Positions 1 to 64,000 of a DNA stretch of 64,000 nucleotides are shown here, one piece after another (positions within the stretch are counted from its first letter, which is position 1; every line of letters starts with the position of its first letter). A model generated the notes under the pieces. It was not told the DNA's origin. It saw only the letters and a program-made list of their open reading frames with translations, and did no database searches. The stretch spans positions 1 to 64,000 of the forward strand of contig JAJZED010000009.1 in NCBI GenBank assembly GCA_021805775.1. Reading direction: 5' to 3'. The translations under genes were made by a program, and so were the position numbers. Source of the stretch: a bacterium. Lineage in GTDB: Bacteria > Vulcanimicrobiota > Vulcanimicrobiia > Vulcanimicrobiales > Vulcanimicrobiaceae.

Positions 1-26
1 GCTGCGTTCTTGCTATGCTTGCCCAT
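1..26 (-). CDS. Possible 5' end of a gene cut by the window edge
   Basis: The reverse strand opens with ATG at 26 and reads MGKHSKNA before the window ends. A GGGAG stretch lies about twelve bases upstream of the ATG. Eight codons are far too few to recognise a family. The call rests only on the start codon, the purine-rich stretch and the leftward direction shared with leuS. Confidence 0.22.
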
Positions 27-99
27 GAAGGTCGGTCTCCCTTGCACCTCTGAGTGCGCAACGCGGGTGTTCTTTCGAAAACCGCTTCGGTGACCGGCC

Positions 100-176
100 T
101 TCTCATCCCATCTACTCGGGATGACAGGGGGCTGCGCGCCCTACTCGGCGTGACAAGGGCTACTCGGCGTTATAAA
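100..176. repeat. Half-units of the dispersed palindromic repeat family
   Basis: Three degenerate copies of the motif TACTCGG(G/C)(A/G)TGACA lie here, at about 113, 142 and 162, between the left edge and the end of leuS. The first is preceded by TCATCCC, which pairs with its GGGATGA. The same motif forms the right half of the full elements in the clusters near 7.0 kb and 33.3 kb. Confidence 0.7.
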
Positions 177-193
177 CGCGCGGGATACGGGCG

Positions 194-2683
194 CTAGCCG
201 ACGACGAAGTTGACGAGTTTCCCGGGGACGTAGAACCGTTTGCGAATCTCCTTGCCGTCGAGATGCGCTCGCACCGCCGGATCCGTTTGCGCGAGCGCGA
301 ACGCATCGTGCTCCGCAATCGATGGCGAGCAGGCGATGCGCGCGCGCACTTTGCCGTTGACCTGAACGACCAGCGTAATCTCGTCGAGTGCGAGTGCCGC
401 GTCCTGCGGTGCGAGCGCGGCTTCGAGATGCACCGAACGTTCGTAGCCGTAACGCGACCAAAGCTCGTCGGCGATATGCGGCGCGAACGGAGCGAGCAAG
501 AGCGGCACCGCATGCACGGCGTAAAGCGTCGCGGGCGCATCGGGTCTCACACTTACCGCCGCCGTAAGCGCATTGATCGTCTCATCGAGTCGCGCGATCG
601 TCGTGTTGTAGTGGAAGCGCCGCGAGAGCGTCTCTTCAATCAGCGAACGCGCCGCAAGATGAACCGCCCGCACCAATGCCTTCTCCTCGGGCGTCGAGCA
701 GAGCGGGAGAACCCGCACGTCGACGCTGCGCGCTCGCTCGGCAAGCGGTTCGCACGCTCGCCAGACGCGGTTGACGAATCGCACGCGACCGGTGATGCCT
801 TCGTCGGTCCAATCGCTGGTATCTTCGGGCGGCGTCACATAGAGCAAAAACAACCGCATCGCGTCGACGCCGTTCTTCGTTGCCGTCTCGTCGATGCCGA
901 CGACGTTACCGCGCGATTTCGACATCTTCTCGCCGTTGGCGAGCAGCATTCCCTGGTGAAAGAGCCGCGCGAACGGTTCGTCCGGGCCGCTCACCCAGCC
1001 GCAATCGTGAAAGAACTTATAGAAAAAGCGCGAGTAGAGTAGGTGCAAGACCGCATGTTCGGAGCCGCCGATATATTGATCGACGTTCATCCATGCATCG
1101 GCAGCTTCGCGCGCCCAGGGCGCGCTTTCGTTGTGCGGATCGAGATAGCGCAGATAGTACCACGACGATTCGAAGAAGGTATCCATCGTGTCGCTCTCGC
1201 GCCGCGCCGGCGCACCGCACTTCGGACAGGTCGTTTCGATAAACGACGGGAGGCGTGCCAACGGCGAACCCTCGCCGGTAATCGGCGCATCGGGAGGAAG
1301 CAAGATCGGCAGTTGCTCCTCGGGGACGGGAACCTCACCGCACCCTTGGCAATAGACGATCGGAATCGGCGTGCCCCAATAGCGTTGCCGCGAGACCAAC
1401 CAATCGCGAAGCCGGTAGGTGGTGGTCGCCTTGCCGATGCCGCGCCGCTGAAGTTCCTCCGCGATCGCGCGACGTGCCTCGGCGCTCGTTATGCCCGAAA
1501 ATGCGCCGCTCTCGACGAGTACGCCGTCATCGACGAATGCTTCGTCGATCGGTGCGTCGGCCGTCGGCACGCTACCGGTCGGGATGATGACGCGCGCGAT
1601 CGGCAGATCGTGCTTGCGCGCGAAATCGAAATCGCGTTCGTCGTGCGCGGGAACACCCATCACCGCGCCGGTTCCGTATTCGGCGAGCACGTAGTTGGTC
1701 ACCCAAATCGGTACGCGCGCGCCGGAGAGCGGATGCACCGCATACGCACCGGTGAAAAGCCCCTGCTTCTCCATCAAACTCGTTCGTTCGAGTTCGGATT
1801 TCGAACGCAGACTCTCGGTGAAGCGATCGATCGCCGCTGCGCTCTCCGGAGCGATAAGCTCTTTGATGCGCGCGACCACCGGGTGCTCGGGCGCAAGCGC
1901 GAGAAACGTGACCCCGAAGACGGTATCGACGCGCGTGGTGAAGACCTCGATGCTCTCCGTCGCGCCCTCGATCGCAAATGAAAATTGCGCGCCTTCGCTT
2001 TTCCCGATCCAATTGCGCTGCATCGTGCGCGTCCGTTCGGGCCATCCGTCGAGCCCTTCGAGCCCTTCGAGCAGTCGTTCGGCAAATTCGGTGATCCGTA
2101 AGAACCACTGCGAGAGATTGCGCCGTTGCACCGGCGTATTACATCGCCAACAGCAGCCGTCGATCACCTGTTCGTTGGCGAGCACCGTCGCGTCTTTCGG
2201 ACACCAGTTGACCGGCGCTTCGCGTTTATAAGCGAGCCCACGTTCGTAAAGTTGCAAAAAAAGCCATTGATTCCATCGATAATATTCCGGGGTGCAGGTC
2301 GCGATCTCGCGCGACCAATCGTAGCTCGTGCCCATCAGGCGCAATTGCCGCTGCATGTTGGCGATATTGGAGAGCGTCCACGTCGCCGGAGCGATGCCGC
2401 GCTGGATCGCCGCATTTTCCGCCGGCAGCCCGAACGCATCCCAACCCATCGGGTGCAGCACGTTGTAGCCCAACATGCGCATCGATCGCGCGATTGCATC
2501 TCCGATCGTGTAATTTTTGGCATGTCCGACGTGCAGATCGCCCGACGGATACGGCAGCATCTCGAGGACGTAATACTTCTCGCGCGTTGGATCGGGGCGC
2601 GCCACGGCGAGCCCATCGCGCTCCCAACGCTCGCGCCAGCGCTGCTCGATATCCTGGAAATCGTATGCTGCGGCCATCTGCAT
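194..2683 (-). CDS. leuS: Leucyl-tRNA synthetase
   Basis: This class I aminoacyl-tRNA synthetase charges tRNA-Leu in the cytosol. At 829 residues it has the usual bacterial LeuS length. The N-terminal HIGH-type signature reads PSGDLHVGHAKNY, an editing (CP1) domain follows with the expected TTRVDTVFG-type segments, and KMSKSRGNV sits in the C-terminal half before the anticodon-binding domain. The frame stays open 77 codons further upstream, but that extension is arginine-rich and overlaps the divergent comEA. I therefore start at the ATG just before the conserved YDFQDIEQRW segment; a second ATG lies two codons later. No clear Shine-Dalgarno sequence is visible. It runs divergently from comEA with about 80 bp between them. 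Confidence 0.97.
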   Translation of the reverse strand: MQMAAAYDFQDIEQRWRERWERDGLAVARPDPTREKYYVLEMLPYPSGDLHVGHAKNYTIGDAIARSMRMLGYNVLHPMGWDAFGLPAENAAIQRGIAPATWTLSNIANMQRQLRLMGTSYDWSREIATCTPEYYRWNQWLFLQLYERGLAYKREAPVNWCPKDATVLANEQVIDGCCWRCNTPVQRRNLSQWFLRITEFAERLLEGLEGLDGWPERTRTMQRNWIGKSEGAQFSFAIEGATESIEVFTTRVDTVFGVTFLALAPEHPVVARIKELIAPESAAAIDRFTESLRSKSELERTSLMEKQGLFTGAYAVHPLSGARVPIWVTNYVLAEYGTGAVMGVPAHDERDFDFARKHDLPIARVIIPTGSVPTADAPIDEAFVDDGVLVESGAFSGITSAEARRAIAEELQRRGIGKATTTYRLRDWLVSRQRYWGTPIPIVYCQGCGEVPVPEEQLPILLPPDAPITGEGSPLARLPSFIETTCPKCGAPARRESDTMDTFFESSWYYLRYLDPHNESAPWAREAADAWMNVDQYIGGSEHAVLHLLYSRFFYKFFHDCGWVSGPDEPFARLFHQGMLLANGEKMSKSRGNVVGIDETATKNGVDAMRLFLLYVTPPEDTSDWTDEGITGRVRFVNRVWRACEPLAERARSVDVRVLPLCSTPEEKALVRAVHLAARSLIEETLSRRFHYNTTIARLDETINALTAAVSVRPDAPATLYAVHAVPLLLAPFAPHIADELWSRYGYERSVHLEAALAPQDAALALDEITLVVQVNGKVRARIACSPSIAEHDAFALAQTDPAVRAHLDGKEIRKRFYVPGKLVNFVVG

Positions 2684-2765
2684 AGCATACGCAACGAAAG
2701 CAAGCCTGCCCACCGCAGGGGTCGCAGCATGCTTTCCCGCGCGCGATTGCGCGTGAAGGATCGGC

Positions 2766-3389
2766 ATGAAACGTTGGCTCGCCCTGCCCGCCGCCGCGCT
2801 CCTCATCGCGGTGCTCGCCTTCCACCCCGCCCCGGCACCCCTCGTCGTCGCCACGGCCGCCTCACCCCATTCCGGAGTTCGGCGCGCGCCGCCGGGAAGG
2901 GCGAAGCGCCGCAATGCGCCGCCCCCGGCAACGCTGCTCGTCGATGTCGCCGGTGCGGTCGCGCACCCCGGCCTCTATCACTTCCCGCCGGGGGAGCGCG
3001 CCGAGGCGGCGCTCGCCGCCGCCGGGGGCGCACGCCCCGGCGCCGATCTCGACCGCGTCGATCTCGCGGCCCCGCTCGTTGACGGCGAGGAGGTGCTCGT
3101 CCCGAAGATCGGGGCGCCGGCGCGACGTCGCAGCACGCTGCGCGTACCGCGCACGGCGAAAAGCAAGCGTACCAAGAAGGGTGCGGCGCTCCTCGGTACC
3201 CGCGTCGATCTCAACGCCGCCGCAGCAGGGGCCCTCGCCGAGGTTCCGGGAATCGGGCCGATTCTCGCCGAGCGCATCATCGCCGTGCGCCGGCGCGACG
3301 GCCCCTTCGACGCGCTCGACCAACTCCTCGATGTCGCCGGAATGAGCCCCTCCCGCCTCGAGCAGGCACGCCCCTACCTTCACGTCTAG
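2766..3389 (+). CDS. comEA: ComEA-like SLBB and helix-hairpin-helix DNA-binding protein
   Basis: The 207-residue protein has an N-terminal hydrophobic signal or anchor (residues about 3-20), then an SLBB-like segment (LLVDVAGAVAHPGLYHF), a basic linker, and a C-terminal pair of helix-hairpin-helix motifs with LNAAAAGALAEVPGIGPILA as the hallmark. That is the ComEA architecture: a membrane-tethered DNA receptor that binds incoming double-stranded DNA during transformation. AAGGA lies eight bases before the ATG. No comEC or comFA is next to it, so a role in natural competence is inferred from the family; some such proteins act in other DNA-binding contexts. Confidence 0.85.
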   Translation: MKRWLALPAAALLIAVLAFHPAPAPLVVATAASPHSGVRRAPPGRAKRRNAPPPATLLVDVAGAVAHPGLYHFPPGERAEAALAAAGGARPGADLDRVDLAAPLVDGEEVLVPKIGAPARRRSTLRVPRTAKSKRTKKGAALLGTRVDLNAAAAGALAEVPGIGPILAERIIAVRRRDGPFDALDQLLDVAGMSPSRLEQARPYLHV

Positions 3390-3449
3390 TCTGAACTTCC
3401 GCGCCGCGGAGAGGTCAGAGGCGGCGGAGCGAGCAAAAAGTTCTCTACG

Positions 3450-5249
3450 ATGATCGATTGGATGTCGGAGCGCGAGACGCTACCAGAACTCATTATGCGC
3501 GTGCTTTCGGAGCCGCGCGACCGCGCCTTAGCCGAACGCAGGGGCGATACGTGGACCGATATCTCCAGTACCGAGTTGCTCGAACGAGCGAAAAATATTG
3601 CGTGTGCGATTCGCGCAGCGGGCCTGCAAGGCGGCGATCGCGTAGCCCTCATCGGGCATAATTCCGTCGACTGGATCGCGACGAGTTTCGGCATCCTTAT
3701 GAGCGGCTGCATTGTCGTGCCGATCTATCCGACGCAAGCCGGCGATATCACCGCCTATATTCTCAAGCACTCCGAAGCAAAGCTTCTCTTCGTCGACTCC
3801 GAGGCAACGTTGCAAACGCTCGGAACGGCGATTCCCGTCTTGCCGCGCGCGATCGTATTTGAATCGCGCGGCCCCTTCGCGCTTGCCGCATTTGAAAGCG
3901 GTGGCGCGCGCGCGCGCGCCGCCGACCCTTCGCTGCCGACGTCGTATTATGCCTCGCTCGCCGCCGACGACCTGGCGATTCTCATTTACACGAGCGGCAC
4001 GACCGGCAACCCGAAGGGCGTGATGCTCTCGCACGACAACATCGCGTTCGATGCAAAATCTTCATTGTATGGAGCGTTTGCCGTCCTGACGCCGCAAGAT
4101 CGCGTGCTTTCGGTACTGCCGTTTTCGCACATCTACGAACAGACGATGATGTTCATTTATTTACTTGCGAAACCGACCTATTTTATTTGCCACGACGCGA
4201 ACGATTTAACTGCCGATCTTCTTTACGCGCGGCCGAATTACATGACTTGCGTGCCGCGAATATTCGACCGCGTTCTCGCCGGAATCAACGGAAACGCGCT
4301 ACGCGCGGGTGGGTTTCAGGCGCGTCTGGTGCCTTGGGCACTTCGTACCGCCCGGCATTGGGCGCGCGCGAAAACTTTCGGCGGTTCCAACCCGTTGCTC
4401 TCCGCGCAGTACGCGGCCGCCAAGCGGTTGGTGCTCGATAAAGTGCGGACGCGCCTCGGTTTGGATGCGATGAAGTTCTTTAGCAGCGGCAGCGCGGCGC
4501 TTCATGTCGATGTGGCGATGACCTATCTGGGGCTCGGTATGCCGATCATGCAAGGTTACGGCCTCACCGAGACCTCGCCGGTCATCACCGTAAATTACCC
4601 GGAGAAAAACAAATACGGCAGCGTCGGCGCGGTCATCCCCGGCGTCGAGGTGAGTATCGCTGCCGACGGCGAAATTCTTACCCGCGGCCGGAATGTAATG
4701 CTCGGCTATTATCACGACTCCGAGGCGACGCAGGCCGTGCTCGCAGGCGGATGGTTTCATACCGGCGATATCGGCGAGGTTGACGAGAACGGCTACCTCA
4801 CCATCACCGATCGTAAGAAGGAAGTATTCAAAACAGCGACCGGAAAATTCGTCGCACCTGCGCGCGTCGAGAGCGCGATCAAGCGCTCGATGTTCGTGGC
4901 ACAGGCGATGGTCTTCGGCGACGGCCGCCCCTATCCGGGCGCGCTCGTTTGCCCCAACTGGGAGAACCTGCGTGCCGAATTACCGCTCCCCACTGACGTA
5001 TCCATTGACGATCTTGCAAAGCGCGCCGATGTCCAGGCGTTTTATGCCGCCGAGGTACGCAAGCGTACTGCCGATTTAGGGAGCTTCGAACAAATTCGGC
5101 GAGCGATCGTTATTCCGCGCGAATTTAGTATTGAATCGGGGGAACTCTCGCCCTCGATGAAGGTGAAACGCCGCGTTGTCGAATCTCGCTATGCCGGGGC
5201 AATCGACGAGTTTTACCGTAGCGATCCAAAAATCCAGTCGATTGCATAG
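3450..5249 (+). CDS. Long-chain fatty acid--CoA ligase (AMP-forming)
   Basis: This 599-residue adenylate-forming enzyme activates a fatty acid to acyl-AMP and then acyl-CoA. The P-loop-like motif YTSGTTGNPKGVM lies near residue 180, YGLTETSPV near 370 and the TGDIGE hinge near 437. An ITDRKKE-type segment and a C-terminal lysine region follow. Length and motif spacing match the FadD15/FAA1 type of long-chain ligase rather than acetyl-CoA synthetase. It is preceded by a short gap after comEA and followed, 30 bp on, by a secreted peptidase. No beta-oxidation partner is adjacent, so use in lipid synthesis or degradation cannot be separated. The exact chain-length preference is not readable. Confidence 0.9.
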   Translation: MIDWMSERETLPELIMRVLSEPRDRALAERRGDTWTDISSTELLERAKNIACAIRAAGLQGGDRVALIGHNSVDWIATSFGILMSGCIVVPIYPTQAGDITAYILKHSEAKLLFVDSEATLQTLGTAIPVLPRAIVFESRGPFALAAFESGGARARAADPSLPTSYYASLAADDLAILIYTSGTTGNPKGVMLSHDNIAFDAKSSLYGAFAVLTPQDRVLSVLPFSHIYEQTMMFIYLLAKPTYFICHDANDLTADLLYARPNYMTCVPRIFDRVLAGINGNALRAGGFQARLVPWALRTARHWARAKTFGGSNPLLSAQYAAAKRLVLDKVRTRLGLDAMKFFSSGSAALHVDVAMTYLGLGMPIMQGYGLTETSPVITVNYPEKNKYGSVGAVIPGVEVSIAADGEILTRGRNVMLGYYHDSEATQAVLAGGWFHTGDIGEVDENGYLTITDRKKEVFKTATGKFVAPARVESAIKRSMFVAQAMVFGDGRPYPGALVCPNWENLRAELPLPTDVSIDDLAKRADVQAFYAAEVRKRTADLGSFEQIRRAIVIPREFSIESGELSPSMKVKRRVVESRYAGAIDEFYRSDPKIQSIA

Positions 5250-5279
5250 CTCGACGCACGAGGTTGTAGGAGGAATATC

Positions 5280-6824
5280 TTGAGAATCACTCGCTTGCTT
5301 GCGGGCGCCGTCGCGCTTGCGATCTCACTTCCAGTCGCCGGCCTCGCTGCGTCGGCAAAAGTACCGCCGAAAAAGCCGCCGATGCATGTGCCGGCGCGCT
5401 TCCCCGATTCCATTACCCACGGGAGCGTCGTCGTTCACGGACAGACGATTCATTACACGGCGCGCGCCGGTACGATTACGCTTCATAACCAAGCGAACCA
5501 GCCGACGGCGCGTATCTTCTACGTCGCCTACACGAAGGACGGCGCGCAACCGAACAACCGGCCGGTCACCTTCTTCTACAATGGCGGCCCCGGCAGCTCG
5601 ACGATGTGGCTCCACATGGGTTCCTTCGGGCCGGTCCGAGTTATTTCCGGAAGCGGAACGCTTACCGGCCCACCGCCGTACCGCATCGTTCCCAACGGAT
5701 ACACCTTGCTCGATAAGACCGACGAGGTTTTCATCGATATGCCCGATAGCGGTTTCGGTCGCATCGTCGGCGCGGGAAAGCCGAAGATGTTCTTCGGGGT
5801 CGATCAAGATGCGCGCGCCTTCGCGCAGTTCGTGCAAAACTATATCGGTAAATTCGGGCGTTGGAATTCGCCCAAATATCTCTTCGGCGAAAGCTACGGC
5901 ACGACGCGCGACGCAGCTCTCGCAGCCGACCTTCAACAAGATGGTGTCGGCCTCAACGGCGTTGTTTTTCAATCTTCGATTCTCAACTTCAACCTCGACT
6001 GGAGCGTCAACTTCGGCTACGTTCCGGCAGCGGTCGGCGGCGGCGATTGGGGCTTCGTCCTCTACTTCCCGACCGAGGCGGCGACCGCGTGGTATCACCA
6101 TGCGGTTCCCAACCGCCCCGCGCACCTGCGTCCGTTCCTCGCTCGCGTCGAACGCTTTACGATGGGCCCGTATCTCACCGCCCTCGCCCAAGGCGACGCC
6201 TTACCGCAATCGCAACGTATCGCAATCGCCAACAAAATTCACGAATATACGGGGCTCTCGCTGCAGTATATCCTCAACGCCAACCTTCGCATTCCGTATG
6301 GTCGCTTCGAGAATCAGCTGCTGCGCAACAACGGCAAGATCGTCGGACGCCTCGATTCGCGCTACGAAACCACCACCATCGACGGGAACCAGGCATCGGC
6401 TCCGTGGGACCCGACCGATGCCGCAATCGACGATCCGTTCACGGCGGCGGTCAACCAGTATCTGCGCGTGACGCTGAAATATAACCCGCCGATCCCTTAC
6501 CGGAGCGGCGTGTACAATATTATCGCCAAGAGCGGCGGATGGAACTGGAAGCATAACGGCATGCAACCGACCAACGTGGCTCCCGATATCGCTTTTGCGA
6601 TGACCAACGAACCGAGCATGAAGGTCTTCGTCGCAATGGGATACTACGACTTCGCAACGCCGTATGAAGCGGCGCTCTATACCTTCGAGCACCTCGGCAT
6701 CCCGCCGTCGCTACAACGAAATATCACCTATCGCTACTATCGCGTCGGCCATATGATCTACCTCAACCCGCAGTCCCTGGCGCATTACCAACGCGATCTC
6801 GACGCGTGGTATAGCGCTCCGTAG
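5280..6824 (+). CDS. Secreted serine carboxypeptidase, peptidase family S10-like
   Basis: The 514-residue protein carries a signal peptide (hydrophobic residues about 6-24, cut after an AASA-type site). The S10 family landmarks are in order: the oxyanion-hole segment NGGPGSS near residue 101, the nucleophile motif GESYGT with Ser about 205, Asp about 457 in GYYDFATP, and His about 491 in VGHMIY. The family removes C-terminal amino acids at acidic pH, so this is probably an exported scavenging peptidase. The start is TTG, chosen because TAGGAGG lies eight bases upstream and there is no better ATG before the signal peptide. A strong intrinsic terminator follows 20 bp after the stop. Confidence 0.9.
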   Translation: MRITRLLAGAVALAISLPVAGLAASAKVPPKKPPMHVPARFPDSITHGSVVVHGQTIHYTARAGTITLHNQANQPTARIFYVAYTKDGAQPNNRPVTFFYNGGPGSSTMWLHMGSFGPVRVISGSGTLTGPPPYRIVPNGYTLLDKTDEVFIDMPDSGFGRIVGAGKPKMFFGVDQDARAFAQFVQNYIGKFGRWNSPKYLFGESYGTTRDAALAADLQQDGVGLNGVVFQSSILNFNLDWSVNFGYVPAAVGGGDWGFVLYFPTEAATAWYHHAVPNRPAHLRPFLARVERFTMGPYLTALAQGDALPQSQRIAIANKIHEYTGLSLQYILNANLRIPYGRFENQLLRNNGKIVGRLDSRYETTTIDGNQASAPWDPTDAAIDDPFTAAVNQYLRVTLKYNPPIPYRSGVYNIIAKSGGWNWKHNGMQPTNVAPDIAFAMTNEPSMKVFVAMGYYDFATPYEAALYTFEHLGIPPSLQRNITYRYYRVGHMIYLNPQSLAHYQRDLDAWYSAP

Positions 6825-6843
6825 GAGCAACCGGCACGCCACC

Positions 6844-6882
6844 CGCCGGCACCGCACGTCTCTGCGGTGCCGGCGTTTTTTT
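6844..6882 (+). terminator. Intrinsic terminator of the S10 peptidase gene
   Basis: A perfect 13-bp GC-rich stem (6844-6856 with 6863-6875) encloses a six-base loop and is followed by seven T residues. It begins 19 bp after the peptidase stop codon and reads in the same direction. Confidence 0.9.
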
Positions 6883-6894
6883 ACGCCGAGCAGG

Positions 6895-7245
6895 GCTTGT
6901 CACGCCGAGCAGAGCTTGTCACGCCGAGTAGCTGCCGAAGGCAGCGCATCGAGGCGCACGCAGCTGTCACGCCGAGTAGCTGCCGAAGGCAGCGCATCGA
7001 GGCGCACGCAGCTGTCACGCCGAGTAGGTTGCGAAGCAACCGTATCGAGGCGCACGCAGCTGTCACGCCGAGTAGGTTGCGAAGCAACCGTATCGAGGCG
7101 GATGCGCTCCCTCGATACGCGCTGCGCGCTACTCGGGATGACAACCCGCTACTCGGGATGACAACCCGCTACTCGGGATGACAACCCGCTGCTCGGGATG
7201 ACAACCCGCTGCTCGGGATGGCAACCCACTACTCGGGGCGAGATG
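6895..7245. repeat. Cluster of palindromic dispersed repeats with tandem arrays
   Basis: Four 48-bp tandem units start at 6917, 6965, 7013 and 7061. Each holds a 38-bp palindromic element plus an identical 10-bp linker. Units 1-2 have the stem GCTGCC/GGCAGC around GAA; units 3-4 have GGTTGC/GCAACC. A further full element with a short CGC-rich stem follows at about 7111-7142. Then come five 20-bp half-units (7128-7227) built on TACTCGGGATGACA. Elements in units 3-4 are exact reverse complements of three copies near 33.3-33.6 kb. The cluster fills the convergent gap between the S10 peptidase and the VPS10-like gene. Confidence 0.92.
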
Positions 7246-7266
7246 GCGGCGCCCAGAGGCGCCGCG

Positions 7267-10200
7267 TTAGTGCCCCCGCTCGAGCGAGGCGAGCCGCGCC
7301 AGCGTCTTGGCGAGGATCGCGTCGAGTTTGCGTTTCGCCGTCTGCATGGTCGCAGTGATCCCGGGATCGGGTGCGTTGCGCGGCGCCGCCGCGAACGTTC
7401 CTTGCCCCGATTCCACCGCCGATGCAAGCCCGCCGTACGCACTCGCTAGGAACCCAAGGCTCGAGAAATCGAGCGAGGCTTTCCCGATCGAATCGTCCGG
7501 GCTCGATTTCGGCGGAACGCCGATTACCTGCGTTAGCAACTCGTGTTTTGAAGAGGCATCGAGCTTGCCGCCGTCGAGAAGTCGCTGCGCCGCATATTGC
7601 GCGACGCGGATGCGATGGATCGTCGCATCGAGCGTTTGCGCGAAGGCAAACTGCGCGCGCAGTTCCGCATTGCTGGTATGCGTCCGCGGATCGCGCAACA
7701 ACGTCGCGTTTCGTGCGTACGTCTTTCCGTCGACCTTCAGCACCACGCGGTAGGTGCCCGGCGGAACCATCGGCCCACCCGGGCTTCCCGCGCGGAGATC
7801 CCACGCAAAACGGTGCGTCCCCAGGGAGATTCCCGGGAGCGGCATGGCGCGCAGCCAATACGCCGGAATGTCGACCTTCTGCGGATTCGGCGCGGTCACG
7901 TGCTGGCTCGAACTCCAGCGCCGTAACACCGTTCCCTTCGCGTCGCGAATTTCAAGAACGACCGGCGTCGTCGGTTGCTTCCCGATCGCGTAATCGATCT
8001 GCATGCCGTAGGTTGGATTGTCGAGTTGAGCCTCATCGTATGGAATCGGCGTCTCTTCGTCGTTGTACGGTTTCAAGCGATAGGAAACCGCCGGCGTATA
8101 AAGATATGCCCGTGCGTTCAGACTCGCAGCCGAGATTTCCCGCAGGCGCGCAACGTCGTCCATGATGTAGACGCCGCGACCGTGGGTAGCGATGATGATA
8201 TCGCCATGCTTGACGACGATATCGCGAACCGATGTTACCGGAAGATTCCGCTGAAACGATTCCCAACGATCTCCGTTATCGAACGATATAAACATGCCGC
8301 GCTCGGTGCCGGCGTAGAGCAGGCCGGGGCGGTGCGGATCTTCGCGAACGACGTTCACGAAGTCGTGCGGCGGAATGCCGTTGACGATCTTCGTCCAATG
8401 CTTGCCGCCATCGGTCGTGCGATAGATATACGGCGTTAGATCGTCGAGCCGATGGCGATCGACCGCAACGTACGCAACCTGCGGGTTGAAGTGCGACGCG
8501 GCAATGATGCCGACTTTGCTCCACGGCGTGAGCGCTTTCGGCGTGACGTTCCGCCAGTGTTTGCAGCCGTCGGTCGTGACCCAGAGCTGCCCGTCGTCGG
8601 TTCCCGCCCAAACGATATTCGCGCGAATCGGCGAGGGCGCGATGGCGTAGACGACGCCGCGCCGCTTGAGCCCGATATTATCGGCGAGCGTTGCGGGGTC
8701 GAGATTGGCGGGGTGGTCGTCGCCGTGCGCGCGGGTAAGGTCGGGGCTGACGATGTGCCAGCTATAGCCGAAATTCCGCGTGCGGAAAATTCGTTGCGTA
8801 CCGAAGTAGAGCGTGCGATGGTCGACGCTCGAGAGCGCGAGCGGCAACGTCCACGTGTAGCGCCAAAAATGATGCGGATGCGCCGCCTCGGGGTCGATGT
8901 TCTGCTCCCAGCCCGTCGTCGTATCTTCGATCGTCGGCGGAGCGAGTACGCTCGGCGCAGCGGCGATGACGCGACCGATCTTGCGCGGATCGGGAATGAG
9001 CCAACCGCTCTCGCTTCCCGCATCGACCGGCTGCCAATCGCGCATGCTGAGATGCGCGTATTTACTCCGACTCAATAATGAGAATGCGCCGGAATCTTGC
9101 TGCGAACCGTAGATGTGATACGGAAATGCGTTGTCGACGCTAATGTGATAGACCTGTGCCGTCGGCTGGTTATACCACGAGCTCCAGGTCTTCGCATTAT
9201 CGACGGTAACGACGACGCCTTGGTCGCCGCCGAGCACCATGTGCGTGGGGTCCTGCGGATATATCCAGAGTTGATGATAGTCGTCGCCGCCGGGTTGCCC
9301 TTTGATCGCAATGAAGGTTTTGCCGCCGTCGGTCGAGCGATAGGTTGAGGTATCCATCGTGTAGAGCGTATCGGGGTTCTTCGGGTCGACCGCGAGCTCG
9401 CCGAAGTACCATCCGCGTTTCCAGATACGGATGTCGCCGTCGGTCTTCAACCAATGCGCGCCGCCGTCGTTGGAACGATAGATGCCGCCGTGCGCGCGAT
9501 CGCTATCGACCCGCGCGTAGACGATCTGCGGATCGCTCGGCGCGACCGCGACGCCGATGCGCCCGACGGTGCTCGGAAGCCCGGCGCGTAACTGCGTCCA
9601 ATGCGCGCCGCCGTCGGTGCTTTTGTAGAGCCCCGAACCGGGGCCGTTGCTCGGCGGATAGACGTTCCACGGCGGGCGTCGCGTCTGCCAGAGCGCCGCG
9701 TAGAGCACCTGCGGATTCTGCGGATCCATCGAGAGCGAGATCGCCCCGGTGTTCTCGTTTTTGTAGAGAATTTTTTGCCAGGTTTTCCCGCCGTCGACGC
9801 TCTTGAAAACGCCGCGCTCGGCATTCGGGCCGTATGCGTGTCCGAGTGCCGCGACGTAAACGACGTTCGCATTCTGCGGATCGACGACGATTGCGGCGAT
9901 CTGTCGCGTGTCGCGCAGACCGATATGCGTCCACGTTTTGCCGCCGTCGTGCGAGACGTACATGCCGTTGCCGTAGCCGATATCGCTGCGCATATCGGGC
10001 TCGCCGGTACCGACGTAAATGGTTCGCACCGCGCTCGGCGCGACCGCGATCGCACCGATCGATCCGATATTCTCTTTATCTAAGATCGGTTTCCACGTGC
10101 GGCCGGCGTCCTCGGTCTCCCAGACGCCGCCGTCTACCGCGCCGAAATAATAGTGGTTCGGCTGCCCCGGAACGCCGGTGACGGCGACCGCACGACCGCC

Positions 10201-10347
10201 GCGAAGCGGCCCGACCTCGCGCCAAGAGAGCCCGCCGAAAGCGGACTGAGGAACCGAGGCGAGCATCTGCCCGGCGGCCTTCGCCGGGAGCGGGATCGAG
10301 GGCGCGAAGAGCGCCAGCGCAAGCGCGCAAAGTATGAAACGTCGCAT
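7267..10347 (-). CDS. Secreted VPS10/sortilin-like beta-propeller protein
   Basis: The 1026-residue protein has a signal peptide over the first 24 residues (MRRFILCALALALFAPS, cut near AKA). It then has many BNR/Asp-box-like repeats of the type S-D-G-G-K-T-W spread over residues about 50-720. Such repeats form a sortilin/VPS10-type or YVTN-like propeller. The C-terminal third (from about residue 770) looks like a separate beta-rich domain with a helical tail. Proteins of this kind are annotated as exported 'glycosyl hydrolases', but the enzymatic activity is unproven and I infer none. No Shine-Dalgarno sequence is seen before the ATG. It is the last gene of the leftward run that includes the TPM protein and faces the repeat cluster. 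Confidence 0.85.
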   Translation of the reverse strand: MRRFILCALALALFAPSIPLPAKAAGQMLASVPQSAFGGLSWREVGPLRGGRAVAVTGVPGQPNHYYFGAVDGGVWETEDAGRTWKPILDKENIGSIGAIAVAPSAVRTIYVGTGEPDMRSDIGYGNGMYVSHDGGKTWTHIGLRDTRQIAAIVVDPQNANVVYVAALGHAYGPNAERGVFKSVDGGKTWQKILYKNENTGAISLSMDPQNPQVLYAALWQTRRPPWNVYPPSNGPGSGLYKSTDGGAHWTQLRAGLPSTVGRIGVAVAPSDPQIVYARVDSDRAHGGIYRSNDGGAHWLKTDGDIRIWKRGWYFGELAVDPKNPDTLYTMDTSTYRSTDGGKTFIAIKGQPGGDDYHQLWIYPQDPTHMVLGGDQGVVVTVDNAKTWSSWYNQPTAQVYHISVDNAFPYHIYGSQQDSGAFSLLSRSKYAHLSMRDWQPVDAGSESGWLIPDPRKIGRVIAAAPSVLAPPTIEDTTTGWEQNIDPEAAHPHHFWRYTWTLPLALSSVDHRTLYFGTQRIFRTRNFGYSWHIVSPDLTRAHGDDHPANLDPATLADNIGLKRRGVVYAIAPSPIRANIVWAGTDDGQLWVTTDGCKHWRNVTPKALTPWSKVGIIAASHFNPQVAYVAVDRHRLDDLTPYIYRTTDGGKHWTKIVNGIPPHDFVNVVREDPHRPGLLYAGTERGMFISFDNGDRWESFQRNLPVTSVRDIVVKHGDIIIATHGRGVYIMDDVARLREISAASLNARAYLYTPAVSYRLKPYNDEETPIPYDEAQLDNPTYGMQIDYAIGKQPTTPVVLEIRDAKGTVLRRWSSSQHVTAPNPQKVDIPAYWLRAMPLPGISLGTHRFAWDLRAGSPGGPMVPPGTYRVVLKVDGKTYARNATLLRDPRTHTSNAELRAQFAFAQTLDATIHRIRVAQYAAQRLLDGGKLDASSKHELLTQVIGVPPKSSPDDSIGKASLDFSSLGFLASAYGGLASAVESGQGTFAAAPRNAPDPGITATMQTAKRKLDAILAKTLARLASLERGH

Positions 10348-10389
10348 GGGGGGCGCATTCTGCGTGAGCGCGCGCGCCCCCCCGCGCTG

Positions 10390-11448
10390 TTACCAGCCGC
10401 CGGAGTCGCCGCCCCCGCCCATATCGCCGCCGCCGAAGCCGCCGCCACCCATATCGCCGAAGCCGCCGCCGCCGAAATCACCGCTGCTCGCGCCGCCCAT
10501 ATCGGCCTGGCCGGCATCGCCGCCCCAGCCGCCGGCGTCGGGTGCGCCCATCTGCGAGGCATCGGCGATGTTGGAGCCGCCGCCCATCATCCCGCCGCCC
10601 ATCATGCCGCCGCCGCCGAAGAGCTGGTTCCCCAGCCACGCGCCGCCGAGCCCGCCGAGCAGGCCGCTGAGAAGGCCGCCGCCCATCATGCCGCCCCCGC
10701 CGTAGCCCATCGGCTGCCCCATTGGGGCGCCGCCGGTTGGAGCGACCGGGCCCGCGGGCGGGCCGCCGGCCATCGGGCCCGCCATCGGGCCGTAGGGCGG
10801 GCGCTGCGCCGAGGCGCGCATAATCGAACGCAAGACGAGAAAGCCGACGATAAAGACGATCAACCAAAACACGACGTTCGGTCCTTTCCGGTGTTGTACC
10901 GGTGAAGCGATACCCGCTGCGGGTACCGTCGCAGGCACGCCGTAGGAACGCGCGGGTGCATTCGCGTTTTGCAGCGAGCCGAGATGCGAACGATAGATCC
11001 CGACGAGCGTTCCCGCCGCATCGGTGATGCCGCCGTTAAAATCGGCTGCCTTAAATTGTGCTTCCATCGCTTGCCGAATCGGCGCAACGATCGAAGGGGT
11101 GAACCAGCCCGCGCGGACGCCGGCGGCGTCGGGCACGATGATATCTTTATGCTCGGCCATCGCGACGAAGATCATCACGCCGTTGACGGCATACTGCGAA
11201 AACGCTTGCTGCGCCGCGGCGTGGAGCCCGGTGCCGCCGAGCGAAGGAACGGTGACGACCACGACCTGTTTTCCGGTCTCGGCGTTAAACGCGCTCAAAC
11301 TCCGGTCGAGCCGCGCGGCCGCCGTCGGCGAAAGCATATTCGCGCCGTCGTGCACGAAACTCGCCGCTCGCGCGGCGACGGGAAACGCGAGCGCTGCAAA
11401 CGCAGCGAGCGTTGCGGAGAGACGAGCCCATCGGCTGCAAAGGTTCAT
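10390..11448 (-). CDS. TPM domain membrane protein with glycine/methionine-rich tail
   Basis: The 352-residue protein begins with a signal peptide (to about residue 28, AARA), followed by a TPM_phosphatase domain (residues about 30-150; FVHDGANMLSPTAAARLD is the typical opening). There is one membrane segment near residues 185-205 (VVFWLIVFIVGFLVLRS), and the last 130 residues are almost entirely Gly, Met, Ala and Pro. TPM proteins (YgcG, Psb32) are linked to membrane protein quality control; the enzymatic role is disputed. The tail is far longer and richer in Met than the short GGGxSGGW tails usual in the family, although it still ends GGGDSGGW. It lies 67 bp downstream of the 52-residue membrane orf. 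Confidence 0.85.
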   Translation of the reverse strand: MNLCSRWARLSATLAAFAALAFPVAARAASFVHDGANMLSPTAAARLDRSLSAFNAETGKQVVVVTVPSLGGTGLHAAAQQAFSQYAVNGVMIFVAMAEHKDIIVPDAAGVRAGWFTPSIVAPIRQAMEAQFKAADFNGGITDAAGTLVGIYRSHLGSLQNANAPARSYGVPATVPAAGIASPVQHRKGPNVVFWLIVFIVGFLVLRSIMRASAQRPPYGPMAGPMAGGPPAGPVAPTGGAPMGQPMGYGGGGMMGGGLLSGLLGGLGGAWLGNQLFGGGGMMGGGMMGGGSNIADASQMGAPDAGGWGGDAGQADMGGASSGDFGGGGFGDMGGGGFGGGDMGGGGDSGGW

Positions 11449-11515
11449 GGGTGACTGCTTCCTCCGCGTTCTACTACCGCGGGGTTCGGGGGAGTGTTTC
11501 GAACGCGTCGTTCGC

Positions 11516-11674
11516 TTACGGCGTTCCGCCGAGATGCACGCTCATCGCAAGCACGCCGCCGGCGACCGTGAAGATGAAGATCCCGAGGAATATCCAGACC
11601 CCGAAGCGCAGCAACTGCGAAAAACGTTGCCGCTCGGCCTTGGTTTTGTAAACGACGCGGGCGCGCGTACTCAT
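11516..11674 (-). CDS. 52-residue single-pass membrane protein, translationally coupled to rsfS
   Basis: The reverse strand encodes MSTRARVVYKTKAE, then a basic-aromatic stretch, one hydrophobic segment of about 22 residues (VWIFLGIFIFTVAGGVLAMS) and a short tail ending GGTP. The ATG overlaps the rsfS stop in an ATGA, and AGGAG lies seven bases upstream, inside rsfS. Positive residues before the membrane segment predict an inside N-terminus. I do not recognise the family. Coupling to rsfS and the good ribosome-binding site argue that it is translated. Confidence 0.7.
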   Translation of the reverse strand: MSTRARVVYKTKAERQRFSQLLRFGVWIFLGIFIFTVAGGVLAMSVHLGGTP

Positions 11675-12015
11675 GCTTGCTCCTCTCGACTAGTCGGTAA
11701 AGGCTCTCCCCAGAGCCGCTCAAGATTGTAGAACGTCCGCTGCTCCGGCGTAAAGATGTGGACGATCGCCGTGCCGAGATCGAGCAGGATCCAACTCCCT
11801 TCGGCGTAGCCTTCGACGCGCGCGACCCGCCCGCCCGAAGCCTCGACCGCTTCGACGATGGCGTCGGCGATCGCGCGGGTCTGGATCTTCGAGCGCCCGG
11901 TGACCAGCACGAAATGGTCGGCGAGGATCGTCTTGGAGCCGACCTCCAACGCCTCGAACTCCTCGCCCTTCTTCTCCTCCGCGGCGGCGCGGACGATATC
12001 AATGAGTGCTGACAG
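11671..12015 (-). CDS. rsfS: Ribosome silencing factor RsfS, apparently with a CTG start
   Basis: RsfS binds ribosomal protein uL14 on the 50S subunit and blocks subunit joining when nutrients run out. The core is clear: ILADHFVLVTGRSKIQTRAI, then EGYAEGSWILLDLGTAIVHIF. The only ATG, GTG or TTG in frame is a TTG at 11949. That start would remove the N-terminal helix that the family has. The frame continues upstream as SALIDIVRAAAEEKKGEE, a good RsfS N-terminus, to a stop at 12033. GGAAGG lies six bases before a CTG at 12015, giving 114 residues, the usual length. The 5' end overlaps yqeK and the 3' end overlaps the next orf by ATGA. Confidence 0.88.
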   Translation of the reverse strand: MSALIDIVRAAAEEKKGEEFEALEVGSKTILADHFVLVTGRSKIQTRAIADAIVEAVEASGGRVARVEGYAEGSWILLDLGTAIVHIFTPEQRTFYNLERLWGEPLPTSREEQA

Positions 12016-12595
12016 TGGAAACCTTCCCTTTCATATGTGAGAACGTATCCAATGCGGCTTTCGTCCTCGGAGCGATCTCGTAACCTCGGCTGCGGGAATA
12101 CGCGACCGTCCGTTCGAGCGTAGCATACATCGCCGCATCGAGATCCTGCATTGCCAGCTCCCAGAGCTGCCCGCGCTCGGCGAAATTGCGTTTCGGTTCG
12201 AGTGCGTCGGCGAGATAGAGCACCCGGGCGAGCGGCGACATCTGCGCGGCGCCGAGGGTATGCGCGGCGACGGCATCGGCGATCTCGGAATCGCGCACCG
12301 CGAAGCGTTCGCTCGCGAGCATCGCACCCAAGGGTGCGTGCAGCACGATGGGATTGCGTCGCTCGAAATCATCGACCGGATAGTTGCGGCGGGCGGCCTC
12401 CTCGAGCAAGCGCGATGCGGACCACAGCCGCCCGAGATCGTGCAACATTCCTGCGGTGCGCGCGCGCGCGGCATCGAGGCCGTGCCGCATCGCTAAGAGC
12501 TCCGCGCAGCGCGCGACGCGAATGCAGTGGTCGGCGCGATCTCTCTGACTGATCGCCGAACGCATCTCGCGCGCGATCTCCGTGTAGCGATTCAT
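11999..12595 (-). CDS. yqeK: YqeK-type HD-domain bis(5'-nucleosyl)-tetraphosphatase
   Basis: The 198-residue HD-superfamily phosphohydrolase has a metal-binding His early (RADHCIRVARCAELLA), the HD pair in GMLHDLGRLW, a further His in VLHAPLGA and the distal Asp in YLADALEPKRNF. This is the YqeK pattern. YqeK enzymes hydrolyse diadenosine tetraphosphate symmetrically and are typically encoded beside rsfS and nadD, as here with rsfS. nadD itself is absent from this spot. The ATG overlaps the rimI stop by ATGA, so translation is probably coupled along the tsaE-tsaB-rimI-yqeK-rsfS run. Confidence 0.92.
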   Translation of the reverse strand: MNRYTEIAREMRSAISQRDRADHCIRVARCAELLAMRHGLDAARARTAGMLHDLGRLWSASRLLEEAARRNYPVDDFERRNPIVLHAPLGAMLASERFAVRDSEIADAVAAHTLGAAQMSPLARVLYLADALEPKRNFAERGQLWELAMQDLDAAMYATLERTVAYSRSRGYEIAPRTKAALDTFSHMKGKVSTVSTH

Positions 12596-13128
12596 CGAAG
12601 TTTCGCGCGCAGCGCATCCAAGCGCGCGCGATAGAGCTCGCCCTGAAGGTTACCCGCCCACATGACGAGCGCGCTTTCGTTATTATCGCTATAGTACGAT
12701 TTCCGCGTGGTGACGGTGGTAAAACCGTATTTTTGATAGAGTTGCTGCGCCCCGACGTTGCTCTCGCGTACCTCTAAAGTCATCCATGCCGCTCCAAGTT
12801 CGATCGCCTTGTCGAGAAGATGCAACAGCAAACGCTCGCCGTACCGGCGGCCGCGTAAATCCGGGTCGACCGCGATGGTCGTTACGTGCGAATCTTCGAG
12901 AATCACCCAGATGCCGCCGTAGGCGACGATGCGCGAACCGACGCGTCCGACGAAATAATGAGCGAGTTTATTGGAGCGCAGTTCGTTGGCGAAGGCATCG
13001 TGCGGCCACTGCGTCGAGAACGAGAGCAGTTCGATACGCGTGACGGCATTGATATCTTCTAATTGCATCGCTTCGATCAGCAGCGGCTCGGGCGCCGAAG
13101 CGTGCGCGGGGTCGAGATCGAGCTTCAC
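12592..13128 (-). CDS. rimI: RimI-type ribosomal protein N-acetyltransferase
   Basis: This GNAT-fold enzyme of 178 residues acetylates the N-terminal alanine of ribosomal protein bS18. The acetyl-CoA binding signature LRGRRYGERLL lies near residues 91-101, after the IAVDPD strand, and LYQKYGFTTVTTRKSYY is the characteristic C-terminal segment. The open frame runs far upstream through tsaB, but the upstream translation is arginine-rich and out of character. The chosen GTG at 13128 overlaps the tsaB stop as GTGA and leaves a normal N-terminus. The order tsaB-rimI is common in bacteria. Confidence 0.93.
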   Translation of the reverse strand: MKLDLDPAHASAPEPLLIEAMQLEDINAVTRIELLSFSTQWPHDAFANELRSNKLAHYFVGRVGSRIVAYGGIWVILEDSHVTTIAVDPDLRGRRYGERLLLHLLDKAIELGAAWMTLEVRESNVGAQQLYQKYGFTTVTTRKSYYSDNNESALVMWAGNLQGELYRARLDALRAKLR

Positions 13129-13775
13129 GCGCGCGTCGGAATCTTCGCGGCGGGCGCTTCGCCGTAATCGGCGACGAGCGCGTGCGGCGAGGCGGCGGCA
13201 GGCATGGCGCGTGCGAGGCGCGCGAGCGCGAGGATGGGCGATGGAACCGCTGGTAACGAGAACACGGGCTGCCCGCGTTCGGCGAGCAGGGGCGCGACGC
13301 CCGCCGTCGCCCCGGCGAGTGCCAACGGCTCCGGGAGGGCCCGCGGCAGCAACGCCGCGAGCGTGGCGGCGAGCTCCCCCGAAGCGCGTCGCTCGCCGGC
13401 GACGCTGCACAGGCGCGCCGAGATGATTCCGGGGCGCCCTTCGACCACCGTCAGCCGCGGCAGCTGCCGCGCCCCGGCTTCGAGCACGTCGAACGAGGAG
13501 AGGCCGACCAACGGGAGATTCCACGCAAGCGCGAGCGCCTTCGCATAACTTAAGGCGACGCGCAGCCCGGTAAAGCTGCCGGGGCCGAGGCCGACGGCGA
13601 TACGGTCGATCTCGCCCGGCGCGACCGCCGCCTCGTCGAAGAGCGCGGAGATCGCGGCGAGCCCCCCTTCGAGCGCTTGGTTGGCATCGACGCGACGCTC
13701 TGCGAGCACGCGATCCTCGTCGAGCAGCGCGCACGCGAAGGCTCCGAGCGCCGCATCGACGGCGAGGAGCCTCAT
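13125..13775 (-). CDS. tsaB: tRNA threonylcarbamoyladenosine biosynthesis protein TsaB
   Basis: TsaB (216 residues) is the inactive ASKHA-fold partner of TsaD in making t6A37 on ANN-decoding tRNAs. The N-terminus MRLLAVDAALGAFACALLD and the segment VGLGPGSFTGLRVALSYAKA are diagnostic. The ATG overlaps the tsaE stop in an ATGA and the stop overlaps the rimI GTG, so all three are coupled. TsaD and TsaC are not in this window. An upstream extension in the same frame is the shadow of tsaE and was dropped. Confidence 0.95.
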   Translation of the reverse strand: MRLLAVDAALGAFACALLDEDRVLAERRVDANQALEGGLAAISALFDEAAVAPGEIDRIAVGLGPGSFTGLRVALSYAKALALAWNLPLVGLSSFDVLEAGARQLPRLTVVEGRPGIISARLCSVAGERRASGELAATLAALLPRALPEPLALAGATAGVAPLLAERGQPVFSLPAVPSPILALARLARAMPAAASPHALVADYGEAPAAKIPTRA

Positions 13776-14227
13776 CTCGGCGGCTCGACGACGAGCGTGC
13801 GCGGCTCGTCCCCGGCGCCGGCGATCTCGACGCGATAGAGGCGCTGCGGCAAGAGCGAAGCCAGGTGCTCGGGCCACTCGACGAGCACGATCGCACTGCC
13901 GTCGAACGCTCCCTCGAGCCCGCTCTCGGCGAGCTCACCGGGGCTTTCGATGCGATACCCGTCGAGGTGCTCGATCGGAATGCGACCGGCGCGTTCGTAA
14001 CGGTGGCGCAGCGTGAACGTCGGGCTCGCCACTTCTTCGTGCCCCTGAATCGCGCGGACGACCGCGCGCACGAAGCGCGTCTTGCCCGCGCCGAGCGGGC
14101 CGTGCAGTGCGACGACATCGCCCGCGTAGAGATGCCCGGCGAAAGCAGCGGCGAAGGCATCGAATGCGGCGATGTCGCGGCAAGTCTCGCGTGAGGTGGC
14201 GTCGAAGGCGCTCGCGGTGAACTTCAC
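13772..14227 (-). CDS. tsaE: tRNA threonylcarbamoyladenosine biosynthesis ATPase TsaE
   Basis: TsaE is the ATPase that resets the TsaBD complex in t6A synthesis. The Walker A motif GPLGAGKT lies at residues 43-50 with this start, followed by SPTFTL, HLDGYRI and VLVEWPEHL, all family hallmarks. Starting at GTG 14227 gives 151 residues, the normal length, with AAGGA about ten bases upstream. The frame stays open to another GTG at 14605, which would add a 126-residue Arg/Gly-rich extension of no recognised fold. I treat that as a separate question. First gene of the leftward translational chain. Confidence 0.92.
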   Translation of the reverse strand: MKFTASAFDATSRETCRDIAAFDAFAAAFAGHLYAGDVVALHGPLGAGKTRFVRAVVRAIQGHEEVASPTFTLRHRYERAGRIPIEHLDGYRIESPGELAESGLEGAFDGSAIVLVEWPEHLASLLPQRLYRVEIAGAGDEPRTLVVEPPR

Positions 14228-14639
14228 TATTCCGGCTTCCTTCGCCGCCGAAGGCTGGGCGTCCTGAGCGAGGATCTCTCGGGCGCGCTCCACCAGAGCT
14301 TCGAGAGCGCGCTGACGACGCTCGAGGCAGACTTCGCTCGTGCCGGTGAGGCCCTGCATGCCGATCTCGCCGAGATCGAGGCCCGCTCGCAGCCGACGCC
14401 CCCAGAGCCGTCCGATCGTGCCGAAAACATCGCCGCGGCGACCGCTCCCGCCGCGCCGCGCCCCCCCGACGACGGCGGATCGCGCGTGAATTTCGACGAG
14501 GACGAACCTGCCCCGGTCGTTCAGTTCGACGATCTCCCAACCTGGGAAGAAGGCACGTAAACCGCGAAGATAACGGTATTGTGTCGGTGGCGTCTTCGAC
14601 GTCACTCTAGCATCTGCACGCCGGAGTCAACCGTAAGCC
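14228..14639. other. Gap between tsaE and gyrA with open frames on both strands
   Basis: No gene can be called with confidence. On the minus strand the tsaE frame stays open from a GTG at 14605. On the plus strand an open frame runs from about 14195 to a TAA at 14558-14560. It reads as a helical segment (SEDLSGALHQSFESALTT), a proline-rich stretch and an acidic end (VVQFDDLPTWEEGT), but has no ATG, GTG or TTG before its last 30 codons. The remaining 79 bp before gyrA must hold the gyrA promoter and leader. Confidence 0.5.
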
Positions 14640-17147
14640 TTGAGTAACGAGCACATTCAAACGGTCAACGTCGAAGACGAGATGAAGGAGAGCTATCTCT
14701 CCTATGCGATGTCGGTCATCGCCTCGCGAGCGTTGCCCGACGTTCGCGACGGCCTCAAACCCGTCCAACGCCGCATTCTTTATGCGATGCGCGAGATGGG
14801 CTTCGACCCGAGCAAACAGCACCGCAAATGCGCCGGTATCATCGGCGAAGTCTTAAAGAGCTACCATCCGCACGGCGATCAGTCGGTTTACGATGCGCTC
14901 GTTCGCCTCGCACAAGATTTCACGCTGCGCTATCCCTTGGTCGACGGGCACGGGAACTTCGGTTCGATCGATCCCGATTCTCCCGCTGCGTACCGTTACA
15001 CCGAGGCTCGGCTCGCGCGCCTCGCGCTCGATCTCCTCGCGGACATCGATAAAGAGACCGTCCCCTTTACCCCGAACTTCGATAACCAGAGCACCGAACC
15101 GGCGGTTCTGCCGGGGCGTTTGCCGCAGTTGCTGGTCAACGGCTGCAGCGGTATCGCCGTCGGCATGGCGACGAACGTTCCGCCGCATAACCTCGGCGAG
15201 GTCGCCGATGCGGTCGTTGCGATTCTCGATAACGAAAACGTCACCGACGACGAACTCTGCGATATCGTCAAGGGCCCCGATTTTCCCACCGGCGGCACGG
15301 TCCTCGGGCACGAAGCGATCCGACAGGCATATAAAACGGGTCGCGGCTCGATTCCTATTCGCGGCAAAGCCGAAATCATCGAAGAAAAAGGCCGCCATAA
15401 GATCGTCATCACCGAGATCCCCTACCAAGTCTATAAGAGCCGCATCGTCGAGGCGATCGCCGAAGCGCACTCCGAGAAAAAAATCCAAGGTATCGCGCGT
15501 CTCGACGATCTGAGCAACCGTAAAGGCATGCGCGTCGTCGTGGAATTGCAGAAGAGCGCGACCCCGAAGGTGGTGCTCAACCAACTCTTCAAGCACACGC
15601 CGCTGCAATCGAGCTTCGGGTTCAACATGCTCGCACTCGTTCCGGCGGGCGCGCCGAAAGCCGATGGGACGACACCGCTGGAACCGCAGGTGCTGAACCT
15701 GCGTCAATTGCTCGACCACTACATCACGCACCGCAAAGACGTTATCGTCAAGCGCACCGCCTACGATCTTCGCAAAGCGCAAGAACGCGCTCATTTGCTC
15801 GAAGGTTATCGCATCGCGCTCGACAACATCGACGAGATCATCGCGCTGATCCGCAGCAGCGATTCCACCGACGAAGCGAAGGGCAAACTCGTCGCGCGCT
15901 TCTCGCTCTCGGAGATCCAAGCGCAAGCTATCGTCGACATGCGTCTGCGCACCCTTACCGGCCTCGAGCGCAAGAAGATTGAAGACGAATATCTCGAGCT
16001 CATCAAAACCATCGCCGACTTAGAAGACGTTCTCCGCAGCCCGCGCCGCGTCGCAGCGATCGTCAAAGAAGATGCGCTCGATCTGAAAAAACGGCACGGC
16101 GACGAACGCCGCACCCTCGTGCTGCCCGCCGAAGACGAAATTTCGGTCGAACAGCTCATTCCGAATACGGACGTCGTGGTCACCTACACCGATGGCGGAT
16201 ACATCAAACGCGTTTCGGTCGACACCTTCCGTACGCAGAACCGCGGCGGCCGAGGCGTGACCGGCATCTCCAATCTCAAGCGCGAAGATGTCGTCCGCAA
16301 CTTCTTCGCGACGAAGACGCACGACCACGTGCTCTTCTTCACCAACAAAGGCCGCGTCTATCGTTTGCGCGCGTACGAGATTCCCGATACCACGCGACAG
16401 GCACGCGGCACCGCGTTGGTCAACCTCCTCACCCTTCCGCCGGGCGAGCAGGTTACCGCCTGTTTCCCGATCGACACGTTCGAAGGCGATAAGTCGCTCG
16501 TCATGGTCACGACGCACGGCGTCATTAAAAAGACGAAACTCGACGAGTTTTCAAACGTGCGCCGGAACGGCCTCAATGCCATCAACCTTGACGAAGGCGA
16601 CGAACTGCTCGCCGTCGATCTCGCGACGGGAACGCGCGATATCATTCTCTGCACGCGCGCCGGCATGGCGGTACATTTTAACGAACAAAATGTCCGCGCG
16701 ATGGGGCGCAATGCTCGCGGAGTCAAGGCGATGACGCTGGAGAGCGGCGATGAAATTATCGCGATGGATGTGATCGAAGACGAGCGCAAAGAAGTATTGC
16801 TCGTCACGTCGCAAGCCTTCGGAAAACGCACGCCGATCGACGACTATCGCCATACCTCGCGCGGCGGCAAAGGCGTGAAGGCCTTTGCGAAGGAGCGCGA
16901 AGATATCGGCCGCGTCGTCGATCAAATTATGGTCGCCCCCGAAGACCAACTGCTCATGATCACCTCGGGGAACCAAGTGATTCGCATCAACGTCAAAGAT
17001 ATCCGTAGGGCCGGGCGCGCGACCAAGGGTGTCCGCCTGCAACGCCTCGGCGAAGGTGACGAAGTGATCGCAATCACGAACCTCGGCAAGCAGGCCGAAC
17101 TTATTACCGGCATCACCGGGGAGCCGACGCAGACCGAGCTGGCATAA
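14640..17147 (+). CDS. gyrA: DNA gyrase subunit A
   Basis: The 835-residue protein is the breakage-reunion subunit of gyrase. The N-terminus has SYLSYAMSVIASRALPDVRD. The catalytic tyrosine sits in the AAYRYTEARL segment near residue 121. A long winged-helix/tower region precedes six C-terminal beta-pinwheel blades. A GyrA-box-like NRGGRGVTG in the first blade and repeated xRxGxGVK-type segments favour GyrA over ParC. The start is TTG; no ATG lies near the conserved N-terminus, and the next in-frame ATG would remove it. gyrB is not adjacent. A hairpin (17132-17156) overlaps the stop codon. Confidence 0.95.
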   Translation: MSNEHIQTVNVEDEMKESYLSYAMSVIASRALPDVRDGLKPVQRRILYAMREMGFDPSKQHRKCAGIIGEVLKSYHPHGDQSVYDALVRLAQDFTLRYPLVDGHGNFGSIDPDSPAAYRYTEARLARLALDLLADIDKETVPFTPNFDNQSTEPAVLPGRLPQLLVNGCSGIAVGMATNVPPHNLGEVADAVVAILDNENVTDDELCDIVKGPDFPTGGTVLGHEAIRQAYKTGRGSIPIRGKAEIIEEKGRHKIVITEIPYQVYKSRIVEAIAEAHSEKKIQGIARLDDLSNRKGMRVVVELQKSATPKVVLNQLFKHTPLQSSFGFNMLALVPAGAPKADGTTPLEPQVLNLRQLLDHYITHRKDVIVKRTAYDLRKAQERAHLLEGYRIALDNIDEIIALIRSSDSTDEAKGKLVARFSLSEIQAQAIVDMRLRTLTGLERKKIEDEYLELIKTIADLEDVLRSPRRVAAIVKEDALDLKKRHGDERRTLVLPAEDEISVEQLIPNTDVVVTYTDGGYIKRVSVDTFRTQNRGGRGVTGISNLKREDVVRNFFATKTHDHVLFFTNKGRVYRLRAYEIPDTTRQARGTALVNLLTLPPGEQVTACFPIDTFEGDKSLVMVTTHGVIKKTKLDEFSNVRRNGLNAINLDEGDELLAVDLATGTRDIILCTRAGMAVHFNEQNVRAMGRNARGVKAMTLESGDEIIAMDVIEDERKEVLLVTSQAFGKRTPIDDYRHTSRGGKGVKAFAKEREDIGRVVDQIMVAPEDQLLMITSGNQVIRINVKDIRRAGRATKGVRLQRLGEGDEVIAITNLGKQAELITGITGEPTQTELA

Positions 17148-17156
17148 AGCTCGGTC
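17132..17156. other. Inverted repeat spanning the gyrA stop codon
   Basis: GACCGAGCT (17132-17140) pairs perfectly with AGCTCGGTC (17148-17156) around a seven-base loop that contains the TAA stop. No T-tract follows, so it is not a classical terminator. It could stabilise the mRNA end or be incidental. Confidence 0.35.
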
Positions 17157-17221
17157 GCCCGGCTCGTGCAACCAGGCACCGCGAACGCGCGGTTGAAGCA
17201 TCGTAGAAAAAGGAGTCTATC

Positions 17222-17548
17222 GTGAGTGCAATAGCTGAAGTCAGCCAAGCAAATTTTCAGAGCGAGGTCCTGGGGAACAACCAGCCGGTACTCGTTGATT
17301 TCTGGGCACCCTGGTGCGGCCCGTGTCGCATGCTCTCCCCGGTTGTCGAAAAAGTCGCAGCAGCCCATGAGGGCAAAGCCAAATTCGTCAAACTCAATAC
17401 CGACGAAAACCCGTCGCTGAGCGGGCAGTACGGCGTCTCGGGCATTCCCTGTCTGATTCTTTTCAAGGGCGGCCAGGCCGTCGATCGCATCGTCGGATAC
17501 GTGCCCGAAGCACAGATCAGTTCGATGCTCGCCCGGCACCTGAACTAA
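17222..17548 (+). CDS. trxA: Thioredoxin
   Basis: This 108-residue cytosolic thiol-disulfide reductase has the active site WCGPC at residues 31-35 within VDFWAPWCGPCRML, and the cis-proline segment GIPCLILFKGG. The extra Cys next to the cis-proline (GIPC instead of GIPT) is a mild oddity. The GTG start is supported by AAGGAG seven bases upstream. It lies 19 bp before selA. Thioredoxin reduces selenite-pathway intermediates in some bacteria, but that link is only inference from position. Confidence 0.96.
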   Translation: MSAIAEVSQANFQSEVLGNNQPVLVDFWAPWCGPCRMLSPVVEKVAAAHEGKAKFVKLNTDENPSLSGQYGVSGIPCLILFKGGQAVDRIVGYVPEAQISSMLARHLN

Positions 17549-17566
17549 GCTCCACTGCGAGCAGCG

Positions 17567-18907
17567 GTGAACGAAAACGCGATGCGCGGCCTCCCGGCCG
17601 TGCATCGTTTGCTTTCCGACCCGACGGTCGCCGGTTTCGAACCCTCGTTAGGGCACGAAGCGGTCAAGGCGATCGCGCAGGGCGCGCTCGAACGCGCGCG
17701 CGCGGCGATCCTCGCCGGGCAACACTTCGATTTGGAACGCACGCTGCTCGCCGATCTCGAGAACGCCGCCGCCGCGCAACTGCAGCCGGTCGTGAACGCA
17801 ACCGGAATTCTCGTGCATACGAATCTCGGCCGCGCGCCGCTCGCGCGCGCCGCTCTCGATGCCGCCGCGCGGATCGGCGCCGGGTACTCCAACCTCGAGT
17901 TCGATCTCGGAGAAGGGCAACGCGGATCGCGCTACGAGCGCGTCGGCGCGCGCCTCGCACGACTCTTCGGCGCGCAAGATGCACTCGTCGTCAATAATTG
18001 TGCCGCCGCGGTGCTCTTGCTGCTCGACACCTTCGCTCGAAACCGCGAATGCATCGTCGCCCGGAGCGAACTCGTCGAGATCGGCGGCGGCTTCCGCGTT
18101 CCCGACGTGCTCGAACGGAGCGGCGCGCGCTTGGTCGAGATCGGAACGACGAATAAAGCGCGGCTCGCCGATGTGGAGCGTGCGCTTTCGCCGCGGACGT
18201 CGTTATTGCTGCGCACGCACCGGTCGAATTTTTCGCTCGCAGGCTTCGTAGAAGATCTCGATTCGCGGGAGCTCGCCGCGTTGGCGCAGCGCAGCGGCGT
18301 GCTGCTCGTCGAGGATTTAGGGAGCGGCGCACTGCTGGATATGACGGCGTTCGGGCTCCCGCGCGAACGAACGGTCGCCGAGGCGTTGGCCGAGGGTGTC
18401 GCGGTGGTCGCAATCTCCGGCGATAAACTTTTCGGCGGCCCGCAATGCGGCATGTTGTTGGGAAGTACGCTCGCGCTCGGCCGCATGCGTGGAAACCCGC
18501 TTCTGCGCGCGCTGCGCGTCGATAAAACGACCTTGGCGATGCTCGATGCGACCGCACGCCTGCACGAAAGCGATGCAACGCGGCTTGAAATACCGCTCTA
18601 TGCGATGCTCTCGGCATCGATCGACGAGTTGCGACGGCGTGGCGAAGCGATCGTCGCACGCATCGGGCAGGGACGCATCGTTGCGACACGGGCCGCCGTC
18701 GGCGGCGGCGCGCTGCCGGGAGCGACGATGGACTCGGTGGCTATCGCAATCGAAGAGAGCGATGCCGATCCGTTCGCGCGCCGCCTTCGCCAAGCTCGGC
18801 CGCCCACGATCGCACGGATCGAGGAAGGCCGCGTGCTCTTCGATCTTCGCAGCGTTCTCCCCGATGAAGATGCAGCGCTCGCCGACGCGATCGCTGCAAG
18901 CCTCTAA
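17567..18907 (+). CDS. selA: L-seryl-tRNA(Sec) selenium transferase SelA
   Basis: SelA is a PLP enzyme that turns Ser-tRNA(Sec) into Sec-tRNA(Sec) using selenophosphate. The 446-residue length fits bacterial SelA. The segment VNATGILVHTNLGRAPL, the RGSRYERV loop and the PLP lysine about 287 in SGDKLFGGPQCG are all present. I keep the GTG at 17567; an ATG five codons later is the alternative. selB starts 11 bp downstream, so the two form an operon, probably with trxA. selD and selC are not in the window. Confidence 0.95.
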   Translation: MNENAMRGLPAVHRLLSDPTVAGFEPSLGHEAVKAIAQGALERARAAILAGQHFDLERTLLADLENAAAAQLQPVVNATGILVHTNLGRAPLARAALDAAARIGAGYSNLEFDLGEGQRGSRYERVGARLARLFGAQDALVVNNCAAAVLLLLDTFARNRECIVARSELVEIGGGFRVPDVLERSGARLVEIGTTNKARLADVERALSPRTSLLLRTHRSNFSLAGFVEDLDSRELAALAQRSGVLLVEDLGSGALLDMTAFGLPRERTVAEALAEGVAVVAISGDKLFGGPQCGMLLGSTLALGRMRGNPLLRALRVDKTTLAMLDATARLHESDATRLEIPLYAMLSASIDELRRRGEAIVARIGQGRIVATRAAVGGGALPGATMDSVAIAIEESDADPFARRLRQARPPTIARIEEGRVLFDLRSVLPDEDAALADAIAASL

Positions 18908-18918
18908 GCGTTCGACGC

Positions 18919-20784
18919 ATGCACGTCATCGGCACCGCAGGGCACGTCGATCATGGGAAATCGACGCTCGTCGAACGACTCACCGGAACGAATCCCGACC
19001 GCTGGGCACAGGAGCGCGAGCGCGGGATGACGCTCGATCTCGGCTTCGCGCGTTTTGAAGAGGGGGATCTCGTTGCGGGAATCATCGACGTTCCCGGCCA
19101 CGAGCGCTTTCTCCATAATATGCTCGCCGGCGCGAGCGGGATGGAAGTGCTTTTGCTCGTCGTTGCCGCGACCGAAGGCGTGATGCCGCAGACGCGCGAG
19201 CACTTGGCGATTCTCCGTTTTCTCAACGTGCGCGGCGTCGTCATTGCGGTCACCAAGTGCGATCTTCTCGGCGCCGCCGAGCGCGAGGAAGCGCTCGCGC
19301 GCATACGCCGCGACCTCGCCGGTTCGATCGCCGCCGACGCACCGATGCAGGCGCTCTCGTCGGAGAGCGGTGAAGGGATCGCCGAATTGCGCGCGTTGCT
19401 CGCAGCGCGGCTCGCCGCACTCGCGCCACGCAATGCCGATGCGCCGCTCTATATGCCGGTCGATCGGGCGTTCACTCTGCCCGGGCACGGAACGATCGCC
19501 ACCGGAACCTTGATGCAAGGCAGCGTACGCGTCGGCGAGAGCGTGACGCTGCAGCCCGAGGGGCTGCGCGCGCGCGTGCGAAGCCTCCACGTCTTCGGTA
19601 CGTCGGTCGAACGCGCGAACGCGGGCGCACGCGTTGCCGTCAATATTCCCGGCGTTGCGCGCGAACGGCTCGCGCGCGGCAGCGTACTCGCCGGGCCGGA
19701 GTTATCGGCCGGTACGCAATTTGCCGTGCGCTTTACGCCGCTCGCCGAAGCCCTGCCGTTCTTGCACCGACGCACGCCCGTGCGCGCGTCGATCGGTGCG
19801 GCGGAGATTCTCGGGACGCTGATCTTCGAGCGCGTTCCGACTAGCGAGGAGAGCGTCGCCGCGCGGTTGGTGCTTCGTGCGCCGACGACGGCGTTCGGCG
19901 GCGTGCGTTTCGTGCTGCGTCGTCTCTCGCCGAAGAGCGTGCTCGGCGGCGGCGAGATCGCGGGAATCGAATCGACCGCAATCGCCGACGAGGGCGCGCA
20001 TGCGGCGGCGCTGCGCGCGGCACTCGCGGAGGCCGGGCTCGCCGGACTCGGGCGCGAGGGGCTTGCGGCGAAACTCAACGTTCGCGCCGAAGCAATCGAC
20101 GAGATCGTCGAGTCGGCGATCGTTGCCGGCGAACTGCGTACGCTTGCAAAACCCGAGGCGTTCGTCGCGGCACCGCTCTCCGATGCGTTGCTCGAACGGA
20201 TCGTCACGCAACTCGCGCGCCGACATGAAGAAGCGCCGTGGGCGATGGGGCGCACGCTCCAGGCGTTGGCCAAAGAACTCGCCTTCGACGAAGCGCTGCT
20301 CTACCGCTATCTCACCGCCTTCGTCGCCGAGGGGCGCCTCGCCGTGCGCGCGGGCTTCTATTCCCTCCCCGGACACGAGGTTCGGCTGAACCCCGAACAG
20401 GAACGGTTTTTCGCGGCCTTACTGCAACGCGAGGATCCGAATTCGTTCGTTCCGCTCCACGCCGCCGGGTTGGAGAACGAGATGCGTGGTTCGCAGATCG
20501 CCGGGATCGCCGACGCCTACGCCGCACTGCTCGCGCTCGGAACGTTCGTTCGCATCGGCGACGACCTGTACGGTGCCGCGCAGCTCGCCGCAATTCGCGC
20601 GCGTCTCGAGCGCTTTTTACGCGAGCGACGGCAGATGACGGTCGCAGATTTCCGCACCCTCATCGGCACCTCGCGCAAGTATGCGGTGCCCCTCTTGGAG
20701 TGGTTCGACGCCCGCGCGATCACGATTCGAACCGGCGACATCCGCGCGTTGCGTGCGAGCGAAAGGAATCCAACCGCTCGGTAG
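18919..20784 (+). CDS. selB: Selenocysteine-specific elongation factor SelB
   Basis: SelB (621 residues) delivers Sec-tRNA(Sec) to UGA codons marked by a SECIS hairpin. The GTPase domain shows G1 GHVDHGKS, the switch-II IIDVPGHERFLHNM and G4 TKCD near residue 113. EF-Tu-like domains II and III follow, then four winged-helix modules from about residue 370 that bind the mRNA hairpin. The final module ends in TSRKYAVPLLEWFD, typical of SelB. Together with selA it shows that this organism inserts selenocysteine. No selenoprotein gene with an in-frame UGA was found in the window. Confidence 0.95.
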   Translation: MHVIGTAGHVDHGKSTLVERLTGTNPDRWAQERERGMTLDLGFARFEEGDLVAGIIDVPGHERFLHNMLAGASGMEVLLLVVAATEGVMPQTREHLAILRFLNVRGVVIAVTKCDLLGAAEREEALARIRRDLAGSIAADAPMQALSSESGEGIAELRALLAARLAALAPRNADAPLYMPVDRAFTLPGHGTIATGTLMQGSVRVGESVTLQPEGLRARVRSLHVFGTSVERANAGARVAVNIPGVARERLARGSVLAGPELSAGTQFAVRFTPLAEALPFLHRRTPVRASIGAAEILGTLIFERVPTSEESVAARLVLRAPTTAFGGVRFVLRRLSPKSVLGGGEIAGIESTAIADEGAHAAALRAALAEAGLAGLGREGLAAKLNVRAEAIDEIVESAIVAGELRTLAKPEAFVAAPLSDALLERIVTQLARRHEEAPWAMGRTLQALAKELAFDEALLYRYLTAFVAEGRLAVRAGFYSLPGHEVRLNPEQERFFAALLQREDPNSFVPLHAAGLENEMRGSQIAGIADAYAALLALGTFVRIGDDLYGAAQLAAIRARLERFLRERRQMTVADFRTLIGTSRKYAVPLLEWFDARAITIRTGDIRALRASERNPTAR

Positions 20785-20798
20785 CGCACGGCGCGAGG

Positions 20799-21491
20799 AT
20801 GAACAGAGAACGGCTTCTTCCTCTCGCCCTTCTCCTCGCCGTCGCCTGCGCGGCTCCGGCAAGTGCTGCGGGGACCTTCGCTGCCGCGGGTCGGCCGCAT
20901 ACGATCACCGTCGCCGCCACGGCGCAGGTAACCCCCACCGATCTCGTCGCCGATCTCCCCGTCGAACGCGTTCTCGTGAGTCGACTCGGTAAAACCGCGA
21001 ATGCCGCACTCGGCGCCGAGGCGAGCGCCTCACTTCGCGCCATGCTGCCCTCGCTGGGGCTGAATTCCTCGGCGATTGCGAGCATGGTACCGCTTGAATC
21101 GCTGAGCAAAAGCGGGCATACCGCCTACGCGACCTACGCGATTCTTCGCGTGCCCCCGAACCGCGTCGTCGCGGTCAGCGCAGCGTTGACCAAATCCGGC
21201 TGGGACGCCAAACGGGTGACGCTCTTCGAGGCCGCCGATCCCGATGCGGCCCGGACGCAGGCACTCGTCGCCGCCGAACGTATCGCGCAGATCCGCGCTG
21301 CGGCGATCGCCCGTGCAGGGGGCGTCCAACTCGGAGCTCTCCTCGCGGTCAAACCGATTCTCCTCGACGATTTCATCGGCGGCGAGAGTTTTAAGTTACC
21401 GAGCTTCCCGTTTGCAGCGACGCCGGCGACGATCTTACCGCAGCCGTTGGAAGTGAAAGCCGCAGCTCTCTTCACGTTCTCGATTCGATAG
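20799..21491 (+). CDS. Secreted SIMPL (DUF541)-like protein
   Basis: The 230-residue protein has a clear signal peptide (residues 1-23; LLPLALLLAVACAAPASA). It begins the mature part with HTITVAATAQV, and its C-terminal half has an Ala-rich helix then AIARAGGVQLGALLAVKP, the pattern seen in SIMPL/DUF541 (YggE-like) periplasmic proteins. The central Ser/Lys region is divergent, so the family call is moderate. Function of the family is unclear, with links to oxidative stress. The ATG follows GAGG closely. It lies 14 bp after selB and may be co-transcribed with it. Confidence 0.65.
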   Translation: MNRERLLPLALLLAVACAAPASAAGTFAAAGRPHTITVAATAQVTPTDLVADLPVERVLVSRLGKTANAALGAEASASLRAMLPSLGLNSSAIASMVPLESLSKSGHTAYATYAILRVPPNRVVAVSAALTKSGWDAKRVTLFEAADPDAARTQALVAAERIAQIRAAAIARAGGVQLGALLAVKPILLDDFIGGESFKLPSFPFAATPATILPQPLEVKAAALFTFSIR

Positions 21492-21552
21492 GAAGAACTC
21501 GGGAAAGTTCTTCCTGTAACCGTTCGCACCGGCGGCGGTATTATAGGAGTGT

Positions 21553-24173
<2,621 letters not shown>

Positions 24174-24177
<4 letters not shown>

Positions 24178-24590
24178 CTCTCCTCGACGAGTTGCGTGCA
24201 AAACATGCAACGGCGAGCGCTTTTGGGAATTTCGGCGGCGCACTCCGGACACTTCTTGAGCGTCGGGTTCGAGAGCCCCGAAAGCACGCCATTGACGGCG
24301 AGCCGATTCGACGGAACGATCACGAAGAAGTAGACCGCACCGGCGACCAATAAGAACGAGATCGATGAATCGATGAATTTTCCGTACGAAATCGTCGAAT
24401 GGTTCAGCACGATCCGTGCCTTTGAAAACTCATGCTGACCGATGACGGCGGCCAGCAGCGGCGAGAAAAGGTTGGTCACGAACGAGTTAATGAAGCTTCC
24501 GGCCGCCCCACCGATGACGAAGGCGACTGCAAGATCGACCACTTTCCCGCGCACGAGAAACTGGGCGAAGCCTCTTGCGAGTTGCCTCAA
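24174..24590 (-). CDS. mscL: Large-conductance mechanosensitive channel MscL with C-terminal zinc-ribbon-like motif
   Basis: The first 95 residues are a standard Msc[22 protein letters not shown] (TM1 with its glycine-alanine gate), a periplasmic loop, and TM2 [18 protein letters not shown]. MscL opens under membrane tension to release solutes. The last 28 residues carry four cysteines (114, 117, 128, 131) as CPEC...CMFC, a zinc-ribbon-like knuckle in place of the usual charged C-terminal helix bundle. The start is TTG overlapping the typA stop as TTGA. Total length 138 is normal. Confidence 0.92.
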
Positions 24591-26413
24591 GCGGTCGTGC
24601 GCTCCCGGCGCCGCGCTTTCAAGCGCTCCCCTTCGTCGAGAAGACGTTTCCGCAAACGAATCGATTTCGGCGTCACCTCGACGAGTTCGTCGTCGTCGAT
24701 GAACTCGATCGCACGTTCGAGCGAAAGCTCGTCGGGCGGCGCGAGCTTGACGTTATCGTCGGAGCCGGAGGCGCGCATGTTCGTCAGCTTCTTCTCGCGC
24801 ACGACATTGAGCGCGACATCTTTGTCGTCGTTGGCTCGACCGACGACCATGCCTTCGTAGATATCGGTTCCGGGCCCAACGAAGAAGCGCCCCCGCTGTT
24901 CGACTCCCCCAAGCGCATAGGCCGTCGCTCGCCCGGTGTCGCTGGCGACCAACGCACCGACGCTCCGTCCCGGCAAATCCCCCTGCCACGGTTCGTGATC
25001 GTAGTAGGTATGCGACATGACCGCCGTACCGCGCGTCAACGTCAGTAACTCGCCCCGAAGGCCGAAGATCGCGCGCGTCGGCATCGTGTATTCGAGGCGG
25101 CGCGAATCGCCGATGTTGATCATATTCGACATGACCGCTTTGCGCTTGCCGAGCGCCTCGATCACCGCTCCGGCGTACTCTTCGGGAACGTCCACGACGA
25201 CATACTCGACCGGCTCGAACTTTTTGCCTTCGCGTTCGGTGAGAATAACTTGCGGTTTGGAGACCGCCATTTCGTAGCCCTCGCGGCGCATCGTTTCGAT
25301 GAGAATCGAAAGATGCAACTCGCCGCGTCCGCGCACTTCGAAGGTATCGGCGGATTCCGTATCGGCGACGCGCAGCGCCACGTTCGATTCCAACTCGCGC
25401 ATGAGTCGTTCCCGAATCTGCCGCGAGGTAACGAACTTCCCTTCCTTGCCGGCAAATGGTGAGTTATTCACCGAGAAAAACATCGATACGGTTGGTTCGT
25501 CGACTGCAACTGCCGGAATCGCCTCAGGCGCCGAGGCATCGGCGATCGTGTCGCCGATGTTGAGGTTTTCGATACCCGAGACGCAGACGATGTCGCCGGC
25601 GGAGGCTTCTTCCACTTCTACGCGCTCGAGCCCGGCGAAGGTCAACATTTTCGTCAAACGTAAGCCGCCGGTCACCGTGCCGTCGTGCGAGACGCGAACG
25701 ATCGGCGCATTCACGCGCGAGGTCCCGCGAAAAATGCGTCCGATGCCGATGCGCCCGACGTATTTGTTATGGTCGATCGCCGAAATCAAGAGTTGTAACG
25801 GGCCCTCTTCGGCCGGAGCCTCGGGGATATGGCGCGCGAGCATATCGAAGAGCGGCTCGAGACTATCCGATTCGGCCTCTAACGAAAGTTTCGCGATGCC
25901 CAATTTCCCGTTTGTAAAAACGACGGGAAAATCGGCCTGCTCGTCGTTCGCGCCTAAATCGATAAAGAGGTCGAAAACTTCATTAACGACTTCGGGCGCA
26001 CGCGCATCCTTTCGGTCGATCTTGTTCACGGCAACGATGACGCGCAAATCGAGTTCGAGCGCCTTTCGCAGGACGAAGCGCGTCTGCGGCATGACGCCTT
26101 CGGCGGCATCGACCAACAAAAGAACGCCTTGCACCATCTGTAATACGCGCTCGACCTCGCCGCCGAAATCGGCGTGCCCCGGCGTATCGACGATATTAAA
26201 CTTGTAATCCCCGTGACGAACGGCGGTGTTTTTTGCCAAAATGGTAATGCCGCGCTCGCGTTCGAGCGGGTTGGAATCCATGACGCGCGTCTCGACCTGC
26301 TGCCCTTCACGGAAAATACCGCTCTGACGGAGCATGGCGTCGACAAGAGTCGTCTTCCCATGGTCGACGTGGGCGATGATGGCGACGTTGCGGATATCGG
26401 CACGAGTTTTCAC
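24587..26413 (-). CDS. typA: Translational GTPase TypA/BipA
   Basis: TypA (608 residues) is a ribosome-associated GTPase of the EF-G family that helps 50S assembly and stress growth. G1 AHVDHGKTTL is at residues 14-23, G2 RERGITI follows, then switch-II DTPGHADFGGEVERV and NKIDR. The C-terminal domain has the TypA-specific RGELLTLTRG and FVGPG segments. The start is GTG with no visible Shine-Dalgarno sequence; a 16-bp hairpin abuts it directly. Downstream mscL overlaps the stop. Upstream lies a histidine kinase on the same strand. Confidence 0.96.
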   Translation of the reverse strand: MKTRADIRNVAIIAHVDHGKTTLVDAMLRQSGIFREGQQVETRVMDSNPLERERGITILAKNTAVRHGDYKFNIVDTPGHADFGGEVERVLQMVQGVLLLVDAAEGVMPQTRFVLRKALELDLRVIVAVNKIDRKDARAPEVVNEVFDLFIDLGANDEQADFPVVFTNGKLGIAKLSLEAESDSLEPLFDMLARHIPEAPAEEGPLQLLISAIDHNKYVGRIGIGRIFRGTSRVNAPIVRVSHDGTVTGGLRLTKMLTFAGLERVEVEEASAGDIVCVSGIENLNIGDTIADASAPEAIPAVAVDEPTVSMFFSVNNSPFAGKEGKFVTSRQIRERLMRELESNVALRVADTESADTFEVRGRGELHLSILIETMRREGYEMAVSKPQVILTEREGKKFEPVEYVVVDVPEEYAGAVIEALGKRKAVMSNMINIGDSRRLEYTMPTRAIFGLRGELLTLTRGTAVMSHTYYDHEPWQGDLPGRSVGALVASDTGRATAYALGGVEQRGRFFVGPGTDIYEGMVVGRANDDKDVALNVVREKKLTNMRASGSDDNVKLAPPDELSLERAIEFIDDDELVEVTPKSIRLRKRLLDEGERLKARRRERTTA

Positions 26414-26459
26414 GATGCGGTAGTGTTCGGCACGACAAATACCCCGAACCTACCGCATC
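26414..26459 (-). promoter_or_regulatory. 16-bp hairpin abutting the typA start codon
   Basis: Positions 26414-26423 pair perfectly with 26450-26459 (ten pairs), and 26425-26430 pair with 26444-26449 (six pairs), with one bulged base and a 13-base loop. In the typA mRNA this stem ends on the base immediately before the GTG. There is no T-tract on either side, so it is not a terminator. It occupies nearly the whole gap between the kinase and typA. Confidence 0.7.
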
Positions 26460-26469
26460 GAGCGCCTAT

Positions 26470-27741
26470 TTACGTATTTACGGCGATTGGGAGCGAGAAC
26501 CAGAAGGTCGTCGCATCGTTGGGAGTGCTTTCAAAGTCGATTTGGCCGCCCATGAGCTCCACCAACTGGCGACTTAAGTAGAGTCCGAGCCCCGTTCCGT
26601 CTGGATGCTGGCCGATCTGTCCGAAACGGGTGAAAAGCCGCTCGCGCTCTCCGTCGGGGATACCGGGGCCGCTATTTCGGACCGAAAAACGAACGTACGA
26701 GCGCACTTCTTGCAACGCAATGCCGATTTTGCTCTCCGCCGGTGAGTAGCGAACGGCGTTTGAAAGGAGATTGCAGAGCACTTGAACGATCCGCGTTTCG
26801 TCACCGCAAACGCAGGCAAGCGCGTCGGGAATCTGCACAAAAAAATGGCGCGACGAATGTTCGCTGCGCATTCGGCCAAGCGCCTCTTGCACGATAAGCC
26901 TTGCATCGACGACCTCTTTTTGCAATTTTAACGAACCTGCGTCGACGCGCGAGAGCAACAGAAAATCATCGAAAAGCGCGGACATGCGCGTCGTTGAAAC
27001 GGCGATGGTTTGCAGTAACTCTCGTCGACGCGTCTCCGAAAGCCTATCGAAGCTCGTTTCTAAGAGGACGGCGGCCCCACGAATTGCAGCGAGCGGCGAC
27101 CGCAGCTCGTGCGCGACGATCCCCAAAAACTCACTCTGCGAACGCGCTTGGTTCTCAAGCAACTCTCGACGCGCAGCTTCGGCAACGCGAGCGCGCACGT
27201 TGGCAAGCGCGAGCCCGACGAGGTCGGCAAAGACGCGCATGCGCATGAGCGTCGCCCTGTCGGGCACCGTTCCGTCCTCGGGCCCATCGATGGAAATATA
27301 GCCGAGCATCGTATCGGATGCATCGGCGAGAACCAACGCGATCGAATCGTGTTCGTGCCATGAATTCGGCGCGCTACGCCCGTTGCCGCCTTCGCTTCTT
27401 CCGGAATAGAGCGCGTGTCGCCATTCGACGAAGCGCTCCGCCGGGAAATAATAACAGTGCGGATAGACTTCAAACTCCGGCGAGAGAAATTCGCGCGTCG
27501 CCGAACGGGAGACAATCTCTCCGAGTCGTTCGCGCTTTCTTTCCTCGCTCCAACCGAGCATGACCAGGCGCTTCATCTCGCTTTCGGGAGAATCGGCGGC
27601 TACGATGCTGACGTACTCAAAATGAAAGACGCGGGAGACTGCATGGGCGATCGCTTCGAGCGCATCTTGGCTTTGCTCTGCGCCGAGAATACTCTGCGTT
27701 ACATCGAGCAATGCGTCGGAAAGCGCCTCGCCCTCTCCCAT
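26470..27741 (-). CDS. GAF-domain sensor histidine kinase, cytosolic
   Basis: The 423-residue kinase has no membrane segment. A GAF-like sensory domain spans residues about 10-185. The HisKA box FLGIVAHELRSPLAAIRG places the phosphorylated His at 211. The HATPase domain has LLSNAVRYSP (N box), NSGPGIPDGERERLF (G1/F) and DGTGLGLYLSRQLV (G2). The ATG overlaps the stop of the upstream reductase gene as TAATG, so the two are coupled. No response regulator is nearby, so the partner is unknown. The GAF ligand cannot be read from sequence. Confidence 0.92.
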   Translation of the reverse strand: MGEGEALSDALLDVTQSILGAEQSQDALEAIAHAVSRVFHFEYVSIVAADSPESEMKRLVMLGWSEERKRERLGEIVSRSATREFLSPEFEVYPHCYYFPAERFVEWRHALYSGRSEGGNGRSAPNSWHEHDSIALVLADASDTMLGYISIDGPEDGTVPDRATLMRMRVFADLVGLALANVRARVAEAARRELLENQARSQSEFLGIVAHELRSPLAAIRGAAVLLETSFDRLSETRRRELLQTIAVSTTRMSALFDDFLLLSRVDAGSLKLQKEVVDARLIVQEALGRMRSEHSSRHFFVQIPDALACVCGDETRIVQVLCNLLSNAVRYSPAESKIGIALQEVRSYVRFSVRNSGPGIPDGERERLFTRFGQIGQHPDGTGLGLYLSRQLVELMGGQIDFESTPNDATTFWFSLPIAVNT

Positions 27742-28739
27742 TAGGCCGTACGAACCAGAAGCTTTCCGAGGTTCGCCCCGCGTAGCAAGCCGATGAACGC
27801 CGTAGGCGCCGCTTCGAGCCCCTCGACGACATCTTCGCGATAGCGGAGTTTGCCGCTCTGAAGCAATCCGCCGACCGTCGCGATGAACGCACGCGTGTGG
27901 GCGGCGTGATCGGCGACGAGAAACCCTTCGATTTTCGCGCGCGAAACCAAGAGCGGCGCAAGGTTCGGTCCTTTCGGCGCTTGCACGGCGTTGTATTGTT
28001 CGATAAGCCCGACCAACGGAATGCGCGCGCCAACCCGCAGGCGCTTCATCACTGCCTCGAGGATCGCACCCGCGGTATTATCGAAGTAGATATCGATTCC
28101 GTCGGGGGCGTGCCGCGCGAGCGCATCGTCGAGCGAATCGACCTTTCGGTCGATGCACGCATCGAAGCCCAACTCCTCGACGACGTAACGGCATTTTTCC
28201 TCGCCTCCGGCAATGCCGATAACGCGACAGCCGGCGATCTTTCCGAGTTGTCCCGCAACCTGACCGACCGCACCCGCAGCCGCAGACACAACGAGCGTCT
28301 CGCCGGCCTTCGGCGCTCCGATATCGTTGAGCGCACAAAAAGCGGTCTGCCCGGGCATCCCGAGGATACCTAATGCATAGCTCGGGTGCGCCATCGCGGG
28401 GTCGAGTTTTTGCAGCGTGCTCGCCGCCTCGACGCTGAACCGTTGCCAACCGCCGTAACCCATAGCGAGGTCGCCGACGGCAAAGCGCGCGTCGTTCGAG
28501 GCGACGACCTTACCGACCGTTCCGCCGACCATCACCGCATCGAGCGCGACCGGCGGCACGTAGGAACGCACCTCGCTCATACGCCCGCGCATATAGGGGT
28601 CGAGCGAGAGCCACTGCGTTTGGAGCAACACCTCTCCGTCGCCGGGCACGGGCATCGCTTCTTCGACGAAGCGAAAATCCTCGACGGTCGGCTCGCCGAC
28701 CGGGCGACGCGCGAGGCGAATCTGCATGTTTCGTTCCAT
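27741..28739 (-). CDS. CurA-like NADP-dependent medium-chain reductase
   Basis: The 332-residue protein is a zinc-free medium-chain dehydrogenase/reductase of the CurA / 15-oxoprostaglandin 13-reductase / leukotriene B4 dehydrogenase type. Landmarks are LSLDPYMRGRM near the N-terminus, the nucleotide-binding SAAAGAVGQVAGQLGKIAG near residue 153, and FDNTAGAILEAVM. The structural zinc cysteines of alcohol dehydrogenases are absent. Such enzymes reduce the double bond of alpha,beta-unsaturated carbonyls. Coupling to a GAF kinase is unusual and might hint that the kinase senses redox or electrophile stress; that is speculation. Confidence 0.88.
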   Translation of the reverse strand: MERNMQIRLARRPVGEPTVEDFRFVEEAMPVPGDGEVLLQTQWLSLDPYMRGRMSEVRSYVPPVALDAVMVGGTVGKVVASNDARFAVGDLAMGYGGWQRFSVEAASTLQKLDPAMAHPSYALGILGMPGQTAFCALNDIGAPKAGETLVVSAAAGAVGQVAGQLGKIAGCRVIGIAGGEEKCRYVVEELGFDACIDRKVDSLDDALARHAPDGIDIYFDNTAGAILEAVMKRLRVGARIPLVGLIEQYNAVQAPKGPNLAPLLVSRAKIEGFLVADHAAHTRAFIATVGGLLQSGKLRYREDVVEGLEAAPTAFIGLLRGANLGKLLVRTA

Positions 28740-28789
28740 AGCTTGCAGATTCGCCCCGGCTCGATAGCGTTACTTCCTCGGGCGTGTCG

Positions 28790-30220
28790 CTAAAAGAGAT
28801 TCCAGAGAAATTGGTTGTAGACTTCGTGGTGATATTGCACTTCTTGCGGCTTCACGATCGTGCCCAAGAGGCGCGGACAACGGTCGGCGCTGGCCTGCTT
28901 CAGTTCGGCATATTTCGCTTGAACCTCGGCGCCGAAGAGTTTCGTCACCCACTCCGACTCACGAAAATGCGCGAGCGCGTCGTAGATATTATCGGGGAGA
29001 AATCGATCCGCTTGACGGAGATTACGAAGCTTGCTGATGCTCCCTTCGAGACCGGTCTTAAAGACGGAGAGCAGCACCATGTACGGGTTGGCATCCGGGC
29101 CGACCGAGCGCACCTCGACGCGCGCGCTTCCTTCGTTGCCGATAGGAACGCGGATCATCGATCCGCGATCGACGGCCGAGGCCTTAATTTGGTTCGGTGC
29201 TTCAAAGTGCGGGTCGAGACGCCGATAGGCATTGACGCTTGCATTGAGCGCGAGGCAAATATCGTTGCCGTGCGTGAGCAGACGGTCGATAAATTGCCAC
29301 GCGAAGGTGCTGATTTTTTCTTGCCCTTTGGGATCCCAGAAAATGTTTTTCCCGTTTTTCTTTACCGAAACGTTCGTATGCATGCCGCTGCCGTTGACGC
29401 CGATGACGGGTTTAGGCAGAAAACTCGCCGTCATTCCCAAGCGCGTTGCGACTTGGCGGCAGATGAGCTTATACAGCTGAATTTGGTCGGCGGCCGCAAC
29501 GACTTCGCCATATCCATAGTTAATCTCGAACTGCGACGGTGCGACCTCCGGGTGATCTTTTTCGTTCTCAAAACCCATCGCGCGTTGCACTTCGGCGACC
29601 ATATCGATAAACGTGCGCAGCGAATCTCCAGGCAGCGAGTGGTAATAGCCGCCGGTATTGACATATTCGAATTTCGCGGTTTCGTGATAACGACGCTCGG
29701 CATCGAGCCCTTGAAAAAGGAAGCCTTCGATCTCGTTGGCGGCGTTGAGCGTATAACCGTTTTTCGTGAATTGCTCGGATGCGAATTTCTTGAGCGACCC
29801 GCGAACGTCGCCGGCAAACGGCTTGCCGCCGCGGTCGATGACGTCGGCGAAAACGAGCACTTTACCGGGGCCAAAGATATCGGCCGGCGCCCAATAGAAC
29901 GCGCTCCAATCGAGAAAGAGCCGCAGATCGCTCTCGCGTTGGGCGGTAAATCCGCGAATCGAAGAACCGTCGAAGGTGAGATTGTCGTGCGACTTCAACA
30001 AGAATTTCTTATCGTAGTCGAGCATATGCAAGCGCCCTTCAAGATCGCTAAAGAGCACGGTGACCGCCTTGATACGGTGCTCTTCCTGAAGATACGCTAA
30101 ACGTTCGGCTTGCAGCGTCGCGGGTGCAACCCGGTCCTTGCGCTGCTGCTTGGCGCGAAGATTCAATTCTTCGAGCTCGGTATACGAGAGAGTCAGGAAC
30201 TCACGCAATTCGCTACTCAT
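28790..30220 (-). CDS. glnA: Glutamine synthetase, type I
   Basis: This enzyme makes glutamine from glutamate, ammonia and ATP. At 476 residues it fits GS type I. The N-terminal beta-grasp segment VTVLFSDLEGRLHML, the FDGSSIRGF loop, NEIEGFLF (metal ligands), and VNGSGMHTNVSVKKNGKN (ATP and substrate site) are visible. An NIYDAL segment near residue 400 places a Tyr where GS-I enzymes can be adenylylated, but no adenylyltransferase is present here. The frame stays open 25 codons further, but MSSELREFLTLSY is the better start. The C-terminus (YHHEVYNQFLWNLF) is unusual. Confidence 0.93.
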   Translation of the reverse strand: MSSELREFLTLSYTELEELNLRAKQQRKDRVAPATLQAERLAYLQEEHRIKAVTVLFSDLEGRLHMLDYDKKFLLKSHDNLTFDGSSIRGFTAQRESDLRLFLDWSAFYWAPADIFGPGKVLVFADVIDRGGKPFAGDVRGSLKKFASEQFTKNGYTLNAANEIEGFLFQGLDAERRYHETAKFEYVNTGGYYHSLPGDSLRTFIDMVAEVQRAMGFENEKDHPEVAPSQFEINYGYGEVVAAADQIQLYKLICRQVATRLGMTASFLPKPVIGVNGSGMHTNVSVKKNGKNIFWDPKGQEKISTFAWQFIDRLLTHGNDICLALNASVNAYRRLDPHFEAPNQIKASAVDRGSMIRVPIGNEGSARVEVRSVGPDANPYMVLLSVFKTGLEGSISKLRNLRQADRFLPDNIYDALAHFRESEWVTKLFGAEVQAKYAELKQASADRCPRLLGTIVKPQEVQYHHEVYNQFLWNLF

Positions 30221-30312
30221 GGGTGAGGGGTTGGCACGGCACCCCCGGTTCGCCTTTGTCCACTCGGTAAAGCCTCGCCGGAGCGCGCTCGCCAATCGGC
30301 GAAAGAGCCGCC

Positions 30313-30858
30313 ATGCTGATCCGCCGTCTCGCCGACTGCCCCGAGCTCCCCTGGCGCAACGGGGCGGGCACGACGCGCGAGCTATACCTCGCCGACTCCC
30401 TGCGCATAACCGTCGCGTCGGAGCGCAGCGAGGCGCCGTTCTCCGATTTTAGCGGCTGGTCGCGCACGATCGTGCCGCTCGGCGACGGTTTCTCTTTGCT
30501 TTTCGGGGAGCAGCGCGAGGTCAAGATCGCCGCGTTGAGCGCCTTCGCCTTTTCGGGCTCGGAGCGCGTTCGCGCGCGGCTCGCAGCCGGGCCGATCGAC
30601 GCCTTCAACATTATGACGCGTGACGGAACGCTTTCGCACCGGGCGATCTCGCTGCCGCTTGCGGCACCGCGTGCGGAGGAAATCTCCGCGATCGCGCTCT
30701 TTCTTCTCCGCGGCACGCTCTCGCTCGGAAACGAGGCGCTCGCCGCCGGAACCTTCGCGTTCGCCGAAGGGCGCGATGAGTGCGCCAACCTCGCGCGCAT
30801 CACGCTGCCGCCGGAGGCGTTCGCGCTCGCGTTCTCCGTCGAACGCAAGCACGGCTGA
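30313..30858 (+). CDS. HutD/Ves-family protein
   Basis: The 181-residue cupin-like protein has the family opening LPWRNGAGTTREL, then RITVASERSEAPFSDFSGWSRTIVPLGDGF, which is the HutD/Ves signature. HutD is found in histidine-utilisation operons where it may set an upper level of operon activity; Ves is a related E. coli protein. No hut gene is near here. It runs divergently from glnA with about 90 bp between the two starts, so a nitrogen-related shared control region is possible but unproven. Confidence 0.85.
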   Translation: MLIRRLADCPELPWRNGAGTTRELYLADSLRITVASERSEAPFSDFSGWSRTIVPLGDGFSLLFGEQREVKIAALSAFAFSGSERVRARLAAGPIDAFNIMTRDGTLSHRAISLPLAAPRAEEISAIALFLLRGTLSLGNEALAAGTFAFAEGRDECANLARITLPPEAFALAFSVERKHG

Positions 30859-30893
30859 AACAATTTGCAGCGCCGCTCGGTAAGGCGGGCAAG

Positions 30894-31739
30894 ATGAATT
30901 CACCGACAGGTTTTTTTATTCGCGCCCTCGCGCTCGCCGCGGCAACGATCTGCACCGGTATCGCGTCGCCCGCAGGCGCCGCCACGCCGCCCTCGGCGGC
31001 GCAGTATTATCGCGACGCGCTCGCGATCATGGAACGTCAACCGACGCCGCCGTTTCTGACGTTTCAAACGATGATGACGCTGCACGACCATCCGCCGACA
31101 TGGGATATCTCTCGCTTGCGGACGAGCGACGGTAGCGAAAGTTCGCGCGAATTACCGCACGGTAAATGGGAGACGGAGACGAGCGGAGGGATCGATCCCA
31201 CATGGCTGGGCGTCAGTAAGATCGTTCGCTACGGGCTCGACATCGCGCAGGCGCAGAACGCTTCCAACGCACCGGCGAAAAACGCCGCAAAAATGCCGCC
31301 CGGACTGAAGACGATCGCGATCGTTACCGCCGTCGCACCGCACGATTATCGCATTACCGACCGCGGCGCGGCGATCTGCCCGAACGGCGCGCCCGGACAC
31401 GCGCTGCACTTCGAGGCGATTCGCAACAAACAACGCCGGCTCTTAACCCACGTCGTTATCGAGAGCGCAACGGGGCGCTTCTGCGAGATGCGTTTCTCGT
31501 TCGCCGGTTCGCTCGTCGCCGTCGGCGTCTCGGGATATCTCGCACTTCATTTCGGCGAGAGCGCCGACTACTGGCTCGTTCGCGACGCGCGCTTCGTGAT
31601 TGGGTTTCGCTCGTTCGGACTGCAGGTCTCGCAACTTACCGTGGGCTTGGCGTTCCAACACGTCGCCGCCCCGGCGACGCTGCCGGCGGTCGATTTCGCG
31701 CCGATACCGTCACCGGCACCGGCGCGAGGCAACCGCTAG
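30894..31739 (+). CDS. Secreted protein, paralogue family A copy 1
   Basis: The 281-residue protein has a signal peptide (to about residue 29; IASPAGAA). The mature part opens PSAAQYYRDALAIMERQPTPP. A shared core reads PPGLKTIAIVTAVAPHDYRI, DRGAAICPNGAPGHALHFEA and later FCEMRFSFAGSLVAVGVSGY. The same blocks recur in the same order in the gene at 32191-33120, so these are tandem paralogues. I do not recognise the family. The frame is open further upstream through the hutD-like gene, but the ATG directly before the signal peptide is the sensible start. Its stop shares a CTAG with the convergent small gene. Confidence 0.8.
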   Translation: MNSPTGFFIRALALAAATICTGIASPAGAATPPSAAQYYRDALAIMERQPTPPFLTFQTMMTLHDHPPTWDISRLRTSDGSESSRELPHGKWETETSGGIDPTWLGVSKIVRYGLDIAQAQNASNAPAKNAAKMPPGLKTIAIVTAVAPHDYRITDRGAAICPNGAPGHALHFEAIRNKQRRLLTHVVIESATGRFCEMRFSFAGSLVAVGVSGYLALHFGESADYWLVRDARFVIGFRSFGLQVSQLTVGLAFQHVAAPATLPAVDFAPIPSPAPARGNR

Positions 31740-32032
31740 CGGCGGGTGACCGCGAGGACCGGCGTCTTGCCGGCGATGATCGAGACGCGCAGCTGCTGGT
31801 GCGGCTTCACGTTGGAGAAGCTCGCGTTGCCGGTAGCGGTCAGCGTGGTCTCCATGCCGTTGGGGAGCAGCACGAGGGCGTGTCGCGCATCTTTGACGGC
31901 TTCAACTTTGACGACATAGGTGCCGTCGGGGACGAGCGAGGCGTTGACCGTCGCGGCCGATGCGAGGCTCGGAGCGATCAAGGCGCTGAGGAAAACGGCG
32001 CCGATCGAACGGCGTACGATTGAAACGGACAT
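31736..32032 (-). CDS. Small secreted protein of unknown family (98 residues)
   Basis: The protein has a signal peptide (SIVRRSIGAVFLSALIAPS, cut near ASA) and a short mature domain of about 70 residues predicted as beta strands: TYVVKVEAVKDARHALVLLP, then TLTATGNASF and QLRVSIIAGKTPVLAV. AAGGAA lies six bases before the chosen ATG; a longer form starting at 32119 lacks a ribosome site and would bury the signal peptide. It lies between, and opposite to, the two paralogous secreted genes, and its stop overlaps that of copy 1. No family recognised. Confidence 0.75.
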   Translation of the reverse strand: MSVSIVRRSIGAVFLSALIAPSLASAATVNASLVPDGTYVVKVEAVKDARHALVLLPNGMETTLTATGNASFSNVKPHQQLRVSIIAGKTPVLAVTRR

Positions 32033-32109
32033 GAGGGTTCCTTGCAGTTGGTGGAGGGGATGCATCGATCTTCCTCTTTTTGCAAGTGCCCGACTACGAC
32101 GTTCCGCAG

Positions 32110-32160
32110 AATCCTTCATGAACGTTACGTTATTTTTACATTATGGCGCCTTTTCTCGTT
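32110..32160 (+). promoter_or_regulatory. AT-rich promoter-like stretch in the divergent gap
   Basis: Within the 158-bp gap between the small secreted gene and paralogue copy 2, an AT-rich run (ACGTTATTTTTACATTATGG at 32125-32144) contrasts with the GC-rich surroundings. It offers TACATTAT as a possible -10 for the rightward gene. No convincing -35 is seen. Confidence 0.3.
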
Positions 32161-32190
32161 GAAACATCGGTTGCCACCGGGCGGTAAGCC

Positions 32191-33120
32191 GTGCGTATGA
32201 CCTACCGCTCGCTGAAATTGACCGCTCTTGCCGCCCTTGCGGCCGCTCTTCTCGCCATCGCGCCGCCCGCGCGCGCGGCGGCCCCTTCGGCGACCACCTA
32301 CTACGAGGCGGCGATCGCCGCGATGCAACGGCTGCCGGAGCCTCCGGCCGCGATCTTCACCACGCAATTTCACTCAAACGCTCTTGCCTACTACCTCACC
32401 ACGACGAAGGGCGGGTACACGATCCTCGAGGTCCAGTGGGGAGGCAACGTCGCTGCGCTCGGAAACGAACGCTATCGTACCTGGATGCGAGCGCGCAGCG
32501 ACCGTACGCTCAACGTCGATGCGAAGGGAAAGCACTACTACAGCACCTCACCGGTCTACGTTCCGACATGGCCGGGTGCGTACGATTTCCTCCGCTACGG
32601 TTGGGGCGGCAAAGGGTCGCCGAATAAGGCGGTCCACCCGACGGTGACCCCGCCGCCGGGACTAAAAACGATCGCCGTCGTCTCGGCGATCAGCCCCGGT
32701 GCCTATCACATCGAAGACCGCGGAGCCGCGCTCTGCCCCGATGGTTCGGCGGGGCACGCACTTCACCTCACCGCGCTCTACGATCCCACCGTTCACACGT
32801 TGAGCCGCGTCGTCATCGATGCAAAAACGATGCGCATCTGTTCGTTGCGTTTCAACATCCGTGAATCGATGGTCGCCGTATCGCTCGGCGGATACGTGCA
32901 GATGAACTTCGGCGAGGTCGGCGACTATTGGATGGTCCGCACGTCAAAGATCGAGATTGCTATCCACGCGCTCGGCATTCAAGTCAAACACGGCAGCGCG
33001 ACGATCGCGTATTCGGCGATGACGTTTCCGCCCTCGATCCCGCGCTCGCTGGTGACACCGCCGTCGCCCTCGCCCTCGCCGACAGCCTCGCCGACAGCAT
33101 CGCCGAGGGCATCGCCGTAG
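32191..33120 (+). CDS. Secreted protein, paralogue family A copy 2, with Pro/Ser/Thr tail
   Basis: The 309-residue protein has a signal peptide (LTALAALAAALLAIAPPARA). The mature domain matches copy 1 block for block: PSATTYYEAAIAAMQRLPEPP, PPGLKTIAVVSAISPGAYHI, DRGAALCPDGSAGHALHLTA, ICSLRFNIRESMVAVSLGGY. A C-terminal tail PSPSPSPTASPTASPRASP is encoded by imperfect tandem repeats. The start is GTG at 32191 or ATG at 32197. The stop codon abuts a 24-bp tandem array. Family and function unknown; an exported, probably wall-spanning or surface role is inferred from the tail. Confidence 0.8.
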   Translation: MRMTYRSLKLTALAALAAALLAIAPPARAAAPSATTYYEAAIAAMQRLPEPPAAIFTTQFHSNALAYYLTTTKGGYTILEVQWGGNVAALGNERYRTWMRARSDRTLNVDAKGKHYYSTSPVYVPTWPGAYDFLRYGWGGKGSPNKAVHPTVTPPPGLKTIAVVSAISPGAYHIEDRGAALCPDGSAGHALHLTALYDPTVHTLSRVVIDAKTMRICSLRFNIRESMVAVSLGGYVQMNFGEVGDYWMVRTSKIEIAIHALGIQVKHGSATIAYSAMTFPPSIPRSLVTPPSPSPSPTASPTASPRASP

Positions 33121-33264
33121 CGCCGCTCTGTCAGCCCGAGTAGGCGCCGCTCTGTCAGCCCGAGTAGGCGCCGCTCTGTCAGCTCGAGTAGGCGCCGCTC
33201 TGTCAGCCCGAGTAGGCGCCGCTCTGTCAGCCCGAGTAGGCGCCGCTCTGTCAGCCCGAGTAGG
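33121..33264. repeat. Six tandem 24-bp half-units of the palindromic repeat
   Basis: Units start at 33121, 33145, 33169, 33193, 33217 and 33241. All are identical except for one C-to-T in the third. Each holds TGTCAGCCCGAGTAGGCGCC, the left half of a full element. The array begins on the base after a stop codon and ends in a full palindromic element with the stem GGCGCC-GCA-GGCGCC (about 33263-33277). Confidence 0.95.
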
Positions 33265-33645
33265 CGCCGCAGGCGCCGTATCGAGGGCATCTTCCCGCGC
33301 CTCGATACGGTTGCTTCGCAACCTACTCGGCGTGACAACGCAACTGCCTGCGCGAGCGGAGCCTGCGTGCACCCGACGAGCGCTTAAGCGAGCGGCGAGG
33401 ACCCTGACATTGCTTGTCCGAGCCGCGAGCGTCTAGCGAGGAGCGGTGCAGCGCAGGCGAACGCAAGCGAACGCATCCGCCTCGATACGGTTGCTTCGCA
33501 ACCTACTCGGCGTGACAACGCAACCTACTCGGCGTGACAACGCAACCTACTCGGCATGACAATTGCGCGGCGCCTCGATACGGTTGCTTCGCAACCTACT
33601 CGGCGTGACAAGCGCTACTCGGCGGGACAATTGCGCGGCGCGAAC
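33265..33645. repeat. Second cluster of palindromic dispersed repeats
   Basis: Three exact copies of a 38-bp element start at 33300, 33480 and 33573. Each has the arms CCTCGATACG and TACTCGGCGTGACA around the stem GGTTGC-TTC-GCAACC. Half-units (CAACCTACTCGG(C)(G/A)TGACAA) follow at about 33520-33560 and near 33615. The 140 bp between the first two full copies hold a different GC-rich repeat-like sequence with GAGCG(A/T)GCG-type motifs and no open gene. The cluster fills the gap between the secreted paralogue and the MATE gene. Confidence 0.9.
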
Positions 33646-35037
33646 TCACACGAGGCGTTCGTGCGTACGGCGCTTCCAAAAGAATTCGTAGTAGCCGAAT
33701 TGGAGCGCAAGAACGACGCAGAACGAGAGCGCGTAGCCCATCCAAATGCCGTCGATACCGAACCGCTGCATTAACAAATACGCCGCCGGCACTTCGACGA
33801 GCCAGATCGACGCGATGCCGTTGAACATCGGTACGATCACGTCGCCCGACGAACGCACGACGCCGGAGATAACGCTGGAGTTCCCAAAGAGCACGTAACT
33901 CCAGAGCGTGATCGCCAGCAGCCCGGCGGCGATCTTCAACGTCGGCATATCGGTGATAAACCATCCGAGAATATCGTGGGCGAAAATATAACAGAGGACG
34001 ACGAGAAAACCGACCACGATGTAATTGAGGACGACCGCCGCTCGCACGACGCTGCGCAGGCGATCCTCTCGGCGCGCGCCGATGCATTGCGCGCCGAAGA
34101 TCGAGGCGGCGATTCCGAGCGATACCGCCGGAAATTGCACGTAACTTGCAACCTGATTGACCGCGCCGTATGCTGCAGTCGCCGACGGCCCGAAGCGATT
34201 GACGAATGTTATTACCGCGACTTCCGCTAGCGCGAAGAGCACTACCTGTATGCCGGTCGGAATGCCGATGCGTAAAACCGTCCAAAAGATCTTCCAATCG
34301 ACGATGAAATCGCGAAGCATCTCGCGGTCGAGTTGAAGCGGGTCGTTCCGAAAACGAAGAATAAGCAGCAGCCCGATCAACGCCAGGCTCTGCGCGATAA
34401 TCGATGCGACCGCGACGCTCACGACCCCGAGATGCGGCAACCCGAACCACCCGAGAATAAACGCCGGGGCGAGAGCGATGCTCAGAATCGTGGAAAACGT
34501 CAGCACGTAGAACGGCGTTTTCGCGTCGCCGACGCCACGCATCACCGTCGTGTACGTTATGTAGGGGAAAAGCACGGGCGAGAAAAGGAAGAGCACGCGC
34601 GCGTAACGGTCGGAATCGTGGATAATGCTCGCCGGCGTTCCAAGCGCTGCAAGCATGCTCGGAGAAAACAGTTCGCCGAGGATGGCGACGACGATTCCCA
34701 TCGCCAGCGTCGCCCCCAACACCGTCCCGGCTATTTTTTTGACTTTATGAATATCTTTCGCGCCGTACGCTTGCCCGATCAAAACGGTGCTGCCGCTGCC
34801 GATGCCGATCAAGAACGAAAAAAGCGCGAAAATAATCGGGAAGACCGCCGAAACCGCAGCGAGCGCCTCAACGCCGATCAAGCGACCGAGAAAGATGCTC
34901 CCGAACGTCCCCGATGCCGATTGCATGATGTTGCTGAGCATTAACGGCACGAGAAAAAGCGCGAGGCTTTTCCACATCGGTTTGCTCTCGTCGAGCGGAT
35001 CGAACCCGCCGCGGCGCGCCGGTACACTCGTTGCCAT
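33646..35037 (-). CDS. MATE-family multidrug efflux transporter
   Basis: The 463-residue protein has twelve predicted membrane segments in two six-helix halves with the MATE internal repeat. It opens with a short cytosolic leader and PLMLSNIMQSASGTFGSIFLGRLIG. Conserved positions include IGSGSTVLIGQAYGAKD in the first half and SLGIAASIFGAQCIGARR in the second. MATE pumps export cationic drugs and toxins in exchange for Na+ or H+. The ATG lies about 80 bp from the divergent rqcP start. The substrate cannot be told from sequence. Downstream lies the repeat cluster. Confidence 0.93.
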   Translation of the reverse strand: MATSVPARRGGFDPLDESKPMWKSLALFLVPLMLSNIMQSASGTFGSIFLGRLIGVEALAAVSAVFPIIFALFSFLIGIGSGSTVLIGQAYGAKDIHKVKKIAGTVLGATLAMGIVVAILGELFSPSMLAALGTPASIIHDSDRYARVLFLFSPVLFPYITYTTVMRGVGDAKTPFYVLTFSTILSIALAPAFILGWFGLPHLGVVSVAVASIIAQSLALIGLLLILRFRNDPLQLDREMLRDFIVDWKIFWTVLRIGIPTGIQVVLFALAEVAVITFVNRFGPSATAAYGAVNQVASYVQFPAVSLGIAASIFGAQCIGARREDRLRSVVRAAVVLNYIVVGFLVVLCYIFAHDILGWFITDMPTLKIAAGLLAITLWSYVLFGNSSVISGVVRSSGDVIVPMFNGIASIWLVEVPAAYLLMQRFGIDGIWMGYALSFCVVLALQFGYYEFFWKRRTHERLV

Positions 35038-35117
35038 TCACCGTGCGTTCGCGGAGGAGCGACGAGCAACCCTCTTCGGCGAAGGTGATCGCCGAGCGGG
35101 CGCGCATTATCGTGCGT

Positions 35118-35393
35118 ATGCGGCTCGATAAATTTCTCAAAGTCGCCCGGCTGGCAAAGCGACGTAGCGAAGCGCACGAAGCGCTCGAACACGGCCGCAT
35201 CCTGCGCGACGGGAAAACGTTGAAGCCCGGCCAGCGCGTCGCCGTCGGCGACATGCTGGAGATTCATTACGTTCACCGCGTCGTCGTGGTTCGCGTGCTC
35301 GAGGTTCCGTTGCGCGTCACACCCGCGGTCGTGCCCGCCGCCCTCTACGAAGTCGTCGAGACGCGGCGCGAGCAACCCGACGAGTGGATATAG
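35118..35393 (+). CDS. rqcP: S4-domain ribosome quality-control protein RqcP/HslR-like
   Basis: The 91-residue protein opens MRLDKFLKVARLAKRRSEAHE, an S4 RNA-binding domain, and continues with RILRDGKTLKPGQRVAVGDML. That N-terminus is characteristic of RqcP (YabO), which works with RqcH to tail stalled peptides with alanine on the 50S subunit; HslR is the close relative. The open frame reaches further upstream, but the extension is low-quality sequence that overlaps the MATE gene 5' end. RqcH is not in this window. It is ten bases before whiA. Confidence 0.88.
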   Translation: MRLDKFLKVARLAKRRSEAHEALEHGRILRDGKTLKPGQRVAVGDMLEIHYVHRVVVVRVLEVPLRVTPAVVPAALYEVVETRREQPDEWI

Positions 35394-35403
35394 AGCGCGC
35401 TCG

Positions 35404-36267
35404 ATGAATGCATCGCTCTCGACCGACGCAAAAGATGCGCTCGCGCGCGAGATGCCCGGTCCCGAGCATTGTCGGCACACCCTGCTCGGGGCCCTCGTGA
35501 CCTACGGCGCGGTGCGCGGGCGCTTTCACACGCAGCGTAACGCCGTGGCGCGGTTGTTCTGGTCCTTGCTCCCCGATCGTAAATCGTTCGTCATCGAGTC
35601 GCAGCCCGTCAAGCGGCTTCGCGGCGGCGTAGACTACAACATTCGCATTCCGGACGAATTTCTCAGAACGGCAAGCAAGCCGCGACGACGTTGCGATCGC
35701 ATCATGGAGGCGCGAGCGGCCTTCCTTACAAGCGGCTCGCTCGCGGCTGAAAGCGCCGGTTACCATCTCGAATTTACGCCGCACGATGCGACGCTAGCCA
35801 CGCGGCTCGAAAATTTGCTTGCCGGGCTCGGCTATCCCCCCAAGCGCACGAAGCGAAAAACGCGCGACGTACTCTACTACAAGCACTCCGACACCATCGT
35901 CGAATTGCTGACGCTGTTGGGCGCCCATCGGACGGTACTCGCGCTGGAAGATATTCGCGCGATGCGCGAAACGAAGAACCGCATCCATCGCTTGGTAAAC
36001 ACCGAGGCCGCCAACCTCGACCGCAGCGCCGGCGCGGCGGCGAGCCAACGCCGGCTCGTGCTCGAGATCTCGCGCGAACACGGACTCAAATCCCTCTCTC
36101 CGGCGCTGCGAGAGGTCGCCGAACTGCGCCTCAAATACCCCGAAGCCGCCTTAGCCGAAATCGGGGCACGCTGCGAACCGCCGGTCTCCAAACCGACGGT
36201 CCAGAGCCGCTTCTCGGCGTTAGCTCGCCACCTCGGGCGCCTGCGCGGCGAGGGTTCGGGCACGTGA
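35404..36267 (+). CDS. whiA: DNA-binding protein WhiA
   Basis: WhiA (287 residues) has a LAGLIDADG-like N-terminal domain (to about residue 195) and a C-terminal helix-turn-helix. HTLLGALVTYGAVRG, KTRDVLYYKHSDTIVELLTL, and NRIHRLVNTEAANLDRSA are diagnostic. It controls sporulation genes in Streptomyces and division/segregation in Bacillus. In those groups it sits in the rapZ-yvcK-whiA block. Here it follows rqcP and precedes the glycolytic genes, with neither partner present. Ten bp after rqcP suggests co-transcription. Confidence 0.92.
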   Translation: MNASLSTDAKDALAREMPGPEHCRHTLLGALVTYGAVRGRFHTQRNAVARLFWSLLPDRKSFVIESQPVKRLRGGVDYNIRIPDEFLRTASKPRRRCDRIMEARAAFLTSGSLAAESAGYHLEFTPHDATLATRLENLLAGLGYPPKRTKRKTRDVLYYKHSDTIVELLTLLGAHRTVLALEDIRAMRETKNRIHRLVNTEAANLDRSAGAAASQRRLVLEISREHGLKSLSPALREVAELRLKYPEAALAEIGARCEPPVSKPTVQSRFSALARHLGRLRGEGSGT

Positions 36268-36369
36268 GGAAGGGGCGACCGCTCGCGACCCGGTAAAAGT
36301 ACGGGTCAGCGGCTCGCCGCCTTCGCAGCGGGCGCTCTGGACGTGCTTTCTTTTACAACGGAGTACTGC

Positions 36370-37377
36370 ATGCGCATCGGCATCAACGGCTTCGGCCGCA
36401 TCGGACGGAATTTCACTAAAGCGCTGCTCGAGCGCCACCCGGAGATCGAGATCGTCGCCGTGAACGATCTCACCAGCGCCGCCGAATGCGCGCACCTCTT
36501 CAAACACGACAGTAACTACGGCACCTATCCGGGCACCGTCTCCGCATCGGCCGCTGAAATGACCATCGACGGGCGGCGGATCGCGGTGATCGCCGAGCGC
36601 GACCCGGCGAAGCTTCCCTGGAAGCAACACGGAGTCGACGTCGTGATCGAATCGACCGGGCTCTTTACCGATGCGGCGAAGGCGCGCGCCCATATCGACG
36701 GCGGCGGCGCGAAGAAAGTCATCATTTCGGCGCCGGCAAAAGGCGAAGATATCACCGTCGTCCTCGGCGTCAACGAAAAATCATACGACCCGGCGAAGCA
36801 CCATATTATCTCCAACGCTTCGTGCACCACGAATTGCCTCGCGACTGCGGTCAAGCCGATCGTCGACGGTCTCGGTTGGGTGAAGGGCTTCATGACGACC
36901 GTGCATTCCTACACCAACGACCAGAATATCCTCGACGCACCGCATAAGGATCTGCGGCGCGCCCGCAACGCGGCGACGAACATCGTGCCGACGAGCACGG
37001 GAGCGGCGAAAGCGCTTTACCTCACGATTCCCGAAATCGAAGGAACCTTCGACGGCTTCGCCCTGCGCGTTCCCACGCCGACGGTCTCGATGATCTATCT
37101 CGTCGCTCAGGTGAAGAAAGCGACGACGAAGGACGAGCTCAACGCCCTTCTACGCAAAGCCGCACACGGCGAGCTCAAAGAGTACGTGCAGTTCTGCGAA
37201 GAAGAGCTCGTGTCGAGCGATTTCAAGAAATCGCCGTACAGCTCGATTATCGACTCGGGCCTGAACAATGCCAACGGCGATCTCATTCAGCTCGCTGCAT
37301 GGTACGACAACGAGTGGGGCTACTCGTGCCGGCTTGCCGACCTTACGTCGCTGGTGCTGCATAGCCTGAAGGCCTAG
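36370..37377 (+). CDS. gap: Glyceraldehyde-3-phosphate dehydrogenase, type I
   Basis: The enzyme (335 residues) oxidises glyceraldehyde 3-phosphate to 1,3-bisphosphoglycerate. NAD-binding [12 protein letters not shown] opens the protein, and the catalytic Cys about 152 sits in [29 protein letters not shown] and [11 protein letters not shown] are also present. GGAG lies eight bases before this ATG; an in-frame ATG nine codons earlier is less likely. First gene of gap-pgk-tpiA-gpmI, with pgk four bases downstream. Confidence 0.97.
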
Positions 37378-37381
37378 CGTT

Positions 37382-38566
37382 ATGCCTTTTTCGACGCTCG
37401 ACGAAATCGACTGCACCGGAAAACGCGTTCTCCTTCGCGAGGATTTCAACGTACCGCTCAAAAACGGCGCGGTGCTCGACTATACGCGGCTCGATGCGGC
37501 GTTACCGACGCTGCGACGCCTACAAGCAGCAGGGGCGCGCACGGCCGTGCTCTCGCATCTCGGGCGCCCTAAAGGCAAGGTCGACGAGCGTTACTCGCTT
37601 CGCATCGTCGCCGAGGCACTCGCACGACGCCTCGGCTCGCCGGTCGCCTTTGCAACCGATTGCATCGGCGAGCCGGCCCGCGCTGCGATCGCCGCGCTGC
37701 AACCCGGCGAGATCGTTCTGCTCGAGAACGTGCGTTTTCACGCAGGCGAAGAGGCGAACGATCCGGCCTTCGCGCGCGCGCTCGCCGAGAACGGCGACAT
37801 CTTCGTGAACGACGCCTTCGGCACCGCACATCGCGCGCACGCCTCGACCGAAGCGATCGCGCACCTGTTGCCCTGCGCCGCAGGGCCGTTACTCGAATCG
37901 GAGATTCGCGCGCTCTCGGGGCTCCTCGGCTCTCCAAAACGGCCCTTCGTCTGCGCGATCGGCGGCGCGAAGGTTCGCGACAAAGTCGCGCTCTTCACGC
38001 ACCTGATGGATCGCGTCGATGCGTTTTGCGTGGGTGGGGGAATGGCGAATACCTTCCTCGCTGCAAAAGGCGTCGGCGTCGGCAATTCGCTGCGCGACGA
38101 CGATCTCGATCCGGCACGCGAAATTCTCGTTCGCGCCGACGGAAAGAACGTGCAGATTCTTCTGCCAAAGGACGCCGTCGTTGCCCCCAGCTTCGATGCC
38201 GACGACCGCTCGCACGTCGTCTCCATCGACGACGTCGGCGACGAAATGATTCTCGATATCGGCCCGGCGACGGCGAAAATTTATTCCGACACGCTTTCGC
38301 ACGCGAAGACCGTCGTCTTCAACGGACCGATGGGCGTCTACGAGAAAGAAAGCTATCGCGCCGGAACCCGCGCGATCGGCGATGCGATCGCGCGCGCCAC
38401 GAAACATAGCGCCTTCACCGTTGTCGGCGGCGGTGATGCGGCGGCGGCGGCGATGCTCCTCGGCTTTGCCAACCGCGTCTCTCACGTCAGCACCGGCGGC
38501 GGAGCGACGTTGGAGTTTCTCGAAGGGCGACAACTTCCGGGTATCGCCGCGTTAGAGCACGCATGA
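37382..38566 (+). CDS. pgk: Phosphoglycerate kinase
   Basis: This 394-residue kinase makes ATP from 1,3-bisphosphoglycerate. KRVLLREDFNVPL at the N-terminus, LSHLGRPKG near residue 60, the ENVRFHAGEE loop and the C-terminal FTVVGGGDAAAA nucleotide site are standard. It follows gap by four bases and overlaps tpiA by ATGA, so the four glycolytic genes are coupled. Confidence 0.97.
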   Translation: MPFSTLDEIDCTGKRVLLREDFNVPLKNGAVLDYTRLDAALPTLRRLQAAGARTAVLSHLGRPKGKVDERYSLRIVAEALARRLGSPVAFATDCIGEPARAAIAALQPGEIVLLENVRFHAGEEANDPAFARALAENGDIFVNDAFGTAHRAHASTEAIAHLLPCAAGPLLESEIRALSGLLGSPKRPFVCAIGGAKVRDKVALFTHLMDRVDAFCVGGGMANTFLAAKGVGVGNSLRDDDLDPAREILVRADGKNVQILLPKDAVVAPSFDADDRSHVVSIDDVGDEMILDIGPATAKIYSDTLSHAKTVVFNGPMGVYEKESYRAGTRAIGDAIARATKHSAFTVVGGGDAAAAAMLLGFANRVSHVSTGGGATLEFLEGRQLPGIAALEHA

Positions 38567-39318
38567 CCCGGCGTTCGCCGCTCTTTGTCGGAAATTGGAA
38601 AATGAACAAGAACGCGTTGCAGACGCGTTCCTTCGTTGAATCCTTTCTTCCGCTCGCAGAAAATCTTCCGGCGAACGTCGGAATCGCGATAGCGCCGCCG
38701 TTTACCGCGCTCGCCGCAGCCGCAGCCGCGCTGCGTTCGGGAAGCCGCGTCGCACTCGCCGCCCAAACCATGAGCGAATTTTCAGAGGGTGCCTATACGG
38801 GCGAGATCGCCGCATCGATGCTCGCGGAATTCAACGTGGCGTACGTTATCCTCGGCCACTCCGAGCGCCGCTTCTACCAACGCGAAAGCGACGCTACGAT
38901 CGGAGCGAAGGTGCGCGCCGCGCTCGATGCCGAGATAACGCCGATCCTCGCGGTCGGCGAAAGTTTAGAGGTTCGCGAAGCCGGCAATGCCGTCGCGCAC
39001 GTTCTCGCACAGATACAGGCCGCCACCGGCGAACTCACGGAGGCGCAAGCCGCGCGCATCGTCCTCGCCTACGAACCGATCTGGGCGATCGGCACCGGAA
39101 AAAATTGCGATCGCGATCGCGCGCAGGAGATCGCCCGCGCCGCTCGCTCCGCCAGGAGAGCATTTGCCGACATCCCGATTCTCTATGGCGGCAGCATGAA
39201 ACCGGAGAACGCCGCCGGGTATATGGAGATGCCCGATATCGACGGCGGACTCGTCGGCGGCGCGTCGCTTGAAGCGCATTCGTTTGCACGGCTCATCGCC
39301 GGAGCGATCGCTCGATGA
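38563..39318 (+). CDS. tpiA: Triosephosphate isomerase
   Basis: The 251-residue TIM barrel interconverts dihydroxyacetone phosphate and glyceraldehyde 3-phosphate. Catalytic residues are visible: Lys in VGNWKMNK, His in ILGHSERR, Glu in LAYEPIWAIGTGK, and phosphate-binding YGGSMKPENA and LVGGASL near the end. The ATG overlaps pgk and the stop overlaps gpmI, both as ATGA. Confidence 0.97.
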   Translation: MTRRSPLFVGNWKMNKNALQTRSFVESFLPLAENLPANVGIAIAPPFTALAAAAAALRSGSRVALAAQTMSEFSEGAYTGEIAASMLAEFNVAYVILGHSERRFYQRESDATIGAKVRAALDAEITPILAVGESLEVREAGNAVAHVLAQIQAATGELTEAQAARIVLAYEPIWAIGTGKNCDRDRAQEIARAARSARRAFADIPILYGGSMKPENAAGYMEMPDIDGGLVGGASLEAHSFARLIAGAIAR

Positions 39319-40820
39319 AGTATCGCCCGCTCGTGCTCGCGGTGCTCGACGGTTGGGGCTATCGCCCCGAGACGCACGGAAACGCCATCGCGGCATCGCT
39401 GCTGCCGCACTACGATGCGCTGCTCGAACGCTTTCCGCATACGCTCCTCGAAGCGAGCGGCGAAGCGGTCGGCCTGCCGAAAGGCATCATGGGCAACAGC
39501 GAGGTCGGGCACACGAACCTCGGCAGCGGCCGCGTCGTGCCGCAAGGCGTCGTCGTCATCGACGATGAGATCGCACGCGGGGAGTTCGTACGCAACCCCG
39601 TCTTGCTCGAAACCATCGCCCATCTTCGGCGCACCGGCGGCCGTTTGCATCTGCTCGGTCTCCTCTCCGACGGCCAGGTTCATAGCTCCATCACGCACCT
39701 TTTCGCACTCGTCGATGAGGCCGTCGCGGCGCACGTTCCGTTTGCGATTCATGCGTTTCTCGACGGGCGCGATACGCCGCCGCGTTCGGCGCGTCGCTAT
39801 ATCGATGCGCTCGAGAGCCGGCTCGCCGCGCTTTCAGCCGAAGGAGCGATCGCGACGCTCTCCGGTCGCTTTTACGCGATGGACCGCGATTCGCGTTGGG
39901 AGCGAACGCAAGCCGCTTACGATCTTCTCGCCGCGGGAAAGACGGAGCGCCGCTTTGCCACAGCAGCCGATGCGTTGGAGCATGCGTATGCACGCGGCGA
40001 GAGCGATGAATTCGTCGTTCCCTCGACGATCGGCAGGACGCGCACCGTCGAGGACGGCGACGCTTGCATCTTTTTTAACTTTCGCCCCGACCGAGCCCGG
40101 CAGTTAACGACGCTCTTCGAAAATGACGAACGCTACCACGATCTGCGTTTCGTTACGATGACGAAATACGATGAGTCCTTCCCGAACCCGGTGCTCTTCG
40201 GCCCTCGCCCACAGCATAATACCTTCGGCGAGGTGCTCGCACGTGCCGGGTTACGACAGTTGCGTCTCGCGGAAACCGAAAAATACGCACACGTTACCTA
40301 TTTTTTTAACGGCGGGCGCGAAGAAATTTTTCCCGGTGAGGAGCGGGCGCTCATTCCCTCCGACCGCAGCGTCGCGACCTACGATCTCGCACCGCGCATG
40401 AAGGCGCGCGAGATCACCGACGAGGTCCTCGCCGCGCTCGCATCGGGAACGTTCGATGCAGTCGTGATGAATTATGCCAACGCCGATATGGTCGGGCATA
40501 CCGGAAAATGGGAGCCGACCATCGAGGCATGCGAGGTACTCGACGCCTGTATCGCGGAGCTCTCACAGGCCGTGCTCGCCGCCGGCGGGCTCTTGGCGAT
40601 AACGGCCGACCACGGAAATGCCGAAGAGAAGATCGACGAGGCTGGCAATCCTCTCACCGCGCACACGACCAATCCGGTCCCGCTCATCCTCGTCGCCGAG
40701 GATTTAGAGAGCGAGTTGCGCGCGGGGGGAAAACTCGGTGACGTCGCGCCGACGCTTTTAACGTTGATGGGCCTTCCGGTGCCCGCCGAAATGACCGGAT
40801 CTATTCTTCTCGAACCCTAA
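39315..40820 (+). CDS. gpmI: 2,3-bisphosphoglycerate-independent phosphoglycerate mutase
   Basis: The 501-residue manganese enzyme converts 3-phosphoglycerate to 2-phosphoglycerate. LVLAVLDGWGYRPE starts the phosphatase domain; the phosphorylated Ser is about 62 in GNSEVGHTNLGSG; ADMVGHTGKWEP and ITADHGNAEEK supply metal ligands. It is the fourth gene of the glycolytic block, coupled to tpiA. Enolase and pyruvate kinase are not in this stretch. Confidence 0.97.
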   Translation: MKYRPLVLAVLDGWGYRPETHGNAIAASLLPHYDALLERFPHTLLEASGEAVGLPKGIMGNSEVGHTNLGSGRVVPQGVVVIDDEIARGEFVRNPVLLETIAHLRRTGGRLHLLGLLSDGQVHSSITHLFALVDEAVAAHVPFAIHAFLDGRDTPPRSARRYIDALESRLAALSAEGAIATLSGRFYAMDRDSRWERTQAAYDLLAAGKTERRFATAADALEHAYARGESDEFVVPSTIGRTRTVEDGDACIFFNFRPDRARQLTTLFENDERYHDLRFVTMTKYDESFPNPVLFGPRPQHNTFGEVLARAGLRQLRLAETEKYAHVTYFFNGGREEIFPGEERALIPSDRSVATYDLAPRMKAREITDEVLAALASGTFDAVVMNYANADMVGHTGKWEPTIEACEVLDACIAELSQAVLAAGGLLAITADHGNAEEKIDEAGNPLTAHTTNPVPLILVAEDLESELRAGGKLGDVAPTLLTLMGLPVPAEMTGSILLEP

Positions 40821-40845
40821 CGCACGACACACGGAGGTATCACTC

Positions 40846-41655
40846 ATGATCGATCGACGCGCCCCATCCGATAAAGTTCTTTCGCGCGATGCGGCCACCA
40901 TCGAGCAAATTGCAGGCGGAAAGATCGACGTAGCGATCGTCCTCGGCACCGGGCTCTCCACCGCACTACACCAGCACTGGAGCTTTAACGCGCTGCCCTA
41001 CGATCGGCTCCTAGGAATTCCAGTCGCGCCGCTGCTCGGCCATGCCGGGGAAGTGCTCGTCGGCGTTTGGCGCGGGAAACGTGTCGCCGCGTTTGCCGGC
41101 CGCGTACACCTCTACCAAGGATTCTCCGCACAACAAGTAACGGCAACGGTGCGGCTCGCCGCAGAGGCCGGTGCGGGGACCATCGTGTTGACGAACGCCG
41201 CCGGCGCGATCAACGAAAGCTACGCTCCCGGCGACCTGATGCTGATCTCCGATCAACTGAATCTAACCGGACACAACCCGCTCGTCGCATTACCGCAGCA
41301 GAATCTCTTTCTCGATTGCAGCGAGCTCTACAGCGAACGCTTACGCACGCACCTGCGAGCCGCCGCAGGTTCGCAGACGTTGCACGAAGGCGTCTATGCC
41401 GGCTTGCTCGGCCCGACGTACGAAACGCCGGCGGAAGCGCGCTGGCTACGGACGATCGGCGCCGACGCCGTCGGGATGTCGACCGTACTCGAAGCGATCG
41501 TCGCAAAGTATCGTGGGCTCAACACCGTCGGCCTCAGCATCATCACCAATCACGCCGGCGCCCCGGCGACCGGGCACCATGCGGTGAGCGCCGCCGCCGA
41601 AAAAGCGGGCGAGCGCCTCGCCGATCTCCTCGACGGCTTTCTCATGCACGTCTAG
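40846..41655 (+). CDS. Purine nucleoside phosphorylase, trimeric type
   Basis: The 269-residue enzyme splits inosine or guanosine with phosphate to free base and ribose 1-phosphate. VAIVLGTGLSTALHQHW, GRVHLYQGFSAQQVTATVR, LTNAAGAINESYAPGDLMLI and GPTYETPAEARWLRTIGADAVGMS match the PNP/MTAP family 2 (PunA, DeoD2). The ribosome site GGAGG precedes the ATG. It follows gpmI by 25 bp, so it may share the glycolytic transcript and feed ribose phosphate to it. Distinction from methylthioadenosine phosphorylase rests on the NAAGAIN and purine-site residues and is likely but not certain. Confidence 0.9.
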   Translation: MIDRRAPSDKVLSRDAATIEQIAGGKIDVAIVLGTGLSTALHQHWSFNALPYDRLLGIPVAPLLGHAGEVLVGVWRGKRVAAFAGRVHLYQGFSAQQVTATVRLAAEAGAGTIVLTNAAGAINESYAPGDLMLISDQLNLTGHNPLVALPQQNLFLDCSELYSERLRTHLRAAAGSQTLHEGVYAGLLGPTYETPAEARWLRTIGADAVGMSTVLEAIVAKYRGLNTVGLSIITNHAGAPATGHHAVSAAAEKAGERLADLLDGFLMHV

Positions 41656-41677
41656 CGCACCGAATCGCCGGCGGAGA

Positions 41678-41980
41678 TTATCGCGCGAGCCGGTAACTGC
41701 CGCTCGCGTCGATCGAGAGCCGCGCGCCCTCGATTGCGACGCTCCGCGTAACGTGGTCCCAGAACGTCAGCACCTTCATCGCAACCGGGCGCAGGCGCGC
41801 GATATATTCGCGGGCGCGCCGCGAGAGCGTCAGCGCGTCGCGCGTCCATTCCGGACGATCCGGGGAGAACGGCGGCGCCTCGAGTTCGATCTCGGCAACG
41901 TGCGGAGCGATCGCGGCAAGCGGATCGTTATAGGTGCGCTCCGAGCTGCTCTGCAGCCCTTCGCGTTCAATGCGCCGCAT
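41678..41980 (-). CDS. Unknown 100-residue protein at the end of the flagellar cluster
   Basis: The protein opens MRRIEREGLQSSSERTYNDP and continues with an acidic-hydrophobic stretch (AEIELEAPPFSPDRPE), a basic helix and a short beta-rich end (AIEGARLSIDASGSYRLA). Its ATG lies 14 bases inside the 3' end of the sigma-factor gene. An open frame upstream is the shadow of that gene. I do not recognise a family. Position suggests a flagellar or motility accessory role, such as an anti-sigma or regulatory factor, but nothing in the sequence proves it. Confidence 0.55.
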   Translation of the reverse strand: MRRIEREGLQSSSERTYNDPLAAIAPHVAEIELEAPPFSPDRPEWTRDALTLSRRAREYIARLRPVAMKVLTFWDHVTRSVAIEGARLSIDASGSYRLAR

Positions 41981-42638
41981 GGACGTAGGGCAGCGCGCGA
42001 AGATCTTGCAGCGCGCTGATATGGAGTTGCGAGACGCGCTGACGCGTGACTCCCAGTGTCGAACCGACCGCAGCGAGCGTCTGCCCGTGCAGGTAGTGAT
42101 CGACGACGACCGTGCGCTTTCTGCGGGGTAGACGCGCGAGCCCCGCGCCGATCGCCGCGTCGCGCTCGTTGCGCAGCACCGCGAGCAATGGATCGCCGCT
42201 CCAATCGATCGGCACGCGCACGCGAGCGGGGAGCGGTGAATCGAGCGAGAGCGGATTGCGTTCGGCGACCTCGGCGGCGCTCGCGCGATACTGCGGAAAC
42301 CGCTCCTCGAGCGCGCGTTCGCTCGGCATCGCGCCTTCGCGAGCGGCGAGCGCGAAGCGTTCGCGTTCGACCGCGCGCAAGACGCGGCGCGCGCGCTCGC
42401 CGACCGGGTCGCGGCGACGCAACGCATTAATCATCGAACCAAAGACGATCTTCGCCGCATAGCCTTCCAACGGAATGCCGAGCGACGTGTCGTAACGGTC
42501 GACCGCCCGAACGATCGCGAGATAGCCTTCACCGAGCAACTCTTCGTGCTCGGCCTGCCGGACGACGCCTTTGACGCGACGCGCGAGGCGGCGCACCAGC
42601 GGCACCAGCGAGAGAATCGTCGCATCGCGTTCGGTCAT
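41967..42638 (-). CDS. fliA: FliA/SigD-type RNA polymerase sigma factor
   Basis: The 223-residue sigma-70-family protein lacks region 1. Region 2 reads EELLGEGYLAIVRAVDRYD and AKIVFGSMINALRRRD, which carries the promoter-melting part in place of the usual FxxYA-x-RIRGA. Region 3 is short, and region 4 reads LPRRKRTVVVDHYLHGQTLA followed by a helix-turn-helix (GVTRQRVSQLHISALQDL). Size and lack of region 1 fit the motility sigma FliA/SigD, and its position in a flagellar rod cluster supports that. An anti-sigma FlgM is not recognisable. Its ATG overlaps the preceding small orf by ATGA. Confidence 0.87.
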   Translation of the reverse strand: MTERDATILSLVPLVRRLARRVKGVVRQAEHEELLGEGYLAIVRAVDRYDTSLGIPLEGYAAKIVFGSMINALRRRDPVGERARRVLRAVERERFALAAREGAMPSERALEERFPQYRASAAEVAERNPLSLDSPLPARVRVPIDWSGDPLLAVLRNERDAAIGAGLARLPRRKRTVVVDHYLHGQTLAAVGSTLGVTRQRVSQLHISALQDLRALPYVHAAH

Positions 42639-42793
42639 CGCGCACCGCTCATCTGCCGCGCAACTTCCTCGGCGAACGGCTGGAGGATCGACGAACCCAA
42701 CGGCCCGAGCGAGCGCTCGAGCGGCGCGAGCGCGCGCTCCAGCAGCACGCTCTCCAACGTCGCGAGCACCGGTGCCTCGATTGCGTTAGCCAC
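42635..42793 (-). CDS. 52-residue protein resembling a minimal FlgJ rod-binding domain
   Basis: A GTG at 42793 lies eight bases inside the flgG end, and the stop overlaps the sigma-factor ATG as ATGA. The protein is VANAIEAPVLATLESVLLE, then RALAPLERSLGPLGSS and ILQPFAEEVARQMSGAR. The pattern of an acidic-hydrophobic helix, a Gly-Pro turn and a C-terminal Ala-rich helix resembles rod-binding (FlgJ N-terminal) domains, which end in similar EEVARxMA helices. Length is about half that domain. The double overlap argues that it is translated. The family call is tentative. Confidence 0.5.
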   Translation of the reverse strand: MANAIEAPVLATLESVLLERALAPLERSLGPLGSSILQPFAEEVARQMSGAR

Positions 42794-43514
42794 GGTTGAG
42801 GTTATCCGCGATGCGCAGCATTTCGTCGGCGGCCTGCACGCCTTTCGCATTCGCTTCGTAAGCGCGTTGGGCGCCGAGAATCGCCATCATCTCCTCGACG
42901 ACCGAGACGTTGGACGCCTCGAGCATACCGAAGCGAATCTGCGGCTTTCCGATCGCGCTCGCCTCGATCGTACGCGCCGCGCCGGATTCGGGGCTCGCGG
43001 CTAGGAGCGTGCCGGCGATCGGGTGCAGGCGTTCCGGCGCGGGAAAGACGGCGAGACGAATCCGCCCGATTTTGCGCGCGCCGTGCGTCGTCTGCGCGCT
43101 CACGCGCCCGTCGCGCGCAACCCGTACGCTGACGGCATCGGCCGGAATGCGAATGCCTTCCAAGCGCCACCCGCGCCGATCGCGCAGCGATCCATCCGCA
43201 GCGCGCTCGAAGGATCCGTCACGCGTGTAGGCATGGCGGCCGCGATCGTCGGAGACGATGAAGAAACCGGGCCCCGAGATCGCGCAATCGAATGGGCCGC
43301 CGGTTTTGAGCAACTTCCCCTGTCCGAAGACGAGGCGGCGCCCCAGGGAGGCGACGCCGATCGCGCCGCCGTCGCTTGCGGCGAGTGCGCTGAAACGCAT
43401 GCTCGAACGCTTGAATCCGGTCACGTCGGCGTTGGCGAGATTTGCGGCGATCGTATCGAGATTTTTTTGCTGCGCGGCCATTCCGGTCGCAGCGGCGTAG
43501 AGTGCTCGGTCCAC
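42786..43514 (-). CDS. flgG: Flagellar basal-body rod protein FlgG
   Basis: The 242-residue protein opens with the rod/hook N-terminal coiled coil ALYAAATGMAAQQKNLDTIA followed by ANLANADVTGFKR. It has the central GPGFFIVSDDRGRHAYTRDG typical of FlgG, and ends with NVSVVEEMMAILGAQRAYEA, the shared C-terminal helix. FlgG makes the distal rod, secreted through the flagellar type III system. GTG at 43514 is preceded by AAAGG eight bases upstream; the longer frame is not needed. It follows flgF by 13 bp. Confidence 0.93.
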   Translation of the reverse strand: MDRALYAAATGMAAQQKNLDTIAANLANADVTGFKRSSMRFSALAASDGGAIGVASLGRRLVFGQGKLLKTGGPFDCAISGPGFFIVSDDRGRHAYTRDGSFERAADGSLRDRRGWRLEGIRIPADAVSVRVARDGRVSAQTTHGARKIGRIRLAVFPAPERLHPIAGTLLAASPESGAARTIEASAIGKPQIRFGMLEASNVSVVEEMMAILGAQRAYEANAKGVQAADEMLRIADNLNRG

Positions 43515-43527
43515 GTTCGTGCCTTTC

Positions 43528-44130
43528 TTACTGCAGCTGCGCGACCTCATCGGTCGCTTTTTTCCGCGTCGCTTCGATCCGGGTAATCACGCGTTGCGCG
43601 CCTTCAAAAGAGCGCTGCGCCGCCAAAACGTCGACCATCTCGGAGATCGCATCGACGTTCGCGGTCATCGCAAAACCGACGTCGAGGGTCGCGCTCGCGG
43701 CGATACCGACGCGACCGCAGAGGCGCGCCCCGATACGCAGCGTGCCGTCGCTATAGAATCGCGCTCCCGGAGGCACGCGCAGCGGGTGCTGCGCGGCGTC
43801 GACCAGCACGCGGCCGCGCGAATCGCGGAGTGCGCCGAAGCGATCGCGAGTGAAGCGCGCGTTTTCGACGCGGGCGATCGCGCCGCGGGCGTCGCGAACT
43901 TGGAGCGTTCCGCCGCGAACCGCGAGGTCGAAGGGGCGTCCCGTCGGGCGCAGCGCTCCGGCGCGCGCATCGGCAACGGCGCGGATGTGCACGCCGTTGC
44001 GATCGATGCTCCCGCGAGCGCGGAGCCGCTGAAATGCATCGCTCGATGCGTTTGCGAGATTGCCGGTCGCGATGTCGAGCCGTTCTTGTGCGGCGTGCAT
44101 CGCCTGCGCCGCCCATTGAATTCCCGTCAT
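43528..44130 (-). CDS. flgF: Flagellar basal-body rod protein, FlgF-like
   Basis: The 200-residue protein has the rod family N-terminus MHAAQERLDIATGNLANASS (the ANNLAN motif as GNLANAS), a central RPFDLAVRGG segment like that of FlgF/FlgG, and the C-terminal helix DAISEMVDVLAAQRSFEGAQ. It is shorter than normal FlgF (about 240) and lacks a strong TRDG loop copy. FlgC is the alternative, but the order before flgG favours FlgF. First gene of the five-gene leftward cluster. Confidence 0.8.
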   Translation of the reverse strand: MTGIQWAAQAMHAAQERLDIATGNLANASSDAFQRLRARGSIDRNGVHIRAVADARAGALRPTGRPFDLAVRGGTLQVRDARGAIARVENARFTRDRFGALRDSRGRVLVDAAQHPLRVPPGARFYSDGTLRIGARLCGRVGIAASATLDVGFAMTANVDAISEMVDVLAAQRSFEGAQRVITRIEATRKKATDEVAQLQ

Positions 44131-44175
44131 GCGGGAATCCTACGCGTCCGAAGTTACGCGCGCGTTAGGGATCTG

Positions 44176-44200
44176 TTGCCGAAATAATATAATTACAAGA
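44176..44200 (-). promoter_or_regulatory. AT-rich promoter-like stretch upstream of flgF
   Basis: The sequence GAAATAATATAATTACAA at 44181-44198 is much richer in AT than its surroundings. On the flgF strand it reads TATATTAT as a possible -10, about 55 bases before the flgF ATG. No good -35 or FliA-type element is seen. Confidence 0.3.
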
Positions 44201-44220
44201 AGGAACGGGCATCGATCGCG

Positions 44221-45333
44221 TTAAGGCGCGTTTCCGGCTGGCGTCGCAGACGAAGCTTTTGGGAAAAGCTCGGCGATCGCTGGTTTCATACTTTGCTCGG
44301 CGACGGCAACCGCTTTTGCACCAAAGTTCAGGATTAACAGACTTCCAATGCGCGCATGCGTCTCGGCTTGCCTGCGGATCGTTCCGGCACAGCCCACAAG
44401 CGAGAGGCGCAACGAGGCGAACGAACTTCCGGTGTCTTCAGATTGTTCGATGCGAATCGTTGGAACGATGATGCCGCTAACCTTATAGCTCGTGCAGAGC
44501 CGAGCGGCCCTTGCGATAACGCGAGAGTCGTCTGTAGGCGGCGCGAGCGTGACCGAGATGCCGCTCCGTTTAAGGCGCTTGATGAAGGCGTTGCTGATGG
44601 CGGGCGCTCGAGGATCGGCGATTCCCGGCTGCCCGAATGGAATCACCAGATACGAGTGCCTGCCCAAAGTAGGCGCTAAATTCGTGGTCGGTGAGGGCAA
44701 GCTGGTCGGTGAGGGCAAGCTGGTCGGTGAGGGCAAGCTGGTCGGCTGCGATACCGTAGTGGATATCCCGGCGGCGATGATTTTTCGTACGACGCGTTTT
44801 GCCGCCACGCGGAACGCCGCATCGACGGCAGCGCCGAGATTGCCGACGGAATCAACGCCCGATGGCGCAGCGTCGCCGGTAGCGACCGCACTTGAGTGGA
44901 CGCGTCCGGAACAGCGGATCTCATCCAAACGAAGAGCTGCGTGGGTGGGGTAGCGCAAAATCGTGAGGAAGAATGTGACGGCAAAACGTTTCAGCGTTTG
45001 CTCGTAACGCCCATCTGGGATCAGGAGCCCCACTGTATGGTTCGAGCTACAGAGCTTGGCGGCATCGGCGACGGCACGGAGATGATTCATTGGAGTACCG
45101 ACGATGGCGTTGATTCCCGAAGCTGCGAGATCGCTCGCGATATCTGCGGTTACCGCTGCAGCATGAGGATCGGTGCTGCCTGGCTCTTGGAATGGAACGA
45201 GGAGAAGCTGTGCCTCAGTCGATTTTGGAGTAGGACTTGGTAAGAGGGTGCTTTGCGCCGACGCGAAGCCCGGGATCGAGAGTGTGAAGGCGAACGCGAC
45301 GAAAGCCCAGCGTTGGAGTGCGATACGAAACAT
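44221..45333 (-). CDS. Secreted two-repeat protein of unknown function
   Basis: The 370-residue protein has a signal peptide (residues about 5-27, AFTLSIPGFASAQS). Two homologous halves follow, residues about 42-145 and 227-320: LLLVPFQEPGSTDPHA matches YLVIPFGQPGIADPRA, and RAVADAAKLCSSNHTVGLLI matches VIARAARLCTSYKVSGIIV. Each half has matching Cys residues. The halves are joined by a linker of repeated PTSLPS units encoded by an 18-bp tandem repeat (44687-44744). GAGAGGA supports the chosen ATG. The fold and function are unknown; a stress or carbohydrate-binding exported role is possible. A long structured leader lies upstream. Confidence 0.8.
   Translation of the reverse strand: MFRIALQRWAFVAFAFTLSIPGFASAQSTLLPSPTPKSTEAQLLLVPFQEPGSTDPHAAAVTADIASDLAASGINAIVGTPMNHLRAVADAAKLCSSNHTVGLLIPDGRYEQTLKRFAVTFFLTILRYPTHAALRLDEIRCSGRVHSSAVATGDAAPSGVDSVGNLGAAVDAAFRVAAKRVVRKIIAAGISTTVSQPTSLPSPTSLPSPTSLPSPTTNLAPTLGRHSYLVIPFGQPGIADPRAPAISNAFIKRLKRSGISVTLAPPTDDSRVIARAARLCTSYKVSGIIVPTIRIEQSEDTGSSFASLRLSLVGCAGTIRRQAETHARIGSLLILNFGAKAVAVAEQSMKPAIAELFPKASSATPAGNAP
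44687..44744. repeat. 18-bp tandem repeat encoding the PTSLPS linker
   Basis: Three in-frame copies of GGTGAGGGCAAGCTGGTC (plus a partial) encode the repeated Pro-Thr-Ser-Leu-Pro-Ser linker of the two-repeat secreted protein. Repeat-number change would alter linker length without a frameshift. Confidence 0.85.
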
Positions 45334-45964
45334 GAAGTCCTCTCTAAAGTTGCCGGTAGATTGCCTGCTCCCGGTCTTGTAGGGTGCGGCTCCGAGATGG
45401 TTTCCAGGGCTTAAGCCCCCGATTGCGCTGAAAGAGATGCTCTCGCGATCGTGGGCTGAAAAGACCGATCGCACAAGGCCGGCGATCTTCCGGCGAAACT
45501 CCGGTGGGGCGCGTTTTGCCGCCGATTACCGCGGGTTCGCCCTTCGCCGTGTACGAGGGCACCTATGCGAATAGAGGCTCCTAAAAAAAGGATTGCGCGC
45601 TTTCCTGCTCCGGCCCAACTTTCGCCGATTTTGGCACCGGAAGTTGGACAACGCTCCCTTCGACGAGTAGCCTCGTGCGCTCGACAAGTACATCGCCTGC
45701 GGAAACAAGCGCGATCTTCGTAGCTGTCCCCCGTGAACGTGAGTAGGTGCAGTTGAAAGCAGCCCAGTGTACCGAACGAGCGAGGCCCGCAGAGGATTTA
45801 TCACCGGCGGCGATCCGTGGCTATCTCGCGACAAAATAGCACGAAAATTTTACGATCTTCTCGTACTTTTCCTACACCGGTCATATTTGTGGGAAACCTT
45901 TGTTGGAAAGAGGAACCCAAGACAATTCGTATTTTCAGGGCTCGACCAAGGACATGAGAGTGAA
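45334..45964. other. Long divergent gap with structured, GC-rich leader on the minus strand
   Basis: No gene is called in these 631 bases. The minus-strand leader of the two-repeat protein contains a 12-bp perfect palindrome GGGCTTAAGCCC (45407-45418) and two GC-rich inverted repeats (CCGG...CCGG near 45477-45500). It also has a GGGCGAACC...GTAA segment (about 45518-45544) that only partly resembles a known riboswitch core. The plus-strand end (45840-45900) is AT-rich and may hold the promoter of the rightward secreted gene. Confidence 0.5.
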
Positions 45965-46558
45965 GTGACTTGTAGGTTTGCATTAGCGTGGATCGCGATG
46001 GCGGTGACGTTTGCGGCATCCAGCACGTATGCCGTAGCGCAATCTACTACCGCAATGCCAACGCCCACGCGCGCCAGAATGCCATGGAGTATCTCGACCG
46101 GCCTTACGCCAAATGCTCGCGGACAGCTCTACTCACCATTTCGCACCTCGTCGTCGCATATCGTGAAACTCGGCGGGCCGGTCGTACCTGGTATCCCCGC
46201 AAATAGTATCCCAACACCGGTTGCGGTGCTCTCATGCGATGCCGCATACGAGGGGAAGACGGAGGCGACGTACTTTCAAACGATTCGCGTAACCGTCATG
46301 AATGAAACGCCGTACTATTTGCGCTACACGCGCATCGCTTTTAAAATCGATCGGAACGGATCGTATGAAGATGCGATCCTTTTCGACCTGAAACCTTATG
46401 AAATGCGATCGTTTATTGGGTCGGAGGGAGGGTATGCAGCGGGAGGGCGCCCCCAAGACCATCCTCACTGGATGCTGTGCGGAGCGGGGCCGGCGGTATT
46501 GGCAAACGGCAAGGTTCTCCAATTCGAACCATCCTTTCTTAGCGCAAATTCGCCGTAA
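45965..46558 (+). CDS. Secreted protein of unknown family (197 residues)
   Basis: GTG at 45965 starts a protein with a signal peptide (FALAWIAMAVTFAASSTYAV, cut near AVA-QS). A Pro/Thr-rich stretch follows, then a beta-rich domain: VAVLSCDAAYEGKTEATYF, VTVMNETPYYLRYTRIAFKI, AILFDLKPYEMRSFIGSEGG. The frame stays open 66 codons further upstream, but that part has no signal peptide and no good ribosome site. The pattern suggests an exported beta-sandwich, not recognised. Codon use looks slightly more AT-rich than in neighbours, a weak hint of a different origin. Confidence 0.65.
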   Translation: MTCRFALAWIAMAVTFAASSTYAVAQSTTAMPTPTRARMPWSISTGLTPNARGQLYSPFRTSSSHIVKLGGPVVPGIPANSIPTPVAVLSCDAAYEGKTEATYFQTIRVTVMNETPYYLRYTRIAFKIDRNGSYEDAILFDLKPYEMRSFIGSEGGYAAGGRPQDHPHWMLCGAGPAVLANGKVLQFEPSFLSANSP

Positions 46559-46672
46559 AACGCGCGTTTGAGGGTCGCGGGATCGGGGATGCGTGACGCA
46601 CCCGAGTCCAGACCCTTGGATGAGCGCTGCTTCCGCGGTCTCGCGCGCCGCGACAGCGCTCGCTCGGAAAGG

Positions 46673-47737
46673 TTAGATTCGCGCGAGGACTGCGTCGGCG
46701 AAAGCGGCGGTGCTCGCAGCGGGCTCGCCGAGATCGACGGTGCGCGCGCCGGCGGCGAAGGTCGCTTCGACCGCGCTCTCGATGCGCGCCGCGCCCGCCT
46801 CATCGCCGAGGCTCGTGCGCAGCATCATCGCTGCCGAAAGAATCGCCGCGGTCGGGTTCGCGATTCCTTTGCCCGCGATATCGGGCGCGCTCCCACTGAT
46901 CGGTTCGTAGAGCCCGAAACGCCCGCGCGCATGCGTGCGCGTTCCCAGGCTCGCACTCGGGAGCGTGCCGATCGAACCGGCAAGCATCGCCGCCTCATCG
47001 GAGAGAATATCGCCGAACATATTCTCCATCACCATGACGTCGAAGGCACGTGGATTCCGAACGAGTTGCATCGCTGCGGTGTCGACGAGCAGATGATCGA
47101 GCCGCACGTCGGGATACTCCGTCGCGACGCGCGTCACGACGCGGCGCCAGAGCCGCGAGGTCTCGAGAATATTTTGCTTGTCGACCGAGGTAACGTGCGA
47201 GCGGCGCGTGCGCGCGAGATCGAAGGCGACGCGCGCGATGCGCTCGATCTCGGGAGCGCGATAATACATCGTGTCGACCGCGCACTCGATGCCGTCGACG
47301 AGGCGCTGCTCCTTCGGCTCGCCGTAGTAAATGCCGCCGGTGAGTTCGCGGACGATCGTGCAATCCAGCCCGCGGACGACCTCGGGTTTGAGCGTCGAAG
47401 CGCTCTCCAGTCCGGAAAAGACGCGCACCGGGCGCACGTTGGCGAAGAGTTCGAAATCGCGTCGCAGGAGAAAGAGCGCGTACTCGGGGCGCGCGTCGAG
47501 CGGTTTTCCGTCGTATTCGGGTAGCCCGACGCTGCCGAAAAGTATCGCGTCGGCGCGCTCGCAGAGTTCGCGCGTCGCATCGGGGAGCGCGGGCAGTCCT
47601 TGGCGCAGCGCGGCGCCGCCGACCGGTGCTTCGCTGCAATCGAGATCCGGACGAACCGCCGCGAGTACGCGGACGGCTTCGCGCACGACCTCGGGCCCGA
47701 TGCCGTCACCGGGCAAAACCGCTATCGTCGGCCGCAA
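46673..47737 (-). CDS. leuB: 3-isopropylmalate dehydrogenase
   Basis: The 354-residue enzyme catalyses the oxidative decarboxylation step of leucine synthesis. AVLPGDGIGPEVVREAVRVL, the LLRRDFELFANVRPVR substrate loop, VRELTGGIYYGE, and DILSDEAAMLAGSIGTLPSA with YEPISGSAPDIAGKGIANP fit LeuB rather than isocitrate or tartrate dehydrogenase. The start is TTG, three bases after the divIVA stop in sequence order reversed, that is, leuB lies downstream of divIVA... In transcription order leuB is read first toward its own stop at 46673 and sits immediately beyond the divIVA end. No other leu gene is nearby. Confidence 0.95.
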   Translation of the reverse strand: MRPTIAVLPGDGIGPEVVREAVRVLAAVRPDLDCSEAPVGGAALRQGLPALPDATRELCERADAILFGSVGLPEYDGKPLDARPEYALFLLRRDFELFANVRPVRVFSGLESASTLKPEVVRGLDCTIVRELTGGIYYGEPKEQRLVDGIECAVDTMYYRAPEIERIARVAFDLARTRRSHVTSVDKQNILETSRLWRRVVTRVATEYPDVRLDHLLVDTAAMQLVRNPRAFDVMVMENMFGDILSDEAAMLAGSIGTLPSASLGTRTHARGRFGLYEPISGSAPDIAGKGIANPTAAILSAAMMLRTSLGDEAGAARIESAVEATFAAGARTVDLGEPAASTAAFADAVLARI

Positions 47738-47740
47738 CGC

Positions 47741-48289
47741 TTAATACACCGTGATGCGCGTGGTATCGTCGGCACGCGACGGCGCAGATTCTTCGACGAC
47801 GACGGTGAGCTTCTCGGCGACGACGGCGGGGGCGCTGCCGTTATTCGGCGTGCGGTCGAGCAGAGCCAAGTGCGTCGTGAGGAGGCTACGCAGCTCGCTC
47901 TTTACCTTTTCGGCATGGTCGCGAGCGTGCTGCTCCTCGCGGCGAACCTCCGCAATCGCATCGTTGAAACCGGCGACTTCGCGTTCGGCAGCCATGCGCG
48001 CCTGCGCTCGGATGAGGTCGGCCTCTTTATGCGCCGATGCCTTCACTTCGTCGGCGGTCCGCTGCGCGAGCACCAGCGTGTTCTGCAGCGATTCTTCCAT
48101 CGCTTTGAAATGGGAGATGCGCTCTTTGAGATCGGCGATCTCCGTCTGCAGCGCGACCCGCTCCTGTGCGTAATCCTCGAGCGTCTCGATGACTTCGTCG
48201 AGAAAACGGTCGACGTCGGTACGGTCGTATCCCTGCAGCGCGCGTTTGAACTCTTTGTGTTGGATATCGATCGGCGTGATTTTTTCCAT
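47741..48289 (-). CDS. divIVA: DivIVA-domain protein
   Basis: The 182-residue protein starts with MEKITPIDIQHKEFKRALQG and YDRTDVDRFLDEVIETL, the membrane-curvature-sensing DivIVA domain, followed by a long coiled coil to about residue 145 and a flexible tail. DivIVA marks poles and septa. AGGGGA lies eight bases before the ATG, and sepF ends two bases upstream, so they are coupled. leuB starts three bases after the divIVA stop on the same strand. DivIVA with SepF is typical of Terrabacteria. Confidence 0.93.
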   Translation of the reverse strand: MEKITPIDIQHKEFKRALQGYDRTDVDRFLDEVIETLEDYAQERVALQTEIADLKERISHFKAMEESLQNTLVLAQRTADEVKASAHKEADLIRAQARMAAEREVAGFNDAIAEVRREEQHARDHAEKVKSELRSLLTTHLALLDRTPNNGSAPAVVAEKLTVVVEESAPSRADDTTRITVY

Positions 48290-48291
48290 GC

Positions 48292-48714
48292 TTATCCCCT
48301 ATTCACCATAAAATCGAGTCCACCGTCGGCGGCCATCGACTCGCGCAACCCGGCGGCATTGACGGTGATGCCGGCGGGAACGATTAAATACATTGCCTCG
48401 GCAAGTTTTTGCATCTTCCCATCGATCGTGTATGCGACGCCGGATGTGAAATCGACGACGCGTTGTAAGAGCGCGCGGTCGGCGTTCTGGAGATTCACGA
48501 TCACCACTTGACGCGAGCGCAGCGCGTCGGCGATCTCGACGACGTCCTGGTACGAGCGCGGCGAGTAGACGCTGACCTCGGTGCCGCTGCGCCGCTGCGC
48601 TTGCGCCCCGTGCGCGATCGGCACGACGCGCGAATGCGCCGGCTCTTCGTCGAAGTACTCTTCCTCTTCTTCGCGTACGGAGAAGAACGAACCGATCTTC
48701 TGAAAAACGCTCAC
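48292..48714 (-). CDS. sepF: Cell division protein SepF
   Basis: SepF (140 residues) anchors and aligns FtsZ filaments at the membrane. The N-terminal amphipathic helix SVFQKIGSFFSV is the membrane anchor, an acidic linker follows, and the C-terminal domain has VSVYSPRSYQDVVEIADALR, VIVNLQNADRALLQRVVDF and GVAYTIDGKMQKLAEAMYLI. The GTG start is fixed by an excellent AAGGAGGTG seven bases upstream. It follows yggS and precedes divIVA, a typical Terrabacteria order. Confidence 0.95.
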   Translation of the reverse strand: MSVFQKIGSFFSVREEEEEYFDEEPAHSRVVPIAHGAQAQRRSGTEVSVYSPRSYQDVVEIADALRSRQVVIVNLQNADRALLQRVVDFTSGVAYTIDGKMQKLAEAMYLIVPAGITVNAAGLRESMAADGGLDFMVNRG

Positions 48715-48730
48715 CTCGTCACCTCCTTCG

Positions 48731-49399
48731 TCAACTCGGTCGTGCGCCGAAGAGCGCGCTTCCGATACGCAGCATCGTCGAGCCCGCGCGAATCGCCTCC
48801 CGCCAATCGCCCGACATGCCGATCGAGAGTGTTGTTCCACCTACGAGCGCGAACGTCTTTGCGGCCTCCTCGAAAGCGGCCGAAATCAGGCCGCGGTCGG
48901 TGGCGATCGGGGCGACGGCCATCACCCCGTCGAGGCGGAGGTGCGCGTGGGCGCGGATGCGCTCGGCGAACCGAGGCGCCTCGGCGGGAAGGCAACCAAA
49001 GCGCTCGCTCGGCGAGATATTGAGCTGGAGCAGCACCGGGAGAATCCGACCCGCCCGTTCGGCCCCGCGTTCCAGGGCGGTCGCCGCCTCCTCGCGGTCG
49101 AGCGACTGCACGCAATCCGCCAGCGCCGCGATCTTCGCGGCTTTATTGCTTTGCAGGTGGCCGATAAAGTGGAGCTCGAGTGCGAGCCCCTCGGCGCGCA
49201 GCGGAGCGAATTTCTCCGCGGCTTCCTGCAGATAGTTCTCACCGAAGAGTCGGAGCCCGGCGGCGTGCGCCTCACGAATCGCCGCGAGCGATTGTTTTTT
49301 GCTGACCGCGAGAATCGAAAGGCTCTCGCGCGCGCGCCCGCACGCGGCGAGCTCGCGCTCGATCTCGCCGCGCAGTGCCGCGAAGCGCTCAGCTAGCAC
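48731..49399 (-). CDS. yggS: YggS-family pyridoxal phosphate homeostasis protein
   Basis: This 222-residue PLP-binding TIM barrel controls free PLP. ILAVSKKQSLAAIREAHAAG supplies the PLP lysine, and FGENYLQEAAEKF, LHFIGHLQSNKAAKI and LSIGMSGDWREAIRAGSTMLRIG are diagnostic. The GTG at 49399 overlaps the lgt end by 11 bases; a longer frame from 49462 runs inside lgt and is less likely. The order yggS-sepF is widespread. Confidence 0.95.
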   Translation of the reverse strand: MLAERFAALRGEIERELAACGRARESLSILAVSKKQSLAAIREAHAAGLRLFGENYLQEAAEKFAPLRAEGLALELHFIGHLQSNKAAKIAALADCVQSLDREEAATALERGAERAGRILPVLLQLNISPSERFGCLPAEAPRFAERIRAHAHLRLDGVMAVAPIATDRGLISAAFEEAAKTFALVGGTTLSIGMSGDWREAIRAGSTMLRIGSALFGARPS

Positions 49400-50258
49400 G
49401 CGTTGGAAGGCTCTCCTCGGTGTGCCGGCCACGCTTGACCGACCACCAGATACCCGCCGCACCGATGAAGATCATCGGCACTGCCAGCAGTTGCCCGCCG
49501 GTGAGGCCGAGGAAGAGAATCCCCGGCGAACGCCAGAGCTCCGCAACGCTGCGGACGATGCCGTAGAGCATGAACCAGGTCCAACCGACGACGCCATCGG
49601 CGGGTTTACGCCGGTAGAGCAGCAGCAAGATCGGCAGCGTCGCGAGATCGAGTATTCCTTCGTAAATCTGCGACGGGTGACGGTATTGATTTCCCCATAG
49701 CAGCGTGTCGCCGGGCACCATGCACCACGGATGGTCGGGGCGGCAGATGCGCCCCCAGAGCTCGTCGTTGATGAAGTTGACCATGCGCGTGATCGTAATG
49801 CCGATGGGCAGCATCATCACGACCTCATCCCCGAGAACGAGGAATTTGAGGTGCGGATGCTTGCGCAAGAACAAGAAAATCGCGATGATGACGCCGATGA
49901 GCCCGCCGTGAAACGCCATGCCACCCTGCCACACGGCGATGAAGAGAATCGGATGCGAGAAATACTGTGCGACCGTATGGCACGACTGCACGCGCGAGAT
50001 ATCTTGCCGACACGTAATCATATCGGCGATATCGAAGAGCGCGCGCCCGCCGACGAGCACGCCGATCAACGCGTAGACTAAGAAATCCTGAATCTCGTTT
50101 GCGGTTAAACCGAGGCGCCGTTTGCCCGCCGGGCGCGCCATCCAGAAGTAGACGGCGATAAAGCCGGCGAGATACGCGAGGCCGTACCAGTGGACGGCGA
50201 TCGGCCCGAGCCGAAATGCGATCGGTGAAATGTTCGGATAGACAAACCAGTGTTGCAT
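49389..50258 (-). CDS. lgt: Prolipoprotein diacylglyceryl transferase
   Basis: Lgt (289 residues, about seven membrane helices) attaches diacylglycerol to the lipobox cysteine of prolipoproteins. HWYGLAYLAGFIAVYFWMAR, the AFHGGLIGVIIAI segment and the catalytic ITITRMVNFINDELWGR signature are present, with HPSQIYEGILDLATL near the end. A C-terminal basic tail follows. It runs divergently from ccdA-lspA, so Lgt and LspA, consecutive steps of one pathway, are encoded back to back. The upstream gap to ccdA is 65 bp. Confidence 0.96.
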   Translation of the reverse strand: MQHWFVYPNISPIAFRLGPIAVHWYGLAYLAGFIAVYFWMARPAGKRRLGLTANEIQDFLVYALIGVLVGGRALFDIADMITCRQDISRVQSCHTVAQYFSHPILFIAVWQGGMAFHGGLIGVIIAIFLFLRKHPHLKFLVLGDEVVMMLPIGITITRMVNFINDELWGRICRPDHPWCMVPGDTLLWGNQYRHPSQIYEGILDLATLPILLLLYRRKPADGVVGWTWFMLYGIVRSVAELWRSPGILFLGLTGGQLLAVPMIFIGAAGIWWSVKRGRHTEESLPTRAS

Positions 50259-50323
50259 GTAGTCCTTCTATGGCGGTGCCTCTACAGGCCCGCGCGAGCC
50301 GCCGTCGTACAATAGGGGCGTAC

Positions 50324-51061
50324 GTGAACACGACTGCGCATATCAGCGTCGGCCTCGCGTTCCTCGCGGGCTTCGTTTCCTTCGTCTCGCCATGCGTCCT
50401 CCCGCTGGTGCCGGCCTATCTATCCTTTCTGACCGGAGCGAGCCTCGAAGAACTCCGCGGCAAAGAGGCCTCCCCTGCACTCCGCGCGCGAGCGATGACG
50501 CATGCGCTCGCTTTTATCCTGGGCTTCACGGTGGTCTTTACGCTGTTGGGGATCTCGGCGAGCGCGGTCGGCGGGGCACTCGCGGCGAACCGCACGCTCG
50601 TCGCCGAGCTCGGCGGCGCGGTCGTGGTGGTACTCGGGCTGCACATGATGGGATTGCTCCGCATACCGCTGCTGATGATGGACACCCGCGCGCATGTCGC
50701 CGGGAGCCGGCCGCGCTCCCACCTCACCTCGTTCATCGTCGGGGTCGCCTTCGCGGCGGGTTGGTCCCCCTGTATCGGGCCGATTCTCGCAGGCATTCTC
50801 GCGCTTGCGTCGCAGCAGCAGACTCTCCAAGCCGCCTGGTTGCTCGTCGTCTACTCGGCGGGGCTCGCCGTACCGTTCTTTGCAACCGCCGTGGCGATTG
50901 GGTTGGTTCTTCCGTTGCTCGACCGCATCAAGCGCTTCATTCCCGCAATCGAATTCACCGCCGGAGCGTTCTTGGTTCTCGTCGGGCTCGTCCTCGTCAA
51001 CGACGCATTTCTTACTATCGCCGGAGTATTTTATCAGTTTGTCCCAGCACCAAAAATCTAG
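50324..51061 (+). CDS. ccdA: Cytochrome c biogenesis protein CcdA
   Basis: The 245-residue six-helix protein carries reducing power from thioredoxin across the membrane. The two redox-active motifs are visible: FVSPCVLPLVPAYLSFLTG near the start and AAGWSPCIGPILAGILALAS in the fourth helix. An internal repeat is clear. The GTG start is set by AGGGG seven bases upstream; the longer open frame overlaps lgt and lacks family sequence. lspA overlaps its end. No cytochrome c or thiol-thioredoxin partner is adjacent. Confidence 0.92.
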   Translation: MNTTAHISVGLAFLAGFVSFVSPCVLPLVPAYLSFLTGASLEELRGKEASPALRARAMTHALAFILGFTVVFTLLGISASAVGGALAANRTLVAELGGAVVVVLGLHMMGLLRIPLLMMDTRAHVAGSRPRSHLTSFIVGVAFAAGWSPCIGPILAGILALASQQQTLQAAWLLVVYSAGLAVPFFATAVAIGLVLPLLDRIKRFIPAIEFTAGAFLVLVGLVLVNDAFLTIAGVFYQFVPAPKI

Positions 51062-51521
51062 CGTTACCGCGCTCGCCGTCTCGATCGTCGCAATCATTGC
51101 CTTCGCATGCGACCAATACACCAAGCGTCTCGTGCAGAATTCGCTGCTCCCCAACGAGAGCCGGGTCGCAATCCCGCACCTTTTGCGTTGGACCTACGAA
51201 CGGAACTTTCACGGCGCATTCGGGCTCTTTGGAAGCAATGCGGCCTTGCTCGTCGCGATGGCGGTGATCGTATTGGTACTCTTCTGGATCAGTTTTCGCG
51301 AAGCGGCAACGCAATCGCGTCTCGTGCGTTTGGCATTCGGCCTCATCGTCGGCGGCGCGATCGGCAACATCGTCGATCGCATCCATTTCGGTTACGTCGT
51401 CGACTTCATCGATTTCTACCGCATTTGGCCGAACATTTTCAACGTCGGAGATTCTTGCGTGACCGTCGGAGTCGTTCTGCTCCTCCTATCGAGCCTTCTT
51501 GCGTCACGTCGTCGCACCTGA
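51039..51521 (+). CDS. lspA: Lipoprotein signal peptidase
   Basis: LspA (160 residues, four membrane helices) cleaves the signal peptide of diacylglyceryl-prolipoproteins. The catalytic aspartates are 122 in GYVVDFIDFY and 138 in FNVGDSCVTVG, with RNFHGAFGLF and GGAIGNIVDRI as other conserved blocks. The start is TTG inside the 3' end of ccdA, with GGAG about 12 bases upstream; the family's N-terminus leaves no later choice. It overlaps rluD by 23 bases. Confidence 0.94.
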   Translation: MSQHQKSSVTALAVSIVAIIAFACDQYTKRLVQNSLLPNESRVAIPHLLRWTYERNFHGAFGLFGSNAALLVAMAVIVLVLFWISFREAATQSRLVRLAFGLIVGGAIGNIVDRIHFGYVVDFIDFYRIWPNIFNVGDSCVTVGVVLLLLSSLLASRRRT

Positions 51522-52398
51522 CGAGGCGGGTTCCCGCCTCGACGTCACCATCGCGCGGTACGCCGCCGCGCCGCGCTCGCGAGTAGCCGAAGCGATCCGT
51601 CGGGGCGACGTGCGCGTCAACGGCGAACCCGCGCGCGCGAGCCGTCAACTCGTCGAAGGCGACCTCATCGAATACGAACTCGCCGAAGTAGCGCCGTTGG
51701 TCGCAACGCCGGAACGCATCGATCTTGCAATCGTCTACGAAGACGAAGATCTGCTCGTCGTCGATAAGCCCGCCGGCATGGTCACGCACCCCGCGCACGG
51801 CACGCGCAGCGGAACGCTCGTGAACGCCTTACTCGGCTACCTCGGCACGCTCCCGGGCGACGCGCTGCGCCCGGGTTTGGTCCATCGCCTCGACCGCGAC
51901 ACCTCGGGACTTCTCGTCATCGCGAAGACGCCCGAAGCGCTCTCGGGGCTCGGCATTGCGATGAAGGCGCGCAGAATTTCGCGCGAGTATCTCGGCTTGG
52001 TTCACGGCTCGCCGGAGTTCGATCGCGGTACGCTCGACGGACCGATCGGGCGCGAACCGCACAATCGCTTGAAATATATCGTCACTCGCGAAGGGCGCCG
52101 TGCGATCACGCATTACGAAGTCGTCGAGCGTTTCGCGCGCCACAGCGAGCTCCGTTTCCGTCTCGAAACCGGGCGCACCCACCAAATTCGCGTGCACTGT
52201 TCGGCGATGCACCACCCGATCTACAACGATCCGGTGTACGGGCGCAGCGTTCCGGGCTCGCCGTTGCCCGGGCAGGCGCTCCATGCGTGGCGCCTGGCCT
52301 TTGCCCACCCGCGCACCCACGTCGAGCTTGCATTCGAATCGGCGCCGCCGCCGGCGTACGCACGCGTCCGCGCGACGCTCGCCGCACACGAAGCATGA
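51499..52398 (+). CDS. rluD: RluD-family pseudouridine synthase
   Basis: The 299-residue enzyme has an N-terminal S4 domain (GSRLDVTIARYAAAPRSRVAE) and a pseudouridine synthase domain with the catalytic Asp in LVHRLDRDTSGLLVIAKT, then RLETGRTHQIRVHCSAMHHP and LHAWRLAFAHP. RluD modifies helix 69 of 23S rRNA. The start is TTG within lspA; there is no nearer ATG before the S4 domain. The pair lspA-rluD is common. Confidence 0.94.
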   Translation: MRHVVAPDEAGSRLDVTIARYAAAPRSRVAEAIRRGDVRVNGEPARASRQLVEGDLIEYELAEVAPLVATPERIDLAIVYEDEDLLVVDKPAGMVTHPAHGTRSGTLVNALLGYLGTLPGDALRPGLVHRLDRDTSGLLVIAKTPEALSGLGIAMKARRISREYLGLVHGSPEFDRGTLDGPIGREPHNRLKYIVTREGRRAITHYEVVERFARHSELRFRLETGRTHQIRVHCSAMHHPIYNDPVYGRSVPGSPLPGQALHAWRLAFAHPRTHVELAFESAPPPAYARVRATLAAHEA

Positions 52399-53504
52399 GC
52401 GCGTTTGCACTGCTCGCACGCTCAGGCAGTGCACGCCGCGCGCGTCTGACGCTCGCGCACGGAAGCGTGGAGACGCCGGCATTCATGCCGGTCGGCACGG
52501 CGGCGAGCGTGAAGGGGCTACAGCCGCGCGAACTCCGCGAGTCGGGAACGCAAATTCTGTTGGCGAACGCCTACCATCTTCGCTTGCGTCCGGGCCGCGA
52601 CACGCTCCTCGCCGCCGGTGGGCTGCACCGTTTTATGGCGTGGGATGCGCCGATTCTCACCGATTCCGGCGGCTTCCAAGTCTTCTCGTTACAGGATCGC
52701 CGCAAACTCGATCCCGACGGCGTCACTTTCAAATCGCATCTCGACGGCAGCATGCACCGCTTCACTCCCGAGGATACCGTCGAATTCCAAGAAGCGATCG
52801 GCGTCGATATCGCGATGCAGCTCGACGTTTGCGTGAAACTGCCCGCGAGCCACGAAGAGCTCGAAGCGGCCGTCGCGATGACGACCTCCTGGGCGCAGCG
52901 CGGCGCGCAGGCGCGGCGCGCGAGCGAGCGCACGCAACTCTTCGCCATCGTGCAAGGCGGGCTCGACGAGCGGCTTCGCGCGCGCAGCGCCCGCGAGCTC
53001 GTCGCCCTCGATCTCCCCGGCTATGCAATCGGCGGGCTTTCGGTCGGCGAGACGCGCGAAGAGATGGAGCGCATGGCACGTTTTACCGCCGATTTGCTGC
53101 CCGCCGAGAAGCCCCGCTATATCATGGGCATCGGCACCGTCGCCGATATTGCAGTCGCCGTCGACTGCGGCATCGATATGTTCGATTGCGTCTATCCGAC
53201 CCGTTGCGGGCGTAACGCGCGGGCGATGACGCGCTCCGGCGAATTTAATATCCGCAACGCGGCCTATATTCGCGATTTCTCACCGGTCGATCCGCGCTGT
53301 AGCTGCATGGTCTGCACGACCTATACGCGCGCCTATCTTTGCCATCTCTTTCGCGCCGGCGAGATGCTCGGCCCGCAGTTGCTCTCGTACCACAACGTCG
53401 CGCTGCTGCACGCGCTGATGGCCGAAGCGCGAACCGCTATCGAACGCGGCGCCTGGTCGACGTGGCGCGATGCGCTCTTTGCCGAGCTCAAGCAAGCGCG
53501 CTGA
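52395..53504 (+). CDS. tgt: Queuine tRNA-ribosyltransferase
   Basis: Tgt (369 residues) swaps G34 for preQ1 in GUN-anticodon tRNAs. TPAFMPVGTAASVKGL, LTDSGGFQVFSLQ with the key Asp, QLDVCVKLPA, FAIVQGG, FDCVYPTRCGRNARAMTR and the zinc ligands in CSCMVCTTYTRAYLCHL are present. The ATG overlaps the rluD stop by ATGA. Its stop lies 14 bp inside the convergent ileS 3' end, so the two share 17 bp. queA is not in the window. Confidence 0.96.
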   Translation: MSAFALLARSGSARRARLTLAHGSVETPAFMPVGTAASVKGLQPRELRESGTQILLANAYHLRLRPGRDTLLAAGGLHRFMAWDAPILTDSGGFQVFSLQDRRKLDPDGVTFKSHLDGSMHRFTPEDTVEFQEAIGVDIAMQLDVCVKLPASHEELEAAVAMTTSWAQRGAQARRASERTQLFAIVQGGLDERLRARSARELVALDLPGYAIGGLSVGETREEMERMARFTADLLPAEKPRYIMGIGTVADIAVAVDCGIDMFDCVYPTRCGRNARAMTRSGEFNIRNAAYIRDFSPVDPRCSCMVCTTYTRAYLCHLFRAGEMLGPQLLSYHNVALLHALMAEARTAIERGAWSTWRDALFAELKQAR

Positions 53505-56259
53505 TCGCGCGCTCGCACTCTTCGCAGATCGCTCCGCGCGCATCGCCTTCGCGCAGATCGCGGAACTTCCAGCAACGCGTGCATTTCGCTCCGCTCGCCG
53601 CCCCGATCTTCAGGTGCGGCCGCTGCGCCGCCGGATCGCGGTGCAGACGAACCTCCGAGACGATTAGCGCTTCGCGTAGCGTATCGCCGAGTGCGGCGAG
53701 CGCATCGAAGTGCTCTCCGCCGACGTAGAGATCGACCGCCGCTTCGTAATCGCGCGGAGAGGCCGAGGCCGCAACCTGGGCGCGTAATTCGCGGAGCGAC
53801 TCCCAGAGCGCGAGATCGTCGGCATTTGCGACCCGGTGCTCGTCGGCGAAGCGCAACGAAAAGACGCTCTCGCGGTCGCCGCGCAATGCCGGCGAGAGCG
53901 ACTGCCACGCCTCTTCGGCGGTAAACGGAAGCACCGGCGCGATCGCCGTGAGAAAGCCGCGCAGCAGATAGAAGAGCGCCGACTGCGCGCTGCGCCGACG
54001 CGCTCCATCGCGCCGCCCCGAATAGAGCGGATCTTTCCACGCATCGAAGGCGAGCCCCGACATCTCGCTCTCGAATGCGACGACGGCGAGGTAGGCGTCG
54101 TGAATGCCGAACGCCGCGTATCGTTCGCGCACCCCGGCGACGAACGCATCGGTGACGCTGCACGCGAGCCGATCGAGCGGCAGCATCGCTGCGGGTTCGA
54201 CGATCGTTTCGGGGGTGAGGTCGGCGATATTGCCGAGGATGAAACGGATGCGGTTGCGGATGTTGCGATAGACGCGCGCGACCTGTTCGACGACGTTCGG
54301 GCCGAAGCGCACGTCGTCGACAAATTCAACCGATGCCGACCAGAGGCGCAGCACGTCGGCGCCGTAGGTCGCCATCGCATCGCGCGCGTCGATTCCCGTG
54401 CCGCGCGATTTGCTCATCGGGCGTCCCTGCTCGTCGTTCACCCAACCGTTCTTGACGACGCAGCGATAGGGTGCATGCCCTTGCAGCGCGACGGCGGTCA
54501 CGATGGAACTGCGGAACCAACCGCGATACTGGTCGCCGCCCTCTAACACGAGATCGCTCGGCCACGGCAGCGTCGCATCGTGTCCGAGAACCGCGAGGTG
54601 CGTCACCCCCGATTCAAACCAGATATCGACGATATTGCGTTCCTTCTCGAAGGCGCTTCCGCCGCAGCGCTCGCAGTGAAAGCCCTCGGGGAGAAAGCGT
54701 TCGACCGGCTCGGACCACCACGCGTCGGCACCGACTTCGCGAAAACGTGCCGCTGCAATGCGCGCCACGCGCGGGTCGAGCAACGATTCGTTGCAACCCT
54801 TGCAGACGAGTGCCGGAATCGGCGTGCCCCAGGTTCGTTGTCGCGAGATACACCATTCGGGATGATTCTCGAGCATCTGGACGAGGCGCGCACGCCCCCA
54901 TTCCGGTTCGAAGGCGACACCCTCGGCGGCCTCCACCGCGCGGGCGCGCAACCGATTTTGATCCATCGCGATAAACCATTGTGCGGTCGCGCGGAAAATA
55001 ACGGGCTGCCGGCAGCGCCAGCAATGCGGGTAGCTGTGCGAATAGCTCTCGAAGCGCCAGAGCGCGCCGCTCGCGCGCAGATCGGCGACGATGCGTTCGT
55101 TCGCTTCGAAGACCTGCAAGCCGGTATAGGGTGCCGCCTCGGCGGTGAAATGCCCCGAGGCGTCGACCGGATTGAGAATCGGCAGATCGTATTTTACGCC
55201 GGTTGCAAAATCGTCGGCCCCATGCCCCGGTGCGGTATGAACCGCTCCGGTTCCGGTTTCGAGATCGACGTAATCGGCGAGCACCACCGCCGAATCGCGC
55301 TGCGCGAAGGGATGGCGCACCTGCGCTCCGTCGAGCGCGCTACCGGGCGCGACGGCGAGCAAACGCGCTTGGGGGAAGGCCTCTCCCAGCGCTTGTTCGG
55401 CGAGCGCTTCGGCGACGATCGTCAGTTCCTCGCCGACGCGGTAGAGCCCGTAGGAAGCGTCGGCGCGCAATGCGATGGCGACGTTAGCGGGCAGCGTCCA
55501 CGGCGTCGTCGTCCAGATAAGAAACGAGAGCGGGAGTTGTTCGTCGTCGCTCGCCCCGAAGCGCGCGAGAATATCGTTACGCCCCGCTCCCTCGGCGCGA
55601 AATCGCACGTAGATCGAGGGCGAGACCTTCGTCTCGTATTCGATCTCGGCTTCGGCGAGCGCCGTTTCGTCGTGAATGCACCAGAGCGTCGCGCGCAGAC
55701 CGCGATAGAGTTGTTTGCGCTCGGCAAGCGTCGCGAGCGCATCGACGATCGTCGCTTCAAAAGAAGCGTCGACGGTTCTATACGGGCGATCGAATTCGGC
55801 AAAGACGCCCATCCGTTCGCGCGTTGCGGCCTGTCGTTCCAACCAATAGAGCGCGCGCTCTTTGCACTTCGCGCGCAGCTCCAGCGGATCGATCTCGTGA
55901 AAATCTTTGACGCCGAGATGTTTGAGCGTCTCCAACTCGATGGGAAGCCCGTGCATATCCCAACCCGGAACGAAACGCGCCGCGCGCCCTTCCAGCAGCG
56001 CGATCTTTACGAACGTATCCTTGAGCACCATGTTGAGAAAGTGCCCCATGTGCAACTCACCATTCGCATACGGCGGGCCGTCGTGGAGAATCCACGGCTT
56101 AGCATTTGCGTTACGTTCCAAGGCGCGCTGATAAATGCGCTGCTCGTTCCACCAGGCCACGCGCGCCGGTTCGCGCTTGGGAAGCTCCGCTTTCATCGGG
56201 AAATCGGTCGCGGGAAGATTGAGGGTAGCGCGATAATCCGCGCGCGAAGCGTCGTTCAT
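53488..56259 (-). CDS. ileS: Isoleucyl-tRNA synthetase
   Basis: IleS (923 residues) charges tRNA-Ile and edits valine. The HIGH motif is PPYANGELHMGHFLN, KMSKS appears as PMSKSRGTG, and the C-terminal zinc finger has paired cysteines in CTRCWKFRDL and AICEECERAI. An ATG ten codons before the chosen one exists, but MNDASRADYRATLNLP fits better. An inverted repeat GAGGGC...GCCCTC lies just upstream of the start. csaB ends close by on the same strand. Position near divIVA-type genes is typical of Terrabacteria. Confidence 0.96.
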   Translation of the reverse strand: MNDASRADYRATLNLPATDFPMKAELPKREPARVAWWNEQRIYQRALERNANAKPWILHDGPPYANGELHMGHFLNMVLKDTFVKIALLEGRAARFVPGWDMHGLPIELETLKHLGVKDFHEIDPLELRAKCKERALYWLERQAATRERMGVFAEFDRPYRTVDASFEATIVDALATLAERKQLYRGLRATLWCIHDETALAEAEIEYETKVSPSIYVRFRAEGAGRNDILARFGASDDEQLPLSFLIWTTTPWTLPANVAIALRADASYGLYRVGEELTIVAEALAEQALGEAFPQARLLAVAPGSALDGAQVRHPFAQRDSAVVLADYVDLETGTGAVHTAPGHGADDFATGVKYDLPILNPVDASGHFTAEAAPYTGLQVFEANERIVADLRASGALWRFESYSHSYPHCWRCRQPVIFRATAQWFIAMDQNRLRARAVEAAEGVAFEPEWGRARLVQMLENHPEWCISRQRTWGTPIPALVCKGCNESLLDPRVARIAAARFREVGADAWWSEPVERFLPEGFHCERCGGSAFEKERNIVDIWFESGVTHLAVLGHDATLPWPSDLVLEGGDQYRGWFRSSIVTAVALQGHAPYRCVVKNGWVNDEQGRPMSKSRGTGIDARDAMATYGADVLRLWSASVEFVDDVRFGPNVVEQVARVYRNIRNRIRFILGNIADLTPETIVEPAAMLPLDRLACSVTDAFVAGVRERYAAFGIHDAYLAVVAFESEMSGLAFDAWKDPLYSGRRDGARRRSAQSALFYLLRGFLTAIAPVLPFTAEEAWQSLSPALRGDRESVFSLRFADEHRVANADDLALWESLRELRAQVAASASPRDYEAAVDLYVGGEHFDALAALGDTLREALIVSEVRLHRDPAAQRPHLKIGAASGAKCTRCWKFRDLREGDARGAICEECERAISALA

Positions 56260-56295
56260 GGGAGGGCTCTCATTCGCCCTCGGCACCATCGGCTC

Positions 56296-57381
56296 TTACT
56301 TATCGAGCAAATCTTGCAGAATCTCGAAATTGCGCTCGGCGCCGGCGCGCAAGGCCAGCACCGTCCCTTGCAGGTGCTCGCGCAACCGCTCGTGCTCCGA
56401 CATGAGTCGCTCGACGCTTGCAGCGACCGTCGCGTTATCGGGAACCGCTCCGCCGGGGATCCAGAGCGGGGCGAGCGGGTAGGCGAGGTCCTCGCAGAGC
56501 GCGGCGACCTTCGGATCGTAGGGAATCGCTAGGAACGGCACCGCAAAACGCGCGGCGAAGATCAGCGCATGGAGCCGCATGCCGATGACCGCCCGTGCAG
56601 ATGCGACGATCGCCGCACTTCGTTCGATCGAACGCTCGGGCAACAGCATCGGCGCGCTCTCGCACGCGCGAATGACGCGCGTTGCAACGTCGGCATCCTC
56701 CGCCCCGCCCATCGGAAGGAAGACGCCGCGCAGCCCGTACTCGCGCGAGAGCAGGTCGACGGCCCGTGCGATCGCCGGAATGCCGGCGCGCAGCGCTTGA
56801 TGTTTCCGCACGCTCACCACCACGTAAGGCGCAGCGACCGGGTCGAGCCCTTCGCTGCGCACGTCGCGTTCGTCGGGAGCGAGATCGAGCAGAAAGACGG
56901 GGTCGGCGCTCTGCTCGACCTGCGTCGCGGGCAGCAGCGACTGAAGGAGTTCGCGCGAACGCCGGTCCCGAACCGTCGCGCGGTCGACGCCCGAACAGAG
57001 CGTGCGCACGACGAACTTGCCGATTCCGTCGAGCGGGCCGACCGACTGCGCGAAGATCATCGTTTTCTTATTTCGACGACGAGCGGCGCGAAGAATGCCG
57101 GCATAATAAAGCAGGCTTCGCGTGCTCGTCGCGTTCTGCAAAAGCCCGCCGCCGCCGGAGATTAACGCATCGGAACGGTCGAGCGCCGCGCGCACCGCGC
57201 CGGCGTCGCGCCGTTGCGTGGCGTGGATACCATACTGCGAGCGAGTCGCCTCGGGGGTCGCCGAGAGCGCCTCGATCTCCACGGCAGGCATGCGGGCACG
57301 AATGCGCTCGACGATAATGCGGAGTAACGCCTCATCGCCGACGTTTCCGAATCCGTAATATCCGCTGAGCAACACGCGCAC
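56296..57381 (-). CDS. csaB: Polysaccharide pyruvyl transferase CsaB
   Basis: The 361-residue protein has the family opening RVLLSGYYGFGNVGDEALL, SGGGGLLQNATSTRSLLYYA, MIFAQSVGPLDGIGK, and GMRLHALIFAARFAVPFLAI. CsaB adds pyruvyl ketal to secondary cell-wall polysaccharide so that SLH-domain S-layer proteins can bind. The start is GTG, one base after the stop of the DUF5693 gene. The pair csaB-DUF5693 is known from Firmicutes, which supports the call. No SLH-domain protein is in this window. Confidence 0.93.
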   Translation of the reverse strand: MRVLLSGYYGFGNVGDEALLRIIVERIRARMPAVEIEALSATPEATRSQYGIHATQRRDAGAVRAALDRSDALISGGGGLLQNATSTRSLLYYAGILRAARRRNKKTMIFAQSVGPLDGIGKFVVRTLCSGVDRATVRDRRSRELLQSLLPATQVEQSADPVFLLDLAPDERDVRSEGLDPVAAPYVVVSVRKHQALRAGIPAIARAVDLLSREYGLRGVFLPMGGAEDADVATRVIRACESAPMLLPERSIERSAAIVASARAVIGMRLHALIFAARFAVPFLAIPYDPKVAALCEDLAYPLAPLWIPGGAVPDNATVAASVERLMSEHERLREHLQGTVLALRAGAERNFEILQDLLDK

Positions 57382-57382
57382 G

Positions 57383-59383
57383 CTATGCGGGTAGTCGACG
57401 GGCGACGAAGCGGTAGAGTGCGATACCGATCGCGCCGACGATCGCGCCGACGAGAAAATCGTTGCCGATGCGGAAGATAGCGATCAGGAGCGGGGTGTGC
57501 AGATGCGAGAAGGTATCGACGGCGTCGCCGAGGCCGACACCGACCCCCAGCGCGCAGAGCCACCCAATCGCGCGACGATGCGAAAACGAGAGCGCCGGCA
57601 AGAGCATCGCCGCCGGAATGCCGATGAGAAATTGTTTGAAGCGCGGCCGTACGGAGAGCCAGGTGCTGAGATCTTGTCGAACGACGAGTTCGAAGTGCGA
57701 GGCGCCGATATCGCTGGTGTTGCCGCTGCGCAGCAAAAGCACCGCCCCGGCGCCGACGAGCGCGGCGATGACGATGAGATGATAGGCGCGAACCGGCGCG
57801 AGCAGAACGTCGGCCGCGCGCCCGACCTTCGCCTTGAAGCGCGCGTCGAAAACGTAGAGCAGCAGAGCGATCAGCGGCGGCAACGCGAGCATCAATTTCA
57901 CGCCGCGGAACGGTTCGATCTCTTCCATCGCCAACGGCGTGCTCAAGAGCCCCACCACCACGAGCGCGCCGACGAGCACCATGCCGATGACGACGAACGA
58001 CCAGCGCAACGAACGCCACCACTGAGCGAGAAAATTCGCGCGTGGTTCGTCGGCACAGGCCGGAGCGTAGACCAGCATTGCGGCGACGACGAAGAGCAGG
58101 CCGCCGCTTAGCGCCAGCAACGAACGCACGAGATCGGCGCGATGGGTTGCGATTCCGGCGGCGTAGAGTAAGATCGTCGCGAGGTACGCAATTACCGCGT
58201 AGCTCGGCCGATAGAGTCCGAACGCACCGAGTAACAGCACGAAGATCGAAGGAACGGCGAGCGCCGCGATACCGACCAGCAAGCGATTCGTGCCGGGATA
58301 ATTCGGAATCGGAGTCGCTGTTCCCAAGCGCATGCCGTCGGCGGCGATTGCTTTCGCCAAGCGATGCACGATCTCAACGTTGGTCGCCTCGATGCTCAGT
58401 TTTTTATCGCGGTGCGGATACGGGTGGAGATAGATCACGCGAATATTGCGTTCGCGAACCCCGAGCATGAAGCGATCGACTAATGCCGGAACGCTCAAGC
58501 GGTCGAGTTCGGTCTTCTGCACGGTCTGCACGCGCACCGTGCGCCCGGGAATCAGCTCCGCGAGCGCATTGTTGCCTTTTTGCAGCTGGCTGGGATCGTA
58601 AACCTCGATCGTGCCGAAATTAAATGCGTGCGATCGAAAGAGTTCGGCCGCATCTTTTTCGCGATCGGGATAACCGAAGACCTGATTCTTCAACCCAAAA
58701 AAGATAACGGTAGAAACCTTCGGGTCGAGCGACAGAATGCCGTTGAGCTCGGCGTTCATCTGCGGTGCTTTGAAGCGCTCGTCGTTCTGCAAGCGCGGAA
58801 TCAGTAAGAGGCCGAGGCGTTTGGCGAGCAGGATCTCCGAGGTGGGTATTCCCAGCCCGATGCCGTTGAAATAATCGATCTGGGTGTGCAGTTCGATGAG
58901 CCACGGACGTTGCGCGCGCAAAATACGAATCGACTTCGGCATGAAATGCAGCGGCAGTTGCGCGCGTAAACGATTGTAGGTGCTCTTGCGCCCGATCTCG
59001 AGATAGACCGCACGGCTCTCGATCTTCTTTTCGCGCGCGAGGCGCGCGAGTAGCGGGTCGGCGATCGGCGCCAACCGCGCGCCGTTGAGAATCTGCGCGC
59101 CGGTCATCACCGTGGTCGAGCCGTCGTTGCCGAGATTCGACCCTAATTGCTCGCTCACCGCCAGCGAGGTGAGCCCCGCTCGGCGCAACGCGATGAGGAA
59201 GGCATCGGCTTTATAATCGAACGAGCGCGCGAGTTGCGCGAAGTCGCTGTAATCCATCGCGATTTCGACCCGTCGCGCGTGGATCTCGGTCCGAACGCGC
59301 AGCGCGGCGACGACGCAGCAGGCGAGGAGGGCGACGAGCAGGATGCCCGCGGCAAAGCGCGTGTTTTTCTGAAGCAGTTGCAC
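57383..59383 (-). CDS. DUF5693 multi-pass membrane protein
   Basis: The 666-residue protein has one N-terminal anchor helix, a soluble region to about residue 370 and then some ten membrane helices to the end, finishing GAIVGAIGIALYRFVARRL. The soluble region reads like a polysaccharide deacetylase-like or glycosidase-like barrel (FFGLKNQVFGYPDREKDAAE, IRVIYLHPYPHRDKKL). This is the DUF5693 pattern, which co-occurs with csaB and is thought to act in wall polysaccharide handling. Start is GTG. It is coupled to csaB downstream. Confidence 0.85.
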   Translation of the reverse strand: MQLLQKNTRFAAGILLVALLACCVVAALRVRTEIHARRVEIAMDYSDFAQLARSFDYKADAFLIALRRAGLTSLAVSEQLGSNLGNDGSTTVMTGAQILNGARLAPIADPLLARLAREKKIESRAVYLEIGRKSTYNRLRAQLPLHFMPKSIRILRAQRPWLIELHTQIDYFNGIGLGIPTSEILLAKRLGLLLIPRLQNDERFKAPQMNAELNGILSLDPKVSTVIFFGLKNQVFGYPDREKDAAELFRSHAFNFGTIEVYDPSQLQKGNNALAELIPGRTVRVQTVQKTELDRLSVPALVDRFMLGVRERNIRVIYLHPYPHRDKKLSIEATNVEIVHRLAKAIAADGMRLGTATPIPNYPGTNRLLVGIAALAVPSIFVLLLGAFGLYRPSYAVIAYLATILLYAAGIATHRADLVRSLLALSGGLLFVVAAMLVYAPACADEPRANFLAQWWRSLRWSFVVIGMVLVGALVVVGLLSTPLAMEEIEPFRGVKLMLALPPLIALLLYVFDARFKAKVGRAADVLLAPVRAYHLIVIAALVGAGAVLLLRSGNTSDIGASHFELVVRQDLSTWLSVRPRFKQFLIGIPAAMLLPALSFSHRRAIGWLCALGVGVGLGDAVDTFSHLHTPLLIAIFRIGNDFLVGAIVGAIGIALYRFVARRLPA

Positions 59384-59416
59384 GGCCGATGCCTTCGTCC
59401 GCGCCGCCCGGAATGC

Positions 59417-60193
<777 letters not shown>

Positions 60194-60305
60194 TTCATCC
60201 TCATTTCTCGAAAACCGTCGCGGCAGCGCTTCGGCGCAGGAATGCCGCCGCCCCCGGTCGCACCCTTGCCTCAATAAACAAGGGCTTGTTTGGGAGAGTG
60301 AAGCG

Positions 60306-60746
60306 ATGACGTGTTCGAAATGCGGAAGCGCATACGGCCCCGAGAGCCGTTTCTGCCCCTCGTGCGGCGCGACGCTCGCCGCCGGTACCGAGCCGCTTCT
60401 TGCCACGGGCGCACAGAGCGAAAAGACGGCGGCGATGCTCTGCCATCTCACGGCGCTCGCCGGCCTCGTCGTTCCGTTCGGCAACATCCTCGGGCCGCTG
60501 ATCGTCTGGCTCGTAAAGCGCGATGAATCGCCGCTCGTCGATCGCGAGGGGAAAGAATCGCTGAACTTCCAGATATCGATGACGATCTATCTGCTCTGTT
60601 CGGCGTTATTGATCGTGGTGATCGTCGGGATACCGCTATTGATGGTTATCGGGCTGATCGATCTCATCCTCACCATCCTCGCCGCGGTAAAAACCTCAAA
60701 CGGAGAAACCTACACGTACCCGCTCACGATTCGTTTTCTTCGCTAA
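60306..60746 (+). CDS. Zinc-ribbon DUF4870 membrane protein
   Basis: The 146-residue protein starts with a zinc ribbon (MTCSKCGSAYGPE then RFCPSCG, two CxxC pairs) followed by an Ala/Thr-rich linker and a DUF4870 domain of three membrane helices (LCHLTALAGLVVPFGNILG, LVDREGKESLNFQISMTIY and a final helix). Function of DUF4870 is unknown. It is divergent from the hydratase gene, with about 110 bp between starts, and converges on tRNA-Val. Confidence 0.88.
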   Translation: MTCSKCGSAYGPESRFCPSCGATLAAGTEPLLATGAQSEKTAAMLCHLTALAGLVVPFGNILGPLIVWLVKRDESPLVDREGKESLNFQISMTIYLLCSALLIVVIVGIPLLMVIGLIDLILTILAAVKTSNGETYTYPLTIRFLR

Positions 60747-60775
60747 CGCGCGGACCGGCGCGATAAAATGCGAAA

Positions 60776-60796
60776 CCCACCATGGAAAATGGTGGG
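60776..60796 (-). terminator. Palindromic hairpin at the tRNA-Val 3' end
   Basis: CCCACCAT (60776-60783) pairs perfectly with ATGGTGGG (60789-60796) around a five-base loop. On the tRNA strand this follows the acceptor 3' side and CCA, and is followed by TTTCGCATTTTAT. It shares eight bases with the tRNA's 3' end, including the CCA, so the two folds exclude each other. It is a weak intrinsic terminator at best. Confidence 0.5.
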
Positions 60797-60865
60797 CGAT
60801 GACGGGCTCGAACCGCCGACATCCTCCGTGTAAAGGAGGCGCTCTCCCAGCTGAGCTAATCGCCC
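60790..60865 (-). tRNA. tRNA-Val (anticodon TAC)
   Basis: The reverse strand folds into a full cloverleaf of 76 nt including an encoded CCA. The acceptor stem is GGGCGAT/ATCGCCC, the D arm is GCTC-AGCTGGGA-GAGC, the anticodon stem is CCTCC/GGAGG with loop TTTACAC, and the T arm is GGCGG-TTCGAGC-CCGTC with one G-T pair. The anticodon TAC reads GTA/GTG valine codons. The stop codon of the upstream DUF4126 gene lies within it at tRNA nucleotides 8-10. Confidence 0.97.
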
Positions 60866-61428
60866 ACGTTCGCGCGTGCCTTCGCGAAGAGCATTGCCCG
60901 CACCCCCACGAGCACGCGGATCGCAATCGCACCGACGACCACGGCAACGATCGCGCCGAGCCACGGGGCGAGAAAGGCCGTCACCGAGAGCCCGAGCGCC
61001 GCGATATCTTCCAGCAGCGAGACGATGGGGTTCCCGAAGCCGCCGGTAAAGCTCGTCGATACCCCGCGCCCGCTTGCGGCGGCGGCGTGAATACCCAACG
61101 CATTGAGCGCGCCGAGAACGACGAGCGAGACGAGTGCGGGGCCGGGAAGCCCGTGCAGCGAGCCGGCGACCAATATCGCCGCGGCCGCCGGTTTCAGCAC
61201 GCTCTGTGCGACGTGCAGGCTGTGGTCGAGCAGCGGCACCTTGTCGGCGAGCAATTCGAGCGCCGCGAGCACGAGCAGAACGATCGTTACCGGCCACGAA
61301 TCGAGCCACGCGAGATCGGCGGGCGGGTGGAACCAGCCCGCATGCACGGCGAGCGAAGCGACGGCGAGCGCGAAGAGCGCGCGCAAGCCGGCCGCGCTAC
61401 TGAGTGCGTAGGCGATGGCGTACTGCAT
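60856..61428 (-). CDS. DUF4126 membrane protein
   Basis: The 190-residue protein has four to five membrane helices with the DUF4126 pattern: ALSSAAGLRALFALAVASLA near the start, ELLADKVPLLDHSLHVAQ, and a Gly-rich stretch STSFTGGFGNPIVSLLEDIA before the last helices. Function of the family is unknown. The ATG overlaps the upstream ctpA stop as TAATG. Its stop codon TAG is inside the tRNA-Val gene on the same strand, so the last three codons and stop are tRNA sequence. Confidence 0.85.
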   Translation of the reverse strand: MQYAIAYALSSAAGLRALFALAVASLAVHAGWFHPPADLAWLDSWPVTIVLLVLAALELLADKVPLLDHSLHVAQSVLKPAAAAILVAGSLHGLPGPALVSLVVLGALNALGIHAAAASGRGVSTSFTGGFGNPIVSLLEDIAALGLSVTAFLAPWLGAIVAVVVGAIAIRVLVGVRAMLFAKARANVGD

Positions 61429-62762
61429 TAGTGCGACGTATGCGCGCGAGCGACGAATTGGGCGAGCAACGCGTGCATCGCGGCCTGAAGTTGCGGATCG
61501 TGCGACAACTCGCCGATGCGGCGCACCTGCGCTCCCGAGACGCGGATATTCGGCGTCAGCCCGCGTTTATTGATATCGCGGTGCAGCGGCGTCAGGTAAT
61601 GCGCGGTCGTAATTTTCAGCGCGGCACCATCGCGAAGCGGATCGAGTTCTTGCATGACGCCCTTCCCGAACGTTTGTGTGCCGATGAGTTCGGCGGCCCG
61701 ATCGTCTTGCAGCGCACCGGCGGTGATCTCCGAGGCCGACGCGGTATTGCCGTTGACCAAGACGATCATCGGTAGATGCAACGGCGCATCGTTCTCTCCA
61801 TCGATCGTCGCCGGCGCACGATCGCGCCGTTCGATCACCATCAACGGTTGACGCCCAAGAAAATCGGAGGCGATCTCGACCGCCGACGAAACGAATCCGC
61901 CGCCGTCGTTACGAAGATCTAACACGAGCCCGCGCGCGCCCGCGGCGACGAGTCGATGCAACGCATCTCCGAACTCTTCAGGCGTCGCTTCACCGAACGC
62001 GCTCACCGCGACGTAGCCGATGCGATCGGGCAGCATACGGCCGGTCACCGTCGGCGGACGATAGAGCGCGCGATCGAGCGTCAGCGTGCGCGCGCGCTCG
62101 CCATGCCGTTCGATCGTCATCGAGACCGGGCTTCCGACTTTTCCGGAGAAGAGCCGCTCTGCCGCAGCGCTGCCGAGATCGTGCGTGCTCTTTCCGTCGA
62201 TGTTGCTCAGCACGTCGCCGATGCGAACGTCGGCGTGGTCGGCGGGCGTGTCGGGAACGACATAATCGACGACGACACCCGCGCGCGAACGGCGAAGTTC
62301 GAGCCCGACGCCGACCGTACGTTTCGGGTCGAGTTCGTGCTGGAACGAAAGCATCTGCTGCGGATCCCAAAAAACCGTATAAGGGTCGTGAAAGGCCGCG
62401 GCCATCGCGCGAATCGCGGCATACGCATCCTTGCGTGCATCTTCGTGCGTCAGCCCGGCAATCGTCTCGATCTCATCATCGAGCGTGGCAACATCGGCTT
62501 CGGGCGTCGATGCGGTGGCGGGAAAGAGCGAGAGTACGATGCCGCGCTTTTTCGCTCGTTCTTCGAGTTCGTGCCGAGCGACATCGAGTAAACGCTGCGC
62601 CGAGAGCGGCCGAAACGGCACCGTCGAGAGCAAGTGAAATGCTTCGCGGACGTCGGCGCGCACGCGCTTCGTGAGGTGAGTATCGGGAGCGGCGGCGCCG
62701 ATACAGGCCGTCATCAGAGCGAGGGCGACCAGCCCGCGCGCCCACCGGGTGGTACGCATCAT
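61428..62762 (-). CDS. C-terminal processing peptidase, S41 (CtpA-like)
   Basis: The 444-residue exported protease has a signal peptide (ARGLVALALMTACIGAAA), an N-terminal helical region, a PDZ domain (VGLELRRSRAGVVVDYVVPD and DTPADHADVRIGDVL) and the S41 catalytic domain. The Ser lies in LVNGNTASASEITAGAL and the Lys in GTQTFGKGVMQEL. Such proteases trim or degrade exported proteins. The signal peptide includes a Cys, so a lipoprotein form is possible but the site ACIG is not a good lipobox. It is coupled to DUF4126. Confidence 0.92.
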   Translation of the reverse strand: MMRTTRWARGLVALALMTACIGAAAPDTHLTKRVRADVREAFHLLSTVPFRPLSAQRLLDVARHELEERAKKRGIVLSLFPATASTPEADVATLDDEIETIAGLTHEDARKDAYAAIRAMAAAFHDPYTVFWDPQQMLSFQHELDPKRTVGVGLELRRSRAGVVVDYVVPDTPADHADVRIGDVLSNIDGKSTHDLGSAAAERLFSGKVGSPVSMTIERHGERARTLTLDRALYRPPTVTGRMLPDRIGYVAVSAFGEATPEEFGDALHRLVAAGARGLVLDLRNDGGGFVSSAVEIASDFLGRQPLMVIERRDRAPATIDGENDAPLHLPMIVLVNGNTASASEITAGALQDDRAAELIGTQTFGKGVMQELDPLRDGAALKITTAHYLTPLHRDINKRGLTPNIRVSGAQVRRIGELSHDPQLQAAMHALLAQFVARAHTSH

Positions 62763-62828
62763 ATAGAGCCGTTGTACCGTATCTCACGCGGCGAGGCAAG
62801 ACTGGGCCGACCAAGGTCGCTCGCTTGC

Positions 62829-62848
62829 AACCGCCGGGTGGTTATGCT
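62829..62848 (+). promoter_or_regulatory. Palindrome overlapping a -10-like element before copZ
   Basis: AACCGCCGGGTGGTT (62829-62843) is an imperfect inverted repeat with six of seven half-site pairs matching. Its last T begins TATGCT, a plausible -10. TTGCAA lies just before it but at too short a spacing for a normal promoter. Position and symmetry suit a copper-responsive repressor site such as CsoR; this is inference. Confidence 0.3.
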
Positions 62849-62880
62849 GAGAGAACGGCAACGAAGGGAGCCCCAAGAAC

Positions 62881-63081
62881 ATGAAGCAAGCGATTGAGAT
62901 CACCGGAATGACCTGCCAGAACTGCGCCCGCCACGTGAAGGAGGCGCTCGAAACGCTGCCCGGCGTTCGCAACGTCGAGGTCGACCTCGCGCACCACGGC
63001 GCGCACTTCGAGAGCGATCGCGCGGTCGATCGAGAGGCGATCGCCGCGGCCCTCGACGAAGCGGGATACGCCCTGGCATGA
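62881..63081 (+). CDS. copZ: Copper chaperone CopZ-like HMA-domain protein
   Basis: The 66-residue protein is a single heavy-metal-associated domain with the ligand motif MTCQNCARHV at residues 10-19 and a ferredoxin-like fold pattern (GVRNVEVDLAHHGAHFE). CopZ carries Cu(I) to the export ATPase. Its stop overlaps the copA ATG by ATGA, which makes the partnership almost certain. Confidence 0.93.
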   Translation: MKQAIEITGMTCQNCARHVKEALETLPGVRNVEVDLAHHGAHFESDRAVDREAIAAALDEAGYALA

Positions 63082-64000
63082 CCGCTGCGCACGCCGAGGA
63101 GCGCATCGAGCTCTCCATCGGCGGCATGACCTGCGCCTCGTGCGTCAGCCACGTCACGCGGGCGCTGCGCCGCGTCGAGGGCGTCGATGAGGTCTCGGTC
63201 AACCTCGCCACCGAACGAGCGACCGTCGCTTTCGAACCCAACACCGAAGTCGCCAGCCTGATCGCCGCGGTCGAACGCGCCGGCTATCGCGCGCAGATCG
63301 CCCCCGACGAAGAGACGGCGACGCGCGAACGGGTCGCCGAATTGCAGGCGCAGGCGCGCGCGCTCGTCGTATGGAGCGCGCTCGCAGCGGTCGTCGTCAC
63401 GCTCGCGATGCTGCCGCTGCGTTTCCCGGGCGATGAAGCGCTGCAAGCGGGGATCGCGACCGCCATCTGGTTATTTTTCGGCGCGCGCTTTCACCGCGGC
63501 GCGTGGCTCGCACTCCGCGAGCGGAGCGCGACGATGGATACGCTGATATCGCTGGGCTCGACCGCGGCGCTCGCGTTGAGTTACGTGAACCTCGCGCGCG
63601 GCGTGCCGACGTTTTTCGATTCGGCGGCGGCGATCATCGCGCTGATCTCGATTGGGAAATACATCGAAGCGCGTGCGAAGGTCGGCAGTTCGCAGGCGCT
63701 GCGCGCGCTTCTCGCACTGCGCCCGCCCACCGCGCTGCGCGTCCGAGCCGATGGAACGCGCGAACGGATCGCCGCCGATCTCTTACGGGTCGGCGATGTT
63801 GTCGCGGTCGCTGCGGGCGAGCGCATTCCTATCGACGGCGAGGTCGTCGAAGGTGCAAGCGCGATCGATCGCTCGATGCTCACCGGCGAGAGCATACCGG
63901 TCGAAGCGGGGCCGGGGGATCGCGTCGAGCAGGGCACGCTCAACGGCGACGGAGCGCTGCTGGTGCGCGCGACCGCGGTCGGCGCCGGCACCTCGCTCGC
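63078..64000 (+). CDS. copA: Copper-translocating P-type ATPase, 3' end beyond window
   Basis: The first 307 residues are present. An N-terminal HMA domain has GGMTCASCVSHV, followed by the first pair of membrane helices (LVVWSALAAVVVTLAMLPL) and a second pair. The conserved ISLGSTAALALSYVNLA and IALISIGKYIEARAK lie before the actuator domain with its LTGESIPVEAGPG motif near residue 275. The CPx motif and phosphorylation DKTG lie past the window end, so the metal (Cu(I) versus others) is inferred from the CopZ partner and the MTCASC motif. The ATG overlaps copZ. Confidence 0.93.
   Translation, partial: MTAAHAEERIELSIGGMTCASCVSHVTRALRRVEGVDEVSVNLATERATVAFEPNTEVASLIAAVERAGYRAQIAPDEETATRERVAELQAQARALVVWSALAAVVVTLAMLPLRFPGDEALQAGIATAIWLFFGARFHRGAWLALRERSATMDTLISLGSTAALALSYVNLARGVPTFFDSAAAIIALISIGKYIEARAKVGSSQALRALLALRPPTALRVRADGTRERIAADLLRVGDVVAVAAGERIPIDGEVVEGASAIDRSMLTGESIPVEAGPGDRVEQGTLNGDGALLVRATAVGAGTSL

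Follow-up and report, generated by a model that had tools for sequence, protein, structure and literature searches.

Repeat elements in the window

The window is the whole stretch of DNA that was analysed, 64,000 nucleotides at positions 1 to 64,000 of contig JAJZED010000009.1 (assembly GCA_021805775.1, a member of the Vulcanimicrobiaceae, hereafter the own genome). Downstream of a gene at 5280-6824, and past the T-run terminator of the gene beside it (~6846-6880), Tandem Repeats Finder delimited a tandem array at 6917-7100 with a period of 48, 3.8 copies and 94% matches. Four elements, all on the + strand, make up the array. Element 1 (6917..6956) consists of a TGTCA tag, the outer helix CGCC/GGCG, the motif GAGTA, the stem GCTGCC(GAA)GGCAGC and GCATCGA, and element 2 (6965..7004) has the same stem. 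Element 3 (7013..7052) carries the stem GGTTGC(GAA)GCAACC and GTATCGA, and its stem is shared by element 4 (7061..7100). Around the constant loop GAA, GCTGCC/GGCAGC in units 1-2 is replaced by GGTTGC/GCAACC in units 3-4. An earlier note on this DNA had described four near-identical 48-bp units with a swap of both stem arms; the sequence is as described, except that one base adjoining the stem is swapped as well, the exchanged tract being GCATCGAGG in units 1-2 and GTATCGAGG in units 3-4.

On the 5' side of element 1 are degenerate 5' half-units, ACGCCGAGCAGGGC and TTGTCACGCCGAGCAGAGC (6883..6916, + strand), and since these flanking units are degenerate, the young age that the note had assigned to the array was not upheld. 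An inverted element, TGTCATCCCGAGTA, stem GCGC(GCA)GCGC, GTATCGAGGGA, with the outer helix TCCC/GGGA, lies at 7108..7143 on the − strand, and a run of a 20-bp 5' half-unit, TGTCATCCCGAGTAGCGGGT, occupies 7149..7243 on the same strand, its mutations increasing away from the full element. A second cluster of elements was found at 33120-33610. It comprises an array in which 24-bp 5' half-units TGTCAGCCCGAGTAGGCGCCGCTC precede a full element of stem GGCGCC(GCA)GGCGCC (33120..33288, + strand), an inverted full element with the stem GGTTGC(GAA)GCAACC (33298..33337, − strand), a full element with the stem GGTTGC/GCAACC and 22-bp half-units TGTCACGCCGAGTAGGTTGCGT on its 5' side (33478..33562, − strand), and a further inverted full element with the stem GGTTGC(GAA)GCAACC (33571..33610, − strand). 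Two 5' half-elements, TGTCATCCCGAGTAG and TGTCACGCCGAGTAG, lie near the window start (112..155, − strand). A perfect 18-bp tandem repeat of 3.4 copies, TGGTCGGTGAGGGCAAGC, at 44685-44745 is unrelated to the hairpin elements.

Copy number and pairing in the own genome

The own genome was searched with the arm pattern CGAGTAGN{4,30}ATCGAGG, which makes no demand on pairing, and 277 matches were returned, compared with 1 for the reversed control. The assembly is a draft of 28 contigs with N runs within arrays, so copy numbers of long arrays may be off. Full-length analysis was made of 100 of the 277 copies. The inner sequence paired over at least 4 bp in 98 of these, with inner stems of 4-7 bp, and the other two were of a 4-bp stem type with one mismatch. 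Distinct inner sequences numbered 19, and the outer stems included several types, all paired: CGCC/GGCG, GCCC/GGGC, CCCC/GGGG and TCCC/GGGA. Where otherwise perfect stems held a mismatch, it was G.T in 14 cases and C.A in 4, as read on the GAGTA strand. The earlier note had taken the stem for a folding unit that is kept paired, and had named a majority of unpaired copies in a genome-wide arm search as evidence to the contrary; the copies read were paired almost throughout, and the covariation is overwhelming both in the own genome and across phyla.

Covariation of the two helices

Covariation was scored in an ungapped alignment of 50 distinct copies (A1). Pairing was found in 98.0% of pair cells, as against 72.6% after shuffling and 33.7-50.8% with the partner slid, and the covariation score was 0.651 vs. 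0.171. Cells changed on both sides numbered 153 (51 in the shuffled alignment), and two-sided changes were present in 10 of the 12 pairs, including all six inner and all four outer pairs. The invariance of GAGTA/GTATCGA is partly built in, as the copies were found with these motifs as the search key. Both helices vary freely yet stay paired while the unpaired motif is constant, which suggests that cells recognise the folded shape, through an enzyme other than the customary REP transposase; the helices would need only to pair, and so their sequence would be free.

Predicted fold and loop sequences

The predicted DNA fold runs from the outer helix through a step of GA/TC pairs that bears a GA bulge and a GTA/GTA mismatch box, which may contain sheared G.A pairs, to the inner helix and a 3-nt loop. 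Three-nucleotide loops were GNA (N = A, C, G, T) in 15/15 distinct inner sequences of the own genome, 22/23 of the genus and 20/25 of other hosts, and their closing pair was nearly always C-G. Among the distinct inner sequences with 4-nt loops, 9/19 were GNNA and 1/19 GNRA. GNA and GNNA loops on G-C pairs give DNA mini-hairpins of extraordinary stability; GCGAAGC, for one, melts at 78 °C (PMC4686876). As most of the loops, being C(GNA)G or GNNA, are of this stable DNA type, single-stranded DNA is the likelier folding unit, rather than RNA. The excess of G.T over C.A mismatches is compatible with the GAGTA strand folding as either DNA or RNA. Compared with shuffles, the folding energy of the genus hairpins was only moderately better (DNA z about -1 to -1.5), and a copy on an Anaerolineae contig (L122) reached -4.6. 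Elements of six loci gave no match in an Rfam covariance-model search at E ≤ 1.

Distribution across genomes and phyla

Three other genomes of the genus held 119-200 copies, and the rest of the family outside the genus 0-9 by the exact pattern. With a covariance model, all seven genus genomes searched were full of matches, and 21 of 114 other genomes matched, mostly with few copies. One genome of the same family and another genus (G010) gave 53 weaker covariance-model matches (best E 5e-7), suggestive of a divergent form of the element.

When 84,980 species genomes were scanned, the core turned up in at least eight phylum-level groups among the matches listed. Copies with both helices paired occurred, again among the matches listed, in Alpha- and Gammaproteobacteria, Actinomycetota genera, Chloroflexota, Verrucomicrobia, Calditrichia, Deltaproteobacteria, Peribacteraceae and Eremiobacterota, the group names of hosts outside the genus being those of the record titles. 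The pattern GAGTAN{9,33}GTATCGA matched 10-164 times in each of 25 genomes of other lineages (25/25; reversed controls 0-8). On the Anaerolineae contig, three neighbouring copies had 8-bp outer and 6-bp inner stems, all different and all perfect. The architecture common to the lineages is [outer helix]-GAGTA-[inner helix]-GTATCGA-[outer helix]. The array units are members of a family of DNA hairpins that are tiny, apparently mobile and present in hundreds of copies per genome. Spread by phages was considered and set aside: of the pattern matches in 120 viral stretches, six paired both helices by a loose test and none had the canonical short-loop form.

Insertion, turnover and genomic position

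Between two genes that we take from their translated sequences to be mutS and mutL (L390, G000:C6, about 247645-248100), the own genome carries seven 62-bp units. In seven other species the site is intact and empty, the array being present in the own genome only. Each unit contains ATGCCGCAGATT, the mutL start, or a close variant of it, and an intact mutL start closes the array; the repetition of this start in every unit and its intact copy at the array end indicate a duplication of no less than 12 bp of target sequence. At this one clean locus the 12-bp flank duplication could have arisen as a target-site duplication or as the opening step of tandem amplification. DNA repair genes with REP insertions have also been reported elsewhere (PMC3733652). 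At 6824-7267 in the window, orthologous sites of eight related species differed in element content and in stems; downstream of the orthologue of gene 5280-6824 the site is empty in G078, and G080 and G024 have a common left part, the G080 contig ending there. Copies are gained and rebuilt quickly.

By heuristic gene calls, arrays lay between convergent genes in 11 cases, codirectional genes in 8 (one doubtful) and divergent genes in 1. The layout was typically + then − with the tags outward, both orientations occurred within one gap, and the elements had no T run. Orphan 5' halves, from TGTCA to the stem arm, numbered 81, compared with 10 orphan 3' halves, several of which were near-complete or unrelated. 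Half-units lay on the 5' side of the full element, and in 31 arrays their mismatches to the consensus rose from 0.03 at the element, a value partly forced by the search, to 0.55, 0.74 and 0.93 at the successive positions beyond it. This polarity may be the product of slippage at a replication stall caused by the hairpin.

Stem exchange and long-apex variants

Two further arrays in the own genome switch stems internally, from AGCGC to CTGCC with the spacer gcgcttccc unchanged (L167), and from CTGCC to GTTGC with the spacer gatcgg unchanged (L170). The alternative stem types occur at other loci of the own genome as possible donors. In a repeated block of another genome (L246, G048:C37:32500-35500), two neighbouring elements have reciprocally swapped arms, GCGC/GCGGC and GCCGC/GCGC, possibly by recombination or by an assembly junction in the hairpin. 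The stem switches of the three arrays and these swapped arms fit conversion or recombination between copies.

In a long-apex variant, CTTCGACTCGCTTCGCTCGCTCAGG stands in place of the GNA loop (48 matches in the genus; loci L404-L433, and also L159, L180, L246, L256 and L115). All 30 distinct copies read lay inside elements as judged by eye, with both arms exact in 22, and stems varied round the identical apex, pairing over at least 4 bp in 16 of the 22 parsed copies. The possibility that CTTCGACTCGCTTCGCTCGCTCAGG is a separate repeat inserting into the hairpin tip was rejected, as every copy read after a search for it alone lay within elements. A second long-apex type, CCCTCGNCRRGCTCGGGGTAAACTCC, holds the same apical position at L181, L184 and L165:1544.

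Different paired stems round the same apex mean that the two arms can change in concert while the apex stays as it is. One documented route to multi-base compensatory changes and perfect stems in one event is template switching between the arms (PMC8794818). A templated process, as the earlier note had put forward for the stem swap, is supported by the whole stems that switch within arrays of unchanged spacers, the donors elsewhere and the reciprocal arms of L246. Gene conversion, the route the note had named, fits these data but is not the whole story, since the stem varies round an unchanged long apex and the outer helix covaries.

Search for a mobilising enzyme

The note had likened the elements to REPs without a visible RAYT transposase, and the genome check that it called for was run: the Y1 transposase domain (PF01797) had no match in 10 of 10 genus genomes, the own genome and nine others. 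Among the 25 genomes of other lineages, PF01797 matched in 11 and was absent from 14, including the copy-richest (164, 162 and 128 copies); RAYT-like genes exist in some of these hosts. The RAYT model NF047646 gave no match at E ≤ 0.01 in 22 copy-rich genomes, while the controls were detected. At none of 32 Y1 loci was an element the direct neighbour of the Y1 gene; one had an element pair about 1.2 kb away. With no match in the genus, no RAYT in copy-rich genomes and no adjacency, RAYT or another Y1 transposase was rejected as the mobiliser in these genomes. An autonomous copy, in the form of a gene between elements, was not recognised at the loci inspected (L244, L245, L161, L260-L268), which had ordinary-looking or unassigned frames in which no transposase was seen by eye. 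No mobilising protein of any other kind was found among the loci and genomes examined.

Interpretation and alternatives

The reading that we favour, with moderate confidence, is a REP-like family of mobile hairpins that is recognised by its structure and moved by a non-RAYT factor, with local amplification and stem exchange. The working form would be the single-stranded DNA hairpin of a miniature REP-like mobile element. GAGTA and GTATCGA would form its internal loop, in which a GTA/GTA mismatch box and a GA bulge accompany two G-A/T-C pairs, a GNA mini-loop would cap the inner helix, and the unpaired motif would be the recognition mark. A trans-acting factor would insert the hairpin, by copying or moving it, at intergenic sites, most of them gene 3' ends, a position that suits an RNA role as well. 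Once inserted, the hairpin would amplify locally, with tandem units taking flanking DNA along, and 5' half-units would accumulate on its 5' side if polymerase stalled at the hairpin and slipped back. The arms would stay matched if mismatched stems were lost or repaired from the other arm by template switching, and exchange of whole stems between copies would likewise keep them matched.

Several other readings were weighed against this one. We consider it unlikely that the element is a functional RNA, kept paired for its part in a 3'-end hairpin that would stabilise messages or terminate transcription. The position of arrays between convergent (11) or codirectional (8) genes and only once between divergent ones, the excess of G.T over C.A in mismatched stems and the capacity of known REPs to act in RNA (PMC3733652) would agree with it, but the loops obey the DNA rule GNA/GNNA, with GNRA in 1 of 19 four-base loops, the elements stand in both orientations in one gap and lack a T run, the gene next to 6917 has a T-run terminator of its own at about 6846-6880, and Rfam gave no match. 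We regard as improbable that these are ordinary RAYT-mobilised REPs with a transposase that has been lost, works from outside or has diverged beyond detection. PF01797 is missing from all 10 genus genomes and from 14 of 25 other hosts, the copy-richest among them, NF047646 from all 22 genomes searched, and no element directly adjoins the gene at any of 32 Y1 loci; GTAG, which does adjoin the inner hairpin, is internal and not a terminal tag. The abundance, head-to-head pairing and intergenic location are nevertheless REP-like, and some other host genomes have RAYT-like genes.

The pairing could also have arisen with no selection for folding, if template switching (quasi-palindrome correction) kept palindromes perfect and slippage and recombination alone raised the copy number. 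A single event of this kind can yield perfect stems and compensatory changes of several bases (PMC8794818), and half-unit breakpoints near the loop and the reciprocal arms of L246 fit replication or recombination at hairpins. Correction should, however, erase the mismatch box, yet GAGTA//GTATCGA persists between free helices in many lineages, and insertion at new sites and the GNA loop bias are left unexplained, so we hold this account to be improbable too. Pure gene conversion among family members, with pairing unconstrained, seems very unlikely as the source of the stem differences within arrays: in three arrays the stem switches while the spacers stay as they are, and both types of stem are frequent elsewhere, but conversion moves existing stems and explains neither the universal pairing and the cross-phylum covariation of the outer helix nor the differing stems round an identical long apex. 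The draft state of the genomes and the N runs within arrays would suit an artefact of short-read repeat assembly; the same pattern in related genomes and the many paired copies in long-contig genomes of other lineages make this explanation scarcely credible.

Beyond the favoured reading of a structure-recognised mobile hairpin, we tentatively raise the possibility, itself rather doubtful, of a cross-phylum superfamily set by DNA shape, in which a mismatched internal loop between sequence-free helices with GNA caps would be recognised in single-stranded DNA by a non-RAYT recombinase or nuclease. If this were true, that enzyme would also qualify as a candidate mobiliser, so far missing, for the CGTC-type REPs; how REPs spread without a RAYT is a stated open question (PMC3733652). 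Few non-coding repeats of bacteria are as common as the REP-like ones. With its fixed motif of 5 + 7 bases between freely varying helices the family offers a bait for the missing enzyme, copy-rich hosts in culture include Agreia, Naasia and Sphingomonas, and the stem switching is a natural experiment on how palindromes remain paired.

Comparison with known systems

The family works like a REP. No description of the core motif was found in the literature, in a search limited to open papers. Integron attC sites, marked by an IntI integrase and R/L boxes, also fold as single-stranded DNA with variable stems; the constant motif here appears unlike the attC boxes. Quasi-palindrome template-switch mutations (PMC8794818) share the coordinated change of two arms in one event, but they are a mutation mechanism and not an element, and one that would erase the conserved mismatch box.

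The CGTC-tagged REP superfamily of Di Nocera et al. (2013), which includes Neisseria dRS3 and Rickettsia RPE-4/RPE-6, has one stem of 8-9 bp, a loop of 4-5 nt and an unpaired 3-bp tail, mostly CCA; head-to-head pairs predominate, clusters are rare, there is no dedicated transposase, and TGTC and CCTC are tag variants (PMC3733652). The present elements are similarly palindromic and intergenic, with TGTC or CCTC at one end in part of the copies, some head-to-head pairs with tags outward and no associated transposase (neither the host genus nor the genomes richest in copies gave a Y1 or RAYT gene, and none adjoined an element). They differ in having two helices round a fixed internal loop (as a rule 4 bp in the outer helix and 4-7 bp in the inner stem, with a loop of 3-4 nt) and not a continuous stem, in the great diversity of the inner stem within one genome, and in occurring in phyla that are unlisted in PMC3733652. 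The bases after the outer helix vary (CGC, CGG, ATC and others) where CGTC REPs have the CCA tail, and many copies outside the host genus have no tag: it is TGTCA in the host genus and CCTCATCCC in many alphaproteobacterial copies, and is absent in Agreia, Naasia and the Anaerolineae copies. The arrays run + then − with tags outward, yet head-to-tail clusters are frequent and large clusters common.

GTAG-tagged REPs and REPtrons with RAYT are represented by the E. coli REP and S. maltophilia SMAG (PMC3733652, PMC8266576). As in these, a perfect short hairpin of variable stem has GTAG immediately on its 5' side, and the elements are intergenic, of high copy number and found in BIME-like pairs. 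Here, however, GTAG is inside a larger hairpin and not an unpaired terminal tag at the hairpin foot, its last G belonging to the stem (a G-C pair in 46 of 50 copies, and A in one copy), the genomes have no RAYT, and there is a conserved 3' partner, GTATCGA. Since defining features of both groups (the single stem with a 4-5 nt loop and CCA tail in one, the terminal GTAG with RAYT in the other) were looked for and are lacking, the family is filed under neither the CGTC REPs nor the GTAG REPs.
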